Source of the DNA: Herpetosiphonaceae bacterium
Lineage (GTDB): Bacteria > Chloroflexota > Chloroflexia > Chloroflexales > Kallotenuaceae
Direction of reading: 5' to 3'
Assembly (NCBI GenBank): GCA_036374795.1
Contig: DASUTC010000265.1
Coordinates: 1-64,000, forward strand
Length of the DNA stretch: 64,000 bases
This document shows, piece after piece, positions 1 through 64,000 of the stretch (positions within the stretch are counted from its first letter, which is position 1; each line of letters starts with the position of its first letter). The notes under the pieces were generated by a model. It was given only the letters and a program-made list of their open reading frames with translations, did not search any database and was not told the origin of the DNA. The position numbers were made by a program, and so were the translations under genes.

Positions 1-106
1 CGTCGCGCCGCGCCGTTACGGGCGCTGCCATAGCATCATCCGGGAACCTGTGGGACATCCCCTGAGCGAGGGCGTGAGTCATATGGCGGTTTTCAGGCAT
101 CTTGTG

Positions 107-1630
107 CTACGGAATATGGCTTAAGAGATTAGAAATCGAAGGTCGATCATCCGAATGCTCGCCCTCATACGACCAAACAATATTGCCATCTTGATCGAGA
201 ATGAACACCGACGGCGCGCTCCCGAACTTGGAAATCACCGCTCCACTCGGATCTGCAAGGACTGGAAAGCTGACTCCTGTTTTCTCAACGGTTGCCTGTG
301 CTTCGAAGATGTCCTGTTGGGCAACAGCCACGATCTCAGCGCCCTTTTCTCTAAAAACATCGTAATAATCTTCCAACTCACCGAGTTGGTTAATGCATGC
401 GGCTCAAGTATGTCCAACATACATCACTAACACGACGCTGTTATTTTCCAATACAGAAGCCAGATCGACGGTACTGCCGCTGCTGTCCTCCAATGTAAAA
501 TCCAGCGCAAGCTCGTTCGGCGCTGGCTCCTCCGGCGTTGGCTCCTCCGACGACTCAAACGGACTCGGACTAAAGAACGGGCTGGGATTAGAAACGGGTG
601 GGAATTGACTCTGTTGTATTCCATAGCCAGGATTGTCGATAACATTGCCTAAAACGGCAACCACAGCCGCCATAATGGTACAAATACCACCAATCATCGC
701 AACAAGCACGGCGGTTCTGTTCTGAGCCCTGAATCGGATCGTCGTCTTGGAGCCAGGCATTGGGGTAGCGGGTGGCGGGGCTGGTAGAGCAGCGGTGAGC
801 AATTGGAGCGCCTCGTGTGCATCGCTTGGCCGCTTATCCCGATCCAGCTCAAGCAGCGCGAGCAAGGTCTTTTCCAGAGCCGCTGGCACGCCGATCCTGA
901 TTTGGCTTGGCGGCGTCAGCGCTACCCCGGCCTGCCGAGCATAGGCGGGCGTGCCAAGCTGGCCCGTCAGCAGATGATAGGCAGTTGCAGCCAGGCTATA
1001 CAGATCGGAGCGCGCATCGGTCCCCTTTCCCTGAATTTGTTCCGGCGAGGCATACGCAAGCGATCCCATGCTGGCCGCCATGGTCATCGTTGAGGCGCCG
1101 TGCTTGGCAATGCCAAAATCAACTAATACATAGCGTCCGCGCGGTGTGCAGATGATATTCCCCGGCTTTATATCACGATGCACGATCGAAACTGCGTGGA
1201 GCTGCGACAAACACGCAAGCATGATTCGGAGAAAATCCTCAACCTGGCTGACGGACCAGGGCTGTCCCAGTAATTGCTCCAGGGTTTGGCCTTGGATATA
1301 TTCCATAGCCAGATAGGTTCTTGCATTATCGCTCCAACGATCGAAAATGCTGGGAATGAAGGGTAATTCGGTTGAGTAGTGGGCTAGAATGCCCGCTTCG
1401 ATCTCTAGCTGCTTCTGCTCAGCAGGCGTGGCAGATGAAACCTCTTTGATCGCGCATGGCCGACCAACATTAAGATCGAAGGCCTCATAAACTATGCCGC
1501 CTCCGCCACGTCCGAGCTCTCGTACCAATCGATAGCGATCACGAAGAACGACCTGTCTCCCGCAGCCAGTACAAAACCGAGAGTTGGGGTTGAGAATCGC
1601 ATTGCAGGAGAGGCACCGTGATACAGTCAT
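107..1630 (-). CDS. Membrane Ser/Thr protein kinase with C-terminal redoxin domain; candidate selenoprotein (in-frame TGA read as Sec409)
   Basis: Hanks-type Ser/Thr kinase. An N-terminal zinc ribbon has Cys6, Cys9, Cys20 and Cys23. The kinase domain (about 33-280) has a glycine-rich loop near 41, Lys62, catalytic HRDIKPGN at 151 and DFG at 171, so it looks active. A single membrane helix spans about 306-328, followed by a Pro/Ser/Glu-rich linker and an AhpC/TSA-type redoxin domain from about 372, predicted to lie outside the cytoplasm. The frame meets TGA at 406-404 (codon 409) and continues without a break for 98 more codons of well-formed redoxin sequence to TAG at 107-109. The local motif is GHT-U-AACINQL, which aligns with the usual YRGxWCPxCxxQL, so the TGA replaces the first Cys of CxxC. 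A SECIS-like hairpin lies just downstream. If TGA is a stop, the product is a 408-residue kinase lacking most of its redoxin domain. Base composition is visibly more AT-rich than in the neighbours. A GGGGG-rich ribosome site precedes ATG 1630. Confidence 0.72.
373..389 (-). promoter_or_regulatory. SECIS-like hairpin downstream of the in-frame TGA
   Basis: On the minus strand CCAACTC (389-383) pairs perfectly with GAGTTGG (379-373) around a three-base GGU loop (382-380). There are 21 nt between the TGA (406-404) and the first loop base. Known bacterial SECIS elements sit inside the coding region directly after UGA, with a short stem and a small loop carrying G and U about 16-37 nt downstream. 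Spacing, stem and loop all match that description. SelB binding is inference. Confidence 0.65.
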
Positions 1631-1891
1631 ACCCGCCCCCTAGACAGCGCTACGTTGAAGATTCGGATTGATGATTGAGAATGGTTATAAGTAAGGATGA
1701 AGGAATGTCTTTTTTATTCTACTATCCTCGTCAAGCAGTGCCGCTCTTGGTCGGCTTTGGCAGCGGCGAGGCTGACAGCATGCTCCTCCAGCGTCGAACG
1801 TGTGGCACGATAGTGGCGAGCTGCTAAAATATGAGGAACGACGCCATCGATTTGCCGTTGATCTGAGCGGCTTATCTAGAGAGATCATACC

Positions 1892-4066
1892 ATGCACATC
1901 CGAATCGTCCTGCTCCTCCTGCTCGTCCTGCTTGCCGCGACGCAAGCGCTGCCCATGTCGGCCCAGAGCACGAGCAGCAGCGGCTTTGCCGCTAGCGAGT
2001 TCCGCAACCTGTGGGTCCGCACCGATCAGCCGGTCGCCAGCGGCAGCGCGGGCCGCTCCTGGGTCTGGGGCGCGGCTCCCGCAGACCGCCGCTACGAGCG
2101 CTACGCCGACGCGCCCGGCGGCACGCGCCTGGTGCAATACTTCGACAAGGCGCGCATGGAGATTACCAATCCCGGCGCCAACCGCAGCTCGCCCTGGTTC
2201 GTCACCAACGGCCTGCTCGTCGTCGAGATGATCAGCGGGCGGATGCAGGTAGGCGCGAACGTGTTCGCGCAGGCCGGGCCTGCCGATGCGCCGATCGCCG
2301 GCGATCCTGTCGGCAGCCCATCCGCGCCATCGTACCGCCAGCTCGCGCCCTTTACCACGATCGAGGGCAGCAATCGCGCGCCGTCACGGATCGGCCAGCG
2401 CATCAGCGCGGTCTTCAATGCGGGCAGCATCGGCGATGACCCGGCCCGCGCGCTGCCCGAAACGACGATCGTGCGCTACGAAGCCGCCACCGGCCACAAC
2501 GTGCCGCGCGTCTTCCACGAGTTTATGAACGCCAGCGGACCCGTGATCGAGGGCGGGCGCACGGTGCGCCGACAGGTGATCGATCCGCTGTTCGCCTTCG
2601 GCTACCCGATCACCGAGCCGTACTGGGCGCGGGTGTCGGTCGGCGGCCAGGCCAGAGATGTCCTGTTTCAGGCATTCGAGCGCCGCGTGCTGACGTACAC
2701 GCCCGCCAACCCGGCGGCGTTCCGCGTGGAGATGGGCAACGTCGGGCTGCACTACTACCGCTGGCGCTACGGGCAATCGTTGACTTATGCTCAGCCGCCC
2801 TTCACGCTCGGCGTTGCTACCCGCGAGACATCGATCACCATCCCGACCTACGATCTGTCGGCGGCGCTGGTGCCCACCGCGCCCGGCGATCCGATCTACC
2901 CCTATCCGCGTCTGGATCGCAGCAAGATCGGCCCGCTTCAGCCGCGATCGTATCGCGCGGTGATCGTCGAGAATCGCTTTATGGAGCTGACATTCCTGCC
3001 TGAGCTAGGCGGGCGGCTCTACCAGGCGATCGACAAGGCCACACGGCAAAATATCTTCTACCGCAACCCGGTCGTCAAGCCCAGCCCCTTTGGGCAGCGC
3101 GGCTGGTGGCTTGGCGTGGGCGGCCTGGAGTGGGCCGCGCCGACCGAGGAGCACGGCTATCTGGAAAACGTGCCCTGGGATCTTGCGCTCAGCCGCCGGG
3201 ACGGCGCGGTCACGGCGCGTCTGACGACGACCGAGCGACAGACTGGGCTGGGCGTCGCGGGCAGCATCACGCTACGGCCCGACGAGGGTCGCTTCGCCGC
3301 GCGAATGAGTGTGTCGAATCCTACGGGCGAGGCAAAGCCGCTGCAAATGTGGACCAACGCCACGCTGAGTCCCGGCGGCACGAATACGATCGGCCCCGGA
3401 TTACGCTTCAGCGCGCCGACAGACAGCATGATCGTCCACGCCACGCAGGACCGCGATCTGCCGGGGCCGCGCGGCGTGATCGGCTGGCCGCTGCACAACG
3501 GTCGCGATCTGAGCCGCCCGGCCAACTGGAGCGGCTACCTGGGCGGCTTCACGCCGTCGCCGGTCGGCTACCTCGGCGCGTACGACACCGCGCTGGATTC
3601 CGGTGCCGTGGTGCTGCATGGCACCGGCACCGTCGGCGGCAAGTTCTTCGGCTTTAGCCGCAGCTTCGATAAGCAGCTCTACACCGACGGCGACAGCGAG
3701 TACGTCGAGCTGTGGAGCGGCGCGCAGCCGACGTTCTGGGACTATCCGCCGCTCGCGCCGGGCACGAGCCGAACGTTTGACACCGCCTGGCAGCCGCTCT
3801 TCGGCATCGGCGATCTCAGCCAGGCTACGGGCGACGGCGCGGTTGGTGTGGTGGCACGGCCCGACGGCGGACGAACGGTGACAGTTCAGGCCAGCCGCAT
3901 CGTCGCGAACGCAACGGTTGTGATACGGCGGGACGGACAGGAGATCTTCCGTAGCGCGGCGCTGGATCTGCGTCCGGATCAACCGCTGGCGATCGAGCTG
4001 CCGGCGAGCGCGGCGACAGGCAGGTTGCAGATCGAGGCACCCGGCATCGACATCGTGGTGCCGTAG
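1892..4066 (+). CDS. Secreted DUF5107-domain protein (galactose-mutarotase-like fold)
   Basis: 724 residues, starting with a Leu-rich signal peptide (about 1-24, likely cut after the MSAQ stretch). The N-terminal half (about 30-300) is a Chloroflexota-style secreted region I cannot assign. It contains phrases such as QVIDPLFAFGYPITEPYWA, often seen in exported proteins of this phylum. From about 350 to 640 the protein shows DUF5107 hallmarks: VENRFMELTFLPELGGRLY, an aromatic FYRNPVVKP segment, and GGLEWAAPTEEHGY. DUF5107 domains share the beta-supersandwich of aldose mutarotases and often occur with glycoside hydrolases, so a role in extracellular sugar binding or processing is inferred. The last 80 residues resemble a small beta-sandwich. 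The gene stands alone and is followed by a terminator-like hairpin. Confidence 0.8.
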   Translation: MHIRIVLLLLLVLLAATQALPMSAQSTSSSGFAASEFRNLWVRTDQPVASGSAGRSWVWGAAPADRRYERYADAPGGTRLVQYFDKARMEITNPGANRSSPWFVTNGLLVVEMISGRMQVGANVFAQAGPADAPIAGDPVGSPSAPSYRQLAPFTTIEGSNRAPSRIGQRISAVFNAGSIGDDPARALPETTIVRYEAATGHNVPRVFHEFMNASGPVIEGGRTVRRQVIDPLFAFGYPITEPYWARVSVGGQARDVLFQAFERRVLTYTPANPAAFRVEMGNVGLHYYRWRYGQSLTYAQPPFTLGVATRETSITIPTYDLSAALVPTAPGDPIYPYPRLDRSKIGPLQPRSYRAVIVENRFMELTFLPELGGRLYQAIDKATRQNIFYRNPVVKPSPFGQRGWWLGVGGLEWAAPTEEHGYLENVPWDLALSRRDGAVTARLTTTERQTGLGVAGSITLRPDEGRFAARMSVSNPTGEAKPLQMWTNATLSPGGTNTIGPGLRFSAPTDSMIVHATQDRDLPGPRGVIGWPLHNGRDLSRPANWSGYLGGFTPSPVGYLGAYDTALDSGAVVLHGTGTVGGKFFGFSRSFDKQLYTDGDSEYVELWSGAQPTFWDYPPLAPGTSRTFDTAWQPLFGIGDLSQATGDGAVGVVARPDGGRTVTVQASRIVANATVVIRRDGQEIFRSAALDLRPDQPLAIELPASAATGRLQIEAPGIDIVVP

Positions 4067-4077
4067 TCTGCGGGAAA

Positions 4078-4143
4078 GGACGAGGCTAGGGCCTGACAGC
4101 CGGAGCAACAGCAGAAGGATGAATCTGCGCGCCTCGTCCGTTT
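4078..4143 (+). terminator. Terminator-like hairpin after the DUF5107 gene
   Basis: GGACGAGGC (4078-4086) pairs with GCCTCGTCC (4131-4139) across a 44-nt loop that itself contains a GCAGA/TCTGC stem. It is followed by GTTTCG. It begins 11 nt after the stop codon. The weak T-tract lowers confidence. Confidence 0.5.
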
Positions 4144-4160
4144 CGTCATTCGCGCCGGGG

Positions 4161-4270
4161 GAGAAGGAACAAAGAACCGGGATGATCCTCTCCCCCTCTC
4201 CTGTCACAAAAGGAGAGGCGGGTGCCATGCCCAAAGGCCGCCCTGTCTGGCACCGGCGTGGGTGAGGGCC
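4161..4270 (+). repeat. Modular intergenic repeat, copy 1 (A-C)
   Basis: AAC-rich block (GGAACAAAGAACC), then a block with CCCCTCTCC ... GGAGAGG, GGGTGCCATGCCCAAAGG and GGGTGAGGGC. It belongs to a family found between genes throughout the window, with block order A (AAC-rich), B (GGGTGCC-rich), C (CCCTCTCC/GGAGAGG/GGTGAGGG), D (TTGAAAC-rich). Confidence 0.75.
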
Positions 4271-4339
4271 TCGCCGAGAGCCGAGATCCGGAAGCGTGGA
4301 GCTCAGAACATCGGTCTTGATTGCGCAATGAGGTAAAGA

Positions 4340-4370
4340 AAAAGGACGAGACATATGATCTCGTCCTTTT
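4340..4370 (-). terminator. Terminator of tRNA-Gly
   Basis: AAAGGACGAGA (4341-4351) pairs with TCTCGTCCTTT (4359-4369) around a 7-nt loop. On the minus strand, downstream of the tRNA, it is followed by a TTTTCTTT tract. Confidence 0.8.
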
Positions 4371-4381
4371 CTTTGTGTGAT

Positions 4382-4456
4382 TGGAGCGGGAAACGGGACT
4401 CGAACCCGCAACCCTCTGCTTGGGAAGCAGATGCGCTACCATTGCGCCATTCCCGC
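4382..4456 (-). tRNA. tRNA-Gly (anticodon CCC)
   Basis: The cloverleaf reads cleanly on the minus strand. The acceptor stem is GCGGGAA/TTCCCGC, with discriminator T and an encoded CCA (4384-4382). The D-arm contains GGCGCAATGGTAGCGC. The anticodon stem TCTGC/GCAGA closes the 7-nt loop TTCCCAA, giving anticodon CCC (codon GGG). The T-arm is GCGGGTTCGAGTCCCGT. U73 is normal for bacterial tRNA-Gly. The gene is followed by its own hairpin terminator. Confidence 0.96.
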
Positions 4457-4567
4457 GAGATGTAGCGCGATTATAGCAAGTCGGCTGCTCCTTGTCAATC
4501 TGCGACGCGCCAGGCTCGTGTCGTGCGCTGTTTTGCGATTTGCATGTTTGCAATGCCCTATTTACCC

Positions 4568-4595
4568 TTGACACGATCTGGCACGCGCTTATAAT
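4568..4595 (+). promoter_or_regulatory. Consensus sigma-70 promoter of the HU gene
   Basis: TTGACA (4568-4573), 16-nt spacer, TATAAT (4590-4595), both boxes perfect. It lies about 50 bp before the HU start, as expected for a highly expressed nucleoid protein. Confidence 0.9.
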
Positions 4596-4644
4596 GAGCC
4601 TATGGCGCGACGGCGTGTGCGTAGCAAGTGCAAGGAGTAGTAAC

Positions 4645-4956
4645 ATGCAAAAGACTCAGTTCATCGCCGAGGTCGCAGAGCGCGCAGGCATTTCTAAAAA
4701 ACAAGCCAAACAAATTGTCGATACCGCGCTCACCATTATTGCCGAAGAGCTTCAGCAAGGTGAGCGCGTTGTCCTGACCGGCTTCGGCACCTTCGAGGTC
4801 CGTGATCGCCGCGAGCGGCAGGGCGTCAATCCGCAGACCAAGGAGCCGATGACCATCGGCGCGACGCGAACGCCAGGCTTTTCCGCCAGCAACAGCTTCA
4901 AGAGCGTGATCCGGGGCACCAAGTCAACCCAGGATCTGCAACGCGAGATGGAATAG
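4645..4956 (+). CDS. hup: HU-family nucleoid DNA-binding protein
   Basis: 103 residues, the normal size for HU plus a short tail. HU dimers bend and compact DNA. The N-terminal helices (MQKTQFIAEVAERAGISKK) form the dimerisation part, and the beta-arm region GFGTFEVRDRRERQGVNPQT is the family signature for DNA binding. The open frame extends upstream, but ATG 4645 is preceded by AAGGAG (4632-4637) and by the consensus promoter, so it is the chosen start. The gene is monocistronic and transcribed toward the cyclophilin gene. Confidence 0.95.
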   Translation: MQKTQFIAEVAERAGISKKQAKQIVDTALTIIAEELQQGERVVLTGFGTFEVRDRRERQGVNPQTKEPMTIGATRTPGFSASNSFKSVIRGTKSTQDLQREME

Positions 4957-5004
4957 CCGCGCACGCTCTGGCCGTAAGCTTTTATGTTACGAGAAGGGGG
5001 ATCT

Positions 5005-5529
5005 ATGGCAACTTCACAACGCTGGGACAAACACCCGGAGATGGCGCTCGACTCAAGCAAAGACTACTATGCGACGTTCCACACCGAGAAAGGCACGATC
5101 CGGATCAAGCTCTTTGCCCAAGAAGCGCCGATCACCGTCAATAACTTTGTCTTCCTGGCGCGGCAGGGCTACTACAACGGCACCACCTTCCACCGCGTGA
5201 TCAAAAACTTCATGATCCAGGGCGGCGATCCCACCGGCACCGGCACCGGCGGCCCCGGCTACCGCATCAAAGACGAGTTCCATCCCAGGCTGCGCCACGA
5301 CAAGCCCGGCATCCTGTCGATGGCGAACGCAGGCCCGAATACCGGCGGCTCGCAGTTCTTCATCACCCACACGCCGACGCCGCACCTCGACAACCGGCAC
5401 GCGGTCTTTGGCGAGGTCGTCGAGGGCATGGACGTGGTCAATGCCATCCGCGAGCGCGATCCCTCGCGCGACCCGAAGCCGGGCGATACGATCGAGCGCA
5501 TCGAGATCGAAGAGGTAGCGCGCGGCTAA
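5005..5529 (+). CDS. Cyclophilin-type peptidyl-prolyl cis-trans isomerase
   Basis: 174 residues, a single cyclophilin domain without signal peptide, so a cytoplasmic folding helper that isomerises X-Pro bonds. Active-site motifs are [25 protein letters not shown] and [12 protein letters not shown]. The position of the Trp of human CypA is His here (HLDNRH), as in many bacterial members. An in-frame ATG lies upstream at 4984, but AGAAGGGGG directly before ATG 5005 decides the start. The gene converges on clpB, with a hairpin between them. Confidence 0.93.
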
Positions 5530-5550
5530 TCAGCGTCGCCGATTACACCC

Positions 5551-5575
5551 AGGGTTGAGCGTCATGCTCAGCCCT
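5551..5575 (+). terminator. Hairpin terminator between cyclophilin and clpB
   Basis: AGGGTTGAGC (5551-5560) pairs with GCTCAGCCCT (5566-5575) around the loop GTCAT, with one G-T pair, followed by GTCGTTT. It lies between convergent genes and may serve both strands. Confidence 0.65.
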
Positions 5576-5606
5576 GTCGTTTATGGGAGCCGCTCGGATT
5601 GCTCGA

Positions 5607-8216
<2,610 letters not shown>

Positions 8217-8516
8217 GACGTTCCTTTCCCATCTCGTGCTGCACTATCGAGAACAAAGAACAACGGAACAGCGAACAAAGGCTCAGGAGCCGGTTGTTCT
8301 TTGTCGATCTATTTTTTCGATTGGCCCGCGCTTCGGCAGCGGCGCAGCGTCACTTAGACGCTCGCATAGCGCCGTAGGTTGCTTTACTTTATGGTAACTT
8401 AATCGAGCAACCTGTGCCGACGCAAAACGCGGTCCGTGGCATTGTTCCTGCATGACACAGGCCAGCGACACGACAGGACGTTGTACGCCAGGCCAGGTTT
8501 GTAGAAGGAGAAGGAC
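8217..8516. other. Divergent intergenic region between clpB and the 89-aa gene
   Basis: 300 bp without a recognisable gene. It contains an AAC-rich repeat that folds back on itself (8251-8305). No convincing consensus promoter or heat-shock operator is visible for clpB. Confidence 0.6.
8251..8305. repeat. Modular intergenic repeat, copy 2 (A and inverted A)
   Basis: ACAAAGAACAA (8253-8263) is repeated inverted as TTGTTCTTTGT (8294-8304), with an inner GGCT/AGCC stem. Together they form an 11-bp hairpin made of block A of the repeat family. Confidence 0.6.
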
Positions 8517-8786
8517 ATGCAGGATCAGAAGAATCCGCAAAACGCGATCTTCCAAGTTGTCGATCAGATCCCCGGCCAGCTCTGGTACACACTGGGTATC
8601 GTCTCGATCTTATTGTCGGCGGGCCTCCAGCTGGCAGGCAAGAAGAACTGGGCGGATTTTGTCGGCAAGTGGCCGCCGACCTTCTTTGCCGTCGGGCTGT
8701 ATCACAAGCTGGTGCGTCCCGGCAGCGAAGACGCGCTAGGCCAGATCCAGCAGGCCGGCCAGCAGATGCAGGAGCGCTATCGCTAA
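8517..8786 (+). CDS. Small membrane protein, function unknown
   Basis: 89 residues. A single hydrophobic stretch (about 23-42, LWYTLGIVSILLSAGLQLAG) is followed by a polar segment (KKNWADFVGKWPPTFFAVGLYHKL) and a Gln-rich amphipathic tail (GQIQQAGQQMQERYR). I do not recognise a family. Similar short proteins with one or two helices are common near envelope genes in Chloroflexota. GAAGGAGAAGGAC before ATG 8517 is a strong ribosome site. The gene is followed by its own hairpin, so it is monocistronic. Confidence 0.75.
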   Translation: MQDQKNPQNAIFQVVDQIPGQLWYTLGIVSILLSAGLQLAGKKNWADFVGKWPPTFFAVGLYHKLVRPGSEDALGQIQQAGQQMQERYR

Positions 8787-8809
8787 GGCAGCGCGTCGGG
8801 CAGATCCGC

Positions 8810-8838
8810 CGGGCGAGGGGCTTGCTCCTCGTCCGTTT
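8810..8838 (+). terminator. Terminator of the 89-aa gene
   Basis: CGGGCGAGGGG (8810-8820) pairs with CTCCTCGTCCG (8825-8835), with two G-T pairs and loop CTTG, followed by TTTCT. Confidence 0.65.
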
Positions 8839-8855
8839 CTATGCGTCGTGCAACC

Positions 8856-8880
8856 GAGTTTCAGGTTTCAAGTTCCAGGT
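8856..8880 (-). repeat. Modular intergenic repeat, copy 3 (D block only)
   Basis: GAGTTTCAGGTTTCAAGTTC is the reverse of the TTGAAAC-rich block D. No other block is seen here. Confidence 0.45.
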
Positions 8881-9040
8881 CTGCCGAACGTTGAACGTTA
8901 TTTATCAGGAGTTTATAAGCCTGGGCTGGCGGTCGGCTGCAAAATACTTGGTAGAATAGTGCATAAGCAAGCCGTTGGAGCGTCGTCGGCGCGACAGCAG
9001 GATCGCTTTTGCATACAACAATGTTTTGTAGGATAGATAC

Positions 9041-11944
9041 ATGGCATCACACTCTAATCGCAGAAATGGACATGGCAACGGACACGGGCCGTATCGCGGC
9101 CCGGCGATGCGTCGCGCCGCAAACGGCGGGAACGGGCAGCGGCGGTATAAAGCGCCGCCACACGTGCTGCGGAACGTGGGCAGCCCGTACAGGCGCGGTG
9201 CTCGCATCTTCGTCTACCTGCTGAGCGCGCTGCTCTTGATCGCGGTGCTCGTCCCGTCGATTGGAGCGGCTGGCGGCGGCGTCTACTACGCGCAGACCGC
9301 CGACGAGCTCAAGCCTCGGCTGGATAAGATCAACGAGTACAAGCCGTTCCAGACGTCGCGGATCTTCGATCGGAACGGCACCCTGCTGTATGAGTTTATC
9401 TCGACAGGCCGCCGCGATCCGGTCAAGCTCGACCAGATCGCCGACGATCTGAAGAACGCGACGATTGCGATTGAGGATAAAAACTTCTGGACCAATCCGG
9501 GCGTCGATTATATGGGCATCGCCAAGGCGTTCTACCGCAACTACGTCAGCGGCGAAACCGTATCGGGCGCTTCGACGATCACGCAGCAGTTCATCAAGCT
9601 GGTGGTGCTGACCGAGGCCGAGCGCCAGGAGGGCTACCAGCGCAAGATCAAAGAGGCCGTCCTCGCGCAGCAGCTTACCGATCAGTACTCCAAAGAGCAG
9701 ATCTTAGAGATGTATCTCAACGAAATTCCCTACGGCAACCTGGCCTACGGTATTCAGGCCGCAGCCAAGGGGTATTTCGGCGTGGATGCCAAAGATCTGA
9801 ATCTGAACCAGGCGTCACTGCTGGCGGGCATTCCGCAGCTTCCGACGCTCTACAACCCGATGCAGTATCTTGAGAACGGTCGCGTGCTCAAGGGCGTCCA
9901 GCTCAAGAGCGGCTGGCTCGACCCGGAAAGCCCGCTGCCGCGCGGCATCACTCCCACCCGTGCCCGCCAGGTGGACGTGCTGCGCCAGATGGTGCGCAAC
10001 GGCATGGTCAAAGAAGACGAGGCGCGCCGCGCCATCGCTCAGGATCTTGAGTTCGCCGACCAGCAGGTCAGTCTGCGCGCGCCGCACTTTGTGTTCCATG
10101 TGCGCCAGGCATTGGAGAACGATCCTAAGATCGGCCCGCTGCTCGCCAACCAGGGCGGCCTGAACATTACCACGACGCTCGATCTGAACATTCAGGAGAT
10201 CGCCGAGCGCGAGGCCAAGAAGCGCATCGAGGAGCTCGAGGCCGAAGAGCGCAACATTCATAACGCCGCCGTGGTGATCCAGCAGCCCGGCACCGGGCAA
10301 ATCCTGAGCATGGTCGGCTCGATCGACTACAACGCGGTGAAGAAGACCGAGACTGAGGGCGAAGAGGGCAACGTGCTCGACGGCAACGTCAACGTCGCCA
10401 CGCGCGAGCGGCAGCCGGGGTCGGCGCTCAAGCCCTTCACCTACCTGTCGGCGCTGGTCCAGGGCACGCTCACGCCCGGCTCGATCTTGTGGGATGTGGA
10501 AACCAGATTCCCGATCCGAGGCGGTGCCAGCGATCGAAACCTCAAGAAGTGCGCGCCCGGCGCGGATGCCTTCTGGTTCTGTCCCAAGAACTTCGACCAG
10601 AAGTGGCACGGCCCGCTGCGCATGCGCGAGGCGCTGGCGAACTCGCTGAATATTCCGGCAGTGCTTGCGCTGAAGCAGGCCAGCATCAGGCCGACGCTCG
10701 ATCTGCTGCACAAGCTGGGCATCGGCGGCCTCCAGCGCGAAGAGGGCTACTACGGCCTGGCGCTGACGCTCGGCGGCGGCGAGGTGACGCTGCTGGATCT
10801 GACCACCGCCTACAACACGCTGGCAAACGACGGGCGCTACGTCAAGGCCGAGTCGATCCTCAAGATCACCGACCGCGACGGCAAGGTGCTGCGCGATTTC
10901 CAGGCCGCGCCGAACGAGCAGGTAGTTGATCCCCGGCTGGTGGCGATCGTGCGCGACTTCATGGGCGATAACACCGCGCGAACGCCAATGTTTGGCCGCA
11001 ACAATCCGCTCAAGCTGTCGCGACCGGTGCACGCCAAGACCGGCACTACCGATGATTTCCGCGATGCCTGGGCGCTCGGCTACACGCCCTATGTCACCGT
11101 CGGCGTCTGGACCGGCAACAACAACAACGAGAAGACCGAGCGCGTCGAAAGTACGCAGGGCGGCGGTATCATCTGGAACCGGATCATGGAGGCGCTCTTT
11201 GCCGATCCCAAGATCGACCGCTTCCTGCGCGGCGAGGATCTCAGCAAGCCGCTAGAGTTTCCCAGCCCGGAAACCTATGGCGCGGTCGAGCGCAAGGTCT
11301 GCAAGATCGGCGGGACGTTCGGGCAGCGCACCACCGAGTGGTTCACGCCCGAAATGCTCGACGGAGACAAGGGCGCCGAGTGCGATCTGTACCGCACCGT
11401 CAAAGTCGTGCGCACCACCGACGGCGGCTACTGCCTGCCGCAATCCGGCGTAAGCTACGGCGATCAGCTCGTGACGATGAAGGTCTGGAACCTGCCCAAG
11501 TCGAACGACGAGGAAGGGATCAAGGTCATCGATACCGAGTTTAGCATCGGCGGCGACGAGGACGATCTGCGCGGCAGCGCGCCCAGCCGCACCTGTAGCA
11601 GCGATCTGGTCGAGCGGCCAACGCCCACGCCGGAGCCAACGCCCGACGCGGTTCAGCCGACGCCGCAGCCGGGCGATCCGGGATCGCCCGGCGGACCAGC
11701 GCCGGAGCCGCCCTCCGCGCCGGTGGCGCGTATCCCGAACCTGATCGGCCTGGGCGAGAACCAGGCGAAGGCCACGCTGGCGAATCTTGGCGTGACCAAC
11801 GTGCTCGTCGATTACCAGGGCCAGGATCGGATCGGCGATCTGTACAATGCGTTCCCGCCGTACGCCGTCGTCAGCCACAGCCCGTCCGCAGGCACGCCGA
11901 TCGAGCCGGGCATGACGGTGGTGCTCGGCGTCCGCGCGCCGTAG
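9041..11944 (+). CDS. Class A penicillin-binding protein (bifunctional transglycosylase/transpeptidase) with PASTA domain
   Basis: 967 residues. It polymerises and cross-links peptidoglycan outside the membrane. A basic cytoplasmic N-terminus (1-58) is followed by a membrane anchor (about 59-85). The GT51 domain (about 110-300) has catalytic Glu near 144 in IEDKNF, plus TITQQFIK and [11 protein letters not shown]. The transpeptidase domain has SALK (Ser461), SLN, and KTGT (Lys666). A Pro/Thr/Glu-rich linker leads to one PASTA domain in the last 65 residues, a module that binds muropeptides or beta-lactams. The size and order are those of PBP1A-type enzymes. The gene ends in a strong hairpin before the topA promoter. 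Confidence 0.95.
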
Positions 11945-11985
11945 AGCGCCGGAGCCGGGCCAGATTCGAGAACCGAGCAGCGCAG

Positions 11986-12025
11986 CAGTGCGGGGTTGGC
12001 TGAGCCAATCCCGCGCTGTTGTTCT
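11986..12025 (+). terminator. Intrinsic terminator after the PBP gene
   Basis: CAGTGCGGGGTTGGC (11986-12000) pairs with GCCAATCCCGCGCTG (12004-12018), with two G-T pairs and loop TGA, followed by TTGTTCT. Confidence 0.8.
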
Positions 12026-12078
12026 CACCCGCCCCGGCCTAGCGGCGCATCAGCCAGGCTGCAAGGAGTTTAAATCCC

Positions 12079-12107
12079 TTGACATGGGTACTGCGAGGCA
12101 GTATAGT
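12079..12107 (+). promoter_or_regulatory. Sigma-70 promoter of topA
   Basis: TTGACA (12079-12084), 17-nt spacer, TATAGT (12102-12107), about 70 bp before the topA ATG. Confidence 0.85.
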
Positions 12108-12177
12108 GCAACAGCGAGGCCGGTCGAGCCGTCGGTTCCCCGGCTTCCTTGTTTCTCCGAGAGGAGCAGCGTAGCTC

Positions 12178-14790
12178 ATGACATATAAATTGCTTATCGT
12201 TGAGTCTCCCGCTAAGGCGAAGACTATTCAAAAATATTTAGGCCCTAACTTCAAGGTCCAGGCATCGATGGGCCATGTGCGCGATCTGCCCAAGAGCAAG
12301 CTCGGCGTCGACCCCGACCGCAACTTCTCGCCGGAGTACGAGATCCCCAGCGATAAATCGAAGGTCGTCAGCGAGCTGCGCAGCGCGGTGAAGGGCGCGG
12401 ACGCCGTGTATCTGGCGACGGACCCCGACCGCGAGGGCGAGGCGATCGCGTGGCATGTGCTGGAGGCGACGCGGATTCCGAAGAGCAAGCCGGTGTATCG
12501 CGTCACCTTTCATGAGATCACCAAGAACGCGGTGCAAGACGCCGTGGCGCATCCGCGCGAGATCGACACCCGGCTGGTCGATGCGCAGCAGGCGCGGCGG
12601 GTGCTGGATCGTCTCGTGGGCTACCGGCTCTCGCCGCTGCTCTGGGACAAGGTCAAGCGCGGCCTGTCCGCCGGTCGCGTCCAATCGGTGGCCGTGCGGC
12701 TGGTGGTGGATCGCGAGCGCGAGATCGAGGATTTCAAGCCGCAGGAATACTGGACGATCGAGGCCGATCTGCGCAAGCAGCAGGGCGACAGCCGCGTCTT
12801 CCGCTCGGTGCTGGTCGAGCGGGGCGGCAAGAAGCTCGGCAAGTTCGACATCGGCAACAAAGAATCCGCCGACGCGATCGTCGCCGACCTGGATGGCGCG
12901 GCGTTTCAGATCCAGAAGATCACCCGCAAAGACAAAAAGCGCACGCCAGCGCCGCCGTTCATCACCTCGACGCTGCAACAGGAGGCCAGCCGCAAGCTCG
13001 GCTTCGGCGCGAAGAAAACGATGCTCGTCGCGCAGCAGCTCTACGAGGGCGTCGACATCGGCAGAGAGGGCACCGTCGGCCTGATCACCTACATGCGTAC
13101 CGACTCGCTCAGCGTGTCTCAGCAGGCACAGAGCGAGGCCCGCGCGCTGATCGCCAAAAAATACGGCGAGGAGTACGTTCCGGCCAGGCCCAACGTCTAT
13201 AAAACGCGCGCCAAGGGCGCGCAGGAGGCCCACGAGGCGATCCGCCCGACCGGCGTGCAGCGCGAGCCAGCCATGCTGCGCACGGCGCTAAGCCGCGATC
13301 AGTACCGGCTCTACGATCTGATCTGGAAGCGCTTTCTGGCGTCGCAGATGGCGGCGGCGATCTTCGACAGCACCAGCGTGGACATCGCGGCGGGCAGGCA
13401 TCTGGGCAGCGGCACTCCGCCGTACGTCTTCCGCGCGACCGGCTCCGTGCTCAAGTTTCCGGGCTTCCTGGCGGTCTATCACGTCGATCTGGACGAAGGC
13501 GAGGAGGACGAGGACAAAGAAACGCTCCTGCCGCCGCTGACCGAGGGCGAGCTGCTGCGGCTGATCGAGCTGCTGGCGCTTCAGCACTGGACGCAGCCGC
13601 CGCCGCGCTACACCGAGGCATCGCTGGTCAAAGAGCTGGAGAAGCTGGGCATCGGGCGGCCCTCGACCTACGCGCCGACGATCTCGACGATCCAGGCGCG
13701 CGAGTACGTGCAGGTCGTCGATAAGAAGCTGGTCCCGACCACGCTGGGCCGCGTCGTCACCGATCTGCTGGTGCAGCACTTCTCGGACATCGTCGACTAC
13801 AACTTTACCTCGCAGATGGAGCAGCAGCTAGACGACATCGCCGAGGGCGCGCGGCAGTGGGTGCCCGTGATCCAGGGCTTTTACCAGCCCTTCGAGCACA
13901 CCATCGCGAAGGCGCAGCGCGAGATGCGCGGCGTCAAGGGCGAAACCGTCGAAACCGATATTCCGTGTCCGACCTGTGGCGCGCCCCTCGGCATCAAGTG
14001 GGGCCGCAACGGCGAGTTTCTGGCCTGCACGCGCCATCCCGAATGCAGCTTCACCGGCGATCTGGTGCGCGACGCCGAGGGACGGGTGCGGCTGGCCGCG
14101 CAGCCGAAGCTTGCCGAGGGCACGCAGACCTGCGATAAATGCGGTCGTGAGATGGCGGTGAAGCAGGGACGCTTCGGGCCGTTCCTGGCCTGCACGGGCT
14201 ACCCTGAGTGCAAGAACATCCGCAACCTGGCAAAGACCAGCGACGGCGCGCTGGTTGTCGCCGAGCAGGTCACGGAGCATCGCTGTCCCAAGTGCGACAA
14301 GCCGATGATCCGCAAGTCGGGGCGCTGGGGTCCATACCTGGCCTGCACCGACTATCCCGAATGCAAGACGATCCAAAAGCTGGACCGCAGCGGACAGCCT
14401 AAGCCGCCCGCGCAGATTACCGAGCGCGTCTGCCCTGAATCCGGCCATCACCTGGCGCTCAAACAGGGGCGCTACGGCCCGTTCCTGAGCTGCACCGGCT
14501 ACCCGCGCTGCCGCTACATCGAGAAGCTGCCCGCCGACGGCACCATGCCGCGCATCCTGAGCGATGAGGAGGTCGCGGCGCTGCCGAAGCCGGAGCCCGC
14601 CGCCAAGACGACCAAGCAGAGCGCCAGGCGGACCACCAAGCGCGCGGCTGCCACGAGCGACGGTAAGGCGAAGACCACGAGCAAGACCAAGACAACCAGC
14701 GCCAGAGCCAGCGCGAGCAAGACCACGAGCAAGACCACGACCAAAAGCGGCACCAAGCAGCCCGCTCGCGCCAAGCGGCAGCCCGCCTGA
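12178..14790 (+). CDS. topA: DNA topoisomerase I (type IA)
   Basis: 870 residues. It relaxes negative supercoils through a transient 5'-phosphotyrosine. The Toprim domain starts at residue 2 (LLIVESPAKAKTI) and includes ATDPDREGEAIAWH. The catalytic Tyr is Tyr305 in GLITYMRTDS. EAHEAIRPT and IGRPSTYAPTI are further family motifs. Four C-terminal zinc-ribbon units follow (about 600-780). The first three have CxxC...CxxxxxxC patterns, and the fourth begins CPESG, lacking the second Cys. The last 60 residues are a Lys/Thr/Ser/Ala-rich tail, probably a DNA-binding extension. GAGAGGAGCAGCGTAGCTC lies before ATG 12178. The promoter of tyrS begins at the base after the stop. Confidence 0.97.
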   Translation: MTYKLLIVESPAKAKTIQKYLGPNFKVQASMGHVRDLPKSKLGVDPDRNFSPEYEIPSDKSKVVSELRSAVKGADAVYLATDPDREGEAIAWHVLEATRIPKSKPVYRVTFHEITKNAVQDAVAHPREIDTRLVDAQQARRVLDRLVGYRLSPLLWDKVKRGLSAGRVQSVAVRLVVDREREIEDFKPQEYWTIEADLRKQQGDSRVFRSVLVERGGKKLGKFDIGNKESADAIVADLDGAAFQIQKITRKDKKRTPAPPFITSTLQQEASRKLGFGAKKTMLVAQQLYEGVDIGREGTVGLITYMRTDSLSVSQQAQSEARALIAKKYGEEYVPARPNVYKTRAKGAQEAHEAIRPTGVQREPAMLRTALSRDQYRLYDLIWKRFLASQMAAAIFDSTSVDIAAGRHLGSGTPPYVFRATGSVLKFPGFLAVYHVDLDEGEEDEDKETLLPPLTEGELLRLIELLALQHWTQPPPRYTEASLVKELEKLGIGRPSTYAPTISTIQAREYVQVVDKKLVPTTLGRVVTDLLVQHFSDIVDYNFTSQMEQQLDDIAEGARQWVPVIQGFYQPFEHTIAKAQREMRGVKGETVETDIPCPTCGAPLGIKWGRNGEFLACTRHPECSFTGDLVRDAEGRVRLAAQPKLAEGTQTCDKCGREMAVKQGRFGPFLACTGYPECKNIRNLAKTSDGALVVAEQVTEHRCPKCDKPMIRKSGRWGPYLACTDYPECKTIQKLDRSGQPKPPAQITERVCPESGHHLALKQGRYGPFLSCTGYPRCRYIEKLPADGTMPRILSDEEVAALPKPEPAAKTTKQSARRTTKRAAATSDGKAKTTSKTKTTSARASASKTTSKTTTKSGTKQPARAKRQPA

Positions 14791-14819
14791 TTGACACGGG
14801 CGGGCGCGTCTGCTAAGAT
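14791..14819 (+). promoter_or_regulatory. Sigma-70 promoter of the tyrS leader
   Basis: TTGACA (14791-14796), 17-nt spacer, TAAGAT (14814-14819). It starts at the base immediately after the topA stop codon and lies about 200 bp before the tyrS ATG, implying a long leader RNA. Confidence 0.85.
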
Positions 14820-14838
14820 GACACGCACGGTGGCAGAG

Positions 14839-14916
14839 ATGCAAATACAAGAGTTCTTCAACCATCCGCATACCCTGATCGGCATGTATGCCTACGCTTA
14901 TCAGCGACAGGTGTAG
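14839..14916 (+). CDS. Candidate tyrosine-rich leader peptide of tyrS (25 codons)
   Basis: ATG 14839 to TAG 14914-14916, 25 residues: MQIQEFFNHPHTLIG followed by MYAYAYQRQV. Three Tyr codons (14887, 14893, 14899) alternate with Ala near the end, directly before a tyrosyl-tRNA synthetase gene. A GGTGG sequence lies about 9 nt upstream as a modest ribosome site. The stop codon lies 6 nt before the 5' arm of the antiterminator. Clustered codons for the cognate amino acid are the hallmark of ribosome-mediated attenuation. Translation is not proven. Confidence 0.65.
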   Translation: MQIQEFFNHPHTLIGMYAYAYQRQV

Positions 14917-14920
14917 CAGG

Positions 14921-14988
14921 CGTGTTCCACGATCAGCGGTAGCGAGTAAGCCAGATAGACGAGCGTGGAACAAGCCCACGCTCGTTTT
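14921..14988 (+). promoter_or_regulatory. tyrS attenuator: mutually exclusive antiterminator and terminator
   Basis: Terminator: CGAGCGTGG (14960-14968) pairs perfectly with CCACGCTCG (14976-14984), loop AACAAGC, followed by TTTTGCTTT. Antiterminator: TGTTCCACG (14923-14931) pairs perfectly with CGTGGAACA (14964-14972), which consumes most of the terminator's 5' arm. A ribosome stalled at the Tyr codons leaves 14923-14931 free, so the antiterminator forms and tyrS is transcribed. A ribosome reaching the stop codon covers part of that arm, so the terminator forms. Confidence 0.75.
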
Positions 14989-15015
14989 GCTTTGCCCACA
15001 GCTTCAGGAGGCCGA

Positions 15016-16188
15016 ATGGACATCGATCAGCTTCTCACTCGGGGTGTCGCCGAGGTTATCGTCGAGTCGGAACTGCGCGAAAAGCTCAAGTCCGGCAAAC
15101 AGTTGCGGCTCAAAATGGGCTTCGATCCGTCCAAGCCCGATCTGCATGTCGGCCACGCGGTTGGCCTGCGCAAGCTGCGCCAGTTTCAGGAGCTAGGCCA
15201 TACCGTCGTGCTGATCGTCGGGGACTGGACTGCGCAGGTGGGCGATCCCAGCGGACGCGATCAGTCGCGGCAGATGCTCACCGCCGATCAGGTGCGCAGC
15301 AACGCCGAGACGTATGTGCAGCAATTTTTCCATATCGTCGACCGGGATCGCAGCGAGGTGCGCTGGCAGAGCGAGTGGTACAACACGTTTACCCTGGCGG
15401 ATGTCTTCAACCTCACATCGCGCTTCACGATGCAGCAGATGATGGCGCACGAGACGTTCCGCAAGCGCTTCGACTCCGAAAGCCCGCTCTCGATGATGGA
15501 GCTAATGTATCCGCTGCTGCAAGCCTACGACTCAGTAGCGATCAACGCGGATGTCGAGTTCGGCGGCACTGACCAGAAGTTCAACATTCTGGCCGGACGC
15601 GAGCTGATGAAGTCGCTGGGCCTTGAGCCGCAGCAGGTCTTTCTCACGCCGCTGCTGGTCGGCACCGATGGCCGCAAGATGTCCAAGTCGTTCAACAACA
15701 CCGTCGATCTGACGATGCTGCCGCACGAGATGTACGGGCGCGTCATGGCGATGAGCGACGACGTGCTGCTGCCCTACTTCGTCAACGTCACCGATGTGCC
15801 CCTGAGCGAGATCGAGCAGTTGCAGGAGGCGCTGCGTGGCGGCGCGAATCCGCGCGATCTTAAGATGCGCCTGGCCCGCGAGATCGTGACGCAGTTCCAC
15901 AGCGCCGAGGCCGCGCGCGCGGGCGAGGAATACTTCGTGCGGACGATCCAGAAGCGCGAGATTCCCGAAGACATGCCGGAGTACCGCATCGGCGCGCCGA
16001 CCAGCATCGTGGACCTGCTGGCGGGGGCGCAGATCGCCGCGAGCAAGAGCGAGGCGCGGCGGCTGATCGCCGGGGGTGGCGTGCGCATCAACGGCACGCG
16101 CGTCGAAAGCCAGGAGACGATGGTCGAGCCCGGCGGCGAGTGCGTGGTCCAGGTGGGCAAGCGCAAATTCGTGCGCGTCGTCTCGTAG
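15016..16188 (+). CDS. tyrS: Tyrosyl-tRNA synthetase
   Basis: 390 residues. It charges tRNA-Tyr. The class I fold has the HIGH-type motif HVGH in DLHVGHAVGL, the Tyr-pocket region with GGTDQKFN, and KMSKS in GRKMSKSFNN. The C-terminal 65 residues form an S4 RNA-binding domain (SIVDLLAGAQIAASKSEAR). The ATG at 15016 is chosen because CAGGAGG (15005-15011) directly precedes it. The open frame further upstream overlaps the terminator hairpin. Expression is probably controlled by the leader attenuator. Confidence 0.96.
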   Translation: MDIDQLLTRGVAEVIVESELREKLKSGKQLRLKMGFDPSKPDLHVGHAVGLRKLRQFQELGHTVVLIVGDWTAQVGDPSGRDQSRQMLTADQVRSNAETYVQQFFHIVDRDRSEVRWQSEWYNTFTLADVFNLTSRFTMQQMMAHETFRKRFDSESPLSMMELMYPLLQAYDSVAINADVEFGGTDQKFNILAGRELMKSLGLEPQQVFLTPLLVGTDGRKMSKSFNNTVDLTMLPHEMYGRVMAMSDDVLLPYFVNVTDVPLSEIEQLQEALRGGANPRDLKMRLAREIVTQFHSAEAARAGEEYFVRTIQKREIPEDMPEYRIGAPTSIVDLLAGAQIAASKSEARRLIAGGGVRINGTRVESQETMVEPGGECVVQVGKRKFVRVVS

Positions 16189-16195
16189 CAGCCCA

Positions 16196-16226
16196 AGGGG
16201 CGTTCGCAATGGAACGCCCCTGTTTA
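16196..16226 (+). terminator. Terminator after tyrS
   Basis: AGGGGCGTTC (16196-16205) pairs perfectly with GAACGCCCCT (16212-16221), loop GCAATG, followed by GTTTAT. Confidence 0.7.
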
Positions 16227-16249
16227 TCTATTCAGCGCTATAAGAACCG

Positions 16250-16651
16250 CTACACCTGCGGCAGCGCAGCCTCATCGGACTCCGTCTCGGAGATCGTGGT
16301 CAGATTGGGATCGAGCGTCAGCGCCCTGGTATCCGCCGGGTTGATGTCGACCGTTTCGGGCCGCTCGCCCTCGCGCTCCACCACCACCTGCACCCGCGCC
16401 ACCAGCCCGGCCAGCGCGCCCAGCGCCGCCAGCAGCGGAGCCATGTAGAGCGTCGCGACACCGGCAATCGCGGCGATCGTCACCGGGACTTCGAGGATCG
16501 TGGTGCCCTCGTGCTTGATGATCAGGCGGCGGACGTTACCCTCACGGATCAGGCTTTGCACCTGCTCGATCACCTGATTGGCGGCAACTTCGATCTCTTC
16601 GGTCCAGGAGCGAGCGCTCGGCGTGGACTCAGGATTATTATTGTTCGACAT
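16250..16651 (-). CDS. DUF4342 domain protein
   Basis: 133 residues. The N-terminal half matches DUF4342: WTEEIEVAANQVIEQVQSLI, REGNVRRLIIKHEGTTILEV, then a hydrophobic PVTIAAIAGVATLYMAPLLA segment (about 55-85) that could be a membrane hairpin. The C-terminal 45 residues are acidic and disordered-looking. The family has no established function. It is sometimes fused to UBA-type helices. AGGAGGAATACCAC before ATG 16651 is an excellent ribosome site. It lies downstream of the DUF507 gene on the same strand. Confidence 0.8.
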   Translation of the reverse strand: MSNNNNPESTPSARSWTEEIEVAANQVIEQVQSLIREGNVRRLIIKHEGTTILEVPVTIAAIAGVATLYMAPLLAALGALAGLVARVQVVVEREGERPETVDINPADTRALTLDPNLTTISETESDEAALPQV

Positions 16652-16750
16652 GTGGTATTCCTCCTATGGGCGTGCCGGTCTTGGTGCGGCACGTGGCATA
16701 GGACGCCCCAATCGGCGCGCGTGTTGCAGCCGATACCGGGCACCACGCCG

Positions 16751-17038
16751 TCACAGCACGAACTTGCGTTTGCGGGCGACCTCTTCCTTATGCTTGCGGC
16801 GCAGCACATCCTGCTCTACGGGCTTGAGCGTCCGCGAGTACGTCGCGAGGATACGCTCGACCTCGACGTCGATCTCTTCTTCGGCCTGCAAATCGGCGAC
16901 GATCACCTCGTAGACCGCCTTGACCCGCGTAGCGCGCGCGTCGGGCGAGCGATTGGTGTAGGAGACTAGCCCGCGCTCGGCCAGCCCGTCGATGATCCGC
17001 TCGGCGATCCGGCGCACTTTATCTTCACTTAGTCGCAT
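16751..17038 (-). CDS. DUF507 family protein
   Basis: 95 residues, the usual length. It starts MRLSEDKVRRIAERIIDGL and has an acidic middle (LQAEEEIDVEVERILATY) and a basic C-terminus (RRKHKEEVARKRKFVL), as in DUF507 proteins of Chloroflexota, Aquificota and Desulfobacterota. Function is unknown. The charge layout suggests nucleic-acid or ribosome contact, which is inference only. AAAGGAG precedes the ATG. A copy of the modular repeat separates it from the sigma-factor gene upstream. Confidence 0.85.
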   Translation of the reverse strand: MRLSEDKVRRIAERIIDGLAERGLVSYTNRSPDARATRVKAVYEVIVADLQAEEEIDVEVERILATYSRTLKPVEQDVLRRKHKEEVARKRKFVL

Positions 17039-17103
17039 CTGCGGCTCCTTTCATTTGGCTGGTTACAGGATACCACACCAGCCGCAGTAGGCCGGGGACG
17101 ATA

Positions 17104-17233
17104 GAACCAAGAACCAAGGAAGAACAAGGGAACAAACCGGGTGCCAGACCCAGAGGGCGCCGGCATGGTACCCCGGCGCAGGGGCGGGGGGATGAGGCCC
17201 TGAACTTGAAACTTGAAACTCGAAACTCGAAAC
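17104..17233 (+). repeat. Modular intergenic repeat, copy 4 (A-B-C-D)
   Basis: The most complete copy. The AAC-rich block (GAACCAAGAACCAAGG) is followed by GGGTGCCAGACCCAGAGGGC, a G-rich block with GATGAGGCCCTG, then AACTTGAAACTTGAAACTCG. It lies between the sigma-factor 3' end and the DUF507 start. Confidence 0.75.
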
Positions 17234-17299
17234 ATTGCGCGCAAAAAAGGACCGACGAGCGTGTGCTCGCCGATCCTGCCATCTGGCTGAGAGCGTCCG

Positions 17300-18439
17300 C
17301 TATTCGAGGTAGCCGCGCAGGCCAGCGCCCATCTGCGATACGCGCAGGCGGCGGAGCGCCTCGCCCTCGATCTGCCGCGCGCGCTCACGGGTAATCCCCA
17401 GCGAGCGGCCAACCTCTTCCAGCGTCCGGCGCTGACCGTCGTTGAGGCCGTAGCGCAGCTCCAGCACCGTGCGCTCGCGATCGGGCAGCTCGCTCAGCGC
17501 CTTGAAGATGTCGCGCTCAAGCATCGTCCGGCTGGCCTGCTCCTCCGGCGGCGCGATGCGGTCATCCTCGATGAAATCGCCGAACTGCGACTCGCCCGAC
17601 TCGCCGACAGGCGTCGAGAGCGAGATCGGCTGGCGGACCGCTTCGAGCATACGCTTGATCTGCTCCTCCGGCAGACCGAGCGCCGTGCCAAGCTCGGCGT
17701 GCGTCGGCTCGCGCTGGAGCGCGATTGCCAGCCGCTCGGCGGTGCGGCGCATCTGCCCCAGCGACTCGCCAAGATGGACCGGCAGGCGAATCAGGCGGCT
17801 CTGCTCGGCCAGCGCGCGGGTGACGGCCTGCCGAATCCACCACGTGGCATACGTCGAGAAGCGGTTGCCCTTGCGCCAATCGAACTTCTCGACGGCGCGC
17901 ATCAGGCCGATGTTGCCCTCCTGGATCAGATCCAGCAGCGGCATGCCCCGGCCCATATACTTCTTCGCAACGCTGACCACCAGCCGCAAGTTCGCCTGGA
18001 TCAACTTCTGGCGGGCCTCATCGCCAAGCTCGCGCAGCCGAACCAGCTCGTAGCGGTCAGTGGGCGGCAGCTCGCCATTCAGCTCGGCTAACTGCGATCG
18101 CGCATGCTTGCCGTTCTCGATCGCCTGTGCCAGATCGATCTCTTCTTGCGCGTTGAGGAGCGGCGTTCGACCAATTTCACGCAAGTAGCGTGTAATTGCA
18201 TCGGTAGCTGCGACCATCTCGTGCAGCTCCTCGACATCGTACTCTTCCTCTTCTGTCGCTACCTGCTGCAGCTCCTGGGCCGACGGCTCCTCGAATTCAT
18301 CAAGTGCGGCGTCCGGAAGCGCAGCAGCGCTCTGGGGAGTCGTCAACCTGCTCGACTCCTCAGTCGCAGCCCCTGGCGCAGGCATGCCCAGTGACTGCTC
18401 CTTCGGCAATTGCTCCTGCTTTTGCTTCTTGGGTGCCAT
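17300..18439 (-). CDS. RNA polymerase sigma-70 factor (RpoD/SigA group)
   Basis: 379 residues from ATG 18439. It directs RNA polymerase to -10/-35 promoters. A low-complexity acidic N-terminus (about 1-85) replaces a long region 1.1. Region 1.2 begins near ATDAITRYLREIGRTPLL. Region 2 has GNIGLMRAVEKFDWRKGNRF and STYATWWIRQAVTRAL (2.3-2.4). Region 3 follows, and region 4 has ELRYGLNDGQRRTLEEVG and GITRERARQIE. Without other sigma factors to compare I cannot separate the primary sigma from a close group 2 paralogue. A GTG at 18481 extends the frame, but ATG 18439 with GGAAAC before it and the MAPKKQKQ start is preferred. Confidence 0.92.
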   Translation of the reverse strand: MAPKKQKQEQLPKEQSLGMPAPGAATEESSRLTTPQSAAALPDAALDEFEEPSAQELQQVATEEEEYDVEELHEMVAATDAITRYLREIGRTPLLNAQEEIDLAQAIENGKHARSQLAELNGELPPTDRYELVRLRELGDEARQKLIQANLRLVVSVAKKYMGRGMPLLDLIQEGNIGLMRAVEKFDWRKGNRFSTYATWWIRQAVTRALAEQSRLIRLPVHLGESLGQMRRTAERLAIALQREPTHAELGTALGLPEEQIKRMLEAVRQPISLSTPVGESGESQFGDFIEDDRIAPPEEQASRTMLERDIFKALSELPDRERTVLELRYGLNDGQRRTLEEVGRSLGITRERARQIEGEALRRLRVSQMGAGLRGYLE

Positions 18440-18545
18440 GTTTCCTATACTTATGGCCGTTTGGTCGAGCCAAAGCAGCACAAACTAAGAATGAATCAAT
18501 GCATTTCCGTCACATCACTAGCCGCCATGCTGCAAGATGCAGACC

Positions 18546-18565
18546 GTCGACTATGGTCGACTATG
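18546..18565. repeat. Tandem 10-bp duplication
   Basis: GTCGACTATG occurs twice head to tail in the leader of the sigma-factor gene. Each unit contains the GTCGAC palindrome. Confidence 0.8.
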
Positions 18566-18640
18566 CTGGATGTGCATAGGCGCTTGCACAGCGCGTCACG
18601 CAGACACGTCGTTGACCGTTGCTCACCAAGGGGGGAGGTT

Positions 18641-18670
18641 GATCGATCGTATGGTGATCGATCGTGTGGT
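18641..18670. repeat. Tandem 15-bp duplication
   Basis: GATCGATCGTATGGT (18641-18655) is followed directly by GATCGATCGTGTGGT (18656-18670), one mismatch. The GATCGATC core is palindromic. Confidence 0.85.
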
Positions 18671-18759
18671 GGGGCAAGGCTACGCTGCCGACGATCTAGG
18701 CTTGCTCTCCGATCCGCGCAAAGCACTGCGGCAAGCGACACATCTTGTCAACCCCTCTA

Positions 18760-18788
18760 GCATAAGTCAACTAAAGAGTGCTTGTCAA
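18760..18788 (-). promoter_or_regulatory. Candidate sigma-factor gene promoter
   Basis: On the minus strand TTGACA (18788-18783), 17-nt spacer, TATGCT (18765-18760). The -35 is perfect and the -10 matches 4 of 6. Confidence 0.6.
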
Positions 18789-18951
18789 GAAGCGCGTGTC
18801 GCGCCGGTTGTATTATCTTGTACAGATAGAAACGTGAATTTAACAGTTTAGTAACGGCTGGATTGCCGCAATAGGCCGATCACCTACCCCGAATCCAGTC
18901 GCAAAGATCATACGTATCCGGCGCGCACCTGGATTGCCGTTGCCGCAGCCT

Positions 18952-19749
18952 TTAACCTTGCTGACGCGCAGGCGGCGGCGCTGGCGGCGCTGCTGCCTCG
19001 CCCAGGTAGGCTTTGCGCACCCGGTCATCGTCGATCAGGTCGGCGGCGCGTCCGCTGATCGTGATCTGGCCGGCCTCCAGCACATAGCCGCGATCGGCGT
19101 TCTGGAGCGCAAGCTGCGCGTTCTGCTCGACCAGCAGAATCGTGACGCCCGCCGCGTGCAAATCCCGAATAATCGCAAAAATTTCACGGACGATCAGCGG
19201 TGCCAGGCCCAGGCTCGGCTCGTCCAGCAGCAGCAGCCGGGGGCGGCTCATCAGCGCCCGCGCAATCGCGAGCATCTGCTGCTCGCCGCCGCTGAGCGTT
19301 CCGGCAAGCTGGCCGCGACGCTCTTTGAGCCTCGGAAAGCGCCGAAACTGCTGCTCGATATCGGCCTGGATCGCGGCGCGATCCGAGCGGGTGTACGCGC
19401 CCAGCAGCAGGTTATCCATCACCGTCAGGCGCGTCAGCATGCGGCGGCCTTCCGGGCTTTGCGCGATGCCGCGCTGCACCACCTCGTCGGGCCGTAACCT
19501 GGTGATGTCGTGTCCATCGTAGACGATCTGGCCGCGACGCGGATTGAGCAGCCGCGAGATCGTGCGCAGCGTGGTGCTCTTGCCCGCGCCATTCGCGCCG
19601 ATCAGCGTCACGACCTCGCCCGCGTTGATCACCATGCTGACGTTTTGCAACGCCTGAATCCCGCCGTAGTTGACCGACAGATCGCGGATCTCAAGCAGCG
19701 GGCGAGCCGTAGCGCCGGTATGTGCTGTATGTGACTCAGAAGCGCTCAT
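18952..19749 (-). CDS. livF: Branched-chain amino-acid-type ABC transporter ATPase LivF
   Basis: 265 residues. ATPase subunit of a HAAT-family importer. Walker A is GANGAGKSTT, signature LSGGEQQMLAIARAL, Walker B LLLLDEPSLGLAP. The LivF type is shown by YGGIQALQNVSM and VEQNAQLALQNADRGYVLE. A His/Thr-rich N-terminal extension and a Pro/Ala tail frame the domain. It overlaps the livG stop by 4 bp (ATGA), so translation is coupled. It is the last gene of the operon. Confidence 0.93.
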   Translation of the reverse strand: MSASESHTAHTGATARPLLEIRDLSVNYGGIQALQNVSMVINAGEVVTLIGANGAGKSTTLRTISRLLNPRRGQIVYDGHDITRLRPDEVVQRGIAQSPEGRRMLTRLTVMDNLLLGAYTRSDRAAIQADIEQQFRRFPRLKERRGQLAGTLSGGEQQMLAIARALMSRPRLLLLDEPSLGLAPLIVREIFAIIRDLHAAGVTILLVEQNAQLALQNADRGYVLEAGQITISGRAADLIDDDRVRKAYLGEAAAPPAPPPARQQG

Positions 19750-20582
19750 GCCTCATCTCCCAGATACGCCTCGATCACCGCCGGATCATGCTGCACTTTG
19801 GCGGGATCGCCCAGCGCGATCAGCTGCCCGAAATCGAGCACCGCGATCCGATCGCAGAGGCCCATCACCAGCGGCACGTGATGCTCGATCAGCAGGATTG
19901 TTAGGCTGAACTGATCGCGGATCTGGCGGATAAACTCGCTCAGCCCCAGCTTCTCGTGCGCGTTCATCCCGGCGGCAGGCTCGTCCAGCAGCAGCAGCCG
20001 GGGATCGAGCGCCAGCGCCCGCGCGATCTCCAGGCGGCGCTGATCGCCGTAGGCAAAATTGCGCGCCCGCAGATGCGCCCGATCGGCCAGCCCGACCATA
20101 TCGAGCAGCTCCAGCGCGCGCTGGCGCGTGGCGCGCTCTTCTTCCGTGGCGCCCGGCAGGCTGAGCATGCCCGCCAGCAATCCCAGCGGCCCGCCACGGG
20201 TATGCACATGGCGCGCGATCATCACGTTCTCCAGCGCCGAGAGATTGCCGAACAGACGAATATTCTGAAACGTGCGCGCGATGCCCAGCGCCGCGATCCG
20301 GTGTGGCCGCAGCCCGGTGATCTCCTGGCCGCGATAGCGCAGGCTGCCGTGCGACGGCGGGATCAGGCCCGTGATCAGGTTGAACAGCGTCGTCTTGCCA
20401 GCGCCGTTCGGCCCGATCAGGCCGAAGATCTCGCCCTGCTGCACGACAAACGACACATTATTGACCGCTACCAGACCGCCGAAGCGGCGCGTCATCGCGC
20501 CGACTTCCAGCACCTTGGTGTCGTCCACAGGCTGCCTGCGCTGTCGAAGCTCGGCCTCGGTAGGTTCCCATGTAGGTGGCAT
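19746..20582 (-). CDS. livG: Branched-chain amino-acid-type ABC transporter ATPase LivG
   Basis: 278 residues. Partner ATPase of LivF. Walker A is GPNGAGKTTLFNLI, signature YGDQRRLEIARAL with the LivG-type FAYGDQ form, Walker B LLLLDEPAAGMN, and the LivG signature IARTFQNIRLFG. The 30 residues before the domain are polar. The start ATG has a weak ribosome site (GAAGATC), so a slightly later start is possible. A repeat copy separates it from livM upstream. Confidence 0.93.
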   Translation of the reverse strand: MPPTWEPTEAELRQRRQPVDDTKVLEVGAMTRRFGGLVAVNNVSFVVQQGEIFGLIGPNGAGKTTLFNLITGLIPPSHGSLRYRGQEITGLRPHRIAALGIARTFQNIRLFGNLSALENVMIARHVHTRGGPLGLLAGMLSLPGATEEERATRQRALELLDMVGLADRAHLRARNFAYGDQRRLEIARALALDPRLLLLDEPAAGMNAHEKLGLSEFIRQIRDQFSLTILLIEHHVPLVMGLCDRIAVLDFGQLIALGDPAKVQHDPAVIEAYLGDEA

Positions 20583-20600
20583 GGCTGATCTTCACTCACT

Positions 20601-20730
20601 TCAACGTTTCGAGTTCCAAGGTTCGAGTTCCAAGGTTCAAGTTTCAAATTCAAGGCTCCCATGTTCCCTTGTTCTTTTGCCCAAAGGGCACCCGCATGGC
20701 ACCCGGTTCTTGGTTCTCCGCTTGGTTCTT
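20601..20730 (-). repeat. Modular intergenic repeat, copy 5 (A-B-A-D on minus strand)
   Basis: Read on the plus strand: GTTTCGAGTTCCAAGGTTCG (reverse D), TTCCCTTGTTC (reverse A), GGGCACCCGCATGGCACCCGG (reverse B; 21-nt stretch split across copies), then GGTTCTTGGTTCTCCG (reverse A). It lies inside the liv operon between livM and livG. Confidence 0.7.
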
Positions 20731-21698
20731 CACGGCTTCGCGCTGTCCCGCGTACGTCCCGCTCCGGCTGGCTCTACCCGTCGCCGTCGCCGTCGCCCCT
20801 CGAACAGCTCCGGCGTGACCATTCCCTGCGGAAAGAAGATCGTGCCCAGCGCGATCAGCACGCCAAAGATGATCAGCCGACCATTGCGCAGGAACTCGGC
20901 CAGCCACACCGGCAGCCCGCCGACATCCGCGACCGCCCGCAGCAGCTCAGGCAGCGCCGTCAGCGTCATCCCGCCGACGACCGGCCCGATGAAGGTGCGC
21001 GACCCACCGATCAGGACGTAGGCCAGATAGTTGATGCTGTTGTCGAAGGTGCCCTGGCGCGCGTTCCAGGTGTTGAGCACATGCGCGCTGAGCGCCCCGA
21101 CGACGCCAGCCAGGATCGCGCCGAGGGTAAAGGCCAGCACCTTGTTGTAGGTCGGGTCGATGCCCATCGCGGCGGCGGCCAGTTCATCCTCGCGGATCGC
21201 GGCAAACGCGCGGCCCGTCCGAATCCGCTCCAGGCGATAGATCAAAAACATGCTCAGCAGCAGCAGCGGCCCGGCGATCCACAGATATTCGATCCGCGCG
21301 GCGAAGGGCTGCGGAATGCCAAAGATCCCGACCGCGCCGCCGGTCGCTTCCAGGTTGAGCGACAGCACGCGCAGGATCTCCACGAACGCGATCGTCGCCA
21401 GCGCCAGGTAGATGCCGCGCAGCCGCAGCGCCGGAATCCCGACGACGATCGCTACCACGCCGCAGACCACACCCGCGACCGCCATCTCGGCCAGCACGTA
21501 CGGCACCGGAAACGCGCCGCCGGTCGGGCTAAAGAATCGAGTGGACATGATCGCGGCGGTATAGCCGCCGAGCGCGTAAAAGCCCGGGCTGGCGAGCGAG
21601 AGCTGGCCTGCCATCAGCGGCAGATAGAGCGACAGCGCCAACATCGCCGCCAGGATCATTGAGATGAGCAAGAAGCCATTGTTGTAAAGTGCCGCCAT
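20730..21698 (-). CDS. livM: Branched-chain amino-acid-type ABC transporter permease LivM
   Basis: 322 residues with about eight to ten membrane helices. Permease motifs include GFYALGGYTAAIMSTRF, IVVGIPALRLRGIYLALATI, and the cytoplasmic loop RIRTGRAFAAIREDELAAAAMGID, which docks the ATPases. The charged C-terminal tail (GRRRRRRVEPAGAGRTR) ends right at the intergenic repeat. GGGAG lies before ATG 21698. Confidence 0.92.
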   Translation of the reverse strand: MAALYNNGFLLISMILAAMLALSLYLPLMAGQLSLASPGFYALGGYTAAIMSTRFFSPTGGAFPVPYVLAEMAVAGVVCGVVAIVVGIPALRLRGIYLALATIAFVEILRVLSLNLEATGGAVGIFGIPQPFAARIEYLWIAGPLLLLSMFLIYRLERIRTGRAFAAIREDELAAAAMGIDPTYNKVLAFTLGAILAGVVGALSAHVLNTWNARQGTFDNSINYLAYVLIGGSRTFIGPVVGGMTLTALPELLRAVADVGGLPVWLAEFLRNGRLIIFGVLIALGTIFFPQGMVTPELFEGRRRRRRVEPAGAGRTRDSAKP

Positions 21699-21763
21699 GT
21701 TGTTCAGCTCCCAACGACGTATCCGCCCTACAGTGCAGAATCAAGGCGCATTTTGGGAAACAT

Positions 21764-21898
21764 TGGTTTCATGTTTCGAGTTCTGAGTTTCAAGCCCTCA
21801 CCCCCAGCCCCCTCTCCCGTCGCCTTCGGCACAGGAGAGGGGGAAGTTCGGTTCTTGGTTCTTGGTTCTCCGTCTGTTCTTTGTTCTTTGTTCTTTCG
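21764..21898 (-). repeat. Modular intergenic repeat, copy 6 (A-C-D on minus strand)
   Basis: On the plus strand: GTTTCATGTTTCGAGTTCTG (reverse D), CCCTCACCCCCAGCCCC, CTCTCCC...GGAGAGGGGG (C), then tandem GTTCTTGGTTCTTGG and GTTCTTTGTTCTTTG (reverse A). It lies inside the liv operon between livH and livM. Confidence 0.8.
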
Positions 21899-21921
21899 CG
21901 TATTTCCTTCGCCGCCAAACA

Positions 21922-22872
21922 CTACACCTTCTGCACCACGGCGCGGCCAAGCAAGCCCTGCGGCCTGACCAGCAGCATGATAAAGAGCAGCGCGAACGCG
22001 ACCGCGTCTTTATACGCGACGTACTGCGCCGGAACGAACGACTCGGCCAGGCCGATGATGAAGCCGGCCAGCACCGCGCCCGGAATATCGCCCAGGCCGC
22101 CCAGCACGATCACTGCCAGGCCCTTCAGCCCGAACGCGATGCCGAAGTACGGCCCCGCGATGCTGACGCTCATCCCGACCAGCGTGCCAGCGATCCCGCC
22201 CAGGAAGCCGCTCAGAAAGAACGTCAGCAGGATCAGCCGATCGGTGTTGATGCCGAGCAGGCTGGCAGTCGTGGCGTCCTCGGAGACTGCCCGCAGCGCA
22301 CGACCGACGTTGGTGCCGTTGATCAGATACGTCAGCAAGACCACGATCACCATCGAAACCGCGAAGATAATGATCTGGACCGTGCGCACCGGCACTGGAC
22401 GAGTGTCGCTGCCGAAGTTGATCGCGACCGGCAGGCCGCCCAGGATGCGCGCCGGAAAGGTGTAGATCTCCGCGCCGACCAGATATTGGATGAGATTGAC
22501 GATCGCCACGGCCACGCCCAGGCTTGACACTAGCGTCAGCAGCGGATCGGCACCGCGCGCGCGCAGCGGACGAAAGGCCAGCCGCTCCACGACCACGCTG
22601 CACAGGCCGGCCAGGATCGCGCCCAGCAGCAGGGCCACCGGAAACGGCAGACTGATCGGCACAGCCAGATTCGCCAGCACGCCATTGAAGCCGAAGCGCG
22701 AGCCGATCAGCACATAGGTGAAGTATGCGCCCAGCGTAAAGACCGCGCCGTGAGCAAAGTTGATAATGCGCAGGATCGAGAAGACCAGTGTGTAGCCCAG
22801 AGCAAAGATCGCGTACACGCCGCCGATCGCCAGGCCGTTGAGGATTTGTTGCAAGAGCAGGGTTATGTTCAT
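21922..22872 (-). CDS. livH: Branched-chain amino-acid-type ABC transporter permease LivH
   Basis: 316 residues from ATG 22872. LivH features are LNGLAIGGVYAIFALGYTLV, NFAHGAVFTLGAYF, the coupling loop NVGRALRAVSEDATTASLLG and FLGGIAGTLVGMS. The frame opens further upstream (TTG 22893, ATG 22884), but the MNITLLLQQILNG start fits the family and GATGGGAT lies just before it. First permease gene after the binding protein. Confidence 0.92.
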   Translation of the reverse strand: MNITLLLQQILNGLAIGGVYAIFALGYTLVFSILRIINFAHGAVFTLGAYFTYVLIGSRFGFNGVLANLAVPISLPFPVALLLGAILAGLCSVVVERLAFRPLRARGADPLLTLVSSLGVAVAIVNLIQYLVGAEIYTFPARILGGLPVAINFGSDTRPVPVRTVQIIIFAVSMVIVVLLTYLINGTNVGRALRAVSEDATTASLLGINTDRLILLTFFLSGFLGGIAGTLVGMSVSIAGPYFGIAFGLKGLAVIVLGGLGDIPGAVLAGFIIGLAESFVPAQYVAYKDAVAFALLFIMLLVRPQGLLGRAVVQKV

Positions 22873-22964
22873 GGCAGATCCCATCGCCAGCAAACGAGCG
22901 CAGCCGCGCTCAATCGGTAAGCGAGGCAGGAGCGCAGCGCTCCCACCTCAGGCAGCGAATCGGG

Positions 22965-24293
22965 CTATTTGACAAAGACGAACGTACCGTTGGTGCCGTC
23001 GGGGTCCATCTTGATCTGAGCGACGTAGAACTGCTCCTGGTTGATCTCGCCTTCGGGAGTGAACGAGATCTTGCCCAGCGGCGTCTCATACGATCCCTTC
23101 AAGATCTGCTGGTTGAGCTGGTTGCGCAGATCGGCCAGCGCCAGCGAGCTGAGCGGCGAGGTCGTATCCAGCTCGCGCAGCGCCTCGACCACCACCTGCA
23201 CACCGGCAAACGCCTGCGCGCTGAACTGCGGCGGCTCCTTGGTCTGCTTTGCTTTATAGGCCGCGCGGAACTCGTTATTGATCTCGTTTGCGGTTTCGTA
23301 GCTGTACGCCTGCGCGATCAGAATGCCGTCGCACTGCGCGCCGCAGACCGGGAAGATATTCGCCGTGTTCAAGCCGTTGCCGCCGACGATCTGCCCCTTG
23401 TAGCCGAGATCGCGCAACTGCTTGACCAGATTACCGCCGTCGGCTGCCAGACCTGAGATGATCACCAGATCGGGCTGCGCCGCCAGCGCGTTCGTCACCT
23501 GGGCGGTGAAATCGGTATCGGTCGTCTGGAACTGCTGCACCGTCACCAGATCCAGCTTGAAGGTATCGGTGACAGCCTGCTGGAACGTCACCGTCTCCGA
23601 CTTGCTGAAGGCATCGTTCTGGGCGAAAAAGACCGCGACCTTTTTGATGTTCGGGTTGGCGTCGAGCGCGGCTTTGACCGCGTTGGGCGCGACGACCGCC
23701 ACCGGAGCCGAGACACGCGCGATATACTCGCCGATCTGTGGAATGCCCTTGGCGGTGTTGGATGGCGCGAGCACCGGCACCTTGGCCTGCTCGGCAATCG
23801 GATCGGCGGCAAACGCCTGCTGCGAGAGCGTCGGTCCCACGATGGCTACGACCTGATTGTTGTTGATCAGCGTCTGGAACGCATTGATCGCGCCGGCCTC
23901 ATCGCCGCTGGTATCCTGAAAGATCAGCTTGATCGGGCGACCATTCACGCCGCCGCGCTCGTTGAAAAACTCCTCGGCGATCTGCGCCCCGACCACCTGC
24001 TCCTGGCCCAGCAGCGCGACGTTGCTGGTCTGCGCCACGGCAACACCGATCGGAATCGGCTCGCCGGAAGCCGTGGTCCCGCCCGTGGTGGCAGCGGGCG
24101 CGGCGCTCGTGGCGGGCGAGCCGCTCGCGGCGGGCGCGGCGCTGGCAGCAGGCGCGGCGCTGGCAGCAGGCGAGCCACTCGCGGCAGGTGAGCCGCCGGT
24201 AGTGTCTGTGCCGGTCTGTGGAGCGCTACCGCAGCTTGCTAGCAGTGCCATGGCAACGACCAGCAACATCAGCCGGTACACAAAACGAAACAT
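22965..24293 (-). CDS. livK: ABC transporter substrate-binding lipoprotein (LivJ/LivK type)
   Basis: 442 residues. Signal peptide MFRFVYRLMLLVVAMALLAS precedes lipobox Cys21, then a low-complexity Ala/Ser/Pro spacer (about 22-65). The Peripla_BP_6 fold begins at EPIPIGVAVAQTSNVALLGQ and includes LIFQDTSGDEAGAINAFQ and AIVGPTLSQQAFA. Substrate class is amino acid or amide; the exact ligand cannot be read from sequence, and a urea-type system is the main alternative. The frame opens far upstream, but AGGAGG before ATG 24293 and the lipoprotein signal fix the start. First gene of the operon. Confidence 0.93.
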   Translation of the reverse strand: MFRFVYRLMLLVVAMALLASCGSAPQTGTDTTGGSPAASGSPAASAAPAASAAPAASGSPATSAAPAATTGGTTASGEPIPIGVAVAQTSNVALLGQEQVVGAQIAEEFFNERGGVNGRPIKLIFQDTSGDEAGAINAFQTLINNNQVVAIVGPTLSQQAFAADPIAEQAKVPVLAPSNTAKGIPQIGEYIARVSAPVAVVAPNAVKAALDANPNIKKVAVFFAQNDAFSKSETVTFQQAVTDTFKLDLVTVQQFQTTDTDFTAQVTNALAAQPDLVIISGLAADGGNLVKQLRDLGYKGQIVGGNGLNTANIFPVCGAQCDGILIAQAYSYETANEINNEFRAAYKAKQTKEPPQFSAQAFAGVQVVVEALRELDTTSPLSSLALADLRNQLNQQILKGSYETPLGKISFTPEGEINQEQFYVAQIKMDPDGTNGTFVFVK

Positions 24294-24329
24294 CTGAGTA
24301 CCTCCTCCTGAGTAAAGGCATGGCCTGCG

Positions 24330-24359
24330 ATTGTAGCACCGCTGTAGAGCGAGGGTCAA
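24330..24359 (-). promoter_or_regulatory. Promoter of the liv operon
   Basis: On the minus strand TTGACC (24359-24354), 18-nt spacer, TACAAT (24335-24330), about 37 bp before livK ATG 24293. Confidence 0.7.
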
Positions 24360-24538
24360 CTGGCAACGCTCGATCCCACGGCATTCATTCAAGCGGCAAT
24401 TCCGTGGCGGAATCGTCACCCGGCATAGTCGAACGTTCTCCTTGTGGATCTGCTCGCTACGGTACGCTGCACAAGGAATCGGCGCGCAGCCGTTTCGTCG
24501 CGCGGCCTGGCCGATTGATTGGGAAAGAGAGATAGACG

Positions 24539-24984
24539 ATGGAGATCGTTCGTACCTGGATGAGGCAGCCAGCGATTGTTGCGCTGGACTGGAAACGACG
24601 ACGCTGCCCGCCGCCCGGCACTTGATGCAGGAGCGACATATCCGGCGCTTGCCTGTCGTCAACGCCGCCGGAGAGCTGGTCGGCATTGTCACTGAGGGCG
24701 ACATCGGCAAGATCTCGGCAGCGCCCGCCACCGATGTACGCGACTATAATCTATATCACCGTGCGGCGGATCTGCCGCTGCGCGACTTTATGACCCGCGA
24801 GGTCGTGACGGTGACGCCCGACACGCCGATCACGACCGTCGCGACGCTGCTGCGCGACCACCGCATCGGCGGTGTGCCGGTGCTGCGAGGACGGCGGATC
24901 GTCGGCGTGATCACCGCGAGCGACCTCTTCTGCTACCTGATCGCTGGACAGGATCTTGAGGTCCAAGAGGTTGCGGCGATATGA
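24539..24984 (+). pseudogene. CBS-domain protein gene with a frameshift near codon 18
   Basis: Two CBS domains, the ligand-sensing pairs that usually bind adenine nucleotides. ATG 24539 opens MEIVRTWMRQPAIVALDW, a normal start for this family. The continuation ETTTLPAARHLMQERHIRR is in the next frame (-1) from 24592 and runs through both CBS units (LPVVNAAGELVGIVTEGDI; PDTPITTVATLLRD; GVPVLRGRRIVGVITASDL) to the stop at 24984. The frame that is open without a shift begins with a sequence unlike any CBS protein. So either a real frameshift mutation, a sequencing error, or recoding is present at about 24588-24595 (CTGGAAACG). Confidence 0.65.
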
Positions 24985-25054
24985 CCGGTTAGTGATTGTT
25001 CGGTAGGGGCGTGATGATGGTGTTTGAACACATCTTTGGAAAAAGGGCGGTAGA

Positions 25055-25071
25055 GGCGTATTGCATACGCC
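25055..25071. repeat. Perfect short hairpin between convergent genes
   Basis: GGCGTAT (25055-25061) and ATACGCC (25065-25071) around TGC, followed by CCTG. It lies between the CBS and universal stress protein genes. It may be a terminator for either, though no T-tract follows. Confidence 0.5.
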
Positions 25072-25138
25072 CCTGCGCGTGATGAATCACACACCTGCGA
25101 TCCGAATCCCGGTATAGCGCGGGCTGAACGCTCTTGGC

Positions 25139-25951
25139 CTAGACGTGGACGGCCTTCACCACCAGCACAGGCACCGGGCTCTGGCCTAAAATATCCTTGG
25201 TGACATCTTCCAGCAGCAGCCGCTCGACCAGCGTCTGCGATCGGTGCGCGCCGATCACCAGCAGATCGTACTGGCCCTCCTGGAGCTCGGCGACGATCTC
25301 CTCGATCACCAGGCCGACGCGGACCTTGATCTCAGCCCGCACACCGACCTCACGCAGCACATCGACCGCCGCGTACATGTTGACGATTTCGGGAGAGCCG
25401 GTTGCCGCGAACGCCTCCGTGACACGCTCATGCGGCGAGCGCACGCCAAAGACCATCGGCATCTGCGAGAGCACATGCAGCACCGTGGCGTTCGCGCCCG
25501 TGCGCCGCGCCAGCCGCGCCGTCAGACGGGCATCGACGATCACGCTTTCATCGCCGCCAGCGCAGATCAGCACGCGCTCGATGTGCTCGGCGGTGCCGCG
25601 CACCAGCAGCGACGAGATCGGCAACTGCGCGCTCAGCGACGACCGGGGCCGCAGCAGCATCCAGCGCGACCAGCGCTCGCGCATCGGGCCGAACACGGCC
25701 AGATCGTAGTCGCCCGCCCGCGCCTCATTCAACAGCGCGCTATCGGCCTCCTCGACCGCGTTGACATGCCGAATCGCGGGCGCGAAGAGCTTCCCTGCCA
25801 TCCGGCCAAAGAGATCGGCGGCGCGTACCGTATCCTGCATAGCCGTCAGCAGCGTCACCGTGACATCCGGGTCACGGGTGATCGGCGCGATATACTCGAC
25901 CGCCTGCTGGCTCGCCACGGAGCCATCGATATAGATCAGCAGTTTAAGCAT
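25139..25951 (-). CDS. Universal stress protein, two Usp domains
   Basis: 270 residues with two UspA folds. The first (1-130) starts LKLLIYIDGSVASQQAVEYI and lacks a clear ATP loop. The second (about 134-270) starts ERVLICAGGDESVIVDARLT and ends with LLVIGAHRSQTLVERLLLED plus SPVPVLVVK. The GxHxS-type segment suggests nucleotide binding in the second half only. Such tandem proteins act in stress resistance by unknown partners. GAGAG lies before the ATG. It is convergent with the CBS gene, another adenylate-sensor type. Confidence 0.85.
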   Translation of the reverse strand: MLKLLIYIDGSVASQQAVEYIAPITRDPDVTVTLLTAMQDTVRAADLFGRMAGKLFAPAIRHVNAVEEADSALLNEARAGDYDLAVFGPMRERWSRWMLLRPRSSLSAQLPISSLLVRGTAEHIERVLICAGGDESVIVDARLTARLARRTGANATVLHVLSQMPMVFGVRSPHERVTEAFAATGSPEIVNMYAAVDVLREVGVRAEIKVRVGLVIEEIVAELQEGQYDLLVIGAHRSQTLVERLLLEDVTKDILGQSPVPVLVVKAVHV

Positions 25952-26112
25952 ATTCTCTCGTTAGCCGGAGGTAGCTAGCCGCCTCCTCGTACCACCCATC
26001 GCCGGCGTCCATGCTCGGCGAACCGGCTGGCAATTCCCTGGTCTGTCCCCGCTTCAGGATACGAACGCTGTGGAACATCCCGAAGCATACCGGCCCCCAG
26101 CCTGAGCCTGTA

Positions 26113-27252
26113 CTACGGCCAGAACAACAGCACCAGGGGTGTGATCAACATAACTGCAACAAACATGCCCAAAGTACGATTGTCGTGCATCACCAGGTTG
26201 AGCATCCCGATCACCACCCGCTCGTACAGCCGGTAGATCGTCAGCAGCACGATCAGCGACACCAGCGCGACGCTGACCATCTCGACCAGGACGATCGTAA
26301 ACGCGGCGGGACCGCTCATCACCAGCGCGGCAAACAGCGTATCGATGAACGTCGTGATGTTTGCGCCCATGATGTAGGGCAGCATATTCTCACGCCGGAT
26401 AAAGCCTTTCGCCGAGAGCGGAACCAGGATCGACAGCGACACCGAAACCGAGAGTGTGACCGACGTTACCGCCATGCCCAGGACGAACATCGCCATGGGA
26501 CGGTAGACCAGCCGCCCGATCCCTTGAAACGCCGAGCGCTCGGCGCTCATCTCCGGCAGCGCGCGGTCGAGCAGGCTAAACGAAAGAAGCAGGGTGCCGA
26601 TCCCCGCCAGGAAGATCAGCCATGGCAGCGAGCCAAGCCAGCCAGTGACAAAGGCCAGGATTGGATCGTAGATCACATCAAGAACGCCTGTCAACTGCGA
26701 GCCCTCCGCGAGCCTGAACCGATCCAGCCAGCCGCCGGTCAGCAGCCAGTAGCCGATCGCCATCGCCGGAAGGTAGATCGACGCGGTGACAACCAGGCAC
26801 AGCACGCCGATGGCGATACTCGCGCCGCGCTTATGCCCGCGCAGATAATACAAGAAGCCCACGAAGAGCACGATAAACGACGCGCCCAGCCGCGAGCCGG
26901 TGATCATCGAGAACGTCTGCACATCGGTGATCACGTGCTGGTCGAAGAACGAGAGCGCAATCGCGGCGACCGGCGAGCCGCTCAGCACGCCGTAGGCGAC
27001 CAGCCACCCGAAGCCGAGCGTATTGGTCGCGTTCTTGATGCCGAGCGTATCCTTGAGGAACGGGCCAAGCGGCCCGGCACCTTTTTTGAGCAGCTCAAGC
27101 GCCAGCACGAAAAAAAAGAGCGCCACGATTGCCAGCACGGTTTTACGCAGCCATGTCGGGAGCAGCGATCGTTTGTGCTGATTGGGCGACACAGGCGTTG
27201 GCTCAGCCGATTCGGCGACCAGCGGTGGCGTTTCAATATCCCGCATACCCAT
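26113..27252 (-). CDS. Na/Pi-cotransporter-like membrane protein
   Basis: 379 residues with a polar N-terminus (1-32) and about nine membrane helices. The inverted-repeat motifs of the Na+/phosphate symporter family are recognisable as YGVLSGSPVAAIALSFFDQH and YIMGANITTFIDTLFAALVM. The usual QSSSA motif is diverged (SGSPVAAI), so the transported ion is uncertain. Two starts are possible, ATG 27252 and ATG 27246, both directly after an inverted repeat that may hide the ribosome site. No PhoU domain is attached. Confidence 0.75.
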   Translation of the reverse strand: MGMRDIETPPLVAESAEPTPVSPNQHKRSLLPTWLRKTVLAIVALFFFVLALELLKKGAGPLGPFLKDTLGIKNATNTLGFGWLVAYGVLSGSPVAAIALSFFDQHVITDVQTFSMITGSRLGASFIVLFVGFLYYLRGHKRGASIAIGVLCLVVTASIYLPAMAIGYWLLTGGWLDRFRLAEGSQLTGVLDVIYDPILAFVTGWLGSLPWLIFLAGIGTLLLSFSLLDRALPEMSAERSAFQGIGRLVYRPMAMFVLGMAVTSVTLSVSVSLSILVPLSAKGFIRRENMLPYIMGANITTFIDTLFAALVMSGPAAFTIVLVEMVSVALVSLIVLLTIYRLYERVVIGMLNLVMHDNRTLGMFVAVMLITPLVLLFWP

Positions 27253-27267
27253 CTACCTGCCAGGTAG
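27253..27267. promoter_or_regulatory. Inverted repeat at the ribosome site of the Na/Pi-like gene
   Basis: CTACCTG-C-CAGGTAG, a perfect 7-1-7 inverted repeat touching the start codon. It could be an operator, or an RNA hairpin that hides the ribosome site (CAGGTAG). Confidence 0.45.
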
Positions 27268-27646
27268 TCTGCCTTCAGCAATCAGGGGCACTGCTACCCG
27301 TATCTGAGCTATCAATCCAGGCTACAGCTCCAGCGGAAGCTGTCTACTCATCGTTTGATAGGAAACCATGCAAGAGGAATACCAGACCGCAACAGCACGG
27401 CGGATGATCGGCGCACGACGCATCACGCGATGACAGGAGGTACGCGCTGGCCTGAGCGGGCCGTCAGCAGAGCGATGCTTAATCTTGTTCGTCGATCGGT
27501 TCGGCCTTGCAGCGCGAACCGATCCACTCTGGCCTGGCCCGCGAGCCAGCGCTCATCCGAACAACCGGATCGAGCCGCTTGCCGCCACAGGCAGCGCCGT
27601 GCCGCCAGCGCCTCACCGCGTCAATCGGGCGGTGCCGCGTGCGCGC
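27253..27646. other. 394-bp intergenic region upstream of the Na/Pi-like gene
   Basis: Apart from the 7-1-7 inverted repeat at the start codon I see no gene, promoter or RNA I can support. Short open frames here read into the antisense of glyA and look like shadows. Confidence 0.6.
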
Positions 27647-28993
27647 TTACGACGGCGATGGCACCGACGCTGGCTGAGCGCCCTGCCCGACCGCGCTCTT
27701 GTCGAGATCGATAGCGGCGTAGCGCGCGTGGGCGGGCACCGGAAACGCCGCGCAAAGATCGCGCACCTCGGCGGCGATACGCCGCTGGAGCTCGGCGTTT
27801 TCGATGTCGCGCAGCACCGTCGCAATCCAGTCGGCGATCTGCTCCATCTCCGACGGCCCGAAGCCACGGCTGGTGACGGCGGGCGTGCCCAGCCGCAGGC
27901 CACTGGTGATCATCGGCTTGCGCGGATCGAAGGGGATCGTATTCTTGTTGACGGTGATGCCGGCCTCGTCGAGCGCTTTCTCGGCCTTCTTGCCGCTGAT
28001 CTCCTCGGTGCCCTGCGAGCGGCTGAGGTCGATCAGCATCAGATGATTTTCCGTGCCGCCTGAAACCAGCCGCAGGCCATGCTGCGTCAGCCGATCGGCC
28101 AGCGCGCGCGCATTCTCGACGATCCGCCGCTGGTAGTCCTTCCACTCCGGCTGGAGCGCCTCGCCGAACGCGGCGGCCTTGGCGGCGATCACGTGCATCA
28201 GCGGGCCGCCCTGCACGCCCGGAAAGACCGTGCGGTTAAGATTGTAGGTTTCGGCGATCTCCTGCGAGCTGAGGATCAGACCGCCGCGCGGGCCGCGCAG
28301 CGTCTTATGGGTGGTGGACGTAGTAAAGTGCGCGTGCGGAATCGGCGATGGATGCAGGCCAGCCGCGACCAGCCCCGCGATATGCGCGATGTCGGCCCAG
28401 AGCAGCGCGCCCACCGCGTCGGCGATTGCCCGCATGCGCTCGAAGTCGATGGTGCGCGGATAGGCCGACGCGCCCGACGTGATCAGCTTGGGCCGGACCT
28501 GCGTGGCGATCTCCAGCAGCGCGTCGTAGTCGATCCGCTCGGTTTCGCGATCGACGCCGTAGTAATGCACGTCGAAGTACATGCCCGAAAAATTGAGCGG
28601 GTGGCCGTGGGTCAGGTGGCCGCCCTGATCGAGCTTCAAGCCGAGGATCGTATCGCCGGGCTTGAGCGCCGCCAGGTAGATCGCCATATTGGCCTGCGCG
28701 CCCGAATGCGGCTGCACATTGGCAAACTCCGCGCCGAAGATCTGCTTGGCGCGCTCGATCGCCAGCGTCTCGACGACATCGACATACTGGCAGCCGCCAT
28801 AGTAGCGCCGCCCAGGATACCCCTCAGCATACTTATTGGTCAGGATCGATCCCTGAGCTTCGAGCACCGCTTCGCTGACATAGTTTTCGGATGCGATCAG
28901 CTCGATGCCGTCGCGCTGACGGCGGGCCTCAGCCGCGATGGCCGCAGCAAGCTCAGGATCTTGGTGTTGTAGCGCAGAAAGTGCATGGGCCAT
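27647..28993 (-). CDS. glyA: Serine hydroxymethyltransferase
   Basis: 448 residues. A PLP enzyme that interconverts serine and glycine while loading tetrahydrofolate with a one-carbon unit. It starts [57 protein letters not shown] and the PLP-Lys motif [12 protein letters not shown] are all present. The C-terminal 25 residues exceed the typical end and are low complexity. The gene is followed on its 5' side by a copy of the modular repeat and the histidine kinase gene. Confidence 0.96.
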
Positions 28994-29026
28994 AGGTTGC
29001 CTCCTTGCTCCGCGCTAGTGTACCAC

Positions 29027-29146
29027 GTTTCGAGTTGCGAGTTCCAAGTCCCAGGTTTCGAGGCCCTCAGCCCCGGCCCTGCGGGGCCACCCCCTCTCCC
29101 GCTAACGTAGCACAGGGGAACTAGCCGCCTGGTTCTTGGTTCTTGC
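29027..29146 (-). repeat. Modular intergenic repeat, copy 7 (A-C-D on minus strand)
   Basis: On the plus strand: GTTTCGAGTTGCGAGTTCC (reverse D), CCCTCAGCCCCGGCC and CCCCCTCTCCCGC (C), then GGTTCTTGGTTCTTG (reverse A). Its A block overlaps the 3' end of the histidine kinase reading frame. Confidence 0.75.
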
Positions 29147-32100
29147 TTTGCCGGGTGCCCCTCGCGCCGACCGGCAGATAGATCGTGAAGGTGGTGCCGA
29201 GGCCGGGCGTGCTCGCGACATTGATCGTGCCGCCGTGACGCACAATGATCTGGTGGCAGATCGACAGGCCCAGCCCGGTGCCCATGCCTGCCGCCTTGGT
29301 GGTAAAGAACGGATCGAAGACACGCGCCTGGACTTCGGGCGGCATGCCGAGGCCGGTATCGACCACCGTGACGCTGACCGCGTCGGGCGCATCCTGGGTG
29401 ATAATCTCCAGCGTGCCGCCGTCGGGCATGGCATCGATCGCATTGACGATCAAGTTCATCAGGACACGGCGCAGCTCCGAGGCGCTCCCCCGGATCAAAT
29501 GGGTCGCATCAAGCTGAAGCTTCGATTGGGTCAGCTCTCGCCAGCGCGCCTGCGTCATCGCTACGGCATCGCGCACGATCACATTGATGTCTACCAGATC
29601 GGTGTACGGCCCGTGCTGCATGCGCCCAAACTCTTGCAGGCGCTTGATCATCGCGGCGCTATCGCGGGCCGCGCCCTCGATCGCCCGCAGCGTCGCGACC
29701 CGCTCAGGATCGGTTTCGTCGAGCAGCAACCACTGGCTATTGCCGAGCACGCTCGCCAGCGCATTATTGAAATCATGGGCAACTTCAGAGGCGAGCTCGC
29801 CGAGCAGACGCAGCTTGTCGATGCGGCCCACCTGCTCGTTTGTATGCTCAAGCTCCTGAAGCACCGCCTGCATCTCCGCAAGCGAGCCCTCGGCGTCGGC
29901 GCGCAAGATGCGCTCGCGCTCGAAGCGCCGTGCATGATCCACCGCCTGCGCGGCCTGCGTGGCGAATAGCTCCAGCAGGCGTTGATCGCGCTCCGTAAAA
30001 CGCTTGGCGGGATCGGTCAGCGCGAGGCCGACGGTGCCCAACACCTGATCGCCGATCAGCAGCGGCACGCCCAGCACCGACAGCCACGGCAGCCCGGCGT
30101 AGGCGTCCGCCGGGTCCGGCCACTCCTGATAGTTGTCGAGGCGGATGCTCTGGCGCGTCTGTGCTACCCGTCCAAGCACGCCCTCACCCAGCTTGATGCG
30201 GGTATGGAGCAATTCTTCGGGAATGTTCACGCCGACGATCAGCTCCAACTCCTGAGTCGAGGGATCGAGCAGGCTGACGCCTGCGCTGGTCGATCCGATC
30301 AGCGCATGGGCGCGCTTGACGATCTGCTGTAAGATCTGCCACACATCCTGATCGAGCGACAGCGTGACCGCGTTGGCATAGACCGCTTCCATCTCGACGT
30401 TACGGCGGCGCACGTCCTCCAATAGCTGCGCGGTGTCGATCGCCTGCGCCGCCTGCGCCGCCAGCAGCTCGATCAGCCGCCGATCAGTTGGGCTAAACTG
30501 CTTATCGGCGCGGGTATGCGCCGTCAGCAGCGTCCCGATCACGCGATTGTCGGCGATCAGCGGCACGCCCAGCGCCGCGCTCAGCCGCGAAAAGTTGAAG
30601 TTGGGATCGCGCAGCGGCCACGTCGAATAATCCGAAACCAGATAGCTGCGTGTCGCCTTGAGCGTCTGCCCGACCAGACCCTCGTCGGCTCTGACGCGCG
30701 AGCCCAGCAGATGCGGCGGAAGGTTGACCCCGACTCGCAGCTCGGCCTCCTCGCCGTTGGGCAGCAGCAGATACAGCGATGTGCAATCGGCATCCAGCAG
30801 CGCGCAGGCCCGATCGACGATCGCTTGCAGCACAGCCTCAAGATCGTGGTGGGCGTTGATGTCGAGCGCGGTTTGATAGACCAGCTCCAGCTCGTGGCGG
30901 CGCTGTGCCTCCTGGGTGCGGAGATTGGCCTGGCGTAGCGCCACCGCCAGATGCTGCGCGACACGCTCCAGCAGCGCGATGTCCTCATGCTCCCAGCGCC
31001 AGCGCTGATAGCGCGAGACACCCAGCAGCGCTACCAGCGTACCCTCGACGATCACCGGAACCACCGCCAGCGCCACCAGGCCCTTCGCGATAAGCTGGCG
31101 GCGAAACGGCGAATGCGTCTCAGGATACTCGGTCAGATCGCTGAGGTAGAAGCTACGGCCATGCCGAAAGATCTCTAGCACCTGCGGGTCGAGAGCCGAC
31201 AGCGGCACCTGCTGCGTCCTGTCCTCGCTGGACAGATGGTTCTGCGCCTGCCAGATGTTGAGCCGCAGCGTCTGATCGGCCTCGAACAGGCCAATCGCGC
31301 ACACATCGACCTCCAGCAGCGCGCCCAGCTGCACCGCCAAGCGCTCCCAGACATCGCGCCAATGATCAGGCTGTGTCTGGTTGATCGCCGAGAGCAGCTT
31401 ATTCAAGAACGATTCACGCTCACGTGCCCGCTGCGCCGCTTCGATCCGGCGGCTTTGCTCAAGCGCCGCCGCGATCTGCTCCCGCAGCGACACGACGATC
31501 TCGAAATCGCTCGTCGAGAGCGTCGCGCGCGACTCGATGCTCAACGTGCCCAGGATCGTGTGCTCATAGACCAGCGGCACGTAAATGCCCGACGTGATCC
31601 CTTCGGCCACGCCGAGATACCCCGGCTCGTCGTCGATATGTTTGATCAGCAACGGCTGCTGTTTGCGCAGGCATAGCCCGTTCAAGCCTTGATCGAGCTT
31701 GATGCGCGACGTTAGCCGCTGGTAATCGCCGCACCAGGAGCGGAGGCAGAGCGTATCATCCTGAAGCAGGAACAGCGAAACAAACTCGAAGTGAAGCTGA
31801 TCGCGCAGCATCCGCACGATCGTCGCGCCCAGCGCATCGATGTCGAGCTGCGAGGCAATCGCGGCCCTGAGCTGCTCGATCACCGCAAGCTGCTGCGCCT
31901 GGCGATGAGTCGCGGTGTACAGCGCGATCCGCTCGATGGCGACGCTCAGCTCAGCGGCGATCGACTCAAGCAGCGCCCGATCGCCCGGCCCAAGCCGCTG
32001 CTCATGCGTCGACTCGACGTTGAGCACGCCGTACACGGTTTGCTCGCAGTACAGCGGCACGGCGATCTCGGACATTACGCCCGGCATCGCCGCGAGAAAC

Positions 32101-32936
32101 TCAGGATACCCGCGCACATCCGCCACCCAGATGGTCTGCCGCTGCCGTACCGCGCGGGCCATGATCCCGGTTGTGATCGGCACGCGCTGAATAATGTTGG
32201 TGTACCCCACCTGATGCTTACAATGCAGGGTGTCGGACTCCAGAAGATAGATGCTGACGAGCGAGTAGCCGTAGCGCAGCGCGATCTGCTCCACGGCCTG
32301 ACTTAGCAGGGAATCCAGGTCAAGTGTGTGACCGATCATCGCACGGATGCTGTCGAGCAGACGTGCATTACACTCCATCCGCTGAAGCCTGGTGTTCGCC
32401 ACCATTCGCTGGAGCGAAAGCTGAATGCTGCGGCTGGCGAGCGTGAGCGCGCGCTGCTCGTCCTCGCGCCATGCCGCCACCAGCCCGGAGCCGAGACATA
32501 AAACTGCGGAGCCGTCCGCTACCGACAGCGGCAAGACGGCATAGCGGCCTTCGAGCGCTGTGCATGAGCGCGCGGCAACCTGGACTATCTCCGGGGCCTG
32601 TCTCACGTCCTCGCCGATCAGGCGGGCTGTCAGCTCGAAGAGGGGCTTGATCCCGGCAGGCACGCATACCTGCTCGATCGAGGTTGGCGGATCGAGCTGC
32701 CAGCAGTACACTTCCAGTTCGGGCAAGCTCAGCAGCAGCGCAGCCCATTCATGAGCTATGAGGTTGGGCAGGCAGGCCTGGATCGTAGCGCAAAGACCGG
32801 CTACATCAGCAACGGATGCGAGCGCGTTCAGCAGGCGAGCTAGGGGGTCGGCATCGTCTTCAGAGAGCGCACCACCCGATGAGCATGAGTTGAGCAGCGT
32901 AACATGCGCAGGTGGTGCAGGACGATGCGCAGACAT
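29121..32936 (-). CDS. Soluble sensor histidine kinase with six GAF-like domains
   Basis: 1271 residues from ATG 32936. No signal peptide or membrane helix, so cytoplasmic. An N-terminal GAF-like unit is followed by five clear GAF domains, recognised by repeated endings such as AVPLYCEQTVYGVLNVES and GVPLIADNRVIGTLLTAHT. The C-terminus has a dimerisation helix with ASEVAHDFNNALASVLGN (phospho-acceptor His1054) and an HATPase domain with NLIVNAIDAMPDGG, DTGLGMPP and GTGLGLSICHQI. No response regulator or receiver domain is nearby. The final residues (TRQSKNQEPGG) are encoded by the modular repeat. The frame extends upstream to 33041, but AGAAGAG before ATG 32936 fits better. Confidence 0.88.
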   Translation of the reverse strand: MSAHRPAPPAHVTLLNSCSSGGALSEDDADPLARLLNALASVADVAGLCATIQACLPNLIAHEWAALLLSLPELEVYCWQLDPPTSIEQVCVPAGIKPLFELTARLIGEDVRQAPEIVQVAARSCTALEGRYAVLPLSVADGSAVLCLGSGLVAAWREDEQRALTLASRSIQLSLQRMVANTRLQRMECNARLLDSIRAMIGHTLDLDSLLSQAVEQIALRYGYSLVSIYLLESDTLHCKHQVGYTNIIQRVPITTGIMARAVRQRQTIWVADVRGYPEFLAAMPGVMSEIAVPLYCEQTVYGVLNVESTHEQRLGPGDRALLESIAAELSVAIERIALYTATHRQAQQLAVIEQLRAAIASQLDIDALGATIVRMLRDQLHFEFVSLFLLQDDTLCLRSWCGDYQRLTSRIKLDQGLNGLCLRKQQPLLIKHIDDEPGYLGVAEGITSGIYVPLVYEHTILGTLSIESRATLSTSDFEIVVSLREQIAAALEQSRRIEAAQRARERESFLNKLLSAINQTQPDHWRDVWERLAVQLGALLEVDVCAIGLFEADQTLRLNIWQAQNHLSSEDRTQQVPLSALDPQVLEIFRHGRSFYLSDLTEYPETHSPFRRQLIAKGLVALAVVPVIVEGTLVALLGVSRYQRWRWEHEDIALLERVAQHLAVALRQANLRTQEAQRRHELELVYQTALDINAHHDLEAVLQAIVDRACALLDADCTSLYLLLPNGEEAELRVGVNLPPHLLGSRVRADEGLVGQTLKATRSYLVSDYSTWPLRDPNFNFSRLSAALGVPLIADNRVIGTLLTAHTRADKQFSPTDRRLIELLAAQAAQAIDTAQLLEDVRRRNVEMEAVYANAVTLSLDQDVWQILQQIVKRAHALIGSTSAGVSLLDPSTQELELIVGVNIPEELLHTRIKLGEGVLGRVAQTRQSIRLDNYQEWPDPADAYAGLPWLSVLGVPLLIGDQVLGTVGLALTDPAKRFTERDQRLLELFATQAAQAVDHARRFERERILRADAEGSLAEMQAVLQELEHTNEQVGRIDKLRLLGELASEVAHDFNNALASVLGNSQWLLLDETDPERVATLRAIEGAARDSAAMIKRLQEFGRMQHGPYTDLVDINVIVRDAVAMTQARWRELTQSKLQLDATHLIRGSASELRRVLMNLIVNAIDAMPDGGTLEIITQDAPDAVSVTVVDTGLGMPPEVQARVFDPFFTTKAAGMGTGLGLSICHQIIVRHGGTINVASTPGLGTTFTIYLPVGARGTRQSKNQEPGG

Positions 32937-33235
32937 ACTCTTCTGCTCCAAGTATAAGACAGCGGCTCGTCGTTCAGCCGCATCGTGAAATAAACCAGCA
33001 GTGGCGTAGCGTGGTGCAACCTTGAGCCGATAGCCCGCCATAGAGTAGTGTACCAGCCGCCCACGCTTCGCTCAAATCGCTGTCGTGCGACATGCTTGAT
33101 TTTTGCGGCTCCGTTGGTCTTAGCTTAGCATGACCAATCAGCCTTGCCCACGCAGGACCTTTACTTTTTGTTAACAGCGCCCATGGCAACAACCGAGCCA
33201 CAGCAATCGCACAGCGCGGCCAGACAGCACCAGCA

Positions 33236-33610
33236 TTATCCACCACCCGTCAAGCGCGCGCGGATCGACACGCCCGCCAGGAACAGCGCGACGATCGCGT
33301 AGATCAGCGTCTCGTAGCGCGTCGCGCGGCCACGGGTAAACGAAAATGCCGCCGGGAGCGCGACGATCGAAACCGTGCCGTACAGGATGTGCAGGATGCC
33401 GCGCGCGGGAGCGCCGCCCATGATATACAGCAGGACGCCCAGCACGCCCTGGGCGATCACCAGGCCCTCCCCGACCGCCAGGCCGCCCCAGTAGGAGCCG
33501 GTCACGCCCTCGCCGCGCACGAAATTCCACAGGCCCCACAGCCCAAGCGCCAGCATGAACAGCAGCATTGTGATACTCAGGCGATTGTGGATGAAGATGA
33601 TATTTTCCAT
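33236..33610 (-). CDS. Four-helix membrane protein, function unknown
   Basis: 124 residues from ATG 33610. Four predicted membrane helices: MENIIFIHNRLSITMLLF and onward, then GLVIAQGVLGVLLYIMGG, HILYGTVSIVALPAAFSF and YETLIYAIVALFLAGVSI. The HNRL and HILYG histidines could be metal or haem ligands, as in small cytochrome-like proteins, which is speculation. The frame opens further upstream inside nth, but the MENIIF start has AAGAG before it. It lies 26 bp after the nth stop and is probably cotranscribed. Confidence 0.7.
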   Translation of the reverse strand: MENIIFIHNRLSITMLLFMLALGLWGLWNFVRGEGVTGSYWGGLAVGEGLVIAQGVLGVLLYIMGGAPARGILHILYGTVSIVALPAAFSFTRGRATRYETLIYAIVALFLAGVSIRARLTGGG

Positions 33611-33635
33611 AGCTCTTTCAACTCGCAGACAAAAC

Positions 33636-34355
33636 TCAAGATCGCGTCGCAGCGCCATCCGTCGTCGAGACGGCAGACCATCCGGCGACGCGCTGTGCGG
33701 CATAATCGCATAGATCGGCGAGCGGGCAGCGACCGCAGGCTGGCCGCTGCGCGTGACAGATCTGGCGACCATGCAAGATCATGTTGACGTGGAACGCATA
33801 GACCTGCTCAGGCGGCAATGCCCGCTCCAGCAGATCGTGGGCCGCGTCGGCGCTCACGCTGGGGCCGATCAGGCCGAGGCGTTGCGAGACGCGATGTACA
33901 TGCGTATCGACCGGCAGCGCGGGCATGTCGCAGGCAAAGCACAGCACGCACGCCGCGGTCTTCGGCCCGATACCCGGCAGCGAGGTCAGCCAGCGCTTGG
34001 CCTCGGCCATCGGCAGATCGCGCAAGAAGGCCAGATCGAACGCGCCGCGCCGATCGAGGATCTGCTGAAGCACCTGCTGGATGCGCGGCGCTTTGATGTT
34101 GCCTAGGCCCGCCGGTTTGATCACCTCGTACAGCTCGCGCGTATCCGCCGCCAGCACGTCCTCCCAGGTGCGGTAGCGCGCCCTGAGCAGCCGCCAGGCT
34201 CGACCGCTGTTGCGATCGGAGGTGTTCTGCGACAGGATCGTCAGGATCAGCTCGTCGAGCGGATCGCGGGCGCTGTAGCGCTCACGCGGGCCGTAGCACT
34301 CGGCCAGGCGCTGGTTGACGAGGGCAACTTTAGCTGCGTCGGCGGCAGGTGACAT
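33636..34355 (-). CDS. nth: Endonuclease III (DNA glycosylase/AP lyase)
   Basis: 239 residues. It removes oxidised pyrimidines in base excision repair. The helix-hairpin-helix is LPGIGPKTAACVLCFA with the catalytic Lys, followed by the catalytic Asp region PVDTHVHRVSQRLGL. The C-terminal iron-sulfur ligands are CHAQRPACGRCPLADLC, the standard 4Fe-4S spacing. The tail of about 20 residues after the cluster is extra. The downstream small membrane protein gene follows after 26 bp. Confidence 0.93.
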   Translation of the reverse strand: MSPAADAAKVALVNQRLAECYGPRERYSARDPLDELILTILSQNTSDRNSGRAWRLLRARYRTWEDVLAADTRELYEVIKPAGLGNIKAPRIQQVLQQILDRRGAFDLAFLRDLPMAEAKRWLTSLPGIGPKTAACVLCFACDMPALPVDTHVHRVSQRLGLIGPSVSADAAHDLLERALPPEQVYAFHVNMILHGRQICHAQRPACGRCPLADLCDYAAQRVAGWSAVSTTDGAATRS

Positions 34356-35163
34356 ACGTTCTGCCTTTCTAGCGTGCCGTCAGACCAGAGAACAAAGGAA
34401 CCGGGTGCCAGGCGGGTGCCCATGCCCAGAGGGCACCCGCCTGGGCACCCGCCTGGGCGCCCAGCGCACAAGAGAACAAGGGAACAAAGGGGACGGAGAA
34501 CTAAGCACCAAGAACCGAGGGGACGACAACGTGGAACTTGAAGCCTGGAACTTTCGACTTCCTGATCCCCGACCCCTGACCCCTCGCTATTTCCCCAACA
34601 TGCTCGTTGATTCTGCATGGCAGACGACAAAGCGGCTGACAATCTGAAACTGCTTTTCAACATTATTATACCCGGTTTATCCGCGCCGGGCTGTCGGCTC
34701 AATCCTACCACAGCGATCGTTATGCTCGTAGCAGCTCATGGCATGGCCGCGCGTAGCGAGCGGGAACGAGCGCGCAAACCTTCTTCTGCTTTGGATTGTC
34801 TTCTTTGTGGTTGCAAGCCAGGAAAGGTTAAGAAATCTTGATTCGTCTAAGGGCTAGACGCAGCCAAAAGCGGGTATTACCCATCGATCGACGACGTTTG
34901 ACCGACGGGGATGCCCTGGTAGAAGGAGGTGATACGACAACTGTACGTTAGCTAGCCCAGTCGCGTATGAGGCGATGCACCGCCCACCAGGCACGCCTCA
35001 CATCGACGCTGCATGCACCGGACGTTAAGCCTGTACATCGGCCCCCCAGAACGTTCCCCCCAAGCTGCGAATACAAAACCGATGACAGCGCGCACGCTGC
35101 GCGCCCAATCAACCGCGCATTCGCTGGTTTTTCCTATGGCATGGTACGTTTTGGAGACACTTC
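34356..35163. other. 808-bp gene-poor region upstream of the subtilase gene
   Basis: Holds repeat copy 8 (34386-34585). The remainder (34586-35163) is visibly more AT-rich in part and carries an isolated, near-perfect anti-16S sequence AGAAGGAGGTGAT (34921-34933), with only a GTG-initiated eight-codon frame after it. No protein gene is supported. Confidence 0.6.
34386..34585 (+). repeat. Modular intergenic repeat, copy 8 (A-B-A-D)
   Basis: AGAGAACAAAGGAACC (A), several GGGTGCCC/GGGCACCC units that can fold on each other (B), AAGAGAACAAGGGAACAAAG (A), then GTGGAACTTGAAGCCTGG (D) and a CCCCGACCCCTGACCCCTC stretch. It lies between the divergent nth and subtilase genes. Confidence 0.75.
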
Positions 35164-37209
35164 ATGAAACGATTCGTCCGTTTGTTCACTGTTGGCCTGT
35201 TCATGACGAGTGCCCTCGTCACGCCGGAGGTCTTTGGACAGCCGACCGCCTCGACGCTTGCTCCGCTGACCCGCGCGAGCAGCAGCGCGCTTCCCGATCA
35301 GTATATCGTCGTGCTGAAGGATAGCCCAACCGCCAATGCAAGGGCCATAGCCGCCGATGTGGGCACGAGCCCGAAGTATGTGTATGCGGCGGCGATCAAT
35401 GGATTTGCAGCGGAGTTGAACGCCGGGCAGCTCAATGCCATTCGACGCAACCCCAACGTCGCCTACGTCGAGCAGGATCAGGTGGTCCAGGCCGACTCGA
35501 CGCAATTCATGGACCCCAACGGCGATCCGTGGGGCCTCGACCGCATCGATCAGCGCAATCCGCCGCTGTCGGGCAGCTTCAGCTACTACCGAACCGGCGC
35601 GGGTGTTCATGCCTACATCATCGACACGGGCATTGCTCAACATACGGACTTTGGCACGCGCCGGTCAACCATTGGTTACACGGCGATAGCCGACGGCAAC
35701 GGTATCAACGATTGCAACGGGCACGGCACGCATGTCGCCGGTACCGTAGGCGGCACGATCTACGGCGTCGCCAAGAGCGTTACGCTGCATTCGGTGCGCG
35801 TGCTCAATTGTTCTGGCTCTGGCACCATCTCAGGCGTAGTTGCGGGCGTGGACTATGTGCGGCTGAACGCGATCAAGCCGGCGGTGGCGAATATGTCGCT
35901 GGGTAGTGCGGCCAGTACGGCGCTCAACTCGGCGGTCGCCAACCTGATCGGCTCCGGCGTCTTCACGGCGGTCGCGGCTGGCAATAACAACGCCGATGCC
36001 TGCAACTATTCGCCCTCTGGCGTCGCAACCGCCTACACGGTCGCCGCATCGGACAAGAACGACAATCGCGCGTCATTTTCCGCCTACGGGCCGTGTATCG
36101 ATGGCTACGCGCCGGGCGTTCTGATCAAGTCGGACTGGCTGAACAACGGCGTTAATACCATCAGCGGCACCTCGATGGCATCGCCGCATGTCGCGGGCTG
36201 CGCCGCGCAGTACCTCCAGGCCAATCCCAACGTGACGCCTGCGCAGATCACGACCTGGCTCAACAATACCGCGACGCCGAGCGTGATCATCGGCAACCCG
36301 GCGAACACAGTAAACCGGCTGCTCTACTGCTATCGCGGCGATGTCTGGATCAAAGATCACGCACTCGACACAGGTCTTGAACCCGATCCGGCGGTCCCGG
36401 CAGACATCTGGCACAGCCCGGACATCTGGAACCGTCACAATCCCGATAGCGGATTGACGCACCAGGCACCTCAGCTCGGATCGAACAATTTCTACGCCTA
36501 CGTGCGCAACCGTGGCCTTGGCCCCGACACCGGAACGCTCGAATTCTATATCCACAAGTCCGGAACCAATTCAACGTGGACGTGGGTCGGCTCGATATCG
36601 CTCACTCTGCTGCCGGGCCAGGTCCAACTGGTGAGCGTGCCCTGGACCGCCACATCAGCAGGAAAATACTGCGTCCAGGCCCGCTGGATTTCGAGCACCG
36701 ATCCGATGGCCTATCCGGGGCCGATTGACTCAAACTTCGTTCGCATCAACAATAATGTTGCGCAGCGGAACATGGAGAAGATCTTTCCAGCCTTTGGATC
36801 TCAAGACAATATTGATCTCGTCGTTCGGAATCCAGCGCCTCTTCTCGAAGCACAGCGCCTGGTCTTCGGCGAGCCGCGCGAGCAGTGGCAAGATCCCTTC
36901 GTCCGCCGTGGGCGTCTGACGATCGATCTGGGCCAAGAGCTGTTCGATCGCTGGATGCAGGGCGGCGGTAGAGGCCAGGGCTTCGAGCGCGTCGGTGCGA
37001 CCCAGTTCGTGCTGGTCGATCCCGCAGGCGCGGTCTTCGACGGCCTGATGATGGAGCCGGGCAGAGAGTTTGCGGTGCAGCTCACGTTTGAGGCGCTGGC
37101 TACCGCAGCAGACGATCAGCCCTACATCGTCGATGCGGTGCAATACACATCGGGGAAGGGCGAGCTTGTCGGCGGAGTGCGCTACGAAGTGTATCTTCCT
37201 AGGCAGTAA
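35164..37209 (+). CDS. Secreted subtilisin-like serine protease (S8) with I9 propeptide
   Basis: 681 residues. Signal peptide (about 1-26), then an inhibitor I9 propeptide (about 40-117; DQYIVVLKDSPTANARAIAA), then a peptidase S8 domain of proteinase K type. Catalytic triad: Asp154 (IIDTG), His187 (HGTHVAG), Ser337 (GTSMASPHVAG). From about 395 a C-terminal beta-rich region follows, with DVWIKDHALDTGLEPDPA and a CARDB-like stretch (NNFYAYVRNRGLGPDTGTLE). The last 130 residues are unassigned. The protein is probably exported and self-activating. GGAG lies before the ATG, and a strong terminator follows. Confidence 0.93.
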   Translation: MKRFVRLFTVGLFMTSALVTPEVFGQPTASTLAPLTRASSSALPDQYIVVLKDSPTANARAIAADVGTSPKYVYAAAINGFAAELNAGQLNAIRRNPNVAYVEQDQVVQADSTQFMDPNGDPWGLDRIDQRNPPLSGSFSYYRTGAGVHAYIIDTGIAQHTDFGTRRSTIGYTAIADGNGINDCNGHGTHVAGTVGGTIYGVAKSVTLHSVRVLNCSGSGTISGVVAGVDYVRLNAIKPAVANMSLGSAASTALNSAVANLIGSGVFTAVAAGNNNADACNYSPSGVATAYTVAASDKNDNRASFSAYGPCIDGYAPGVLIKSDWLNNGVNTISGTSMASPHVAGCAAQYLQANPNVTPAQITTWLNNTATPSVIIGNPANTVNRLLYCYRGDVWIKDHALDTGLEPDPAVPADIWHSPDIWNRHNPDSGLTHQAPQLGSNNFYAYVRNRGLGPDTGTLEFYIHKSGTNSTWTWVGSISLTLLPGQVQLVSVPWTATSAGKYCVQARWISSTDPMAYPGPIDSNFVRINNNVAQRNMEKIFPAFGSQDNIDLVVRNPAPLLEAQRLVFGEPREQWQDPFVRRGRLTIDLGQELFDRWMQGGGRGQGFERVGATQFVLVDPAGAVFDGLMMEPGREFAVQLTFEALATAADDQPYIVDAVQYTSGKGELVGGVRYEVYLPRQ

Positions 37210-37260
37210 CGCCCGTAGTGCCGCAGATGGCTGAGTCTCCTCGCCACCGTCTCAGCCGCA

Positions 37261-37306
37261 GAACAGCCAGGAGGCAGCGCATGCTCTACCCTGGCTGTTC
37301 GTTTTG
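37261..37306 (+). terminator. Terminator of the subtilase gene
   Basis: GAACAGCCAGG (37261-37271) pairs perfectly with CCTGGCTGTTC (37290-37300), 18-nt loop, then GTTTTG. Confidence 0.8.
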
Positions 37307-37372
37307 TGCGCGTGCTGCTGCGTGATCCAGAGGCGTATCATCGGCAAACTCGTAGCATGCCGGTGCTCGGCG

Positions 37373-37413
37373 ATTAAAAGTATGTGGAGCACGCCTACGA
37401 CGTGCTCCACGTA
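37373..37413 (-). terminator. Terminator of the SH3-domain gene
   Basis: TATGTGGAGCACG (37381-37393) and CGTGCTCCACGTA (37401-37413) form a long stem with 7-nt loop. On the minus strand it is followed by CTTTTAAT. Confidence 0.75.
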
Positions 37414-37437
37414 TGCAACTGATGATCGTAGCGGCGG

Positions 37438-37920
37438 CTACTTCAACAGCTTCTCGCTGACCCAGCCCTCGGTTCCGGCGGGCACCGCGCCCTTGGGCTC
37501 CGCCACGCGCACCCGGTGCCAGATCGCGCCCTCAAGCGTGCGGTTTTCGAGCAGCACCAGCACATCGCCGGGCGCGACGATGCCGACGACCGTCTCCGGG
37601 GCGATCCGTGGCTCGGAGCGCAGATTCCCGCCGTTGACCACGGTCGCGCGCGTCTCGGCAGGCGTCGGCGTGATCTGCTGCGCCTGCGCCGTCGCGGTCT
37701 GCTGCGCGTAGTATTCTTTCCACAGCGGCGTCGCCGTCAGCGTGCGCGCCTCGACGTAGTCGCCGTACTTGCGCGCGCCGAAGCCGGAGCCGACCATCAC
37801 CACGCCGAGCAGGCAGATGAAAATGGAGATCGTAATGAACAGGGCGATCGGGCCGCGTCGGCGGGGAGCTTCTGGATCGAAGAGTCGATCCCAGTCAGAT
37901 GAATGGAGCTTTTGGGACAT
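37438..37920 (-). CDS. Membrane-anchored protein with bacterial SH3 domain
   Basis: 160 residues from ATG 37920. A cytoplasmic N-terminus (SQKLHSSDWDRLFDPEAPRR), one membrane helix (about 25-47, IALFITISIFICLLGVVMVG), a Gln/Ala/Thr linker, and an extracellular SH3_3-type domain (about 95-160) with GGNLRSEPRIAPETVVGIV and GWVSEKLLK. Such domains bind peptidoglycan or regulate exported hydrolases. The frame opens upstream, but GAGG and MSQKLH mark the start. It is divergent from the GH/ligase gene. Confidence 0.8.
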   Translation of the reverse strand: MSQKLHSSDWDRLFDPEAPRRRGPIALFITISIFICLLGVVMVGSGFGARKYGDYVEARTLTATPLWKEYYAQQTATAQAQQITPTPAETRATVVNGGNLRSEPRIAPETVVGIVAPGDVLVLLENRTLEGAIWHRVRVAEPKGAVPAGTEGWVSEKLLK

Positions 37921-38126
37921 ACGAGCAACCTCATGGCAATGCCTACGGCATTCGTCACGTGGGCGCGCGATACGGGAATTCCCGCCAGTGTCCATCCCAC
38001 CCAGGACGGAGCGCGCGACATGCCAGGGATTGTGGCATATTTTCGGGCAGCAGATGGTTCGATCTTGGCCTATCCTTTCAGCGAGTCATCATCTGGTACC
38101 GCCGTTCCGTCTGTTATAGTATCGCC

Positions 38127-41069
38127 GTGAGAGCTACATCCCTACGTTCAAGCATCATTCGCGCCGGGCTGCGCCTGCTGCTGCTCGGCTGTGCCGCGCT
38201 GCTCTTCGCGGGCAGCATCTGGTGGGACAACGCCGCCAATCGCGGCGTCACGCCCCGCCCCGCCCCGCCGATTCCCTTCACCGACGTGCCGCGCGGCGGC
38301 GTCAACGCCTATCTGCTGCACGCGGAGGTCATCTTCAAGCCCAACGGCTCGGTCGATCCCGACAACAAAGTGAAGCGCACGTTTGAGATGATCGCCGCCG
38401 CTGGTATGCACTGGGTGCGCGTGCAGTTTCCGTGGGAAGACATCGAGATCTGCGGCAAGGGCAACTTCCGCGATTGCCGCCACGCCGACGCCGATGCCTG
38501 GGCCAAGTATGACTACATCGTCGAGCAGGCCGAGCGTAACGGCCTTGAGCTGATCGTGCGGCTCGACAGCCCGCCCGACTGGGCGCGCGAGCGCTTCCGG
38601 GCCACGCCTGAGGTTCAGGCAGCCGCCGCCGACGGCAGGCGCGTCACCGGCCCGCCCGACAACCTGGACGACTTCGGCGGCTTCGCCGCGACGGTGGCCG
38701 CGCGCTACCGGGAGCGGCTGCGCTTCTTCCAGATCTGGAACGAGCCGAACCTGCCGGGCGAGTGGAACTACCACCGCCAGGACCCGGCGGAGCTGGTCGA
38801 GATGCTGCGGCTCGTCCGCGCGCGGATCAAGGCGGTCAATCCCGACGCCGCGATCCTCTTCCCGGCGCTCTCGCCCACGGACGGACGGGGCGACGGCGTC
38901 AACGATCTTGCATACTTGCAGGGCGTGTACGACGCTGGAGGCCGCGAGCTGTTCGATATTATGTCGGCGCAGTTGTACGGCCTGGGCCAGCCACCGACCG
39001 AGCATCGCTACATCAAGCCGGGCGACTCGCCGCTGCATCCGATCGACACTAAGACCGATGTCGGGCGGGTGGTGCTGCTGCGCGAGATCATGGTGCGCAA
39101 CGGCGACGAGCGCAAGGCGATCTGGGTCAGCGAGCTTGGCTGGAACAGCGCGCCCAAGACGCTCGGACCCGCTGCGCTGACCTGGGGCGAGCCCGTTTCG
39201 GAAGAGCTGAAGGGCACGTATCTCGTCCAGGCGATGCAGCGGGCGGAGCGGGAGTGGCCCTGGATGGGGCCGATGTGCATCTGGATGTTCCGCTGGGGTG
39301 GCGAGCCGCCCAATCCCAGCGATCCAACACCCTTCTTCCAACTGGTCGACTTCGACTTCAACCCGCTGCCCGCCTACACCATCGTCAAAGACCACCTGAC
39401 CACGGCGGGCCAGGCGCAGCCCGACGCGGCGCGGCGCAATCCGGTGGCGACGGCGGCGACCGCCATCGGCGCTGGGCTGGTGGTCGCGGCGGGCGCGTGG
39501 CTGCTTCCGGCGCTGGCGGCGCTCTCGGCGGATGTGGAGCGGCGCAGCCGTACCCGTCGGCGGGCGGTCGGAGGGCAGCTCGCGGGCGGGCTGCACCGGC
39601 TGCCGCTGCCCAGCGATCGGATGATGCTGGCGCTGCAAGCGCTGGCGCTGCTGCTCTTCTACTTCGGCTCGGCCCAGCTTCCGATCACCGCGCTGGGCGG
39701 CGGAATCTTCCTGCTGCTGGCGCTGCTGCGGCCCAACCTGGCGCTGCTCTTCATCCCGGCCACTGTGCCGCTGTACCTTGCGCCCAAGGGCGTGTGGGAT
39801 CAGCGCTTCGGCCTGTCGCGGCCTGAGGGCTACTTCATGCCCGCGCACGAGTTTGTGCTGCTGTGCGTCGTGGCGGGGACCGCGCTCGTTCTGCTACGGC
39901 GGCGTGCGTGGCGGGCGCTCGAACCCCGCAAGATCTTCGCCGCGCCGCTGTGGCCGATCCTGCTCTTCGGGGTCGTCGGGACACTGGGCGTGATCGTCGC
40001 GGCTGCGCGGGGCGCGGCGCTGCGCGAGTGGCGCTGGCTGATCGTCGAGCCGCTGCTGTTCTACGGGCTGGTACGCTACTGGGCGGTCGCTCCGCAGCAG
40101 CGCTGGCGGCTGATCTGGGCCTGGCTGATCACCGGCGCGGTCGTCGCGGCGATCGGCCTGTTGCAGCTTGGCGGGATCGATCTGGCGGCGCTGCTGCCGC
40201 AAGGCCAGTGCTTCAGCGAGCGCGTGGTGCTGGCCGAGGGCGGCTTGCGGCGGATCAGCTCGGTCTACTGCCATCCGAACAATCTTGCGCTGGCGCTCGA
40301 CCGTGTGTGGCCCGTGTGGGCAGCGCTGGCGCTGCCGGGCATCGCGCTGCATGGTCGCTGGCTGCGCATCCTCGATCGGCGGGCGTGGCTGCTGGGCGGC
40401 GCGCTGCTCTGTCTGGCGGCGCTCGGCGCGACCTTCTCCAAGGGCGCGTTTTTGGGCACGTTCGTCGCGCTGCTGCTGCTGGGCCTGCTGCTATGGCGGC
40501 GCGGCCATGCGCTTGGGGTGCTGCTGCTGGCCGTTGCATCGCTCGGCGCGGCAGGCGTGCTGCTGCTGGGCCTGGCGCTGGGCATCGAGCGGCTGAATCC
40601 GCTGGGCGGCTCCTCCGGCGCGCGCGTCGAGCTCTGGACCTCGGCGCTGCGGATGGCGCGGGATCGCCCGCTGACCGGCGTTGGTCTGGATCAGTTCTAT
40701 CACTACCGCACCGCGCCGGAGTTTGGCGCGCGCTACATCGATCCGGCGGCGCGCGCGACCAACGAGCAGTATGCCTCGCATCCCCACAACCTGCTCCTCG
40801 ATCTGCTAGTGCGCACAGGTCCGCTCGGCCTGATCGCGATGGCCTGGCTCGTGATACACTTCTTCCGGCAGGGTCGGTGGCTGATCGCGCTGCCCGGCGA
40901 CGACGGCGCGCTGATGCTTGGCCTGATCGCCGCGATGGGCGCGGCCCTGACACATGGACTGGTGGACAACTTCTACTTCGTGCCCGACCTGGCCTTGAGC
41001 TTCTGGCTGATGCTGGGCCTTGCAGACACGCTGACCGCGCACCGATCGGCACCGCCTCATCGTGACTAA
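38127..41069 (+). CDS. Fusion of GH39-like glycoside hydrolase and O-antigen ligase-type membrane domain
   Basis: About 980 residues from GTG 38127. A membrane anchor (about 10-28) is followed by an extracytoplasmic TIM-barrel (about 45-430) of GH39/GH5 type: MHWVRVQFPWEDIE, acid/base candidate Glu206 in FQIWNEPN, nucleophile candidate Glu336 in IWVSELGWN. From about 440 the protein becomes polytopic, with around twelve helices and Wzy_C features: YCHPNNLALALDRVW, ARVELWTSALRMARDRPLTG and ASHPHNLLLDLLVRTGPLG. The fusion suggests one protein that both trims and transfers or polymerises a surface glycan, which is inference. GTG 38127 lies 7 nt after TATAGT (38115-38120) with no ribosome site, so the mRNA may be leaderless. 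Confidence 0.8.
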   Translation: MRATSLRSSIIRAGLRLLLLGCAALLFAGSIWWDNAANRGVTPRPAPPIPFTDVPRGGVNAYLLHAEVIFKPNGSVDPDNKVKRTFEMIAAAGMHWVRVQFPWEDIEICGKGNFRDCRHADADAWAKYDYIVEQAERNGLELIVRLDSPPDWARERFRATPEVQAAAADGRRVTGPPDNLDDFGGFAATVAARYRERLRFFQIWNEPNLPGEWNYHRQDPAELVEMLRLVRARIKAVNPDAAILFPALSPTDGRGDGVNDLAYLQGVYDAGGRELFDIMSAQLYGLGQPPTEHRYIKPGDSPLHPIDTKTDVGRVVLLREIMVRNGDERKAIWVSELGWNSAPKTLGPAALTWGEPVSEELKGTYLVQAMQRAEREWPWMGPMCIWMFRWGGEPPNPSDPTPFFQLVDFDFNPLPAYTIVKDHLTTAGQAQPDAARRNPVATAATAIGAGLVVAAGAWLLPALAALSADVERRSRTRRRAVGGQLAGGLHRLPLPSDRMMLALQALALLLFYFGSAQLPITALGGGIFLLLALLRPNLALLFIPATVPLYLAPKGVWDQRFGLSRPEGYFMPAHEFVLLCVVAGTALVLLRRRAWRALEPRKIFAAPLWPILLFGVVGTLGVIVAAARGAALREWRWLIVEPLLFYGLVRYWAVAPQQRWRLIWAWLITGAVVAAIGLLQLGGIDLAALLPQGQCFSERVVLAEGGLRRISSVYCHPNNLALALDRVWPVWAALALPGIALHGRWLRILDRRAWLLGGALLCLAALGATFSKGAFLGTFVALLLLGLLLWRRGHALGVLLLAVASLGAAGVLLLGLALGIERLNPLGGSSGARVELWTSALRMARDRPLTGVGLDQFYHYRTAPEFGARYIDPAARATNEQYASHPHNLLLDLLVRTGPLGLIAMAWLVIHFFRQGRWLIALPGDDGALMLGLIAAMGAALTHGLVDNFYFVPDLALSFWLMLGLADTLTAHRSAPPHRD

Positions 41070-41088
41070 ACCTAGCGGGAGCAACAAC

Positions 41089-43806
41089 GTGTTGAACAAC
41101 CTCCTTGAGCGCTTCAGAACCGCCCGCCCGCCCGCCACCCCCACCGCACCGAACAAAGCTACTGCTCGAATGCTGGCAGCCGACATGCTGCACCAAAGCA
41201 CGTTCGATCCCGGCGAGATGCTGGCGCAGGCCAGGCACCTTATCGCCGAGAACAGCTTCGGATACGCCCGCCGGGTGCTCGATCGGGTGCGGGCGCTACC
41301 CACCCTGAGCCGACATCCGGCGCTGCGCCTCGAAATCTATCAAACGTCTGCGCTGTGTACCTATCAAGACGCCGACCTACCACCCGACGATCGCTGCGAC
41401 CTGGCGCTCGACATCCTGTGCCAGGTAGAAGACCTTGAGACGACGACGAATCAGGAAACGCTAGGGCTGGCTGGCGACATCTACCAGCACAAATGGGAGG
41501 CCGATACCCAGCGGCAGTATCTTGAGCGAGCGCTCCACTATTACCTGCGCGGCTATGCTCAAGGCCCGGCCAACGATCAGGGATACACCGGAATCAACGC
41601 TGCTTTCATTCTGGACCTGCTGGCGCACGAGGAAGCGGCGGGCATGCTGCAAGCCGACGGCATCGCATCGCAAGCCGAGCAGCGCCGCGCCGAGGCCAGC
41701 CGTATCCGCGACGATATTGTGCGCAGCGTCGCTCCTTTGATCGAACAGCCGGAGTACGCACGCATGGCTACGACCTGGGAACTGTATAGCACGCTTGCCG
41801 AGGCGCTGTTTGGGATTGGACACTACGACGATGCCGTCGCCTGGCTGGAGCGTGGCAGGGCCGCCGTGCCGCACACACCCGAATGGCAATACCAGGCGAC
41901 GGTGCATCAGCTTGCGACGATCGCGATCTTGCAGGCCGATCCTGCGCTTTCAGACCAGGGCTTCGAGGATTCAGCGCCCTGGCGCGCGCTCAAGCAGTTT
42001 TTGGGCGACGACGCTGCTGCGGTGCGCAGCGCGTTCATCGGCAAGATCGGGCTGGCCTTGTCGGGCGGCGGCTTTCGGGCGTCGCTGTTTCACATTGGCA
42101 CGCTGGCAAAACTTGCCGAGCTAGACCTGCTGCGGCATGTCGAGGTGCTGTCGTGTGTCTCAGGCGGCTCGATCATCGGCGCGCACTACTACCTCGAAGT
42201 GCGGCACCTGCTGCAATCGAAGGCCGATCACGAGATTACCCGGCAGGACTACATCGACCTCGTCGCGCGGATCGAGCGGCAGTTTGTCACGGGCGTGCAG
42301 CGCAATATTCGTATGCGTGTCGGCGCGGAGTTTTTGACCAACCTGATGATGCTGTTTCGCCTCCACTACTCAAGCACGCAGCGCGTGGGCGAACTCTACG
42401 AGCGCGAAATTTTCTCGCGCGTCGCGGACGGCGAGGGCAATCAGGCGCGCTGGCTGAGCAATCTGTTGATCAAGCCGGTAGGCGAGCGTGACAACTTCAA
42501 TCCAAAGTATCACAACTGGCGACGCGCGGCGAAAGTGCCGATCCTGATCCTCAACGCCACGACACTTAACACCGGCCATAACTGGCAGTTCACGGCATCG
42601 TGGATGGGCGAGCCGCCCGCAAGCATAAACAGCGAGATCGACAGCAACGATCAACTCCGGCGCATGTATTACTGGGAAGCGCCTGAGCCGCACAAGTCTG
42701 TGCGCCTGGGCCATGCCGTCGCGGCCTCAGCGTGCGTGCCCGGCCTTTTCGAGCCGCTCGCGCTCGACAAGCTCTACCCCGACCGCGTCGTGCGGCTGGT
42801 CGATGGCGGCGTGTGCGATAACCAGGGCGTTACCGGTCTGCTTGAAGAAAACTGTACCGTCGTGCTGACCAGCGACGGCAGCGGCCAGATGGAGTCGCAA
42901 AACGTGCCCAGTCATGGCCTGCTGGGCGTGCCGCTGCGCACCATCAGCATCTTGCAGGCGCGCGTGCGCGAGGCGGAATACAGCGATCTGAAAGCTCGTC
43001 GTCGCTCGGCCCTGCTTCGCGGGTTTATGTTCATCCATCTCAAAGAGGATTTCGATGGCGTGCCGATCGACTGGGTGGACTGTCGCGATCCGTACGATGT
43101 TCCCACCGACGGTCGCGTCGCGAGCCAGAACGCGGACCAGACGTGCTACGGCATTGCCAGGCCGATCCAGCAGCGATTGGCTGCTATTCGGACCGACCTC
43201 GACTCGTTTTCGGATGTCGAGGCGTACACCTTGATGACGAGCGCCTACCGTATGACCGAGTATGCCTTCGAGCATGGACAGCCGATCCAGGGCTTTACAC
43301 CGACCGCCGCGCCGGTCGCGTGGAAGTTCCTGGCGGTCGAGTCGGGCATGAAAGGCAGCGGCCAGGCGTATCAATGGCTGAATCGATTGCTGAGCGTCAG
43401 CAACCAGGTGGCCTTCAAGACCTGGAACCTGCTGCTGCCGCTGCGAATCGTGACGGGCGTGCTGGCGCTTGGATTGGCCGCGCTGGCGATCTGGGCCTAC
43501 TTCGCCTTCGATCTGGCCCGCTATCAGGTTGTGCCCGCGATCACGCTTGGCTTGATCAGCGCGTGGCTTCTGGCGGCGACGCTTACCGCGCTTGTCACCT
43601 ATTTCCTTGGTAAAAATGCTGCACGTGTCATTCACTGGCGCGAGACGCTGCTGCGGATCGCGATCGGTATTGGTATGTGCCTGCTGGGATGGATCGTCAT
43701 CCGCATCCAGCTCCACATTTTCGACCGCTGGTTTCTGAAGCTTGGCAGCCTCGCAGCGTTTCAGCGCCAGGAGAACGAAAGCCCTTCGTCGCTGCATGGC
43801 TCGTAG
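41089..43806 (+). CDS. Patatin-like phospholipase with N-terminal helical-repeat domain and C-terminal membrane helices
   Basis: 905 residues from GTG 41089 (GCGGGAG seven nt upstream); GTG 41062, overlapping the preceding gene, is the alternative. Residues 1-310 are helical, TPR-like, similar to regions called TRAFs-binding/DUF4071. The patatin domain (about 315-660) has the oxyanion loop LSGGGFRASLFHIG, catalytic Ser358 in SCVSGGSIIG and Asp572 in VDGGVCDNQG, so an active Ser-Asp lipase is likely. C-terminally, three or four membrane helices (about 770-870) anchor it. The start lies within 20 bp of the GH/ligase stop, so they are probably one operon. Confidence 0.85.
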   Translation: MLNNLLERFRTARPPATPTAPNKATARMLAADMLHQSTFDPGEMLAQARHLIAENSFGYARRVLDRVRALPTLSRHPALRLEIYQTSALCTYQDADLPPDDRCDLALDILCQVEDLETTTNQETLGLAGDIYQHKWEADTQRQYLERALHYYLRGYAQGPANDQGYTGINAAFILDLLAHEEAAGMLQADGIASQAEQRRAEASRIRDDIVRSVAPLIEQPEYARMATTWELYSTLAEALFGIGHYDDAVAWLERGRAAVPHTPEWQYQATVHQLATIAILQADPALSDQGFEDSAPWRALKQFLGDDAAAVRSAFIGKIGLALSGGGFRASLFHIGTLAKLAELDLLRHVEVLSCVSGGSIIGAHYYLEVRHLLQSKADHEITRQDYIDLVARIERQFVTGVQRNIRMRVGAEFLTNLMMLFRLHYSSTQRVGELYEREIFSRVADGEGNQARWLSNLLIKPVGERDNFNPKYHNWRRAAKVPILILNATTLNTGHNWQFTASWMGEPPASINSEIDSNDQLRRMYYWEAPEPHKSVRLGHAVAASACVPGLFEPLALDKLYPDRVVRLVDGGVCDNQGVTGLLEENCTVVLTSDGSGQMESQNVPSHGLLGVPLRTISILQARVREAEYSDLKARRRSALLRGFMFIHLKEDFDGVPIDWVDCRDPYDVPTDGRVASQNADQTCYGIARPIQQRLAAIRTDLDSFSDVEAYTLMTSAYRMTEYAFEHGQPIQGFTPTAAPVAWKFLAVESGMKGSGQAYQWLNRLLSVSNQVAFKTWNLLLPLRIVTGVLALGLAALAIWAYFAFDLARYQVVPAITLGLISAWLLAATLTALVTYFLGKNAARVIHWRETLLRIAIGIGMCLLGWIVIRIQLHIFDRWFLKLGSLAAFQRQENESPSSLHGS

Positions 43807-43866
43807 CTGCCGTGCCACCTGCCCAGTCTTCAGCACTTGTGCGGCAGCGCCGACCCGACGCGATTT

Positions 43867-43874
43867 GCTATAAT
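43867..43874 (+). promoter_or_regulatory. Extended -10 promoter of mgsA
   Basis: TGC-TATAAT ends at 43874 about 44 bp before mgsA. The -35 region is not recognisable, which an extended -10 can tolerate. Confidence 0.55.
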
Positions 43875-43917
43875 GCAGCCGGTCCCGCCTGGCGGGCAAC
43901 GCACAAGTGAGTAGCTC

Positions 43918-44331
43918 ATGACCATCGATCAACCGGCTCAGCAACATCCACGGACGCTCGCGCTGATCGCGCATGACCGCAGGAAGGACGAGATGCAGGC
44001 GTTCTGCCAGCGCCACCGCGAGACGCTGCGCCACTTCGAGCTGATCGCGACGGGCACCACCGGCCAGCGCATCCACGAGGCGACCGGCCTACCCGTCACG
44101 CGCTATCTGTCGGGTCCGCTCGGCGGCGACACCCAGATCGCCGCGCGGGTGGCGCTGGGCGAGGTCGAGGCGGTGATCTTTCTGGTCGATCCGCTCTACG
44201 CCCACCCGCACGAGCCGGATATTCAAAGCCTGCTGCGGGTTTGCAACGTCCATAACGTGCCGCTGGGCACCAATCTGGCGACGGCGGAGCTGATCGTGCG
44301 CGATCTGGCAGCGCCAACCATAGAAAAGTAG
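43918..44331 (+). CDS. mgsA: Methylglyoxal synthase
   Basis: 137 residues, usual length. It converts dihydroxyacetone phosphate to methylglyoxal, a glycolysis overflow bypass. Motifs: LALIAHDRRKDEMQ, the phosphate-binding ATGTTGQRI, LSGPLGGDTQIAARV (with the catalytic Asp region), and FLVDPLYAHPHEPDIQSLLR. It has its own promoter and is followed 82 bp later by an MFS exporter. Confidence 0.94.
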   Translation: MTIDQPAQQHPRTLALIAHDRRKDEMQAFCQRHRETLRHFELIATGTTGQRIHEATGLPVTRYLSGPLGGDTQIAARVALGEVEAVIFLVDPLYAHPHEPDIQSLLRVCNVHNVPLGTNLATAELIVRDLAAPTIEK

Positions 44332-44413
44332 GATACGATGATCGGCGCAGCGTTCCCGCCGCCTGTTGCACGCAACGCCAGGACCACGCTGTAGTGCCGA
44401 TTCAAACATTCTT

Positions 44414-45694
44414 ATGTCAATCAAAACACCCTCCAACCAACGCGGCGCGCGGCAATCGTCGTTCGTCGCGCTGCGCCACCGCGATTTCCGGCTGCTCTGG
44501 TTCGGGCAACTCGTCTCGCAGGCCGGAACGCAGATGACGATCGTCGCGATCAGTTGGCAGCTCTACAAGCTGACGAACAATCCGCTCTCGCTTGGCCTGA
44601 TCGGACTCTTTCGGATCATCCCGCTGCTGACGTTTTCGCTGGGCAGCGGCGTGCTGGCCGACGCCTTCGACCGGCGCAAGCTGATGCTCTTCAGCCAGAC
44701 CACCGCGATGCTGCTGGCGGCGATGCTGGCCGTGACGACCTATCTCGGCATGGCGACGACAGCGCTGATCTACGCGACGATCCTGCTCAGCTCCACTGCC
44801 AACACCTTCGATCTTCCGGCGCGGCAGGCGCTGATCCCCAGCCTGGTGCCGCGCGAGCACCTGACCAACGCGCTCAGCCTCAACATCATCGCCTGGCAGA
44901 TCGCCACGATCGTCGGGCCGACCATTGCGGGGCTGCTGCTGGCCTGGCGCAAAGATGCCGACGTGGTCTATGCCATCGACGCGCTCTCGTTCGGCGCGGT
45001 GATCGTCTCGCTGCTGCTGATGCGCACCCGGCACGTGATCACCGAGAAGCGCAACGTCTCGCTGGGCGCGGCGCTCGAAGGGCTGCGCTTTGTGCGCGGC
45101 ACGCCGATCCTCTTCTGGACGATGGGGCTGGACTTTATCGCAACCTTTTTCGCGGGCGCGATGACGCTCCTGCCGGTCTTTGCCAGAGATATTTTGCTGG
45201 TGGACGAGCGCGGCCTGGGGCTGCTCTACGCCGCGCCGTCGGCGGGCGCGGTCGTCACCGGCCTGTTGATGGCGCGCATCGGCAACGTGCGGCGGCAAGG
45301 CCCGGTGATCCTATGGTCGGTGGCGATCTACGGCATCTGCACGGCGATCTTTGGCATCTCGACCTCGTTCGTACTGTCGTGCCTGATGCTGGCCGGTATC
45401 GGCGCGTCGGATACGGTCAGCATGGTCATTCGCAACACACTGCGCCAGAACCTCACGCCCGACGAGCTGCGCGGGCGGATGGTTTCGGTCAACCAGATCT
45501 TCTTCGCCGGTGGCCCGCAGCTTGGTGAGATCGAGGCAGGCGTCGTCGCGCGGCTGCTGGGCGCGTCCGTCTCGGTCTGGACCGGCGGCGTAGCCTGTGT
45601 GCTGGCCGTCCTGATCGTCGCGCTGCACGTGCCACAGCTACGCAACTACCAGGACACGCCCGTAGAGCTTGAAGCTGGAGGAGTACCCTCATGA
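44414..45694 (+). CDS. MFS transporter (EntS/MFS_3-like exporter)
   Basis: 426 residues, twelve predicted helices. It starts SFVALRHRDFRLLWFGQLVS, the typical opening of MFS_3 exporters. GSGVLADAFDRRKLMLFSQ is the loop 2-3 motif. The substrate cannot be predicted. ATG 44414 was chosen over an upstream ATG (44366) because the polar MSIKTPSNQRGARQ leader fits, though no clear ribosome site is seen. Its stop overlaps the next start (ATGA), so the two are translationally coupled. Confidence 0.88.
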   Translation: MSIKTPSNQRGARQSSFVALRHRDFRLLWFGQLVSQAGTQMTIVAISWQLYKLTNNPLSLGLIGLFRIIPLLTFSLGSGVLADAFDRRKLMLFSQTTAMLLAAMLAVTTYLGMATTALIYATILLSSTANTFDLPARQALIPSLVPREHLTNALSLNIIAWQIATIVGPTIAGLLLAWRKDADVVYAIDALSFGAVIVSLLLMRTRHVITEKRNVSLGAALEGLRFVRGTPILFWTMGLDFIATFFAGAMTLLPVFARDILLVDERGLGLLYAAPSAGAVVTGLLMARIGNVRRQGPVILWSVAIYGICTAIFGISTSFVLSCLMLAGIGASDTVSMVIRNTLRQNLTPDELRGRMVSVNQIFFAGGPQLGEIEAGVVARLLGASVSVWTGGVACVLAVLIVALHVPQLRNYQDTPVELEAGGVPS

Positions 45695-46101
45695 GCTACA
45701 CCGACGAACCGCAGACCAACGCCGAGCAGCCGGAAACGACACAGAGCAGCGCCACGCCCGGCGCGCTGCCGCCCGACGCCGAGCAGATCGGCCCGCTGGT
45801 CTTCGTGCCCAACCCTGAGTATCCCTACCCGTTCAAGGTCGCTACGCCGCCGCGCTTCTGGATGGAAGAAACGACCGGCGCGCTCAACGAGGCCGTCGAC
45901 GCCTACATGAACGGCGAGAAGCTATCGGCGGAGCAGATCGATCTGATCAGGCTGTATCTGCGCCAGTACATCGAGCGCGCGCTGCTGTCGGGCGAAGCCA
46001 ACAAAAAGCTGCTGCTGAGCAAGATCGACAAGCTCAAAACAACCGCCGACGTTGAGCGCTACGCCGATGAGCTATCCGAGTACGGCGCGGAGGTCTTCTA
46101 G
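45691..46101 (+). CDS. Hypothetical protein coupled to the MFS exporter
   Basis: 136 residues, no membrane helix or signal peptide. The first 40 residues are disordered (Thr/Glu/Pro-rich). The rest is predicted helical, with EQIDLIRLYLRQYIERALLS and TTADVERYADELSEYGAEVF. I do not recognise the family. The 4-bp overlap with the MFS stop argues for a linked role, but none can be named. Confidence 0.75.
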   Translation: MSYTDEPQTNAEQPETTQSSATPGALPPDAEQIGPLVFVPNPEYPYPFKVATPPRFWMEETTGALNEAVDAYMNGEKLSAEQIDLIRLYLRQYIERALLSGEANKKLLLSKIDKLKTTADVERYADELSEYGAEVF

Positions 46102-46111
46102 CCGCTCGCCT

Positions 46112-46211
46112 GACGGAGAACCAAGAACCAAGAACTAAGCGCCAAGAACTAAGGAGAACCGAGAACAAAATGAAACCTTGAACGCGGAACTTGAAACTGG
46201 AAACTCGGAAC
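46112..46211 (+). repeat. Modular intergenic repeat, copy 9 (A-D)
   Basis: GAGAACCAAGAACCAAGAAC and related units (A), then CGGAACTTGAAACTGGAAAC (D). It fills the gap before the methyltransferase gene. Confidence 0.75.
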
Positions 46212-46232
46212 CCAGCACAGAAAGGAGAGCAC

Positions 46233-46901
46233 ATGGACCGCGTTGTCGAGCCTGAGCTGATGGACGACGACGAGCAGGCGCGCGCCTACGCCGGGATCGA
46301 CTTCGGCGAGGCGCACCAGAACGTTATTACCTTCTTCCACCAAACGTTTCCGGGCGAGGATGTCACCGGCTACGTGCTCGATCTCGGCTGCGGCCCCGGC
46401 GACATCACCCGCCGCTTTGCCCTGGCCTTTCCCAACTGCATCCTGCACGGCCTGGACGGCTCCGAGTCGATGCTGCGCTACGGACGCGAGCTCTTCGCTC
46501 AGGATGCCGCGCTGCGCGATCGAGTAGCGCTGATCCAGGGTATGCTGCCGGGCGCGACGCTGCCGCGCGTCCACTACGACGTGGTGATCAGCAACAGCCT
46601 GCTGCATCATCTGCATGATCCGCAGGTGCTCTGGCAGGCCGTGCGCCAGTATGCCGCGCCGGGAGCGCGTGTCTTCATCATGGACCTGCGCCGTCCCGCG
46701 ACGGCTGATGCCGCGTGGGCGCTGGTGGAGAAGCACGCCACCAGCGATCCTGAGGTGTTCAAGCGCGATTTCTATAACTCGCTGCTGGCCGCATTCACGC
46801 CCGCCGAGATCGAAGCCCAGTTGCAGACCGCAGGGCTGGATCATTTCACGGTCAGGCCGGTGACGGATCGACATGTGATCGTCGCCGGACGAATGGGCTG
46901 A
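46233..46901 (+). CDS. Class I SAM-dependent methyltransferase
   Basis: 222 residues. Motif I is YVLDLGCGPGDITRRFA, the acidic residue after strand 2 is in LHGLDGSESMLRYG, and the post-motif stretch is VHYDVVISNSLLHHLHDPQ. The substrate is unknown; ubiE-like and trans-aconitate-type enzymes look similar. ATG 46233 has AAAGGAGAGC before it; the open frame upstream is the repeat. DinB gene follows at 46948. Confidence 0.85.
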   Translation: MDRVVEPELMDDDEQARAYAGIDFGEAHQNVITFFHQTFPGEDVTGYVLDLGCGPGDITRRFALAFPNCILHGLDGSESMLRYGRELFAQDAALRDRVALIQGMLPGATLPRVHYDVVISNSLLHHLHDPQVLWQAVRQYAAPGARVFIMDLRRPATADAAWALVEKHATSDPEVFKRDFYNSLLAAFTPAEIEAQLQTAGLDHFTVRPVTDRHVIVAGRMG

Positions 46902-46947
46902 GCAGCAGATGACCGGCCAGTTCAGCGATGTATCAGGAGAGCGAGGC

Positions 46948-47457
46948 ATGAACGCAGCGATCGATCGGCGCAGCTTGCAGGTGATCTACGGCTACAACGC
47001 CCACGCCAACGACCTGCTGCTTGACACGGCTGCGCAACTGAGCGCCGAGCAGTACGACGAGGTCGTCAGCCCAAACTACACGTCGATCCGCAAGCTGGTG
47101 CAGCATATCTTCCTCACCGAGGGCTATTTTCTGGCGAAGTGCCAGCAGCGCCCGTTCGAGCCGATCGTGCCGGCGACGATCGCCGAGCTGCGCGCGGCCT
47201 GGCACGCGCTGCACCAGGAGCGCGACGCCTACCTCGCCACTAGCGGCGACGACGAGCTAGGCCGCGTGCTGACGGTGCAGATGCGCGACCAGATGTTTCA
47301 GTTTTCGCCCTGGCAACTGCTGATGCAGGCCGTGATGCACGCGGCCCACCATCGCGGCGAGCTGGCGATCATGCTCGGAGCGCTCGGCCATCCACTCGCG
47401 AATATGGACATCATCGTGTATTTTTCGGAGCAGGCTGGCCAGCCCTGGCCGTGGTAG
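46948..47457 (+). CDS. DinB/YfiT-family metal-dependent protein
   Basis: 169 residues, four-helix-bundle fold of the DinB superfamily. Metal ligands are suggested by KLVQHIFLTEGYF (His) and HAAHHRGELAIMLG (two His), the usual triad spacing. Many members act as thiol-dependent transferases (bacillithiol or mycothiol), but the thiol used here is unknown. CAGGAGAG precedes ATG 46948. Probably in one unit with the methyltransferase. Confidence 0.85.
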   Translation: MNAAIDRRSLQVIYGYNAHANDLLLDTAAQLSAEQYDEVVSPNYTSIRKLVQHIFLTEGYFLAKCQQRPFEPIVPATIAELRAAWHALHQERDAYLATSGDDELGRVLTVQMRDQMFQFSPWQLLMQAVMHAAHHRGELAIMLGALGHPLANMDIIVYFSEQAGQPWPW

Positions 47458-47462
47458 TAGCA

Positions 47463-47627
47463 GACGAAAGAACAAAGAACAAAGAACAACGGAACAACAG
47501 AACAAGCGAACAACGGAACAACGGAACAACAGCATTCGCCGCTCCCCCTCTCCCATGGCTTTCAGCATAGGAGAGGGCGGGTGCCCTCTGGGCCCGGGGT
47601 GAGGGCCTGAACTTGGAACTTGGAACT
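47463..47627 (+). repeat. Modular intergenic repeat, copy 10 (A-C-B-D)
   Basis: Tandem GAACAAAGAACAAAGAAC and GGAACAAC units (A), CCCCCTCTCCC...GGAGAGG, GGGTGCCCTCTGGGCCCGG and GGTGAGGGCCTG (C/B), and AACTTGGAACTTGGAACT (D). It lies between convergent genes. Confidence 0.85.
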
Positions 47628-47636
47628 ACCGCGCCC

Positions 47637-48419
47637 TTAAGCCTCAGCCTCCGCCAGAAACTCCTCGATCAGCCGGTTGACCGCAGCCGGACGCTGCAAG
47701 TGGATCTTGTGTTTGACCCGCAGCACCACGCGCAGCCGCGCATTGGGCAGCTCGCGCACCATGCGGGCAACCGCCTGCGGCGGCGCGACCACGTCGAGCT
47801 TGCCCGCGATTGCTAGCACCGGCTGCCGGATCTCCGCCAGATGCTCCCAGCCACGCCAGGGCAGAAGCGCCTGCGCCATCAGCGCGCGCATCACCTGAGC
47901 GGAGGCGTGGAAGCGCCGCGCGAAGAATCTACGCCGCGCCCATTCGAGGATGGCACCCGGCACCGGAGCGATCGTCGCGAGCCTGAACAGCCGCCCATAG
48001 TTGAACGCCGCCGCCACGCCGATCAGCACCACATGCGAAACCAGATCGGGATGCGAGCGTGCCAGCTCCAGCGCAATCGCGCCGCCGTACGAGTGCGATA
48101 GCAGCACCACGGGCGTGAGCATCTGCCGCGCGCCGATCAGTTGCCGCAGGTCGTCGACGATCCGCCGCATCGAGTACGGCCCCGCCGTGTCGGGAGTCGC
48201 GCTGTGCCCGCGCAGGTCGGGCGCGACAACGCGATAGCGAGCCGCGAAATGTTCGATCTGCGGCATCCACTGCTCTTTCATCCCGCCCACGCCATGAATG
48301 CACAGTAGCGTCTGCCGCCGATCGAGCGGCTCCCCGGTGTCGAGCACGCTCATGCGAACCGGCGGCGGGCCGGGCAGCGCGGCGACGACCGCCGCGAATT
48401 TAGAGGGCTGCTGCTGCAT
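47637..48419 (-). CDS. Alpha/beta hydrolase
   Basis: 260 residues, single hydrolase domain. HGVGGMKEQWMPQ forms the oxyanion side, nucleophile Ser is in LLSHSYGGAIAL (the first Gly of GxSxG is His), and the catalytic His is probably in RVKHKIHLQRP. The substrate is unknown. It overlaps the next hydrolase gene by 20 bp, so the two form a coupled pair; despite this they differ in sequence. Confidence 0.85.
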   Translation of the reverse strand: MQQQPSKFAAVVAALPGPPPVRMSVLDTGEPLDRRQTLLCIHGVGGMKEQWMPQIEHFAARYRVVAPDLRGHSATPDTAGPYSMRRIVDDLRQLIGARQMLTPVVLLSHSYGGAIALELARSHPDLVSHVVLIGVAAAFNYGRLFRLATIAPVPGAILEWARRRFFARRFHASAQVMRALMAQALLPWRGWEHLAEIRQPVLAIAGKLDVVAPPQAVARMVRELPNARLRVVLRVKHKIHLQRPAAVNRLIEEFLAEAEA

Positions 48420-49275
48420 CGGCGGTCACGGACGCTGCCTGCGCGGGCGGCACGCTGTCGAGAAAATCGAGCAATGCACGGTGAAAGGCAGCCGGTCGAT
48501 CGTCCATTGGCGTATGCAGCGCGCGCGGGATCAGATGCAGCCGCGCGTTGGGGATCAGCTCCGCCGCCCGACGAGCCTGGCGCGGCAGCACCAGCGGATC
48601 GCGCTCGCCGCTGAGCACCAGCGTCGGCTGTGTGATCTCCGCCAGCCGATCGTCGAGCGATTCTTCGTACAATCCCATCGCATACTGATGCAACATCTGC
48701 GGATTTGCCAGCGCGGTGTAGTAGGCGCGACGCAGGAAAGGCCGGATCAGGCCGCCCCGGTGATCGTGCGGCGCTGGCCGTAGCAGCCGTCCCAGGCCAT
48801 GACCCAGGCGGCGGCTGAGCGCAATCGTCCGCTCGATGTCGCGCAGCTCAAGCATCCGCCTGCCGAATGGCGCGATATGCGCCGGATCGAGCGCGGCGTC
48901 TACCAGTACCAGCCGCGCCACCAGATCGGGATGCAGCAGCGCCAGCAGCGCCGCGACTCTGCCGCCCATCGAGTGCCCGACGACGGTAATACGCTCCAAT
49001 CGCAGCACATCGCAGGCATGCACGACCAGATGCGCCAGATCAATCAGCCGGACTCGCTCAAGTGGCCGCGAGCGGCCGTGGCCCGGCCACTCCGGCGCGA
49101 TCCCGTGGTAGCGCGGCTCGATGGCCCGCAGCGTGCCCCACCAGATCTCTTTGAACGCCGCCCAGCCGTGAAGCAGGACCACCGGATGCCCAGCGCCCGC
49201 CTCAAGATAATGCAGATCCAGCCCCGGCAGCACCGCCTCGGTCGGCTGCCACTGCGCTGTTGCTCGTTTCATCAT
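48400..49275 (-). CDS. Alpha/beta hydrolase
   Basis: 291 residues from ATG 49275 (second ATG adjacent at 49272). PVVLLHGWAAFKEIWWGTL, PEWPGHGRSRPLERV, nucleophile Ser in VVGHSMGGRVAAL, and a C-terminal His in PRALHTPMDDRP give a complete triad. Closest in style to esterases and haloperoxidase-like hydrolases. GAGG precedes the start; the frame continues upstream without support. First of a two-gene pair. Confidence 0.87.
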   Translation of the reverse strand: MMKRATAQWQPTEAVLPGLDLHYLEAGAGHPVVLLHGWAAFKEIWWGTLRAIEPRYHGIAPEWPGHGRSRPLERVRLIDLAHLVVHACDVLRLERITVVGHSMGGRVAALLALLHPDLVARLVLVDAALDPAHIAPFGRRMLELRDIERTIALSRRLGHGLGRLLRPAPHDHRGGLIRPFLRRAYYTALANPQMLHQYAMGLYEESLDDRLAEITQPTLVLSGERDPLVLPRQARRAAELIPNARLHLIPRALHTPMDDRPAAFHRALLDFLDSVPPAQAASVTADAAAAL

Positions 49276-49449
49276 CGCATCCGCCTCATCACTCCGCTGC
49301 TGGCCTCTTTCAGCAAACTGCACGCCAGGATCGAAGCAGGCGCCGATCGTGTCGATCCGGCTCATGGCGCGGAGTATAAGCCATTCGTCGCCGCCAGATC
49401 CACACCGATCGCTGCCAGAAGGTGTTTCTCGCGGATCAGGCACGCCTGC

Positions 49450-49710
49450 TCACGCGCCGGAGGATGCCGCCTGCCGCTCGACATCGAGCAGCAGCGTCGC
49501 GCCGAAGCCGACGACTGAGAGCGCGGCTGCGAGGCTGAAGATCGCCAGCATGCCGAGCGGCGACAGCAGCGCGCCAAGCTGCTCCAGATACGGGGGCGTA
49601 AATGCGTTCAAATGTCCAAACGCGAACGACTCGACGATGCCCGTCAGGGCAAACAGCGCCGCCGTGACGCGCCAGCTATTGCGATGCTGCGACATGACCT
49701 TCCGAATCAT
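49450..49710 (-). pseudogene. Short MFS remnant (first and last helices joined)
   Basis: 86 residues. The first part, RVTAALFALTGIVESFAFGH and LNAFTPPYLEQLG, reads like helix 1 of an MFS transporter. The rest, SPLGMLAIFSLAAALSVVGF followed by a short cytoplasmic tail, reads like the last helix. The ten or so helices between are missing, which suggests an internal in-frame deletion. It still has an open frame, so a small two-helix protein may be made. Confidence 0.45.
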
Positions 49711-49862
49711 CGTGCAAGCTCTTTGTAGAGCACAAGGCGGATATTGTACATCACGTCGCGCGCCACGCTACGCCGGTTGAGGCAGCCCAACAGCCGACGG
49801 CAAGGAGCAGGCCGTACCGTCAGCGAGCCGGAGCCTAGACCAAGCTGGATGCGCGGGCCTGG

Positions 49863-52025
49863 CTACTCCAGCAGGTTGGGCTGCCCATTGGTCGAATGAG
49901 CGTTACGAGGCTTCCAGTAGAGCCGGTAGCGCTCGACCCGCACAGGCGGATTAGTGGCGACCAAGCGGCTGGCGCTCTCGACGTTCAGCGGCGCGGCAAC
50001 AAAGAACGAATTCTTGGGCTTGTAGGTCAGCACCGGCTTCCAGGTCTTTCCGTCCAGGCTCTCCTGCCGGTAGACGACCAGATCGCCGCCCTCAGCCGCC
50101 GACTCGCGATCGAAGTACAGGATCAGCGTTGGATCGATCTCGGTCGGCAGCGGCGTGTTGCAGGCCAGGCTAAAGGCATAGCTGCGCGCCTGCGCGCCAT
50201 CGGGCAGCGTGTCCAGTGAAGAGTCGACATGCACCAGCGTTGTCACCACCTTGGTGTTGCTGTAGTCGCGGATCTGGTTCTTATCGGCGAAGAACAGCAT
50301 GCTGTTGCCCTCTGACGAGCCTGCCGTGATCGGCGGGCCGCCGGTCGGCGTGCCGGTCTGCGGATTGCCGCCCTGCGAGAACGAGCTGATTGCCACCTTG
50401 CGGCCCTGCTCCCAGATGACAAGCACATGTCCATCGAGCGTGGGAACATCCAGAAATGTGTCGGGCTGGATTTGCAGCCGACCGCCCACGCCGAGTGGAA
50501 AGACCCACGCCGGTCGATCGTACTGGCCCTCGATGCGCACCTTGATCTCAGCCAGTTGATCGTCAGGCAGCAGATCGAAGCTGGGAACAATATCGATCAT
50601 CGGGAAGTGATCGGGCGTGGCGTCGAGCCACTGCTGAATGCATACCTCGGCATCACCGCCCGGCATGGACCTGATCTCCGCGATCGTGCCGCTGACCACA
50701 ACCGCTCGGTCGCCGTAATCCCTGCCGATCAGCACGACCGTATCCTGAGCCGCGACGCCCAGCAGCCGGAAGCCGTACTCCTCGGCCCGCGAGTCGATCG
50801 AGCCCTGGGCGATCAGGTTTTGTGGATTCGTCGGGTTGCCCTTGATCACATAGACCCAGCAATGATCGAACTGCACGTCTTTGGGAAAATCTTTAAGAAC
50901 CGCCTCGGCTGGCATTTTCCCAGGCCGATCGTCTGCCAGCGAGCCGACCACGTGGCAGGTTGGCAGCGGCACCGGCACGCGACCCGGCCCTTGCAGCGGC
51001 TGACGGTGGGGATCGAGATCCAAAAACTTGTAGCGATTCTTGCGCTTGATCAGCTCCCAGGGCGTCTCGTCGTGCCACGGTCCTTTCGGCGTCATACGCG
51101 GCACCAGCTCGCTCGTGCCCTCCAGCGAGGCCATGATCGACTCGGCGGTGATGCTGATCTGCGGAATCACCACCGGATACGTGCCGCGCACCAGGACATT
51201 CGCCGCGCTGTGGGCGTGATTGCTGCTGGCCGGAGCGACATGGTGCGTCTCCAGGTAGGCGTCGCGCAGCTCCAGGCCATAGTGCGCCCACTCATGCACC
51301 AGCGTGCGAAACGCCTCCGGCTCGTCCCACGGGATCGACACGCGATTGTTTTTGTGCCACACGCCGCGCCCGACGCGGATCGGCATGTACTTCAGCGACT
51401 CGTGGAGGCCGCTGACCCAGGAGCGCGGCAGCAGACGGTTAGAGGCCATCACCTGCACATCGGCGCAGCTCATCAGCTCCGGCCCGCCGATCACAATCTG
51501 GCCGAACGCAAAATAGCCGTCGGTGACATCGTAGAGGAAATCGGATGCGCTGCGAAACGCCCACTTGAGCTGCTCGATATACTCCGGCGTCGCCTCCCAC
51601 TCCAGCGCCACGATCACGCTGAAGAGGCAGGAGTAGGCGTAGGGATGATGGCCGTCGGTCGCTGCGATCTCGGAGCCGTCGGGCACCGGCTGAGATGGCG
51701 CTGTGCCCCACACCTCCGCCGGAGTCGACGGCGCTTCCGGCCCCGGCTTGAGCTTGGAAAGATTGGTCACTTTGTACTCGTAGAACGGCCAGTCAAGCGC
51801 ATTGCCGAACACGAGATCTTCGAACTTGATCGTGCCCTGGCGCTGAAGCCGCTCCAGCTCCTCACGCTGAGGCTCGACGCGCTGCGGTACGTCGTTGGGC
51901 TGGTACGGCGCAACCTCCAGTTGAATCACCGGATCGTTCGAGCGTAGATACACGGCGGAGTCGCCCGTCTGCGAGGCGTGGCTTGGACAGGCGTTGAAGA
52001 TGATCCGCTCAGGACGTGTATTCAT
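49863..52025 (-). CDS. Large zincin-like protein with CLCA-type metalloprotease motif
   Basis: 720 residues from ATG 52025 (AAGGAGGAAGGGA before it). No signal peptide. The motif LVHEWAHYGLELRDAY gives HExxH at 244-248 and Asp255. The spacing and neighbouring residues resemble the HExxHxxxGxxDE motif of the CLCA metalloprotease domain. The N-terminus is unassigned and the C-terminal half (about 400-720) appears beta-rich. Function is not established; an intracellular or non-classically exported protease is possible. It is divergent from the TPR-CHAT gene, another predicted protease. Confidence 0.65.
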   Translation of the reverse strand: MNTRPERIIFNACPSHASQTGDSAVYLRSNDPVIQLEVAPYQPNDVPQRVEPQREELERLQRQGTIKFEDLVFGNALDWPFYEYKVTNLSKLKPGPEAPSTPAEVWGTAPSQPVPDGSEIAATDGHHPYAYSCLFSVIVALEWEATPEYIEQLKWAFRSASDFLYDVTDGYFAFGQIVIGGPELMSCADVQVMASNRLLPRSWVSGLHESLKYMPIRVGRGVWHKNNRVSIPWDEPEAFRTLVHEWAHYGLELRDAYLETHHVAPASSNHAHSAANVLVRGTYPVVIPQISITAESIMASLEGTSELVPRMTPKGPWHDETPWELIKRKNRYKFLDLDPHRQPLQGPGRVPVPLPTCHVVGSLADDRPGKMPAEAVLKDFPKDVQFDHCWVYVIKGNPTNPQNLIAQGSIDSRAEEYGFRLLGVAAQDTVVLIGRDYGDRAVVVSGTIAEIRSMPGGDAEVCIQQWLDATPDHFPMIDIVPSFDLLPDDQLAEIKVRIEGQYDRPAWVFPLGVGGRLQIQPDTFLDVPTLDGHVLVIWEQGRKVAISSFSQGGNPQTGTPTGGPPITAGSSEGNSMLFFADKNQIRDYSNTKVVTTLVHVDSSLDTLPDGAQARSYAFSLACNTPLPTEIDPTLILYFDRESAAEGGDLVVYRQESLDGKTWKPVLTYKPKNSFFVAAPLNVESASRLVATNPPVRVERYRLYWKPRNAHSTNGQPNLLE

Positions 52026-52253
52026 TCCCTTCCTCCTTGACTGGTCGCCGACAATTGATGGGCCTGGGGAGCAAAAGCTTAGCGCACATCGGCACAAACG
52101 AATCAGGTATGAACAGATGCGCGATCCTTCGCGCTTAAGGCGTCGAGGTGATACACTATATAACCACTTGATGACCTTCCGATCGGAGCTTGCCGCGAAG
52201 CGGACAATCGGTAGTAGGTCTATTCAAGGTATCACAGGTGATCAAGTCTGCCA

Positions 52254-52295
52254 AATTAAGGGCCTTTAGCCATTGACAATAACACAATTAAGGGC
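52254..52295 (+). promoter_or_regulatory. Promoter and paired direct repeats upstream of the TPR-CHAT gene
   Basis: AATTAAGGGC occurs at 52254-52263 and again at 52286-52295, 32 bp apart (about three helical turns). A perfect TTGACA (52273-52278) lies between them, and a weak -10 (TAGTTT, 52296-52301) follows the second copy. The layout suits an operator bound by a dimeric regulator. Confidence 0.5.
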
Positions 52296-52310
52296 TAGTT
52301 TATACGTCAC

Positions 52311-55055
52311 TTGTTCGCATCCCGCGGCGCAGTATTCGTACACGCAGACCCCCGGCGTCATACAGTAGGCACGCTGGCTATACAGGAAGTGCTATCTGTG
52401 CTCCACGAAATCGAATCTAATGAGTTCCCGCTCCTTACGTTCTGCGCGATTCTCCGCCGCTTCGATCGCGATGCGCTGATGACCATGAGCGGATGCACAC
52501 CAGAACAATGGACGGCCCTGATCGCAAGCGATGCCGTCGTTGCCCTCGCAGAATGTCCGGGCACGTACCGGCTGCGAGCGGAGGTGCAGGCGGATGCGCT
52601 GGCGCTCCTGCGCGCGACACGTCCACACGAAGAGCTGACCCTGCACACCTATGCGCTTGAGTACTTTTTGCAGCGCATGGCACAGGCAGGTCCCGCCGAG
52701 CAGCACGATCTCGATGCCGAGGAGTGTCTGCACCATCTCGGCGAGGCATTTTTTCACCTGCTGCCGCGCAAAGAATGGCGCACCATCACCAACTACGTCG
52801 CTACCGTGCGCGCGGCTCGTCCGCGCCTCACCCACCATCTGCAACGGCTGGCGCTCTACGAGGGCTACGTCGCGGTGCGCACCCAGCGCTATGACGAGGG
52901 CGAGACGATCTTGACCGACCTGCTGGCGCAGCCGGAGTTGGATACCTACGCCCGCATCCATACGCTGAATGCGCTGGCGCAGGCTCAGTGGTACCAGACG
53001 CGCTACGATCGGGCGCTGGCGCTCTACCAGCAGCTCCATGATGTCGCCTCGGAAACCGACAATCTGCTCTACCAGGGCGTCGCGCTGCTCAACATGAGCT
53101 GGGTCTATGCCGAGCTGAACTATCACGAGCAGGCGCTGGACTACGCCTCGCAGAGCTTGGCGATCTTCCGCGAACTGCACGATTCGTCGCGCACCGCCGA
53201 CGCGCTGATCGCCATCGGCAACTTTGCGATGGGCCTGGGACGCTGGCATGTGGCGCAGAACCACTTTCAGGAAACGATCAAGCTCTACGAGAAGCTGGGT
53301 ATTATCGCGCGGCTGGCGAACCTGTACTGGTGCCAGGGCTTTCTCCATCACATGCTCGGCGAGGAAGAAGCCAGCGAGTCGGCGTACCGTCGCGCGCTGG
53401 AGATCGCCCGCTCGTCGGACTATGCCGATCCGGCGGTGGCGCTCGATACCTACACGCAGCTCGGCTTTTTGTACCAGACCCAGGACCGCTGGGCCGAGGC
53501 GCAGACCGCCTACGCCCAGGCGATCGACCTGGCGACGCATCTGCGCAACAAGCACTGGCTCAGCCTGATCTACTATCGCGTCGGCAACGTCTTCAAAGCG
53601 CAGGGCCGTCTCGACGCGGCGGAGATGTCGTATCGCAAGGCGATCCAGGGCATCGAGGCGCTGCGCGGCGATACCGAGGGCGAGGAGATCAAGATCGGCA
53701 TCCTGGGCACGACCCAGCAGGTCTACGAGGCGATGGTGCTGCTCTGCCTGGAGCGCGGCCACTTCGCCGAGGCCTTTGCCTACGTCGAGCGCGCCCGCTC
53801 GCGCGCCTTTCTCGACACGCTCGCCAAGAAGTCGCCCACGCTCTACGCCGAACTGGATCAGCCCGTGGCGACGCTCCCCGATGTGCAGGCGCGGCTGCCG
53901 GAGCGCGCGCTGCTGATCGAGTACTTCACGATCGGCGTGGTGCCGCGCGGCGAGCACCTGATCAACAAGCTGCCCGCCGACAACACCCGGCTGCGCGCAC
54001 ACCTGGCGTTTCCGCCGGAGGTCGTGCTCTTCGCGCTGACCCGCGACGGCTTCGAGGTGCATCGCACGCCGCTCGATCCGAACTCGCTGCGCCCCATGCC
54101 CAACGATCCGGGGCCGGGCCGTCGGCTGCTGCTGCCCCGGCTGCTGACCTCGCTCGCCAAGAGTTTGATCGAGCCGGTGCAACATCTGCTGCGCGACCGC
54201 AGCCAGCTCTATCTGATCCCGCACGGGCCGCTGCACTACGTGCCGTTTATGGCGCTGCGCTCCGAGAGCGGCCATCACCTGCTGGATCGCGACGGCCCGG
54301 CAATCGCGATGGCACCGAGCGCGACGATCCTGCTGCACAACTGCTTGAATCGTCCACACAGCCAGGCGACCGACTTCCTGGCGCTCGGCTACAACGACGT
54401 GGGCGAGCGCGCGCTGAACTACGCCGAGGCCGAGGCGCGCTCCGTCGCGCGGCTGATGGACGGCGAAGCCTGGATCGGACCTGAGGCCAAGAGCGAGCGG
54501 CTGATCGCCGAGGCGCATCGGGTGCGCTGGCTGCATATCGCGGGCCATGCGGTCTACAAGCCGCAGGACCCACCGGCCTCGGAGCTGCACCTGGGCGCGG
54601 ACGATGCGCTGACGGCCCGCACGATCATCAGCCGCCTGGATCTGGAAGCCGATCTGGTGACGCTGAGCGCCTGCACGAGCGGCCTGAGCCACGTGGTTCC
54701 CGGCGATGAGCTGCTGGGCCTCCAGCGCGCGCTCCTGTACGCGGGAGCGCCCGCGGTGGTCTGTACGCTGTGGGAGGCCAACGATCTGGTCGCGCTGCTG
54801 GTGATGGAGCGCTTCTACACCGATCTACGCCGGGGGCGCTCGGCGGCGGCGGCGCTGCGTGATGCGCAGGTGGCCGTGCGTGAGTTGACCGGGCACGAGC
54901 TGGCCGCGACGGTCGAGCGCTGGTGTACCGAGAACGCCGAGTATACGACGATGCTGGAAGAGATCAAGGGCATCGCGCAGCAATCGGGCGATGAGCGCCT
55001 GTATGCCGATCCGTTCTACTGGGCGCCCTTTATGCTGATCGGTCGTCCAGACTGA
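52311..55055 (+). CDS. TPR-CHAT caspase-like protease
   Basis: Up to 914 residues; the start is uncertain (TTG 52311 or a codon up to about 52400). A 110-residue helical N-terminus is followed by about eight TPRs (roughly 150-480; QALDYASQSLAIFRELHDSS, EMSYRKAIQGIEALRG). The CHAT domain (about 600-914) has LYLIPHGPLHYVPFMALRS, catalytic His746 (HIAGHA) and Cys788 (LSACTSG). CHAT proteases are caspase relatives (separase-like clan CD) seen in bacterial cell-death and CRISPR-linked systems, though many stand alone. It is divergent from the zincin gene. Confidence 0.85.
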   Translation: MFASRGAVFVHADPRRHTVGTLAIQEVLSVLHEIESNEFPLLTFCAILRRFDRDALMTMSGCTPEQWTALIASDAVVALAECPGTYRLRAEVQADALALLRATRPHEELTLHTYALEYFLQRMAQAGPAEQHDLDAEECLHHLGEAFFHLLPRKEWRTITNYVATVRAARPRLTHHLQRLALYEGYVAVRTQRYDEGETILTDLLAQPELDTYARIHTLNALAQAQWYQTRYDRALALYQQLHDVASETDNLLYQGVALLNMSWVYAELNYHEQALDYASQSLAIFRELHDSSRTADALIAIGNFAMGLGRWHVAQNHFQETIKLYEKLGIIARLANLYWCQGFLHHMLGEEEASESAYRRALEIARSSDYADPAVALDTYTQLGFLYQTQDRWAEAQTAYAQAIDLATHLRNKHWLSLIYYRVGNVFKAQGRLDAAEMSYRKAIQGIEALRGDTEGEEIKIGILGTTQQVYEAMVLLCLERGHFAEAFAYVERARSRAFLDTLAKKSPTLYAELDQPVATLPDVQARLPERALLIEYFTIGVVPRGEHLINKLPADNTRLRAHLAFPPEVVLFALTRDGFEVHRTPLDPNSLRPMPNDPGPGRRLLLPRLLTSLAKSLIEPVQHLLRDRSQLYLIPHGPLHYVPFMALRSESGHHLLDRDGPAIAMAPSATILLHNCLNRPHSQATDFLALGYNDVGERALNYAEAEARSVARLMDGEAWIGPEAKSERLIAEAHRVRWLHIAGHAVYKPQDPPASELHLGADDALTARTIISRLDLEADLVTLSACTSGLSHVVPGDELLGLQRALLYAGAPAVVCTLWEANDLVALLVMERFYTDLRRGRSAAAALRDAQVAVRELTGHELAATVERWCTENAEYTTMLEEIKGIAQQSGDERLYADPFYWAPFMLIGRPD

Positions 55056-55069
55056 TGCGACGATTCGCG

Positions 55070-55094
55070 CGTGCCAGGCCCGTGGCCTGGCACG
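55070..55094 (+). terminator. Hairpin after the TPR-CHAT gene
   Basis: CGTGCCAGGCC (55070-55080) pairs perfectly with GGCCTGGCACG (55084-55094), loop CGT. No T-tract, so it may be a weak or factor-assisted terminator. Confidence 0.5.
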
Positions 55095-55289
55095 CGGCGC
55101 TGAGATCTGTCATCATCGCCGCGATGGCGAAAGGAGGGATACCGCAGCGTCCGTCTGATACGTCCTGTACATCATTCCACCAGAGGAAGGCTCTATGGCG
55201 AAAGAGCATCCGTTGAGTGATCGTTCGGTCGAGATAGACCGCAGGCCATGTACGATAACTGCCACCCACGCTGGAAAGGGGTATCGTCG

Positions 55290-56768
55290 ATGAGTGCTAA
55301 CACCGCTACGAGTGCGCCAGGCACAGCCGTTCAACCCGCTGCGCAAATCTGGAAAGTGATTGCCGCCTCCGCCGCCGGAACCGTGATCGAGTGGTACGAC
55401 TTCTACATCTTCGGCTCGCTCGCCTCGATCATCGCGCCGCTCTTCTACCCGCCCGGCAACGATACGCTGGCCCTGATCGCCTATCTCTCGACCTTCGCCG
55501 TGGGCTTTGTCGTGCGTCCGTTTGGCGCGCTCTTCTTTGGCCGCATCGGCGATCTGGTTGGACGCAAGTATGCCTTTCTGGTGACGCTGCTGATCATGGG
55601 CGGCGCAACTGCGGCGATTGGCATCCTGCCGACCTACGCGACGATCGGCATGCTCGCGCCGATCATCTTGATTCTGATCCGCATCCTCCAAGGTCTGGCG
55701 CTCGGCGGCGAGTACGGCGGCGCGGCGGTGTATGTCGCGGAGCATGTGCCGGACGGCAGGCGCGGCTTCTACACCAGCTTCATCCAGATCACCGCGACGC
55801 TGGGATTGTTCGTCTCGCTGGCGGTGATTCTGCTGGTGCAATCGTCGATGTCCAGGGAAGCATTCGCCACCTGGGGCTGGCGCATCCCGTTCCTGCTCTC
55901 GATCCTGCTGGTCGGCATGTCGCTCTACATCCGCCTGCGCATGAAGGAGTCGCCGATCTTTAGCTCGCTGAAGAAAGAAGGCAAAACCTCCAAAACGCCG
56001 CTCAAGGATAGCCTGGGCAACTGGCAGAACTGGAAGGGCATGCTGATCTCGCTCTTCGGCGCGACGGCGGGCCAGGGCGTGGTCTGGTACACCGGGCAGT
56101 TCTATGCCCTGTTCTACCTGCAAAACATCCTGAGGGTCGACCCCCGCACCTCGAATATTATCGTCGCGACCGCGCTGGTGCTGGGCATGCCTTTCTTCGT
56201 GGTCTTCGGCGCGCTCTCGGATCGCATCGGGCGCAAGAAGATCATGATGGCGGGCTGTCTGATCGCCGCGCTGTCGTACTACCCGATCTACATAGCGATG
56301 GAGGCCGCCGCAGGCAACAACATCGTCAGCGTCGGCTCGACGCGCAATCCGGTCACGGGCGAGATCAAGCTCGCGGCGCAGACGATGGTCAATGGCGCGC
56401 TGGTTCCAGCAGAGATCGCGGCCAACCCGAACATCCCGCTGCTGATCGGGCTGATCTTTATCCAGGTGCTCTTCGTCACGATGGTCTATGGGCCGATCGC
56501 GGCGTATCTGGTGGAGGCGTTTCCGGCCAAGATCAGGTATACCTCGATGTCGCTGCCGTATCATATCGGCAACGGCGTCTTCGGCGGATTGCTGCCGGTG
56601 ATCGGCCTCTCGATCGGCGCGGCGACCGGCAACATCTACGCGGGCCTGCTCTACCCGATCATCGTCGCGCTGATCACCTTCGTAGTCGGATCGCTGATGC
56701 TGCGCGAGACGCACAACGTGCGCATCTGGGACGAGACGAGCGAGTCGTACCCGACACCGGTTGGATGA
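55290..56768 (+). CDS. MHS-family MFS transporter (metabolite:H+ symporter)
   Basis: 492 residues, twelve helices. MHS-type features: ASAAGTVIEWYDFYIFGSLA, RPFGALFFGRIGDLVGRKYA, GGEYGGAAVYVAEHVPDGRR. The family carries dicarboxylates, shikimate, proline/betaine and similar compounds. A Met-rich loop with about 60 extra residues between helices 9 and 10 (SVGSTRNPVTGEIKLAAQTM) is unusual but known in some members. GAAAGGGG precedes ATG 55290. It lies upstream of DUF3830 and acsA, suggesting a carboxylic acid substrate. Confidence 0.85.
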   Translation: MSANTATSAPGTAVQPAAQIWKVIAASAAGTVIEWYDFYIFGSLASIIAPLFYPPGNDTLALIAYLSTFAVGFVVRPFGALFFGRIGDLVGRKYAFLVTLLIMGGATAAIGILPTYATIGMLAPIILILIRILQGLALGGEYGGAAVYVAEHVPDGRRGFYTSFIQITATLGLFVSLAVILLVQSSMSREAFATWGWRIPFLLSILLVGMSLYIRLRMKESPIFSSLKKEGKTSKTPLKDSLGNWQNWKGMLISLFGATAGQGVVWYTGQFYALFYLQNILRVDPRTSNIIVATALVLGMPFFVVFGALSDRIGRKKIMMAGCLIAALSYYPIYIAMEAAAGNNIVSVGSTRNPVTGEIKLAAQTMVNGALVPAEIAANPNIPLLIGLIFIQVLFVTMVYGPIAAYLVEAFPAKIRYTSMSLPYHIGNGVFGGLLPVIGLSIGAATGNIYAGLLYPIIVALITFVVGSLMLRETHNVRIWDETSESYPTPVG

Positions 56769-56792
56769 TCGGGCTGTGTCTATCGGCAGCAG

Positions 56793-56815
56793 GGCGGAGC
56801 CGCGCGGCTCCGCCT
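56793..56815 (+). terminator. Hairpin after the MHS gene
   Basis: GGCGGAGCC (56793-56801) pairs with GGCTCCGCC (56806-56814), loop GCGC, without a strong T-tract. Confidence 0.5.
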
Positions 56816-56894
56816 CTGTGTGCAAGGCGGCAAGCAATCCCTGCTATCATGACCACATCGACCATCTCGACCGTCCAGAGGAGGGCTTAAACCT

Positions 56895-57311
56895 GTGGAG
56901 ACTTTACTACGGATTACGGCAGGGCCGTTTCAGTTCAGCGCCAGACTAGAGCAGGAGAGCGCGCCGCAGACCTGCGCGGCCTTTCGGAGGCTGCTACCGT
57001 ATCGCCAGAAGCTGATCCATGCGCGCTGGAGCGGCGAAGCGTGCTGGATTCCGCTGGGCGATTTCGATCTCGGCGTGGGCTACGAGAATCACACGAGCTA
57101 TCCCTCGCGCGGCGACATCCTGTTTTATCCCGGCGGCCTGAGCGAGACAGAGATCCTGCTGCCCTACGGCAGCGCGCGCTTTGCGGCTAAAGTCGGGCAG
57201 CTCGCGGGGAATCACTTCTTGACGATCGTCGAGGGGCGCGAGCAGCTCTATGATCTTGGGCGACTGGTGCTCTGGCAGGGCGCGCAGGATATTGTGTTTG
57301 AAGCGATGTGA
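56895..57311 (+). CDS. DUF3830 family protein (cyclophilin-like fold)
   Basis: 138 residues from GTG 56895, with GGAGGGC before it. TCAAFRRLLPYRQKLIHARW, GVGYENHTSYPSRGDILFYP and a C-terminal VEGREQLYDLGRLVLWQG match the DUF3830 family, whose structures resemble cyclophilins but lack isomerase residues. Found next to organic-acid transporters and decarboxylases in other bacteria. Function here is unknown. Confidence 0.75.
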   Translation: METLLRITAGPFQFSARLEQESAPQTCAAFRRLLPYRQKLIHARWSGEACWIPLGDFDLGVGYENHTSYPSRGDILFYPGGLSETEILLPYGSARFAAKVGQLAGNHFLTIVEGREQLYDLGRLVLWQGAQDIVFEAM

Positions 57312-57427
57312 TCGCGGGCCGACGCAGATGTCCGGCTGCGTCGGCAAGGCCCAATGACGAAAAGTACTGGTCGGTGAATAGGCCGTTTTGACAGGCTGCC
57401 GGGTCGGCGCTCGTCTGCTATACTCCA

Positions 57428-57495
57428 GACATCCGTTACCGATGATGCTCGACCGACTGGGGGGTGGGCCGAGCGCCAAAGGTAACGGTTTTTTT
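57428..57495 (+). ncRNA. Candidate small structured RNA with its own promoter and terminator
   Basis: Extended -10 TGC-TATACT (57416-57424) puts a start near 57428-57431. CCGTTACC (57433-57440) pairs perfectly with GGTAACGG (57481-57488). Inside, GCTCG (57447-57451) pairs with CGAGC (57470-57474), and TTTTTTT follows (57489-57495). About 65 nt, ending 38 bp before the acsA -35. No known RNA family is recognised; it could also be simply the terminator of the DUF3830 gene. Confidence 0.5.
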
Positions 57496-57533
57496 ATATC
57501 CCACCGGGCGCTCCTCGACACCAGGCATCGCTT

Positions 57534-57563
57534 TTGACACATAGCCTGCACCCGACCTATAAT
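57534..57563 (+). promoter_or_regulatory. Sigma-70 promoter of acsA
   Basis: TTGACA (57534-57539), 18-nt spacer, TATAAT (57558-57563), about 60 bp before the acsA ATG. Confidence 0.85.
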
Positions 57564-57625
57564 CGAACCAGCCGCAGCCTGAATATGCTCCTGATGTATC
57601 TCATCATCGAGAGGAGTTCGTCTGT

Positions 57626-59593
<1,968 letters not shown>

Positions 59594-59667
59594 CTCGCTG
59601 CCCTCACATGCGCGCCCTCGCCTGTTGCGACAGGCGGGGGCGTCGCGTGCTCGCCGGATCAGCGGCG

Positions 59668-59750
59668 ACGGAGAACAAAAGAGCAAAGCGCCTCATGTCT
59701 TTATTCCCTTGTTCCGTGCTCGCCTGTTTCCTTGCTCCCCTGAACAAGGA
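59668..59750 (+). repeat. Modular intergenic repeat, copy 11 (A with inverted A)
   Basis: GACGGAGAACAAAAGAGC opens the copy, with TTCCCTTGTTCC and CCTTGCTCCCCTG (reverse A) behind. It lies between convergent acsA and ICMT-type genes. Confidence 0.5.
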
Positions 59751-59768
59751 CCCGCCGCGCAAGCCCTG

Positions 59769-60362
59769 TTACCCGATACGCGGCACGACGCGGCCCGTAC
59801 GCTCCATGTAGGCGCGGTAGGCATCGCCAAAGTGGTCGATCATCATCTGCTCCTCGCGCGGCACCCGCAGCAGGTAGAGCGGCAGAAAGAAAAGGAAGCT
59901 GGTCGGCCCCACGATCCAGTTCTGGAGCAGCAGCGATTGGGCGACGCACCAGAGCCACTGCGAGGCGTACATCGGGTGGCGGATCGAGCGGTACACGCCG
60001 TCGGTGACAAGCGCATGCTCCTCCGCTACCTGGAGCGTCGGCGACCAGTTGCGCCCCAGGTCCTCATGCGCGCGCCAGAAGAGCCACAGCGCGCACGCGA
60101 GAATCGCCGTGCCCGCGCCTCCGGCCCGCGCCCTCGCCTGTGCCGACCAGCGGTAATCGGCGCGGTCGAGCCAGGGCGTGAAGCTGTAGCACACGGGCAG
60201 AAAAAACATGCCGAGAAAGAGCACGGCCAGCACCCAGCGCTCTTGAGCGGTCACGCGCTCGTCGGTCATCGTCGTCTGGCGGCGCTGGCGTTCGTGGGGT
60301 AGCCGAATCACTATTTCCGCGATCACACCGCTGAGATACACCGCTTTGAGCAAACGATCCAT
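59769..60362 (-). CDS. Isoprenylcysteine carboxyl methyltransferase (ICMT/PEMT-like) membrane protein
   Basis: 197 residues with about five membrane helices. The SAM-binding signature is GVYRSIRHPMYASQWLW plus a C-terminal EEQMMIDHFGDAYRAYMERT, typical of the ICMT/PEMT superfamily. Bacterial members methylate unknown lipids or small molecules. An internal ATG (M32, TDERVTAQERWV) could be the real start, since the first 31 residues include another helix. Monocistronic. Confidence 0.85.
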   Translation of the reverse strand: MDRLLKAVYLSGVIAEIVIRLPHERQRRQTTMTDERVTAQERWVLAVLFLGMFFLPVCYSFTPWLDRADYRWSAQARARAGGAGTAILACALWLFWRAHEDLGRNWSPTLQVAEEHALVTDGVYRSIRHPMYASQWLWCVAQSLLLQNWIVGPTSFLFFLPLYLLRVPREEQMMIDHFGDAYRAYMERTGRVVPRIG

Positions 60363-60676
60363 CGCGTAGCCTCCTGCATAGCTGCACCTTAGTATGCCTC
60401 ACATTGTACGCCGCGCGCACCTGCGCGTCGCCTGTCCAATCGAGCCGTGCGCGGCACGTGATCGCGCAGATCGGGGATTGTCAAAGGCTTGACGTGTGGA
60501 GTACACTAAGATCTAACAACACTTCACTTCAAACTCCTTTTCCCAGACACATCGTTAATTCCCCCCACGAAGGCAAACTGCCACCGCACGATCGACCCTA
60601 CGTGGGATATGCTCAGGAGGAACGCCCCAGACTATGGCCGTAGCGGGTCAGGCGATATCTGAAAAGGAGCAAAGCC
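60363..60676. other. Intergenic region upstream of the ECF sigma factor
   Basis: 314 bp. It contains the candidate promoter at 60478-60507; otherwise nothing is recognised. Confidence 0.6.
60478..60507 (+). promoter_or_regulatory. Candidate promoter of the ECF sigma gene
   Basis: TTGTCA (60478-60483), 18-nt spacer, TACACT (60502-60507). The match to housekeeping consensus is moderate; the gene may instead be autoregulated. Confidence 0.45.
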
Positions 60677-61264
60677 ATGCCCAGCTTGAACGATCCTTCA
60701 CCGGCTATCGTCCGTGCGCGTGAAGGACAGCCCCAGGCCATTGGAGAATTGTACGGCAGCTATGCCGATCCGCTGTTTCGCTACTGCTACACGCGGCTCC
60801 ACGACCGGGAAGCTGCGCAGGATTGCGTGCAGGAAGTATTTGTCTGCGTCTGGAAAGGTATCAAAACCTTCGAGTACCGGGGCGAGATCTCCCTGATAGC
60901 CTGGCTCTACACGATCGCCAATAACGTTGTCGTCAGCTACATTCGCAAGCGGCAGCGCACCGACTCCATATCCCTGACGATCTCGCTACCCGTCGCCGAT
61001 GCGCGCAGCGCTGATCTTGCCAGCGCTATCTGTGATCGCCTGGTGATTCGTCAGGCGCTAGCAGAGCTGACCAGCGAGCAGCAGCATGTGGTCACGTTGA
61101 AGTTTTTTCTTGGCCTATCGAACCGCGAGATCGCAGCGGTGGTCCGGCGCTCGGAAGGCGCGGTCAAAGCGCTCCAGTACCGCGCGCTCCATCGGCTGTA
61201 TCAGATCCTGACAAACGAGCAGGTAAGCACGATCGCGGAGCATGGATTGACCGCATCGGCATGA
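60677..61264 (+). CDS. ECF-type RNA polymerase sigma factor
   Basis: 195 residues. Region 2 has IGELYGSYADPLFRYCYTRL and AAQDCVQEVFVCVWKGIKTF; region 4 has LTSEQQHVVTLKFFLGLSNR and EIAAVVRRSEGAVKALQYRA. ECF sigma factors are usually held by an adjacent anti-sigma factor, but none is seen on either side: the next gene, convergent, is a glycosyltransferase. AAAAGGAG lies before ATG 60677. Confidence 0.9.
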   Translation: MPSLNDPSPAIVRAREGQPQAIGELYGSYADPLFRYCYTRLHDREAAQDCVQEVFVCVWKGIKTFEYRGEISLIAWLYTIANNVVVSYIRKRQRTDSISLTISLPVADARSADLASAICDRLVIRQALAELTSEQQHVVTLKFFLGLSNREIAAVVRRSEGAVKALQYRALHRLYQILTNEQVSTIAEHGLTASA

Positions 61265-61329
61265 GCCAGAGCCAGATACTTGCTCAGGCGCAAACGCAGC
61301 CTGACACATGTGATGCGAGATTGGAAGGC

Positions 61330-62808
61330 TTAGCGCTGACAACTGCGGGACTGAGAGCAGAGTGTATACTGGATGAACACCCCTAAGAGCACCACATAGA
61401 GCGGATCGGTCCCGAAGCGAATACGATTGTTCTCGCCAATTTCAAACACCGTTGCGATGAGCGCCACGTACAGCAGATTGAAACACACATAGCCGATCAC
61501 GATTCGCTGATGGCTGCTCAGACGGATAGCAGCGTCGCGCCACACTGCCAGCTTTAGCCCGTTGACGACCAGCAAGGGCAGCCCAATCAACAGGAAGATG
61601 TAAAAAAACTGTGGCTGATCGGAATCAATCGGCACCAGCCCGGTCGCCAGAATATTGTACGGCACTTTACCATAGAGCAGATAGTTGTAGATAGTATCCA
61701 TAAGCCGGATACGCTGTTTATTTTTAGCTAAAAACTCTAAATCACTGCTTGTCTTGAAGTATCCAAAACTGGCACCGGAAAGACCAATCAAGAATGCCTG
61801 TGGATGATGACGCAGCACATACATCGCGTCCGTACGATACTGATGCGAAACTGCGACGATCGATATATGATTCAGATTCTTCGCGCCGGTTGATTTTCTA
61901 AGTTGGCTCAGCGCTGGAATATGGGCATATTGACGTGTCGCTCGATACTGCGCCGGATATGCCTCAGGCGCCGAGTATACATCGATCAAAGCGAGCGGCG
62001 AAAGTCTGTCGGCGGCTACTAGCTGCCGTAGCTGCGCCTCCGGCAATTGTCGTCCAGATATTTTCCATAAGCTCATGCCAAACCAGGAGCTCGCTGTACA
62101 TTCGCCAAAGAGAACAGCGTTCTTGAGGTAGAGCGAGCCGACAAACAGGCCCGGAATGATCAGCGCCAGCAGCAGCGTACGACGGTATTGCGGCAGCTTG
62201 ACGACAAGCGCAGCGCCGATCAAGACATAGTAGCCGATGTGAAACAGGCTGCGCATACCACACAGCAGCGCTAATGTTACAAAGAGCCCGCATGCATACC
62301 ACTGTTTGCCCGTGCTGAGAAACCGCTGCAACAGCAGCGTCGAGAGCGTCAGGATCGTAGCGATCGGAAACGTATAGAACAGCCAGTGCTCGTATAGCAC
62401 AAACGAGGGGCTGACCATCAGCGCCGTGCTCACGCCCAGCGCGATCAAGCGCGAAACGCCCAGCCCACGGCAGATCGAGAACACAGCCAGGTAGAGCACA
62501 AAGCCCAGGCCTAGATACACGCTTTGAAAGGCAATCCCCTCATTGCCCGGAAACACCTTCAGCATCCCCCCCAGGAACAAATTGAAGAGCGGCGGCTGGC
62601 TATGCAGATACCAGAGGCTTTCGAGGAGCCGCGCTCTGAGCAGCGCAGGGTCGAGGTAGTGCCAGCCCCAGACGAGCGGAAACGCATCGAAACGAATGCC
62701 CGCCGCAAAATACAGCGTATGCGCAGCGATGAACGCCAGGCTCATAGATACGAGCACGCCTCTCGCTGAGAGCGTATCGATACGGGTGGTCAACCGCCGC
62801 ATCATCAC
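61330..62808 (-). CDS. GT-C-type membrane glycosyltransferase (GT39/ArnT-like)
   Basis: 492 residues, about twelve membrane helices. SLAFIAAHTLYFAAGIRFDA followed by a long first loop with WYLHSQPPLFNLFLGGML resembles the catalytic loop of GT-C enzymes, which use polyprenyl-phosphate sugars. A soluble-looking stretch (about 255-350) holds WKISGRQLPEAQLRQLVAAD. The exact sugar and acceptor are unknown. Start choice between adjacent ATG codons (MMMRRL) is open. Convergent with the ECF sigma gene. Confidence 0.75.
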   Translation of the reverse strand: MMMRRLTTRIDTLSARGVLVSMSLAFIAAHTLYFAAGIRFDAFPLVWGWHYLDPALLRARLLESLWYLHSQPPLFNLFLGGMLKVFPGNEGIAFQSVYLGLGFVLYLAVFSICRGLGVSRLIALGVSTALMVSPSFVLYEHWLFYTFPIATILTLSTLLLQRFLSTGKQWYACGLFVTLALLCGMRSLFHIGYYVLIGAALVVKLPQYRRTLLLALIIPGLFVGSLYLKNAVLFGECTASSWFGMSLWKISGRQLPEAQLRQLVAADRLSPLALIDVYSAPEAYPAQYRATRQYAHIPALSQLRKSTGAKNLNHISIVAVSHQYRTDAMYVLRHHPQAFLIGLSGASFGYFKTSSDLEFLAKNKQRIRLMDTIYNYLLYGKVPYNILATGLVPIDSDQPQFFYIFLLIGLPLLVVNGLKLAVWRDAAIRLSSHQRIVIGYVCFNLLYVALIATVFEIGENNRIRFGTDPLYVVLLGVFIQYTLCSQSRSCQR

Positions 62809-63058
62809 ATCCTCCTGCTACAACCTTATGGCCGATCCCGGCGCAAGGCTAGGGTCTGAGGCATGGCTGTGATCAGGGTTGAAGCTGGATTGACGCACAA
62901 AGAGTCAGGGAGTGCCAATCGTTGAGAGGGTAAGACGGTAGCTCTAGTATAACCATCGAAGCAAGCGGCAAACACAACCAGGAACATGCTCCGGCACATA
63001 GCGCGCTACTCCACGGCATCGCTGATGCTGGCGTACGTACAGCACGAAAGGAGGCTCC

Positions 63059-64000
63059 ATGACGAAAGCGTCCGGCATCAACGTAGCGCTGCTTGCGCTG
63101 GCGCTTGGCTTGCTCGGCATGCCCGCGATCGAGGCGGAAACGCCGCCCGCGCTTCCACTCGCCGAAGAACGCAGGCGCTTCCTGCCGCTGATCTCGGCCA
63201 GCGCCGATCGCCTGCCCGATCCCACACCCACGCCATCGCCGCCGGATTTATCCTCGCCCTTCGGCATCGTGATGTACGGCAACGTCGATCAGACCAGCGG
63301 CGTACGTGAGATGCAGGCGGCTGGTGCCCGGCGTGTGAGCACCATGCTCGACTGGGCGGCGATCGAGCCTGCGGAAGGCGTATTCAACTGGTCGGGCTTT
63401 GATACAAAAGTGCAACACGCGCAGGCGGCGGGCATGGAGGTCTACGTGCTGTTCGTCAACGATCCGCCGTGGGCCTGGAAGCCGGATCGCTCGGCGACGA
63501 TTCCGGAGAAGCGGATCAATATTGTGCGCGCGATGGTTCGGCGCTACGATTGCGACGGCAGCGCGGACGCGCCCGGCCACCTGTGCATCCGCTACTGGTC
63601 GTTCTACGGCGAGCCCGACTATTACCGAGATTATTATCAGGACGATCCCGGCAGCAAGGGCTACTGGGGGCACCGGGGCAAAGAGTACGCCACGATGCTG
63701 GCAGGCGTTGCCGAGGTGATCCACGCGGAAGATCCGGACGCGCACGTGCTGATCGGCGGCATCGCCTACGACTGGTTCGAGTCGAGCGGCGGCCCGTTCG
63801 TTCGCTCGTTTCTGCCCGATGTGCTGGGCGAGCTTAACGCCAGCTTCGGCGGCGCGCGCCAGACGATCGACGCCGTAGCGGTTCACTACTACCCGCTTGA
63901 GTTTCCAAGCATCCGCGATAAAGTCCATGAGATTCGCGATATGATGCAAGCCCACGGCGTGGCCGATCTGCCGCTGCTGGTGCCTGAGGCGGGCTACTGG
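63059..64000 (+). CDS. Secreted GH39-like glycoside hydrolase (3' end cut by window)
   Basis: 314 residues visible. Signal peptide (about 1-26), a Pro/Thr linker, then a TIM-barrel start: PFGIVMYGNVDQTSGVREMQ, RRVSTMLDWAAIEPAEGVFN, EVYVLFVNDPPWAWKP. The acid/base candidate is Glu185 in YWSFYGEPDYY, a GEPD variant of the NEPx motif, and the nucleophile candidate is in LLVPEAGYW at the window edge. AAGGAGG precedes ATG 63059. It resembles the hydrolase domain of the fusion at 38127-41069. Confidence 0.8.
   Translation, partial: MTKASGINVALLALALGLLGMPAIEAETPPALPLAEERRRFLPLISASADRLPDPTPTPSPPDLSSPFGIVMYGNVDQTSGVREMQAAGARRVSTMLDWAAIEPAEGVFNWSGFDTKVQHAQAAGMEVYVLFVNDPPWAWKPDRSATIPEKRINIVRAMVRRYDCDGSADAPGHLCIRYWSFYGEPDYYRDYYQDDPGSKGYWGHRGKEYATMLAGVAEVIHAEDPDAHVLIGGIAYDWFESSGGPFVRSFLPDVLGELNASFGGARQTIDAVAVHYYPLEFPSIRDKVHEIRDMMQAHGVADLPLLVPEAGYW

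Follow-up and report, generated by a model that had tools for sequence, protein, structure and literature searches.

The locus described here raises the question of whether a single in-frame TGA in a bacterial protein kinase gene ends the protein or is read as selenocysteine (Sec), and what the resulting protein might do. The window, by which we mean the whole stretch of 64,000 nucleotides of contig DASUTC010000265.1 (Herpetosiphonaceae bacterium, assembly GCA_036374795.1) that was analyzed, contains this gene on its minus strand (107..1630), as defined by reading of the frame and by Pfam matches. All features given below are on this strand. The frame starts with an ATG at 1630, preceded by a G-rich stretch that is a possible ribosome-binding site (1634..1641; sequence only), meets one TGA at codon 409 (404..406) and then remains open for 98 codons up to the true stop TAG (107..109). 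Read with Sec at position 409, the product comprises 507 residues. A sequence-only reading had proposed this frame as a new selenoprotein, and every position it gave for the frame, the TGA, the redox motif and the hairpin downstream was confirmed.

The predicted protein begins with a zinc-ribbon-like pair of motifs, CLSC...CTGC (residues 6-23; 1562..1615), followed by a Hanks-type Ser/Thr kinase domain (residues 33-269; 824..1534; PF00069, 8.4e-37). Membership in this kinase family is met with 127 bits against a cut-off of 31.7, and the catalytic motifs AIK with the catalytic Lys, HRD (151) and DFG (171) are all intact. One transmembrane segment follows (residues 308-326; 653..709; hydropathy of 2.65 over 19 residues). 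It is flanked by basic residues on the kinase side, from which we infer by the positive-inside rule that the kinase lies inside and the redoxin outside; the extracytoplasmic location of the Pro/Ser/Glu-rich linker (residues 327-372; 515..652) is likewise inferred. The C-terminal part is an AhpC/TSA redoxin domain (residues 373-507; 110..514; PF00578, 1.3e-22; PF08534, 3.5e-20). Its AhpC-TSA match covers residues 373-486 and thus both sides of codon 409. The TGA occupies the first position of the redox motif U409-A-A-C412, with Sec first and Cys second, and its reading as selenocysteine rests on the comparative evidence given below.

The first rival explanation is that the redoxin tail has been lost through a nonsense mutation or an error of sequencing, leaving a pseudogene or a product of 408 residues. 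In its favor, the standard code ends the open reading frame at 404. Against it, both frame and domain are intact up to the later TAG, and the source genome of the window (a draft assembly of 7.75 Mb in 373 contigs) encodes a full Sec machinery. SelA was found with 452 bits, SelB with 340 bits and SelD with 373 bits, and a tRNA-Sec scored 67.7 bits, above the Rfam cut-off, and was called by ARAGORN as SeC(tca) with the anticodon TCA. The genome-level criterion for a bacterial selenoprotein, SelA, SelB, SelD and tRNA-Sec in one genome, is thus met, in support of the original proposal. SelD has its own in-frame TGA within CAGUASK, the known Sec site of this protein, and the genome therefore encodes one or more predicted selenoproteins besides the kinase. 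The selD gene (L067, G000:C18:27476-28402) also shows a strong hairpin 16 nt past its TGA.

A second rival is that the TGA is read as some other residue by reassignment or suppression. The open frame beyond the TGA would fit this as well, but SelB, SelA and tRNA-Sec(tca) form a specific system in this genome, and relatives have Cys at the TGA position, which leaves next to no room for it.

Relatives of the redoxin tail were searched through 158 genomes of the class, and a profile search was carried out on a 400-genome sample of the phylum. Within the class, all listed matches with an internal stop have exactly one TGA, and neither TAA nor TAG was found. The phylum sample gave the same single-TGA picture, apart from one match in which a TAA accompanies the TGA. 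In most loci the TGA opens a UxxC motif (UPYC, UPHC, UPDC, UGAC), and relatives with Cys (CGTC, CGSC, CGAC, CSYC) also exist; the nearest relatives of the two kinase-redoxin fusions (see below) have either TGA or Cys at the Sec position. The selenoprotein criterion of an in-frame UGA at a redox position with UGA or Cys in homologues is therefore met, as the sequence-only reading had expected. The recurrence of the same TGA in many homologues, and the restriction of the class relatives to TGA among the stop codons, argue further against a truncated gene.

Among the genomes that have TGA redoxins, G061, G113, G003 and G004 contain a tRNA-Sec, and two SelA-negative genomes (G010 and G022) lack both a tRNA-Sec above the cut-off and, among the listed matches, a TGA redoxin. 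The class-wide association of SelA with TGA redoxins is weak evidence, since SelA is above the cut-off in 129 of the 158 class genomes. G003 has two TGA redoxins and a good tRNA-Sec and gave no SelA match; this genome is 86% complete and is probably missing sequence. UGA-containing UxxC redoxins are very common in this phylum, as judged from the class and phylum samples, with several per genome in some cases, and standard annotation would truncate them. One UGA redoxin (L119, G327:C94:25872-26291) carries UGPD, that is, Sec is kept and the second Cys is lost, and has a hairpin with an 8-bp stem.

Downstream of the TGA lies the putative bSECIS element, CCAACTC[GGT]GAGTTGG (373..389), identified by folding and by comparison with relatives. 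It is a perfect hairpin of 7 bp, at a distance from the TGA of 14 nt to its start and 21 nt to its loop, with an energy of -7.6 (hairpin alone) to -8.7 kcal/mol. Published limits for bSECIS elements (PMC13188914) are a loop of 3-9 nt, a stem of 4-16 bp, a distance of 16-37 nt after the UGA, a G in the first two loop positions and a minimum free energy of at most -7.5 kcal/mol. With its loop of 3 nt, 7 bp, GG, 21 nt and the energy given above, the hairpin meets all of them, as judged without an external SECIS program, and to this extent the proposal was again supported. The accompanying argument that such a hairpin would hardly arise by accident failed in part. Among the 1653 TGA triplets of the window, 8% are followed by an equally stable or better hairpin within the bSECIS limits, so that the hairpin is only moderately unusual and by itself weak evidence. 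Rfam, searched with a permissive E-value, gave no credible match of the hairpin to any described RNA family.

In dinucleotide shuffles the hairpin was not significant (z -0.9), and synonymous-codon shuffles and a comparison of UGA with Cys homologues were therefore used. Synonymous shuffles of the window gene reach the observed hairpin with p about 0.02. Hairpins score better in the UGA homologues than in those with Cys (p 2e-6), and the combined p of the synonymous shuffles is 1.5e-7 for the UGA genes of the class and 4e-8 for those of the phylum sample, compared with p near 1 for the Cys genes. These values are optimistic, because related genes were treated as independent. Six UGA genes around the kinase-redoxin fusions have their loop at a distance of exactly 21 nt downstream of the TGA, with the codons CAR CTC G.. 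GAG YTN. In these genes CAA pairs with TTG and CAG with CTG or CTT, a silent exchange of A-U for G-C. The hairpin is absent from the Cys relatives; in one of them (L107), which encodes the identical peptide QLVEL, the codon choice breaks it. Sliding controls on the six-sequence hairpin lowered the pairing from 90% to under 50%, and covariation counts inside the hairpin, with only six sequences, were not significant against shuffles. Taken together, the position of the TGA, the Sec machinery and the conservation of TGA and hairpin in relatives go far beyond chance.

A second fusion of the same architecture was found as a 586-codon frame in G061, a genome of another family of the same order. It consists of a CxxC pair, a kinase 44% identical to that of the window, a hydrophobic segment (hydropathy of 1.65, lower than the 2.65 of the window protein), a Thr/Pro-rich linker and a redoxin with DTUGAC, in which the TGA is at the same place as in the window gene. 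The N-terminal CxxC pair is also present in the nearest kinases. The G061 genome encodes SelA (436 bits) and tRNA-Sec (75.5 bits). That an independent fusion has the TGA too is a strong argument against a private mutation or a sequencing error, the worry that had been attached to the original proposal, and together with the evidence above makes the truncation explanation very unlikely. It also bears on a third rival, namely that the fusion is an assembly chimaera of two genes. The position of the gene at the end of its contig (C265) and the draft state of both assemblies would be in favor of this. Against it, the reading frame is continuous, a second assembly shows the same order, transmembrane segment, linker and TGA position, and the two fusion redoxins are sisters; a chimaera is thereby all but ruled out.

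This sisterhood was obtained in a tree of 50 redoxins (support 98/92), in which the fusion pair adjoins L107 (Cys, TCGTC) and a small cluster containing both Cys and UGA domains. L107, L108, L109 and L115, all of one family (f35), are long, extracytoplasmic-looking open reading frames in which an apparent chaperone part of SurA type is combined with two redoxins, both with CxxC, one TlpA-like and the other of AhpC/TSA type. In the kinase tree, sisterhood of the two fusion kinases remained unresolved. The 158 genomes of the class yielded no more than these two fusions, and with the relationship of their kinases undecided, either a single origin or two origins are possible.

In other genomes, the nearest kinases continue into different outer parts beyond the transmembrane segment. 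As related kinases keep the kinase and transmembrane part and differ in their outer domains, we regard this part as a chassis on which the outer domain can be exchanged. Within G061, the kinase that matches the window kinase best (L128, G061:C50:4421-5494) is of this kind and has a different outer domain beyond the transmembrane segment. A further related kinase (L031, G002:C8:206-1039) is interrupted by an in-frame TAG within its zinc-ribbon part, stops early beyond the kinase domain, and is likely to be decaying or mis-assembled. A scan of the contigs of the source genome recovered only kinases.

Gene structure, Sec machinery, conserved TGA with hairpin and second fusion are thus shown by computation. 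We consider it very likely that the gene encodes a real selenoprotein, for which neither protein nor selenium data are at hand; insertion of Sec in vivo is inferred. The likely overall explanation is a one-pass membrane kinase with an outer UxxC Sec redoxin, serving most probably as a redox receptor. According to this model, the zinc-ribbon-like motif and the Ser/Thr kinase would reside in the cytoplasm, connected by the single transmembrane segment to an extracytoplasmic linker and a Prx/ResA-like UxxC redoxin. Sec would be inserted at UGA 409 by means of the SelB and tRNA-Sec of the genome and the hairpin 14-31 nt downstream. Sec409 would act as attacking selenolate and Cys412 as resolving thiol, cycling between a selenol/thiol and a selenenyl-sulfide form; the attacking role of the first position is inferred from the order of the motif, as in ResA. 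Selenol chemistry is established, and Sec at the first position would react fast with disulfides or peroxides. The inner kinase may then be altered by the oxidation state outside the membrane, or by a thiol, disulfide or peroxide partner that binds there.

The main rival, which remains possible, accepts the selenoprotein and takes the outer redoxin for a working thiol-disulfide enzyme or partner-binding domain that is tethered or regulated by the kinase, with no signal passing inward. In its favor, the nearest relatives with Cys are joined to parts resembling SurA and TlpA, as is seen in proteins for extracytoplasmic folding or reduction, and the UxxC motif retains both catalytic residues. Against it, unrelated outer domains are found on the same chassis, a pattern more in keeping with swappable sensors than with a shared enzyme. 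A redox receptor kinase is the economical reading because the redoxin is placed outside and the kinase inside, itself an inference, and the other outer domains borne by related kinases on the same chassis are what would be expected of exchangeable sensors. A receptor function is therefore plausible, with redox chemistry and coupling between redoxin and kinase inferred and the coupling untested.

The bolder form of the receptor reading, a selenocysteine receptor kinase whose outer Sec-Cys pair senses redox state and controls the cytoplasmic kinase, we hold to be slightly more doubtful than probable. If it is true, selenium supply would decide whether the full receptor is made or a kinase of 408 residues whose sensor is broken, because the UGA doubles as a stop. 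Bacterial selenoproteins of known function are mostly enzymes of redox or energy metabolism; a transmembrane Sec kinase used in signaling would extend the role of selenocysteine to signal transduction in bacteria and provide a directly testable case of selenium-dependent signaling. Such fusions will be missed or called truncated, since standard annotation ends the gene at the TGA.

When compared with known systems, each half of the protein is of a known kind, and their combination in a Sec-bearing transmembrane kinase appears to be new, as no earlier report was found; a word search of the open-access literature yielded no paper on a Sec-containing Hanks kinase. By domain score (PF00578, 80.4 bits against a gathering cut-off of 26) and by its motif U409-A-A-C412, the redoxin is a member of the known predicted Prx-like thiol:disulfide oxidoreductase (UxxC) selenoprotein family, its enzyme activity being inferred. 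These proteins (PF00578) are reviewed in PMC13188914 and PMC9312934 and listed from the Sargasso Sea in PMC1088965. They share with the window protein the domain family, UxxC, the bSECIS just downstream and Cys homologues. They differ in being listed by their redoxin domain, with a kinase or transmembrane fusion unmentioned in the relevant passages searched. Similarity to ResA/TlpA is seen in profiles of the ResA structures 3c71 and 1st9 and in NF002854 (1.7e-15), but the redoxin scores 57 bits against an NCBIfam cut-off of 170, and Sec replaces the first Cys. Together, the profile matches to Pfam and to PDB structures make the fold clear. Membership in three further groups was not met: the peroxiredoxin selenoproteins (TxxU), as Sec is at the first motif position and Cys at the second, peroxidatic position; the SelL-related redox proteins (NF040769, 61.9 bits against a curated cut-off of 120); and the PASTA kinases PknB and Stk1 (NF033483, 175 bits against 450, kinase part only).

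SelO (PMC3281104) is likewise a kinase-fold selenoprotein. Its kinase fold is atypical, its Sec lies close to the C terminus of the protein itself, and it lacks a transmembrane segment, whereas the window protein has a canonical Hanks kinase and carries Sec in a separate redoxin domain; there was no SelO match among the Pfam hits, of which PF00069 was the top one. SpkB of Synechocystis is a thiol-redox-regulated Ser/Thr kinase in which a Cys-rich N-terminal extension is a thioredoxin-mediated switch (PMC10651672). The window protein likewise has Cys residues near its N terminus, in the CxxC pair, which may resemble those of SpkB; no Sec is mentioned for the latter. A precedent for the architecture is a Ser/Thr kinase of M. 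tuberculosis, probably PknE, with an extracytoplasmic DsbA-like thioredoxin-fold domain (similarity E 1e-4; PMC1262709). Both proteins have the kinase inside, a transmembrane segment and a thioredoxin-fold domain outside, but the M. tuberculosis domain is of DsbA type with no Sec reported, and that of the window protein is of AhpC/TSA type with Sec. The initial claim that a kinase-redoxin fusion was unfamiliar thus held only in part, and what remains new is a version that combines selenocysteine with a domain of the AhpC/TSA type.
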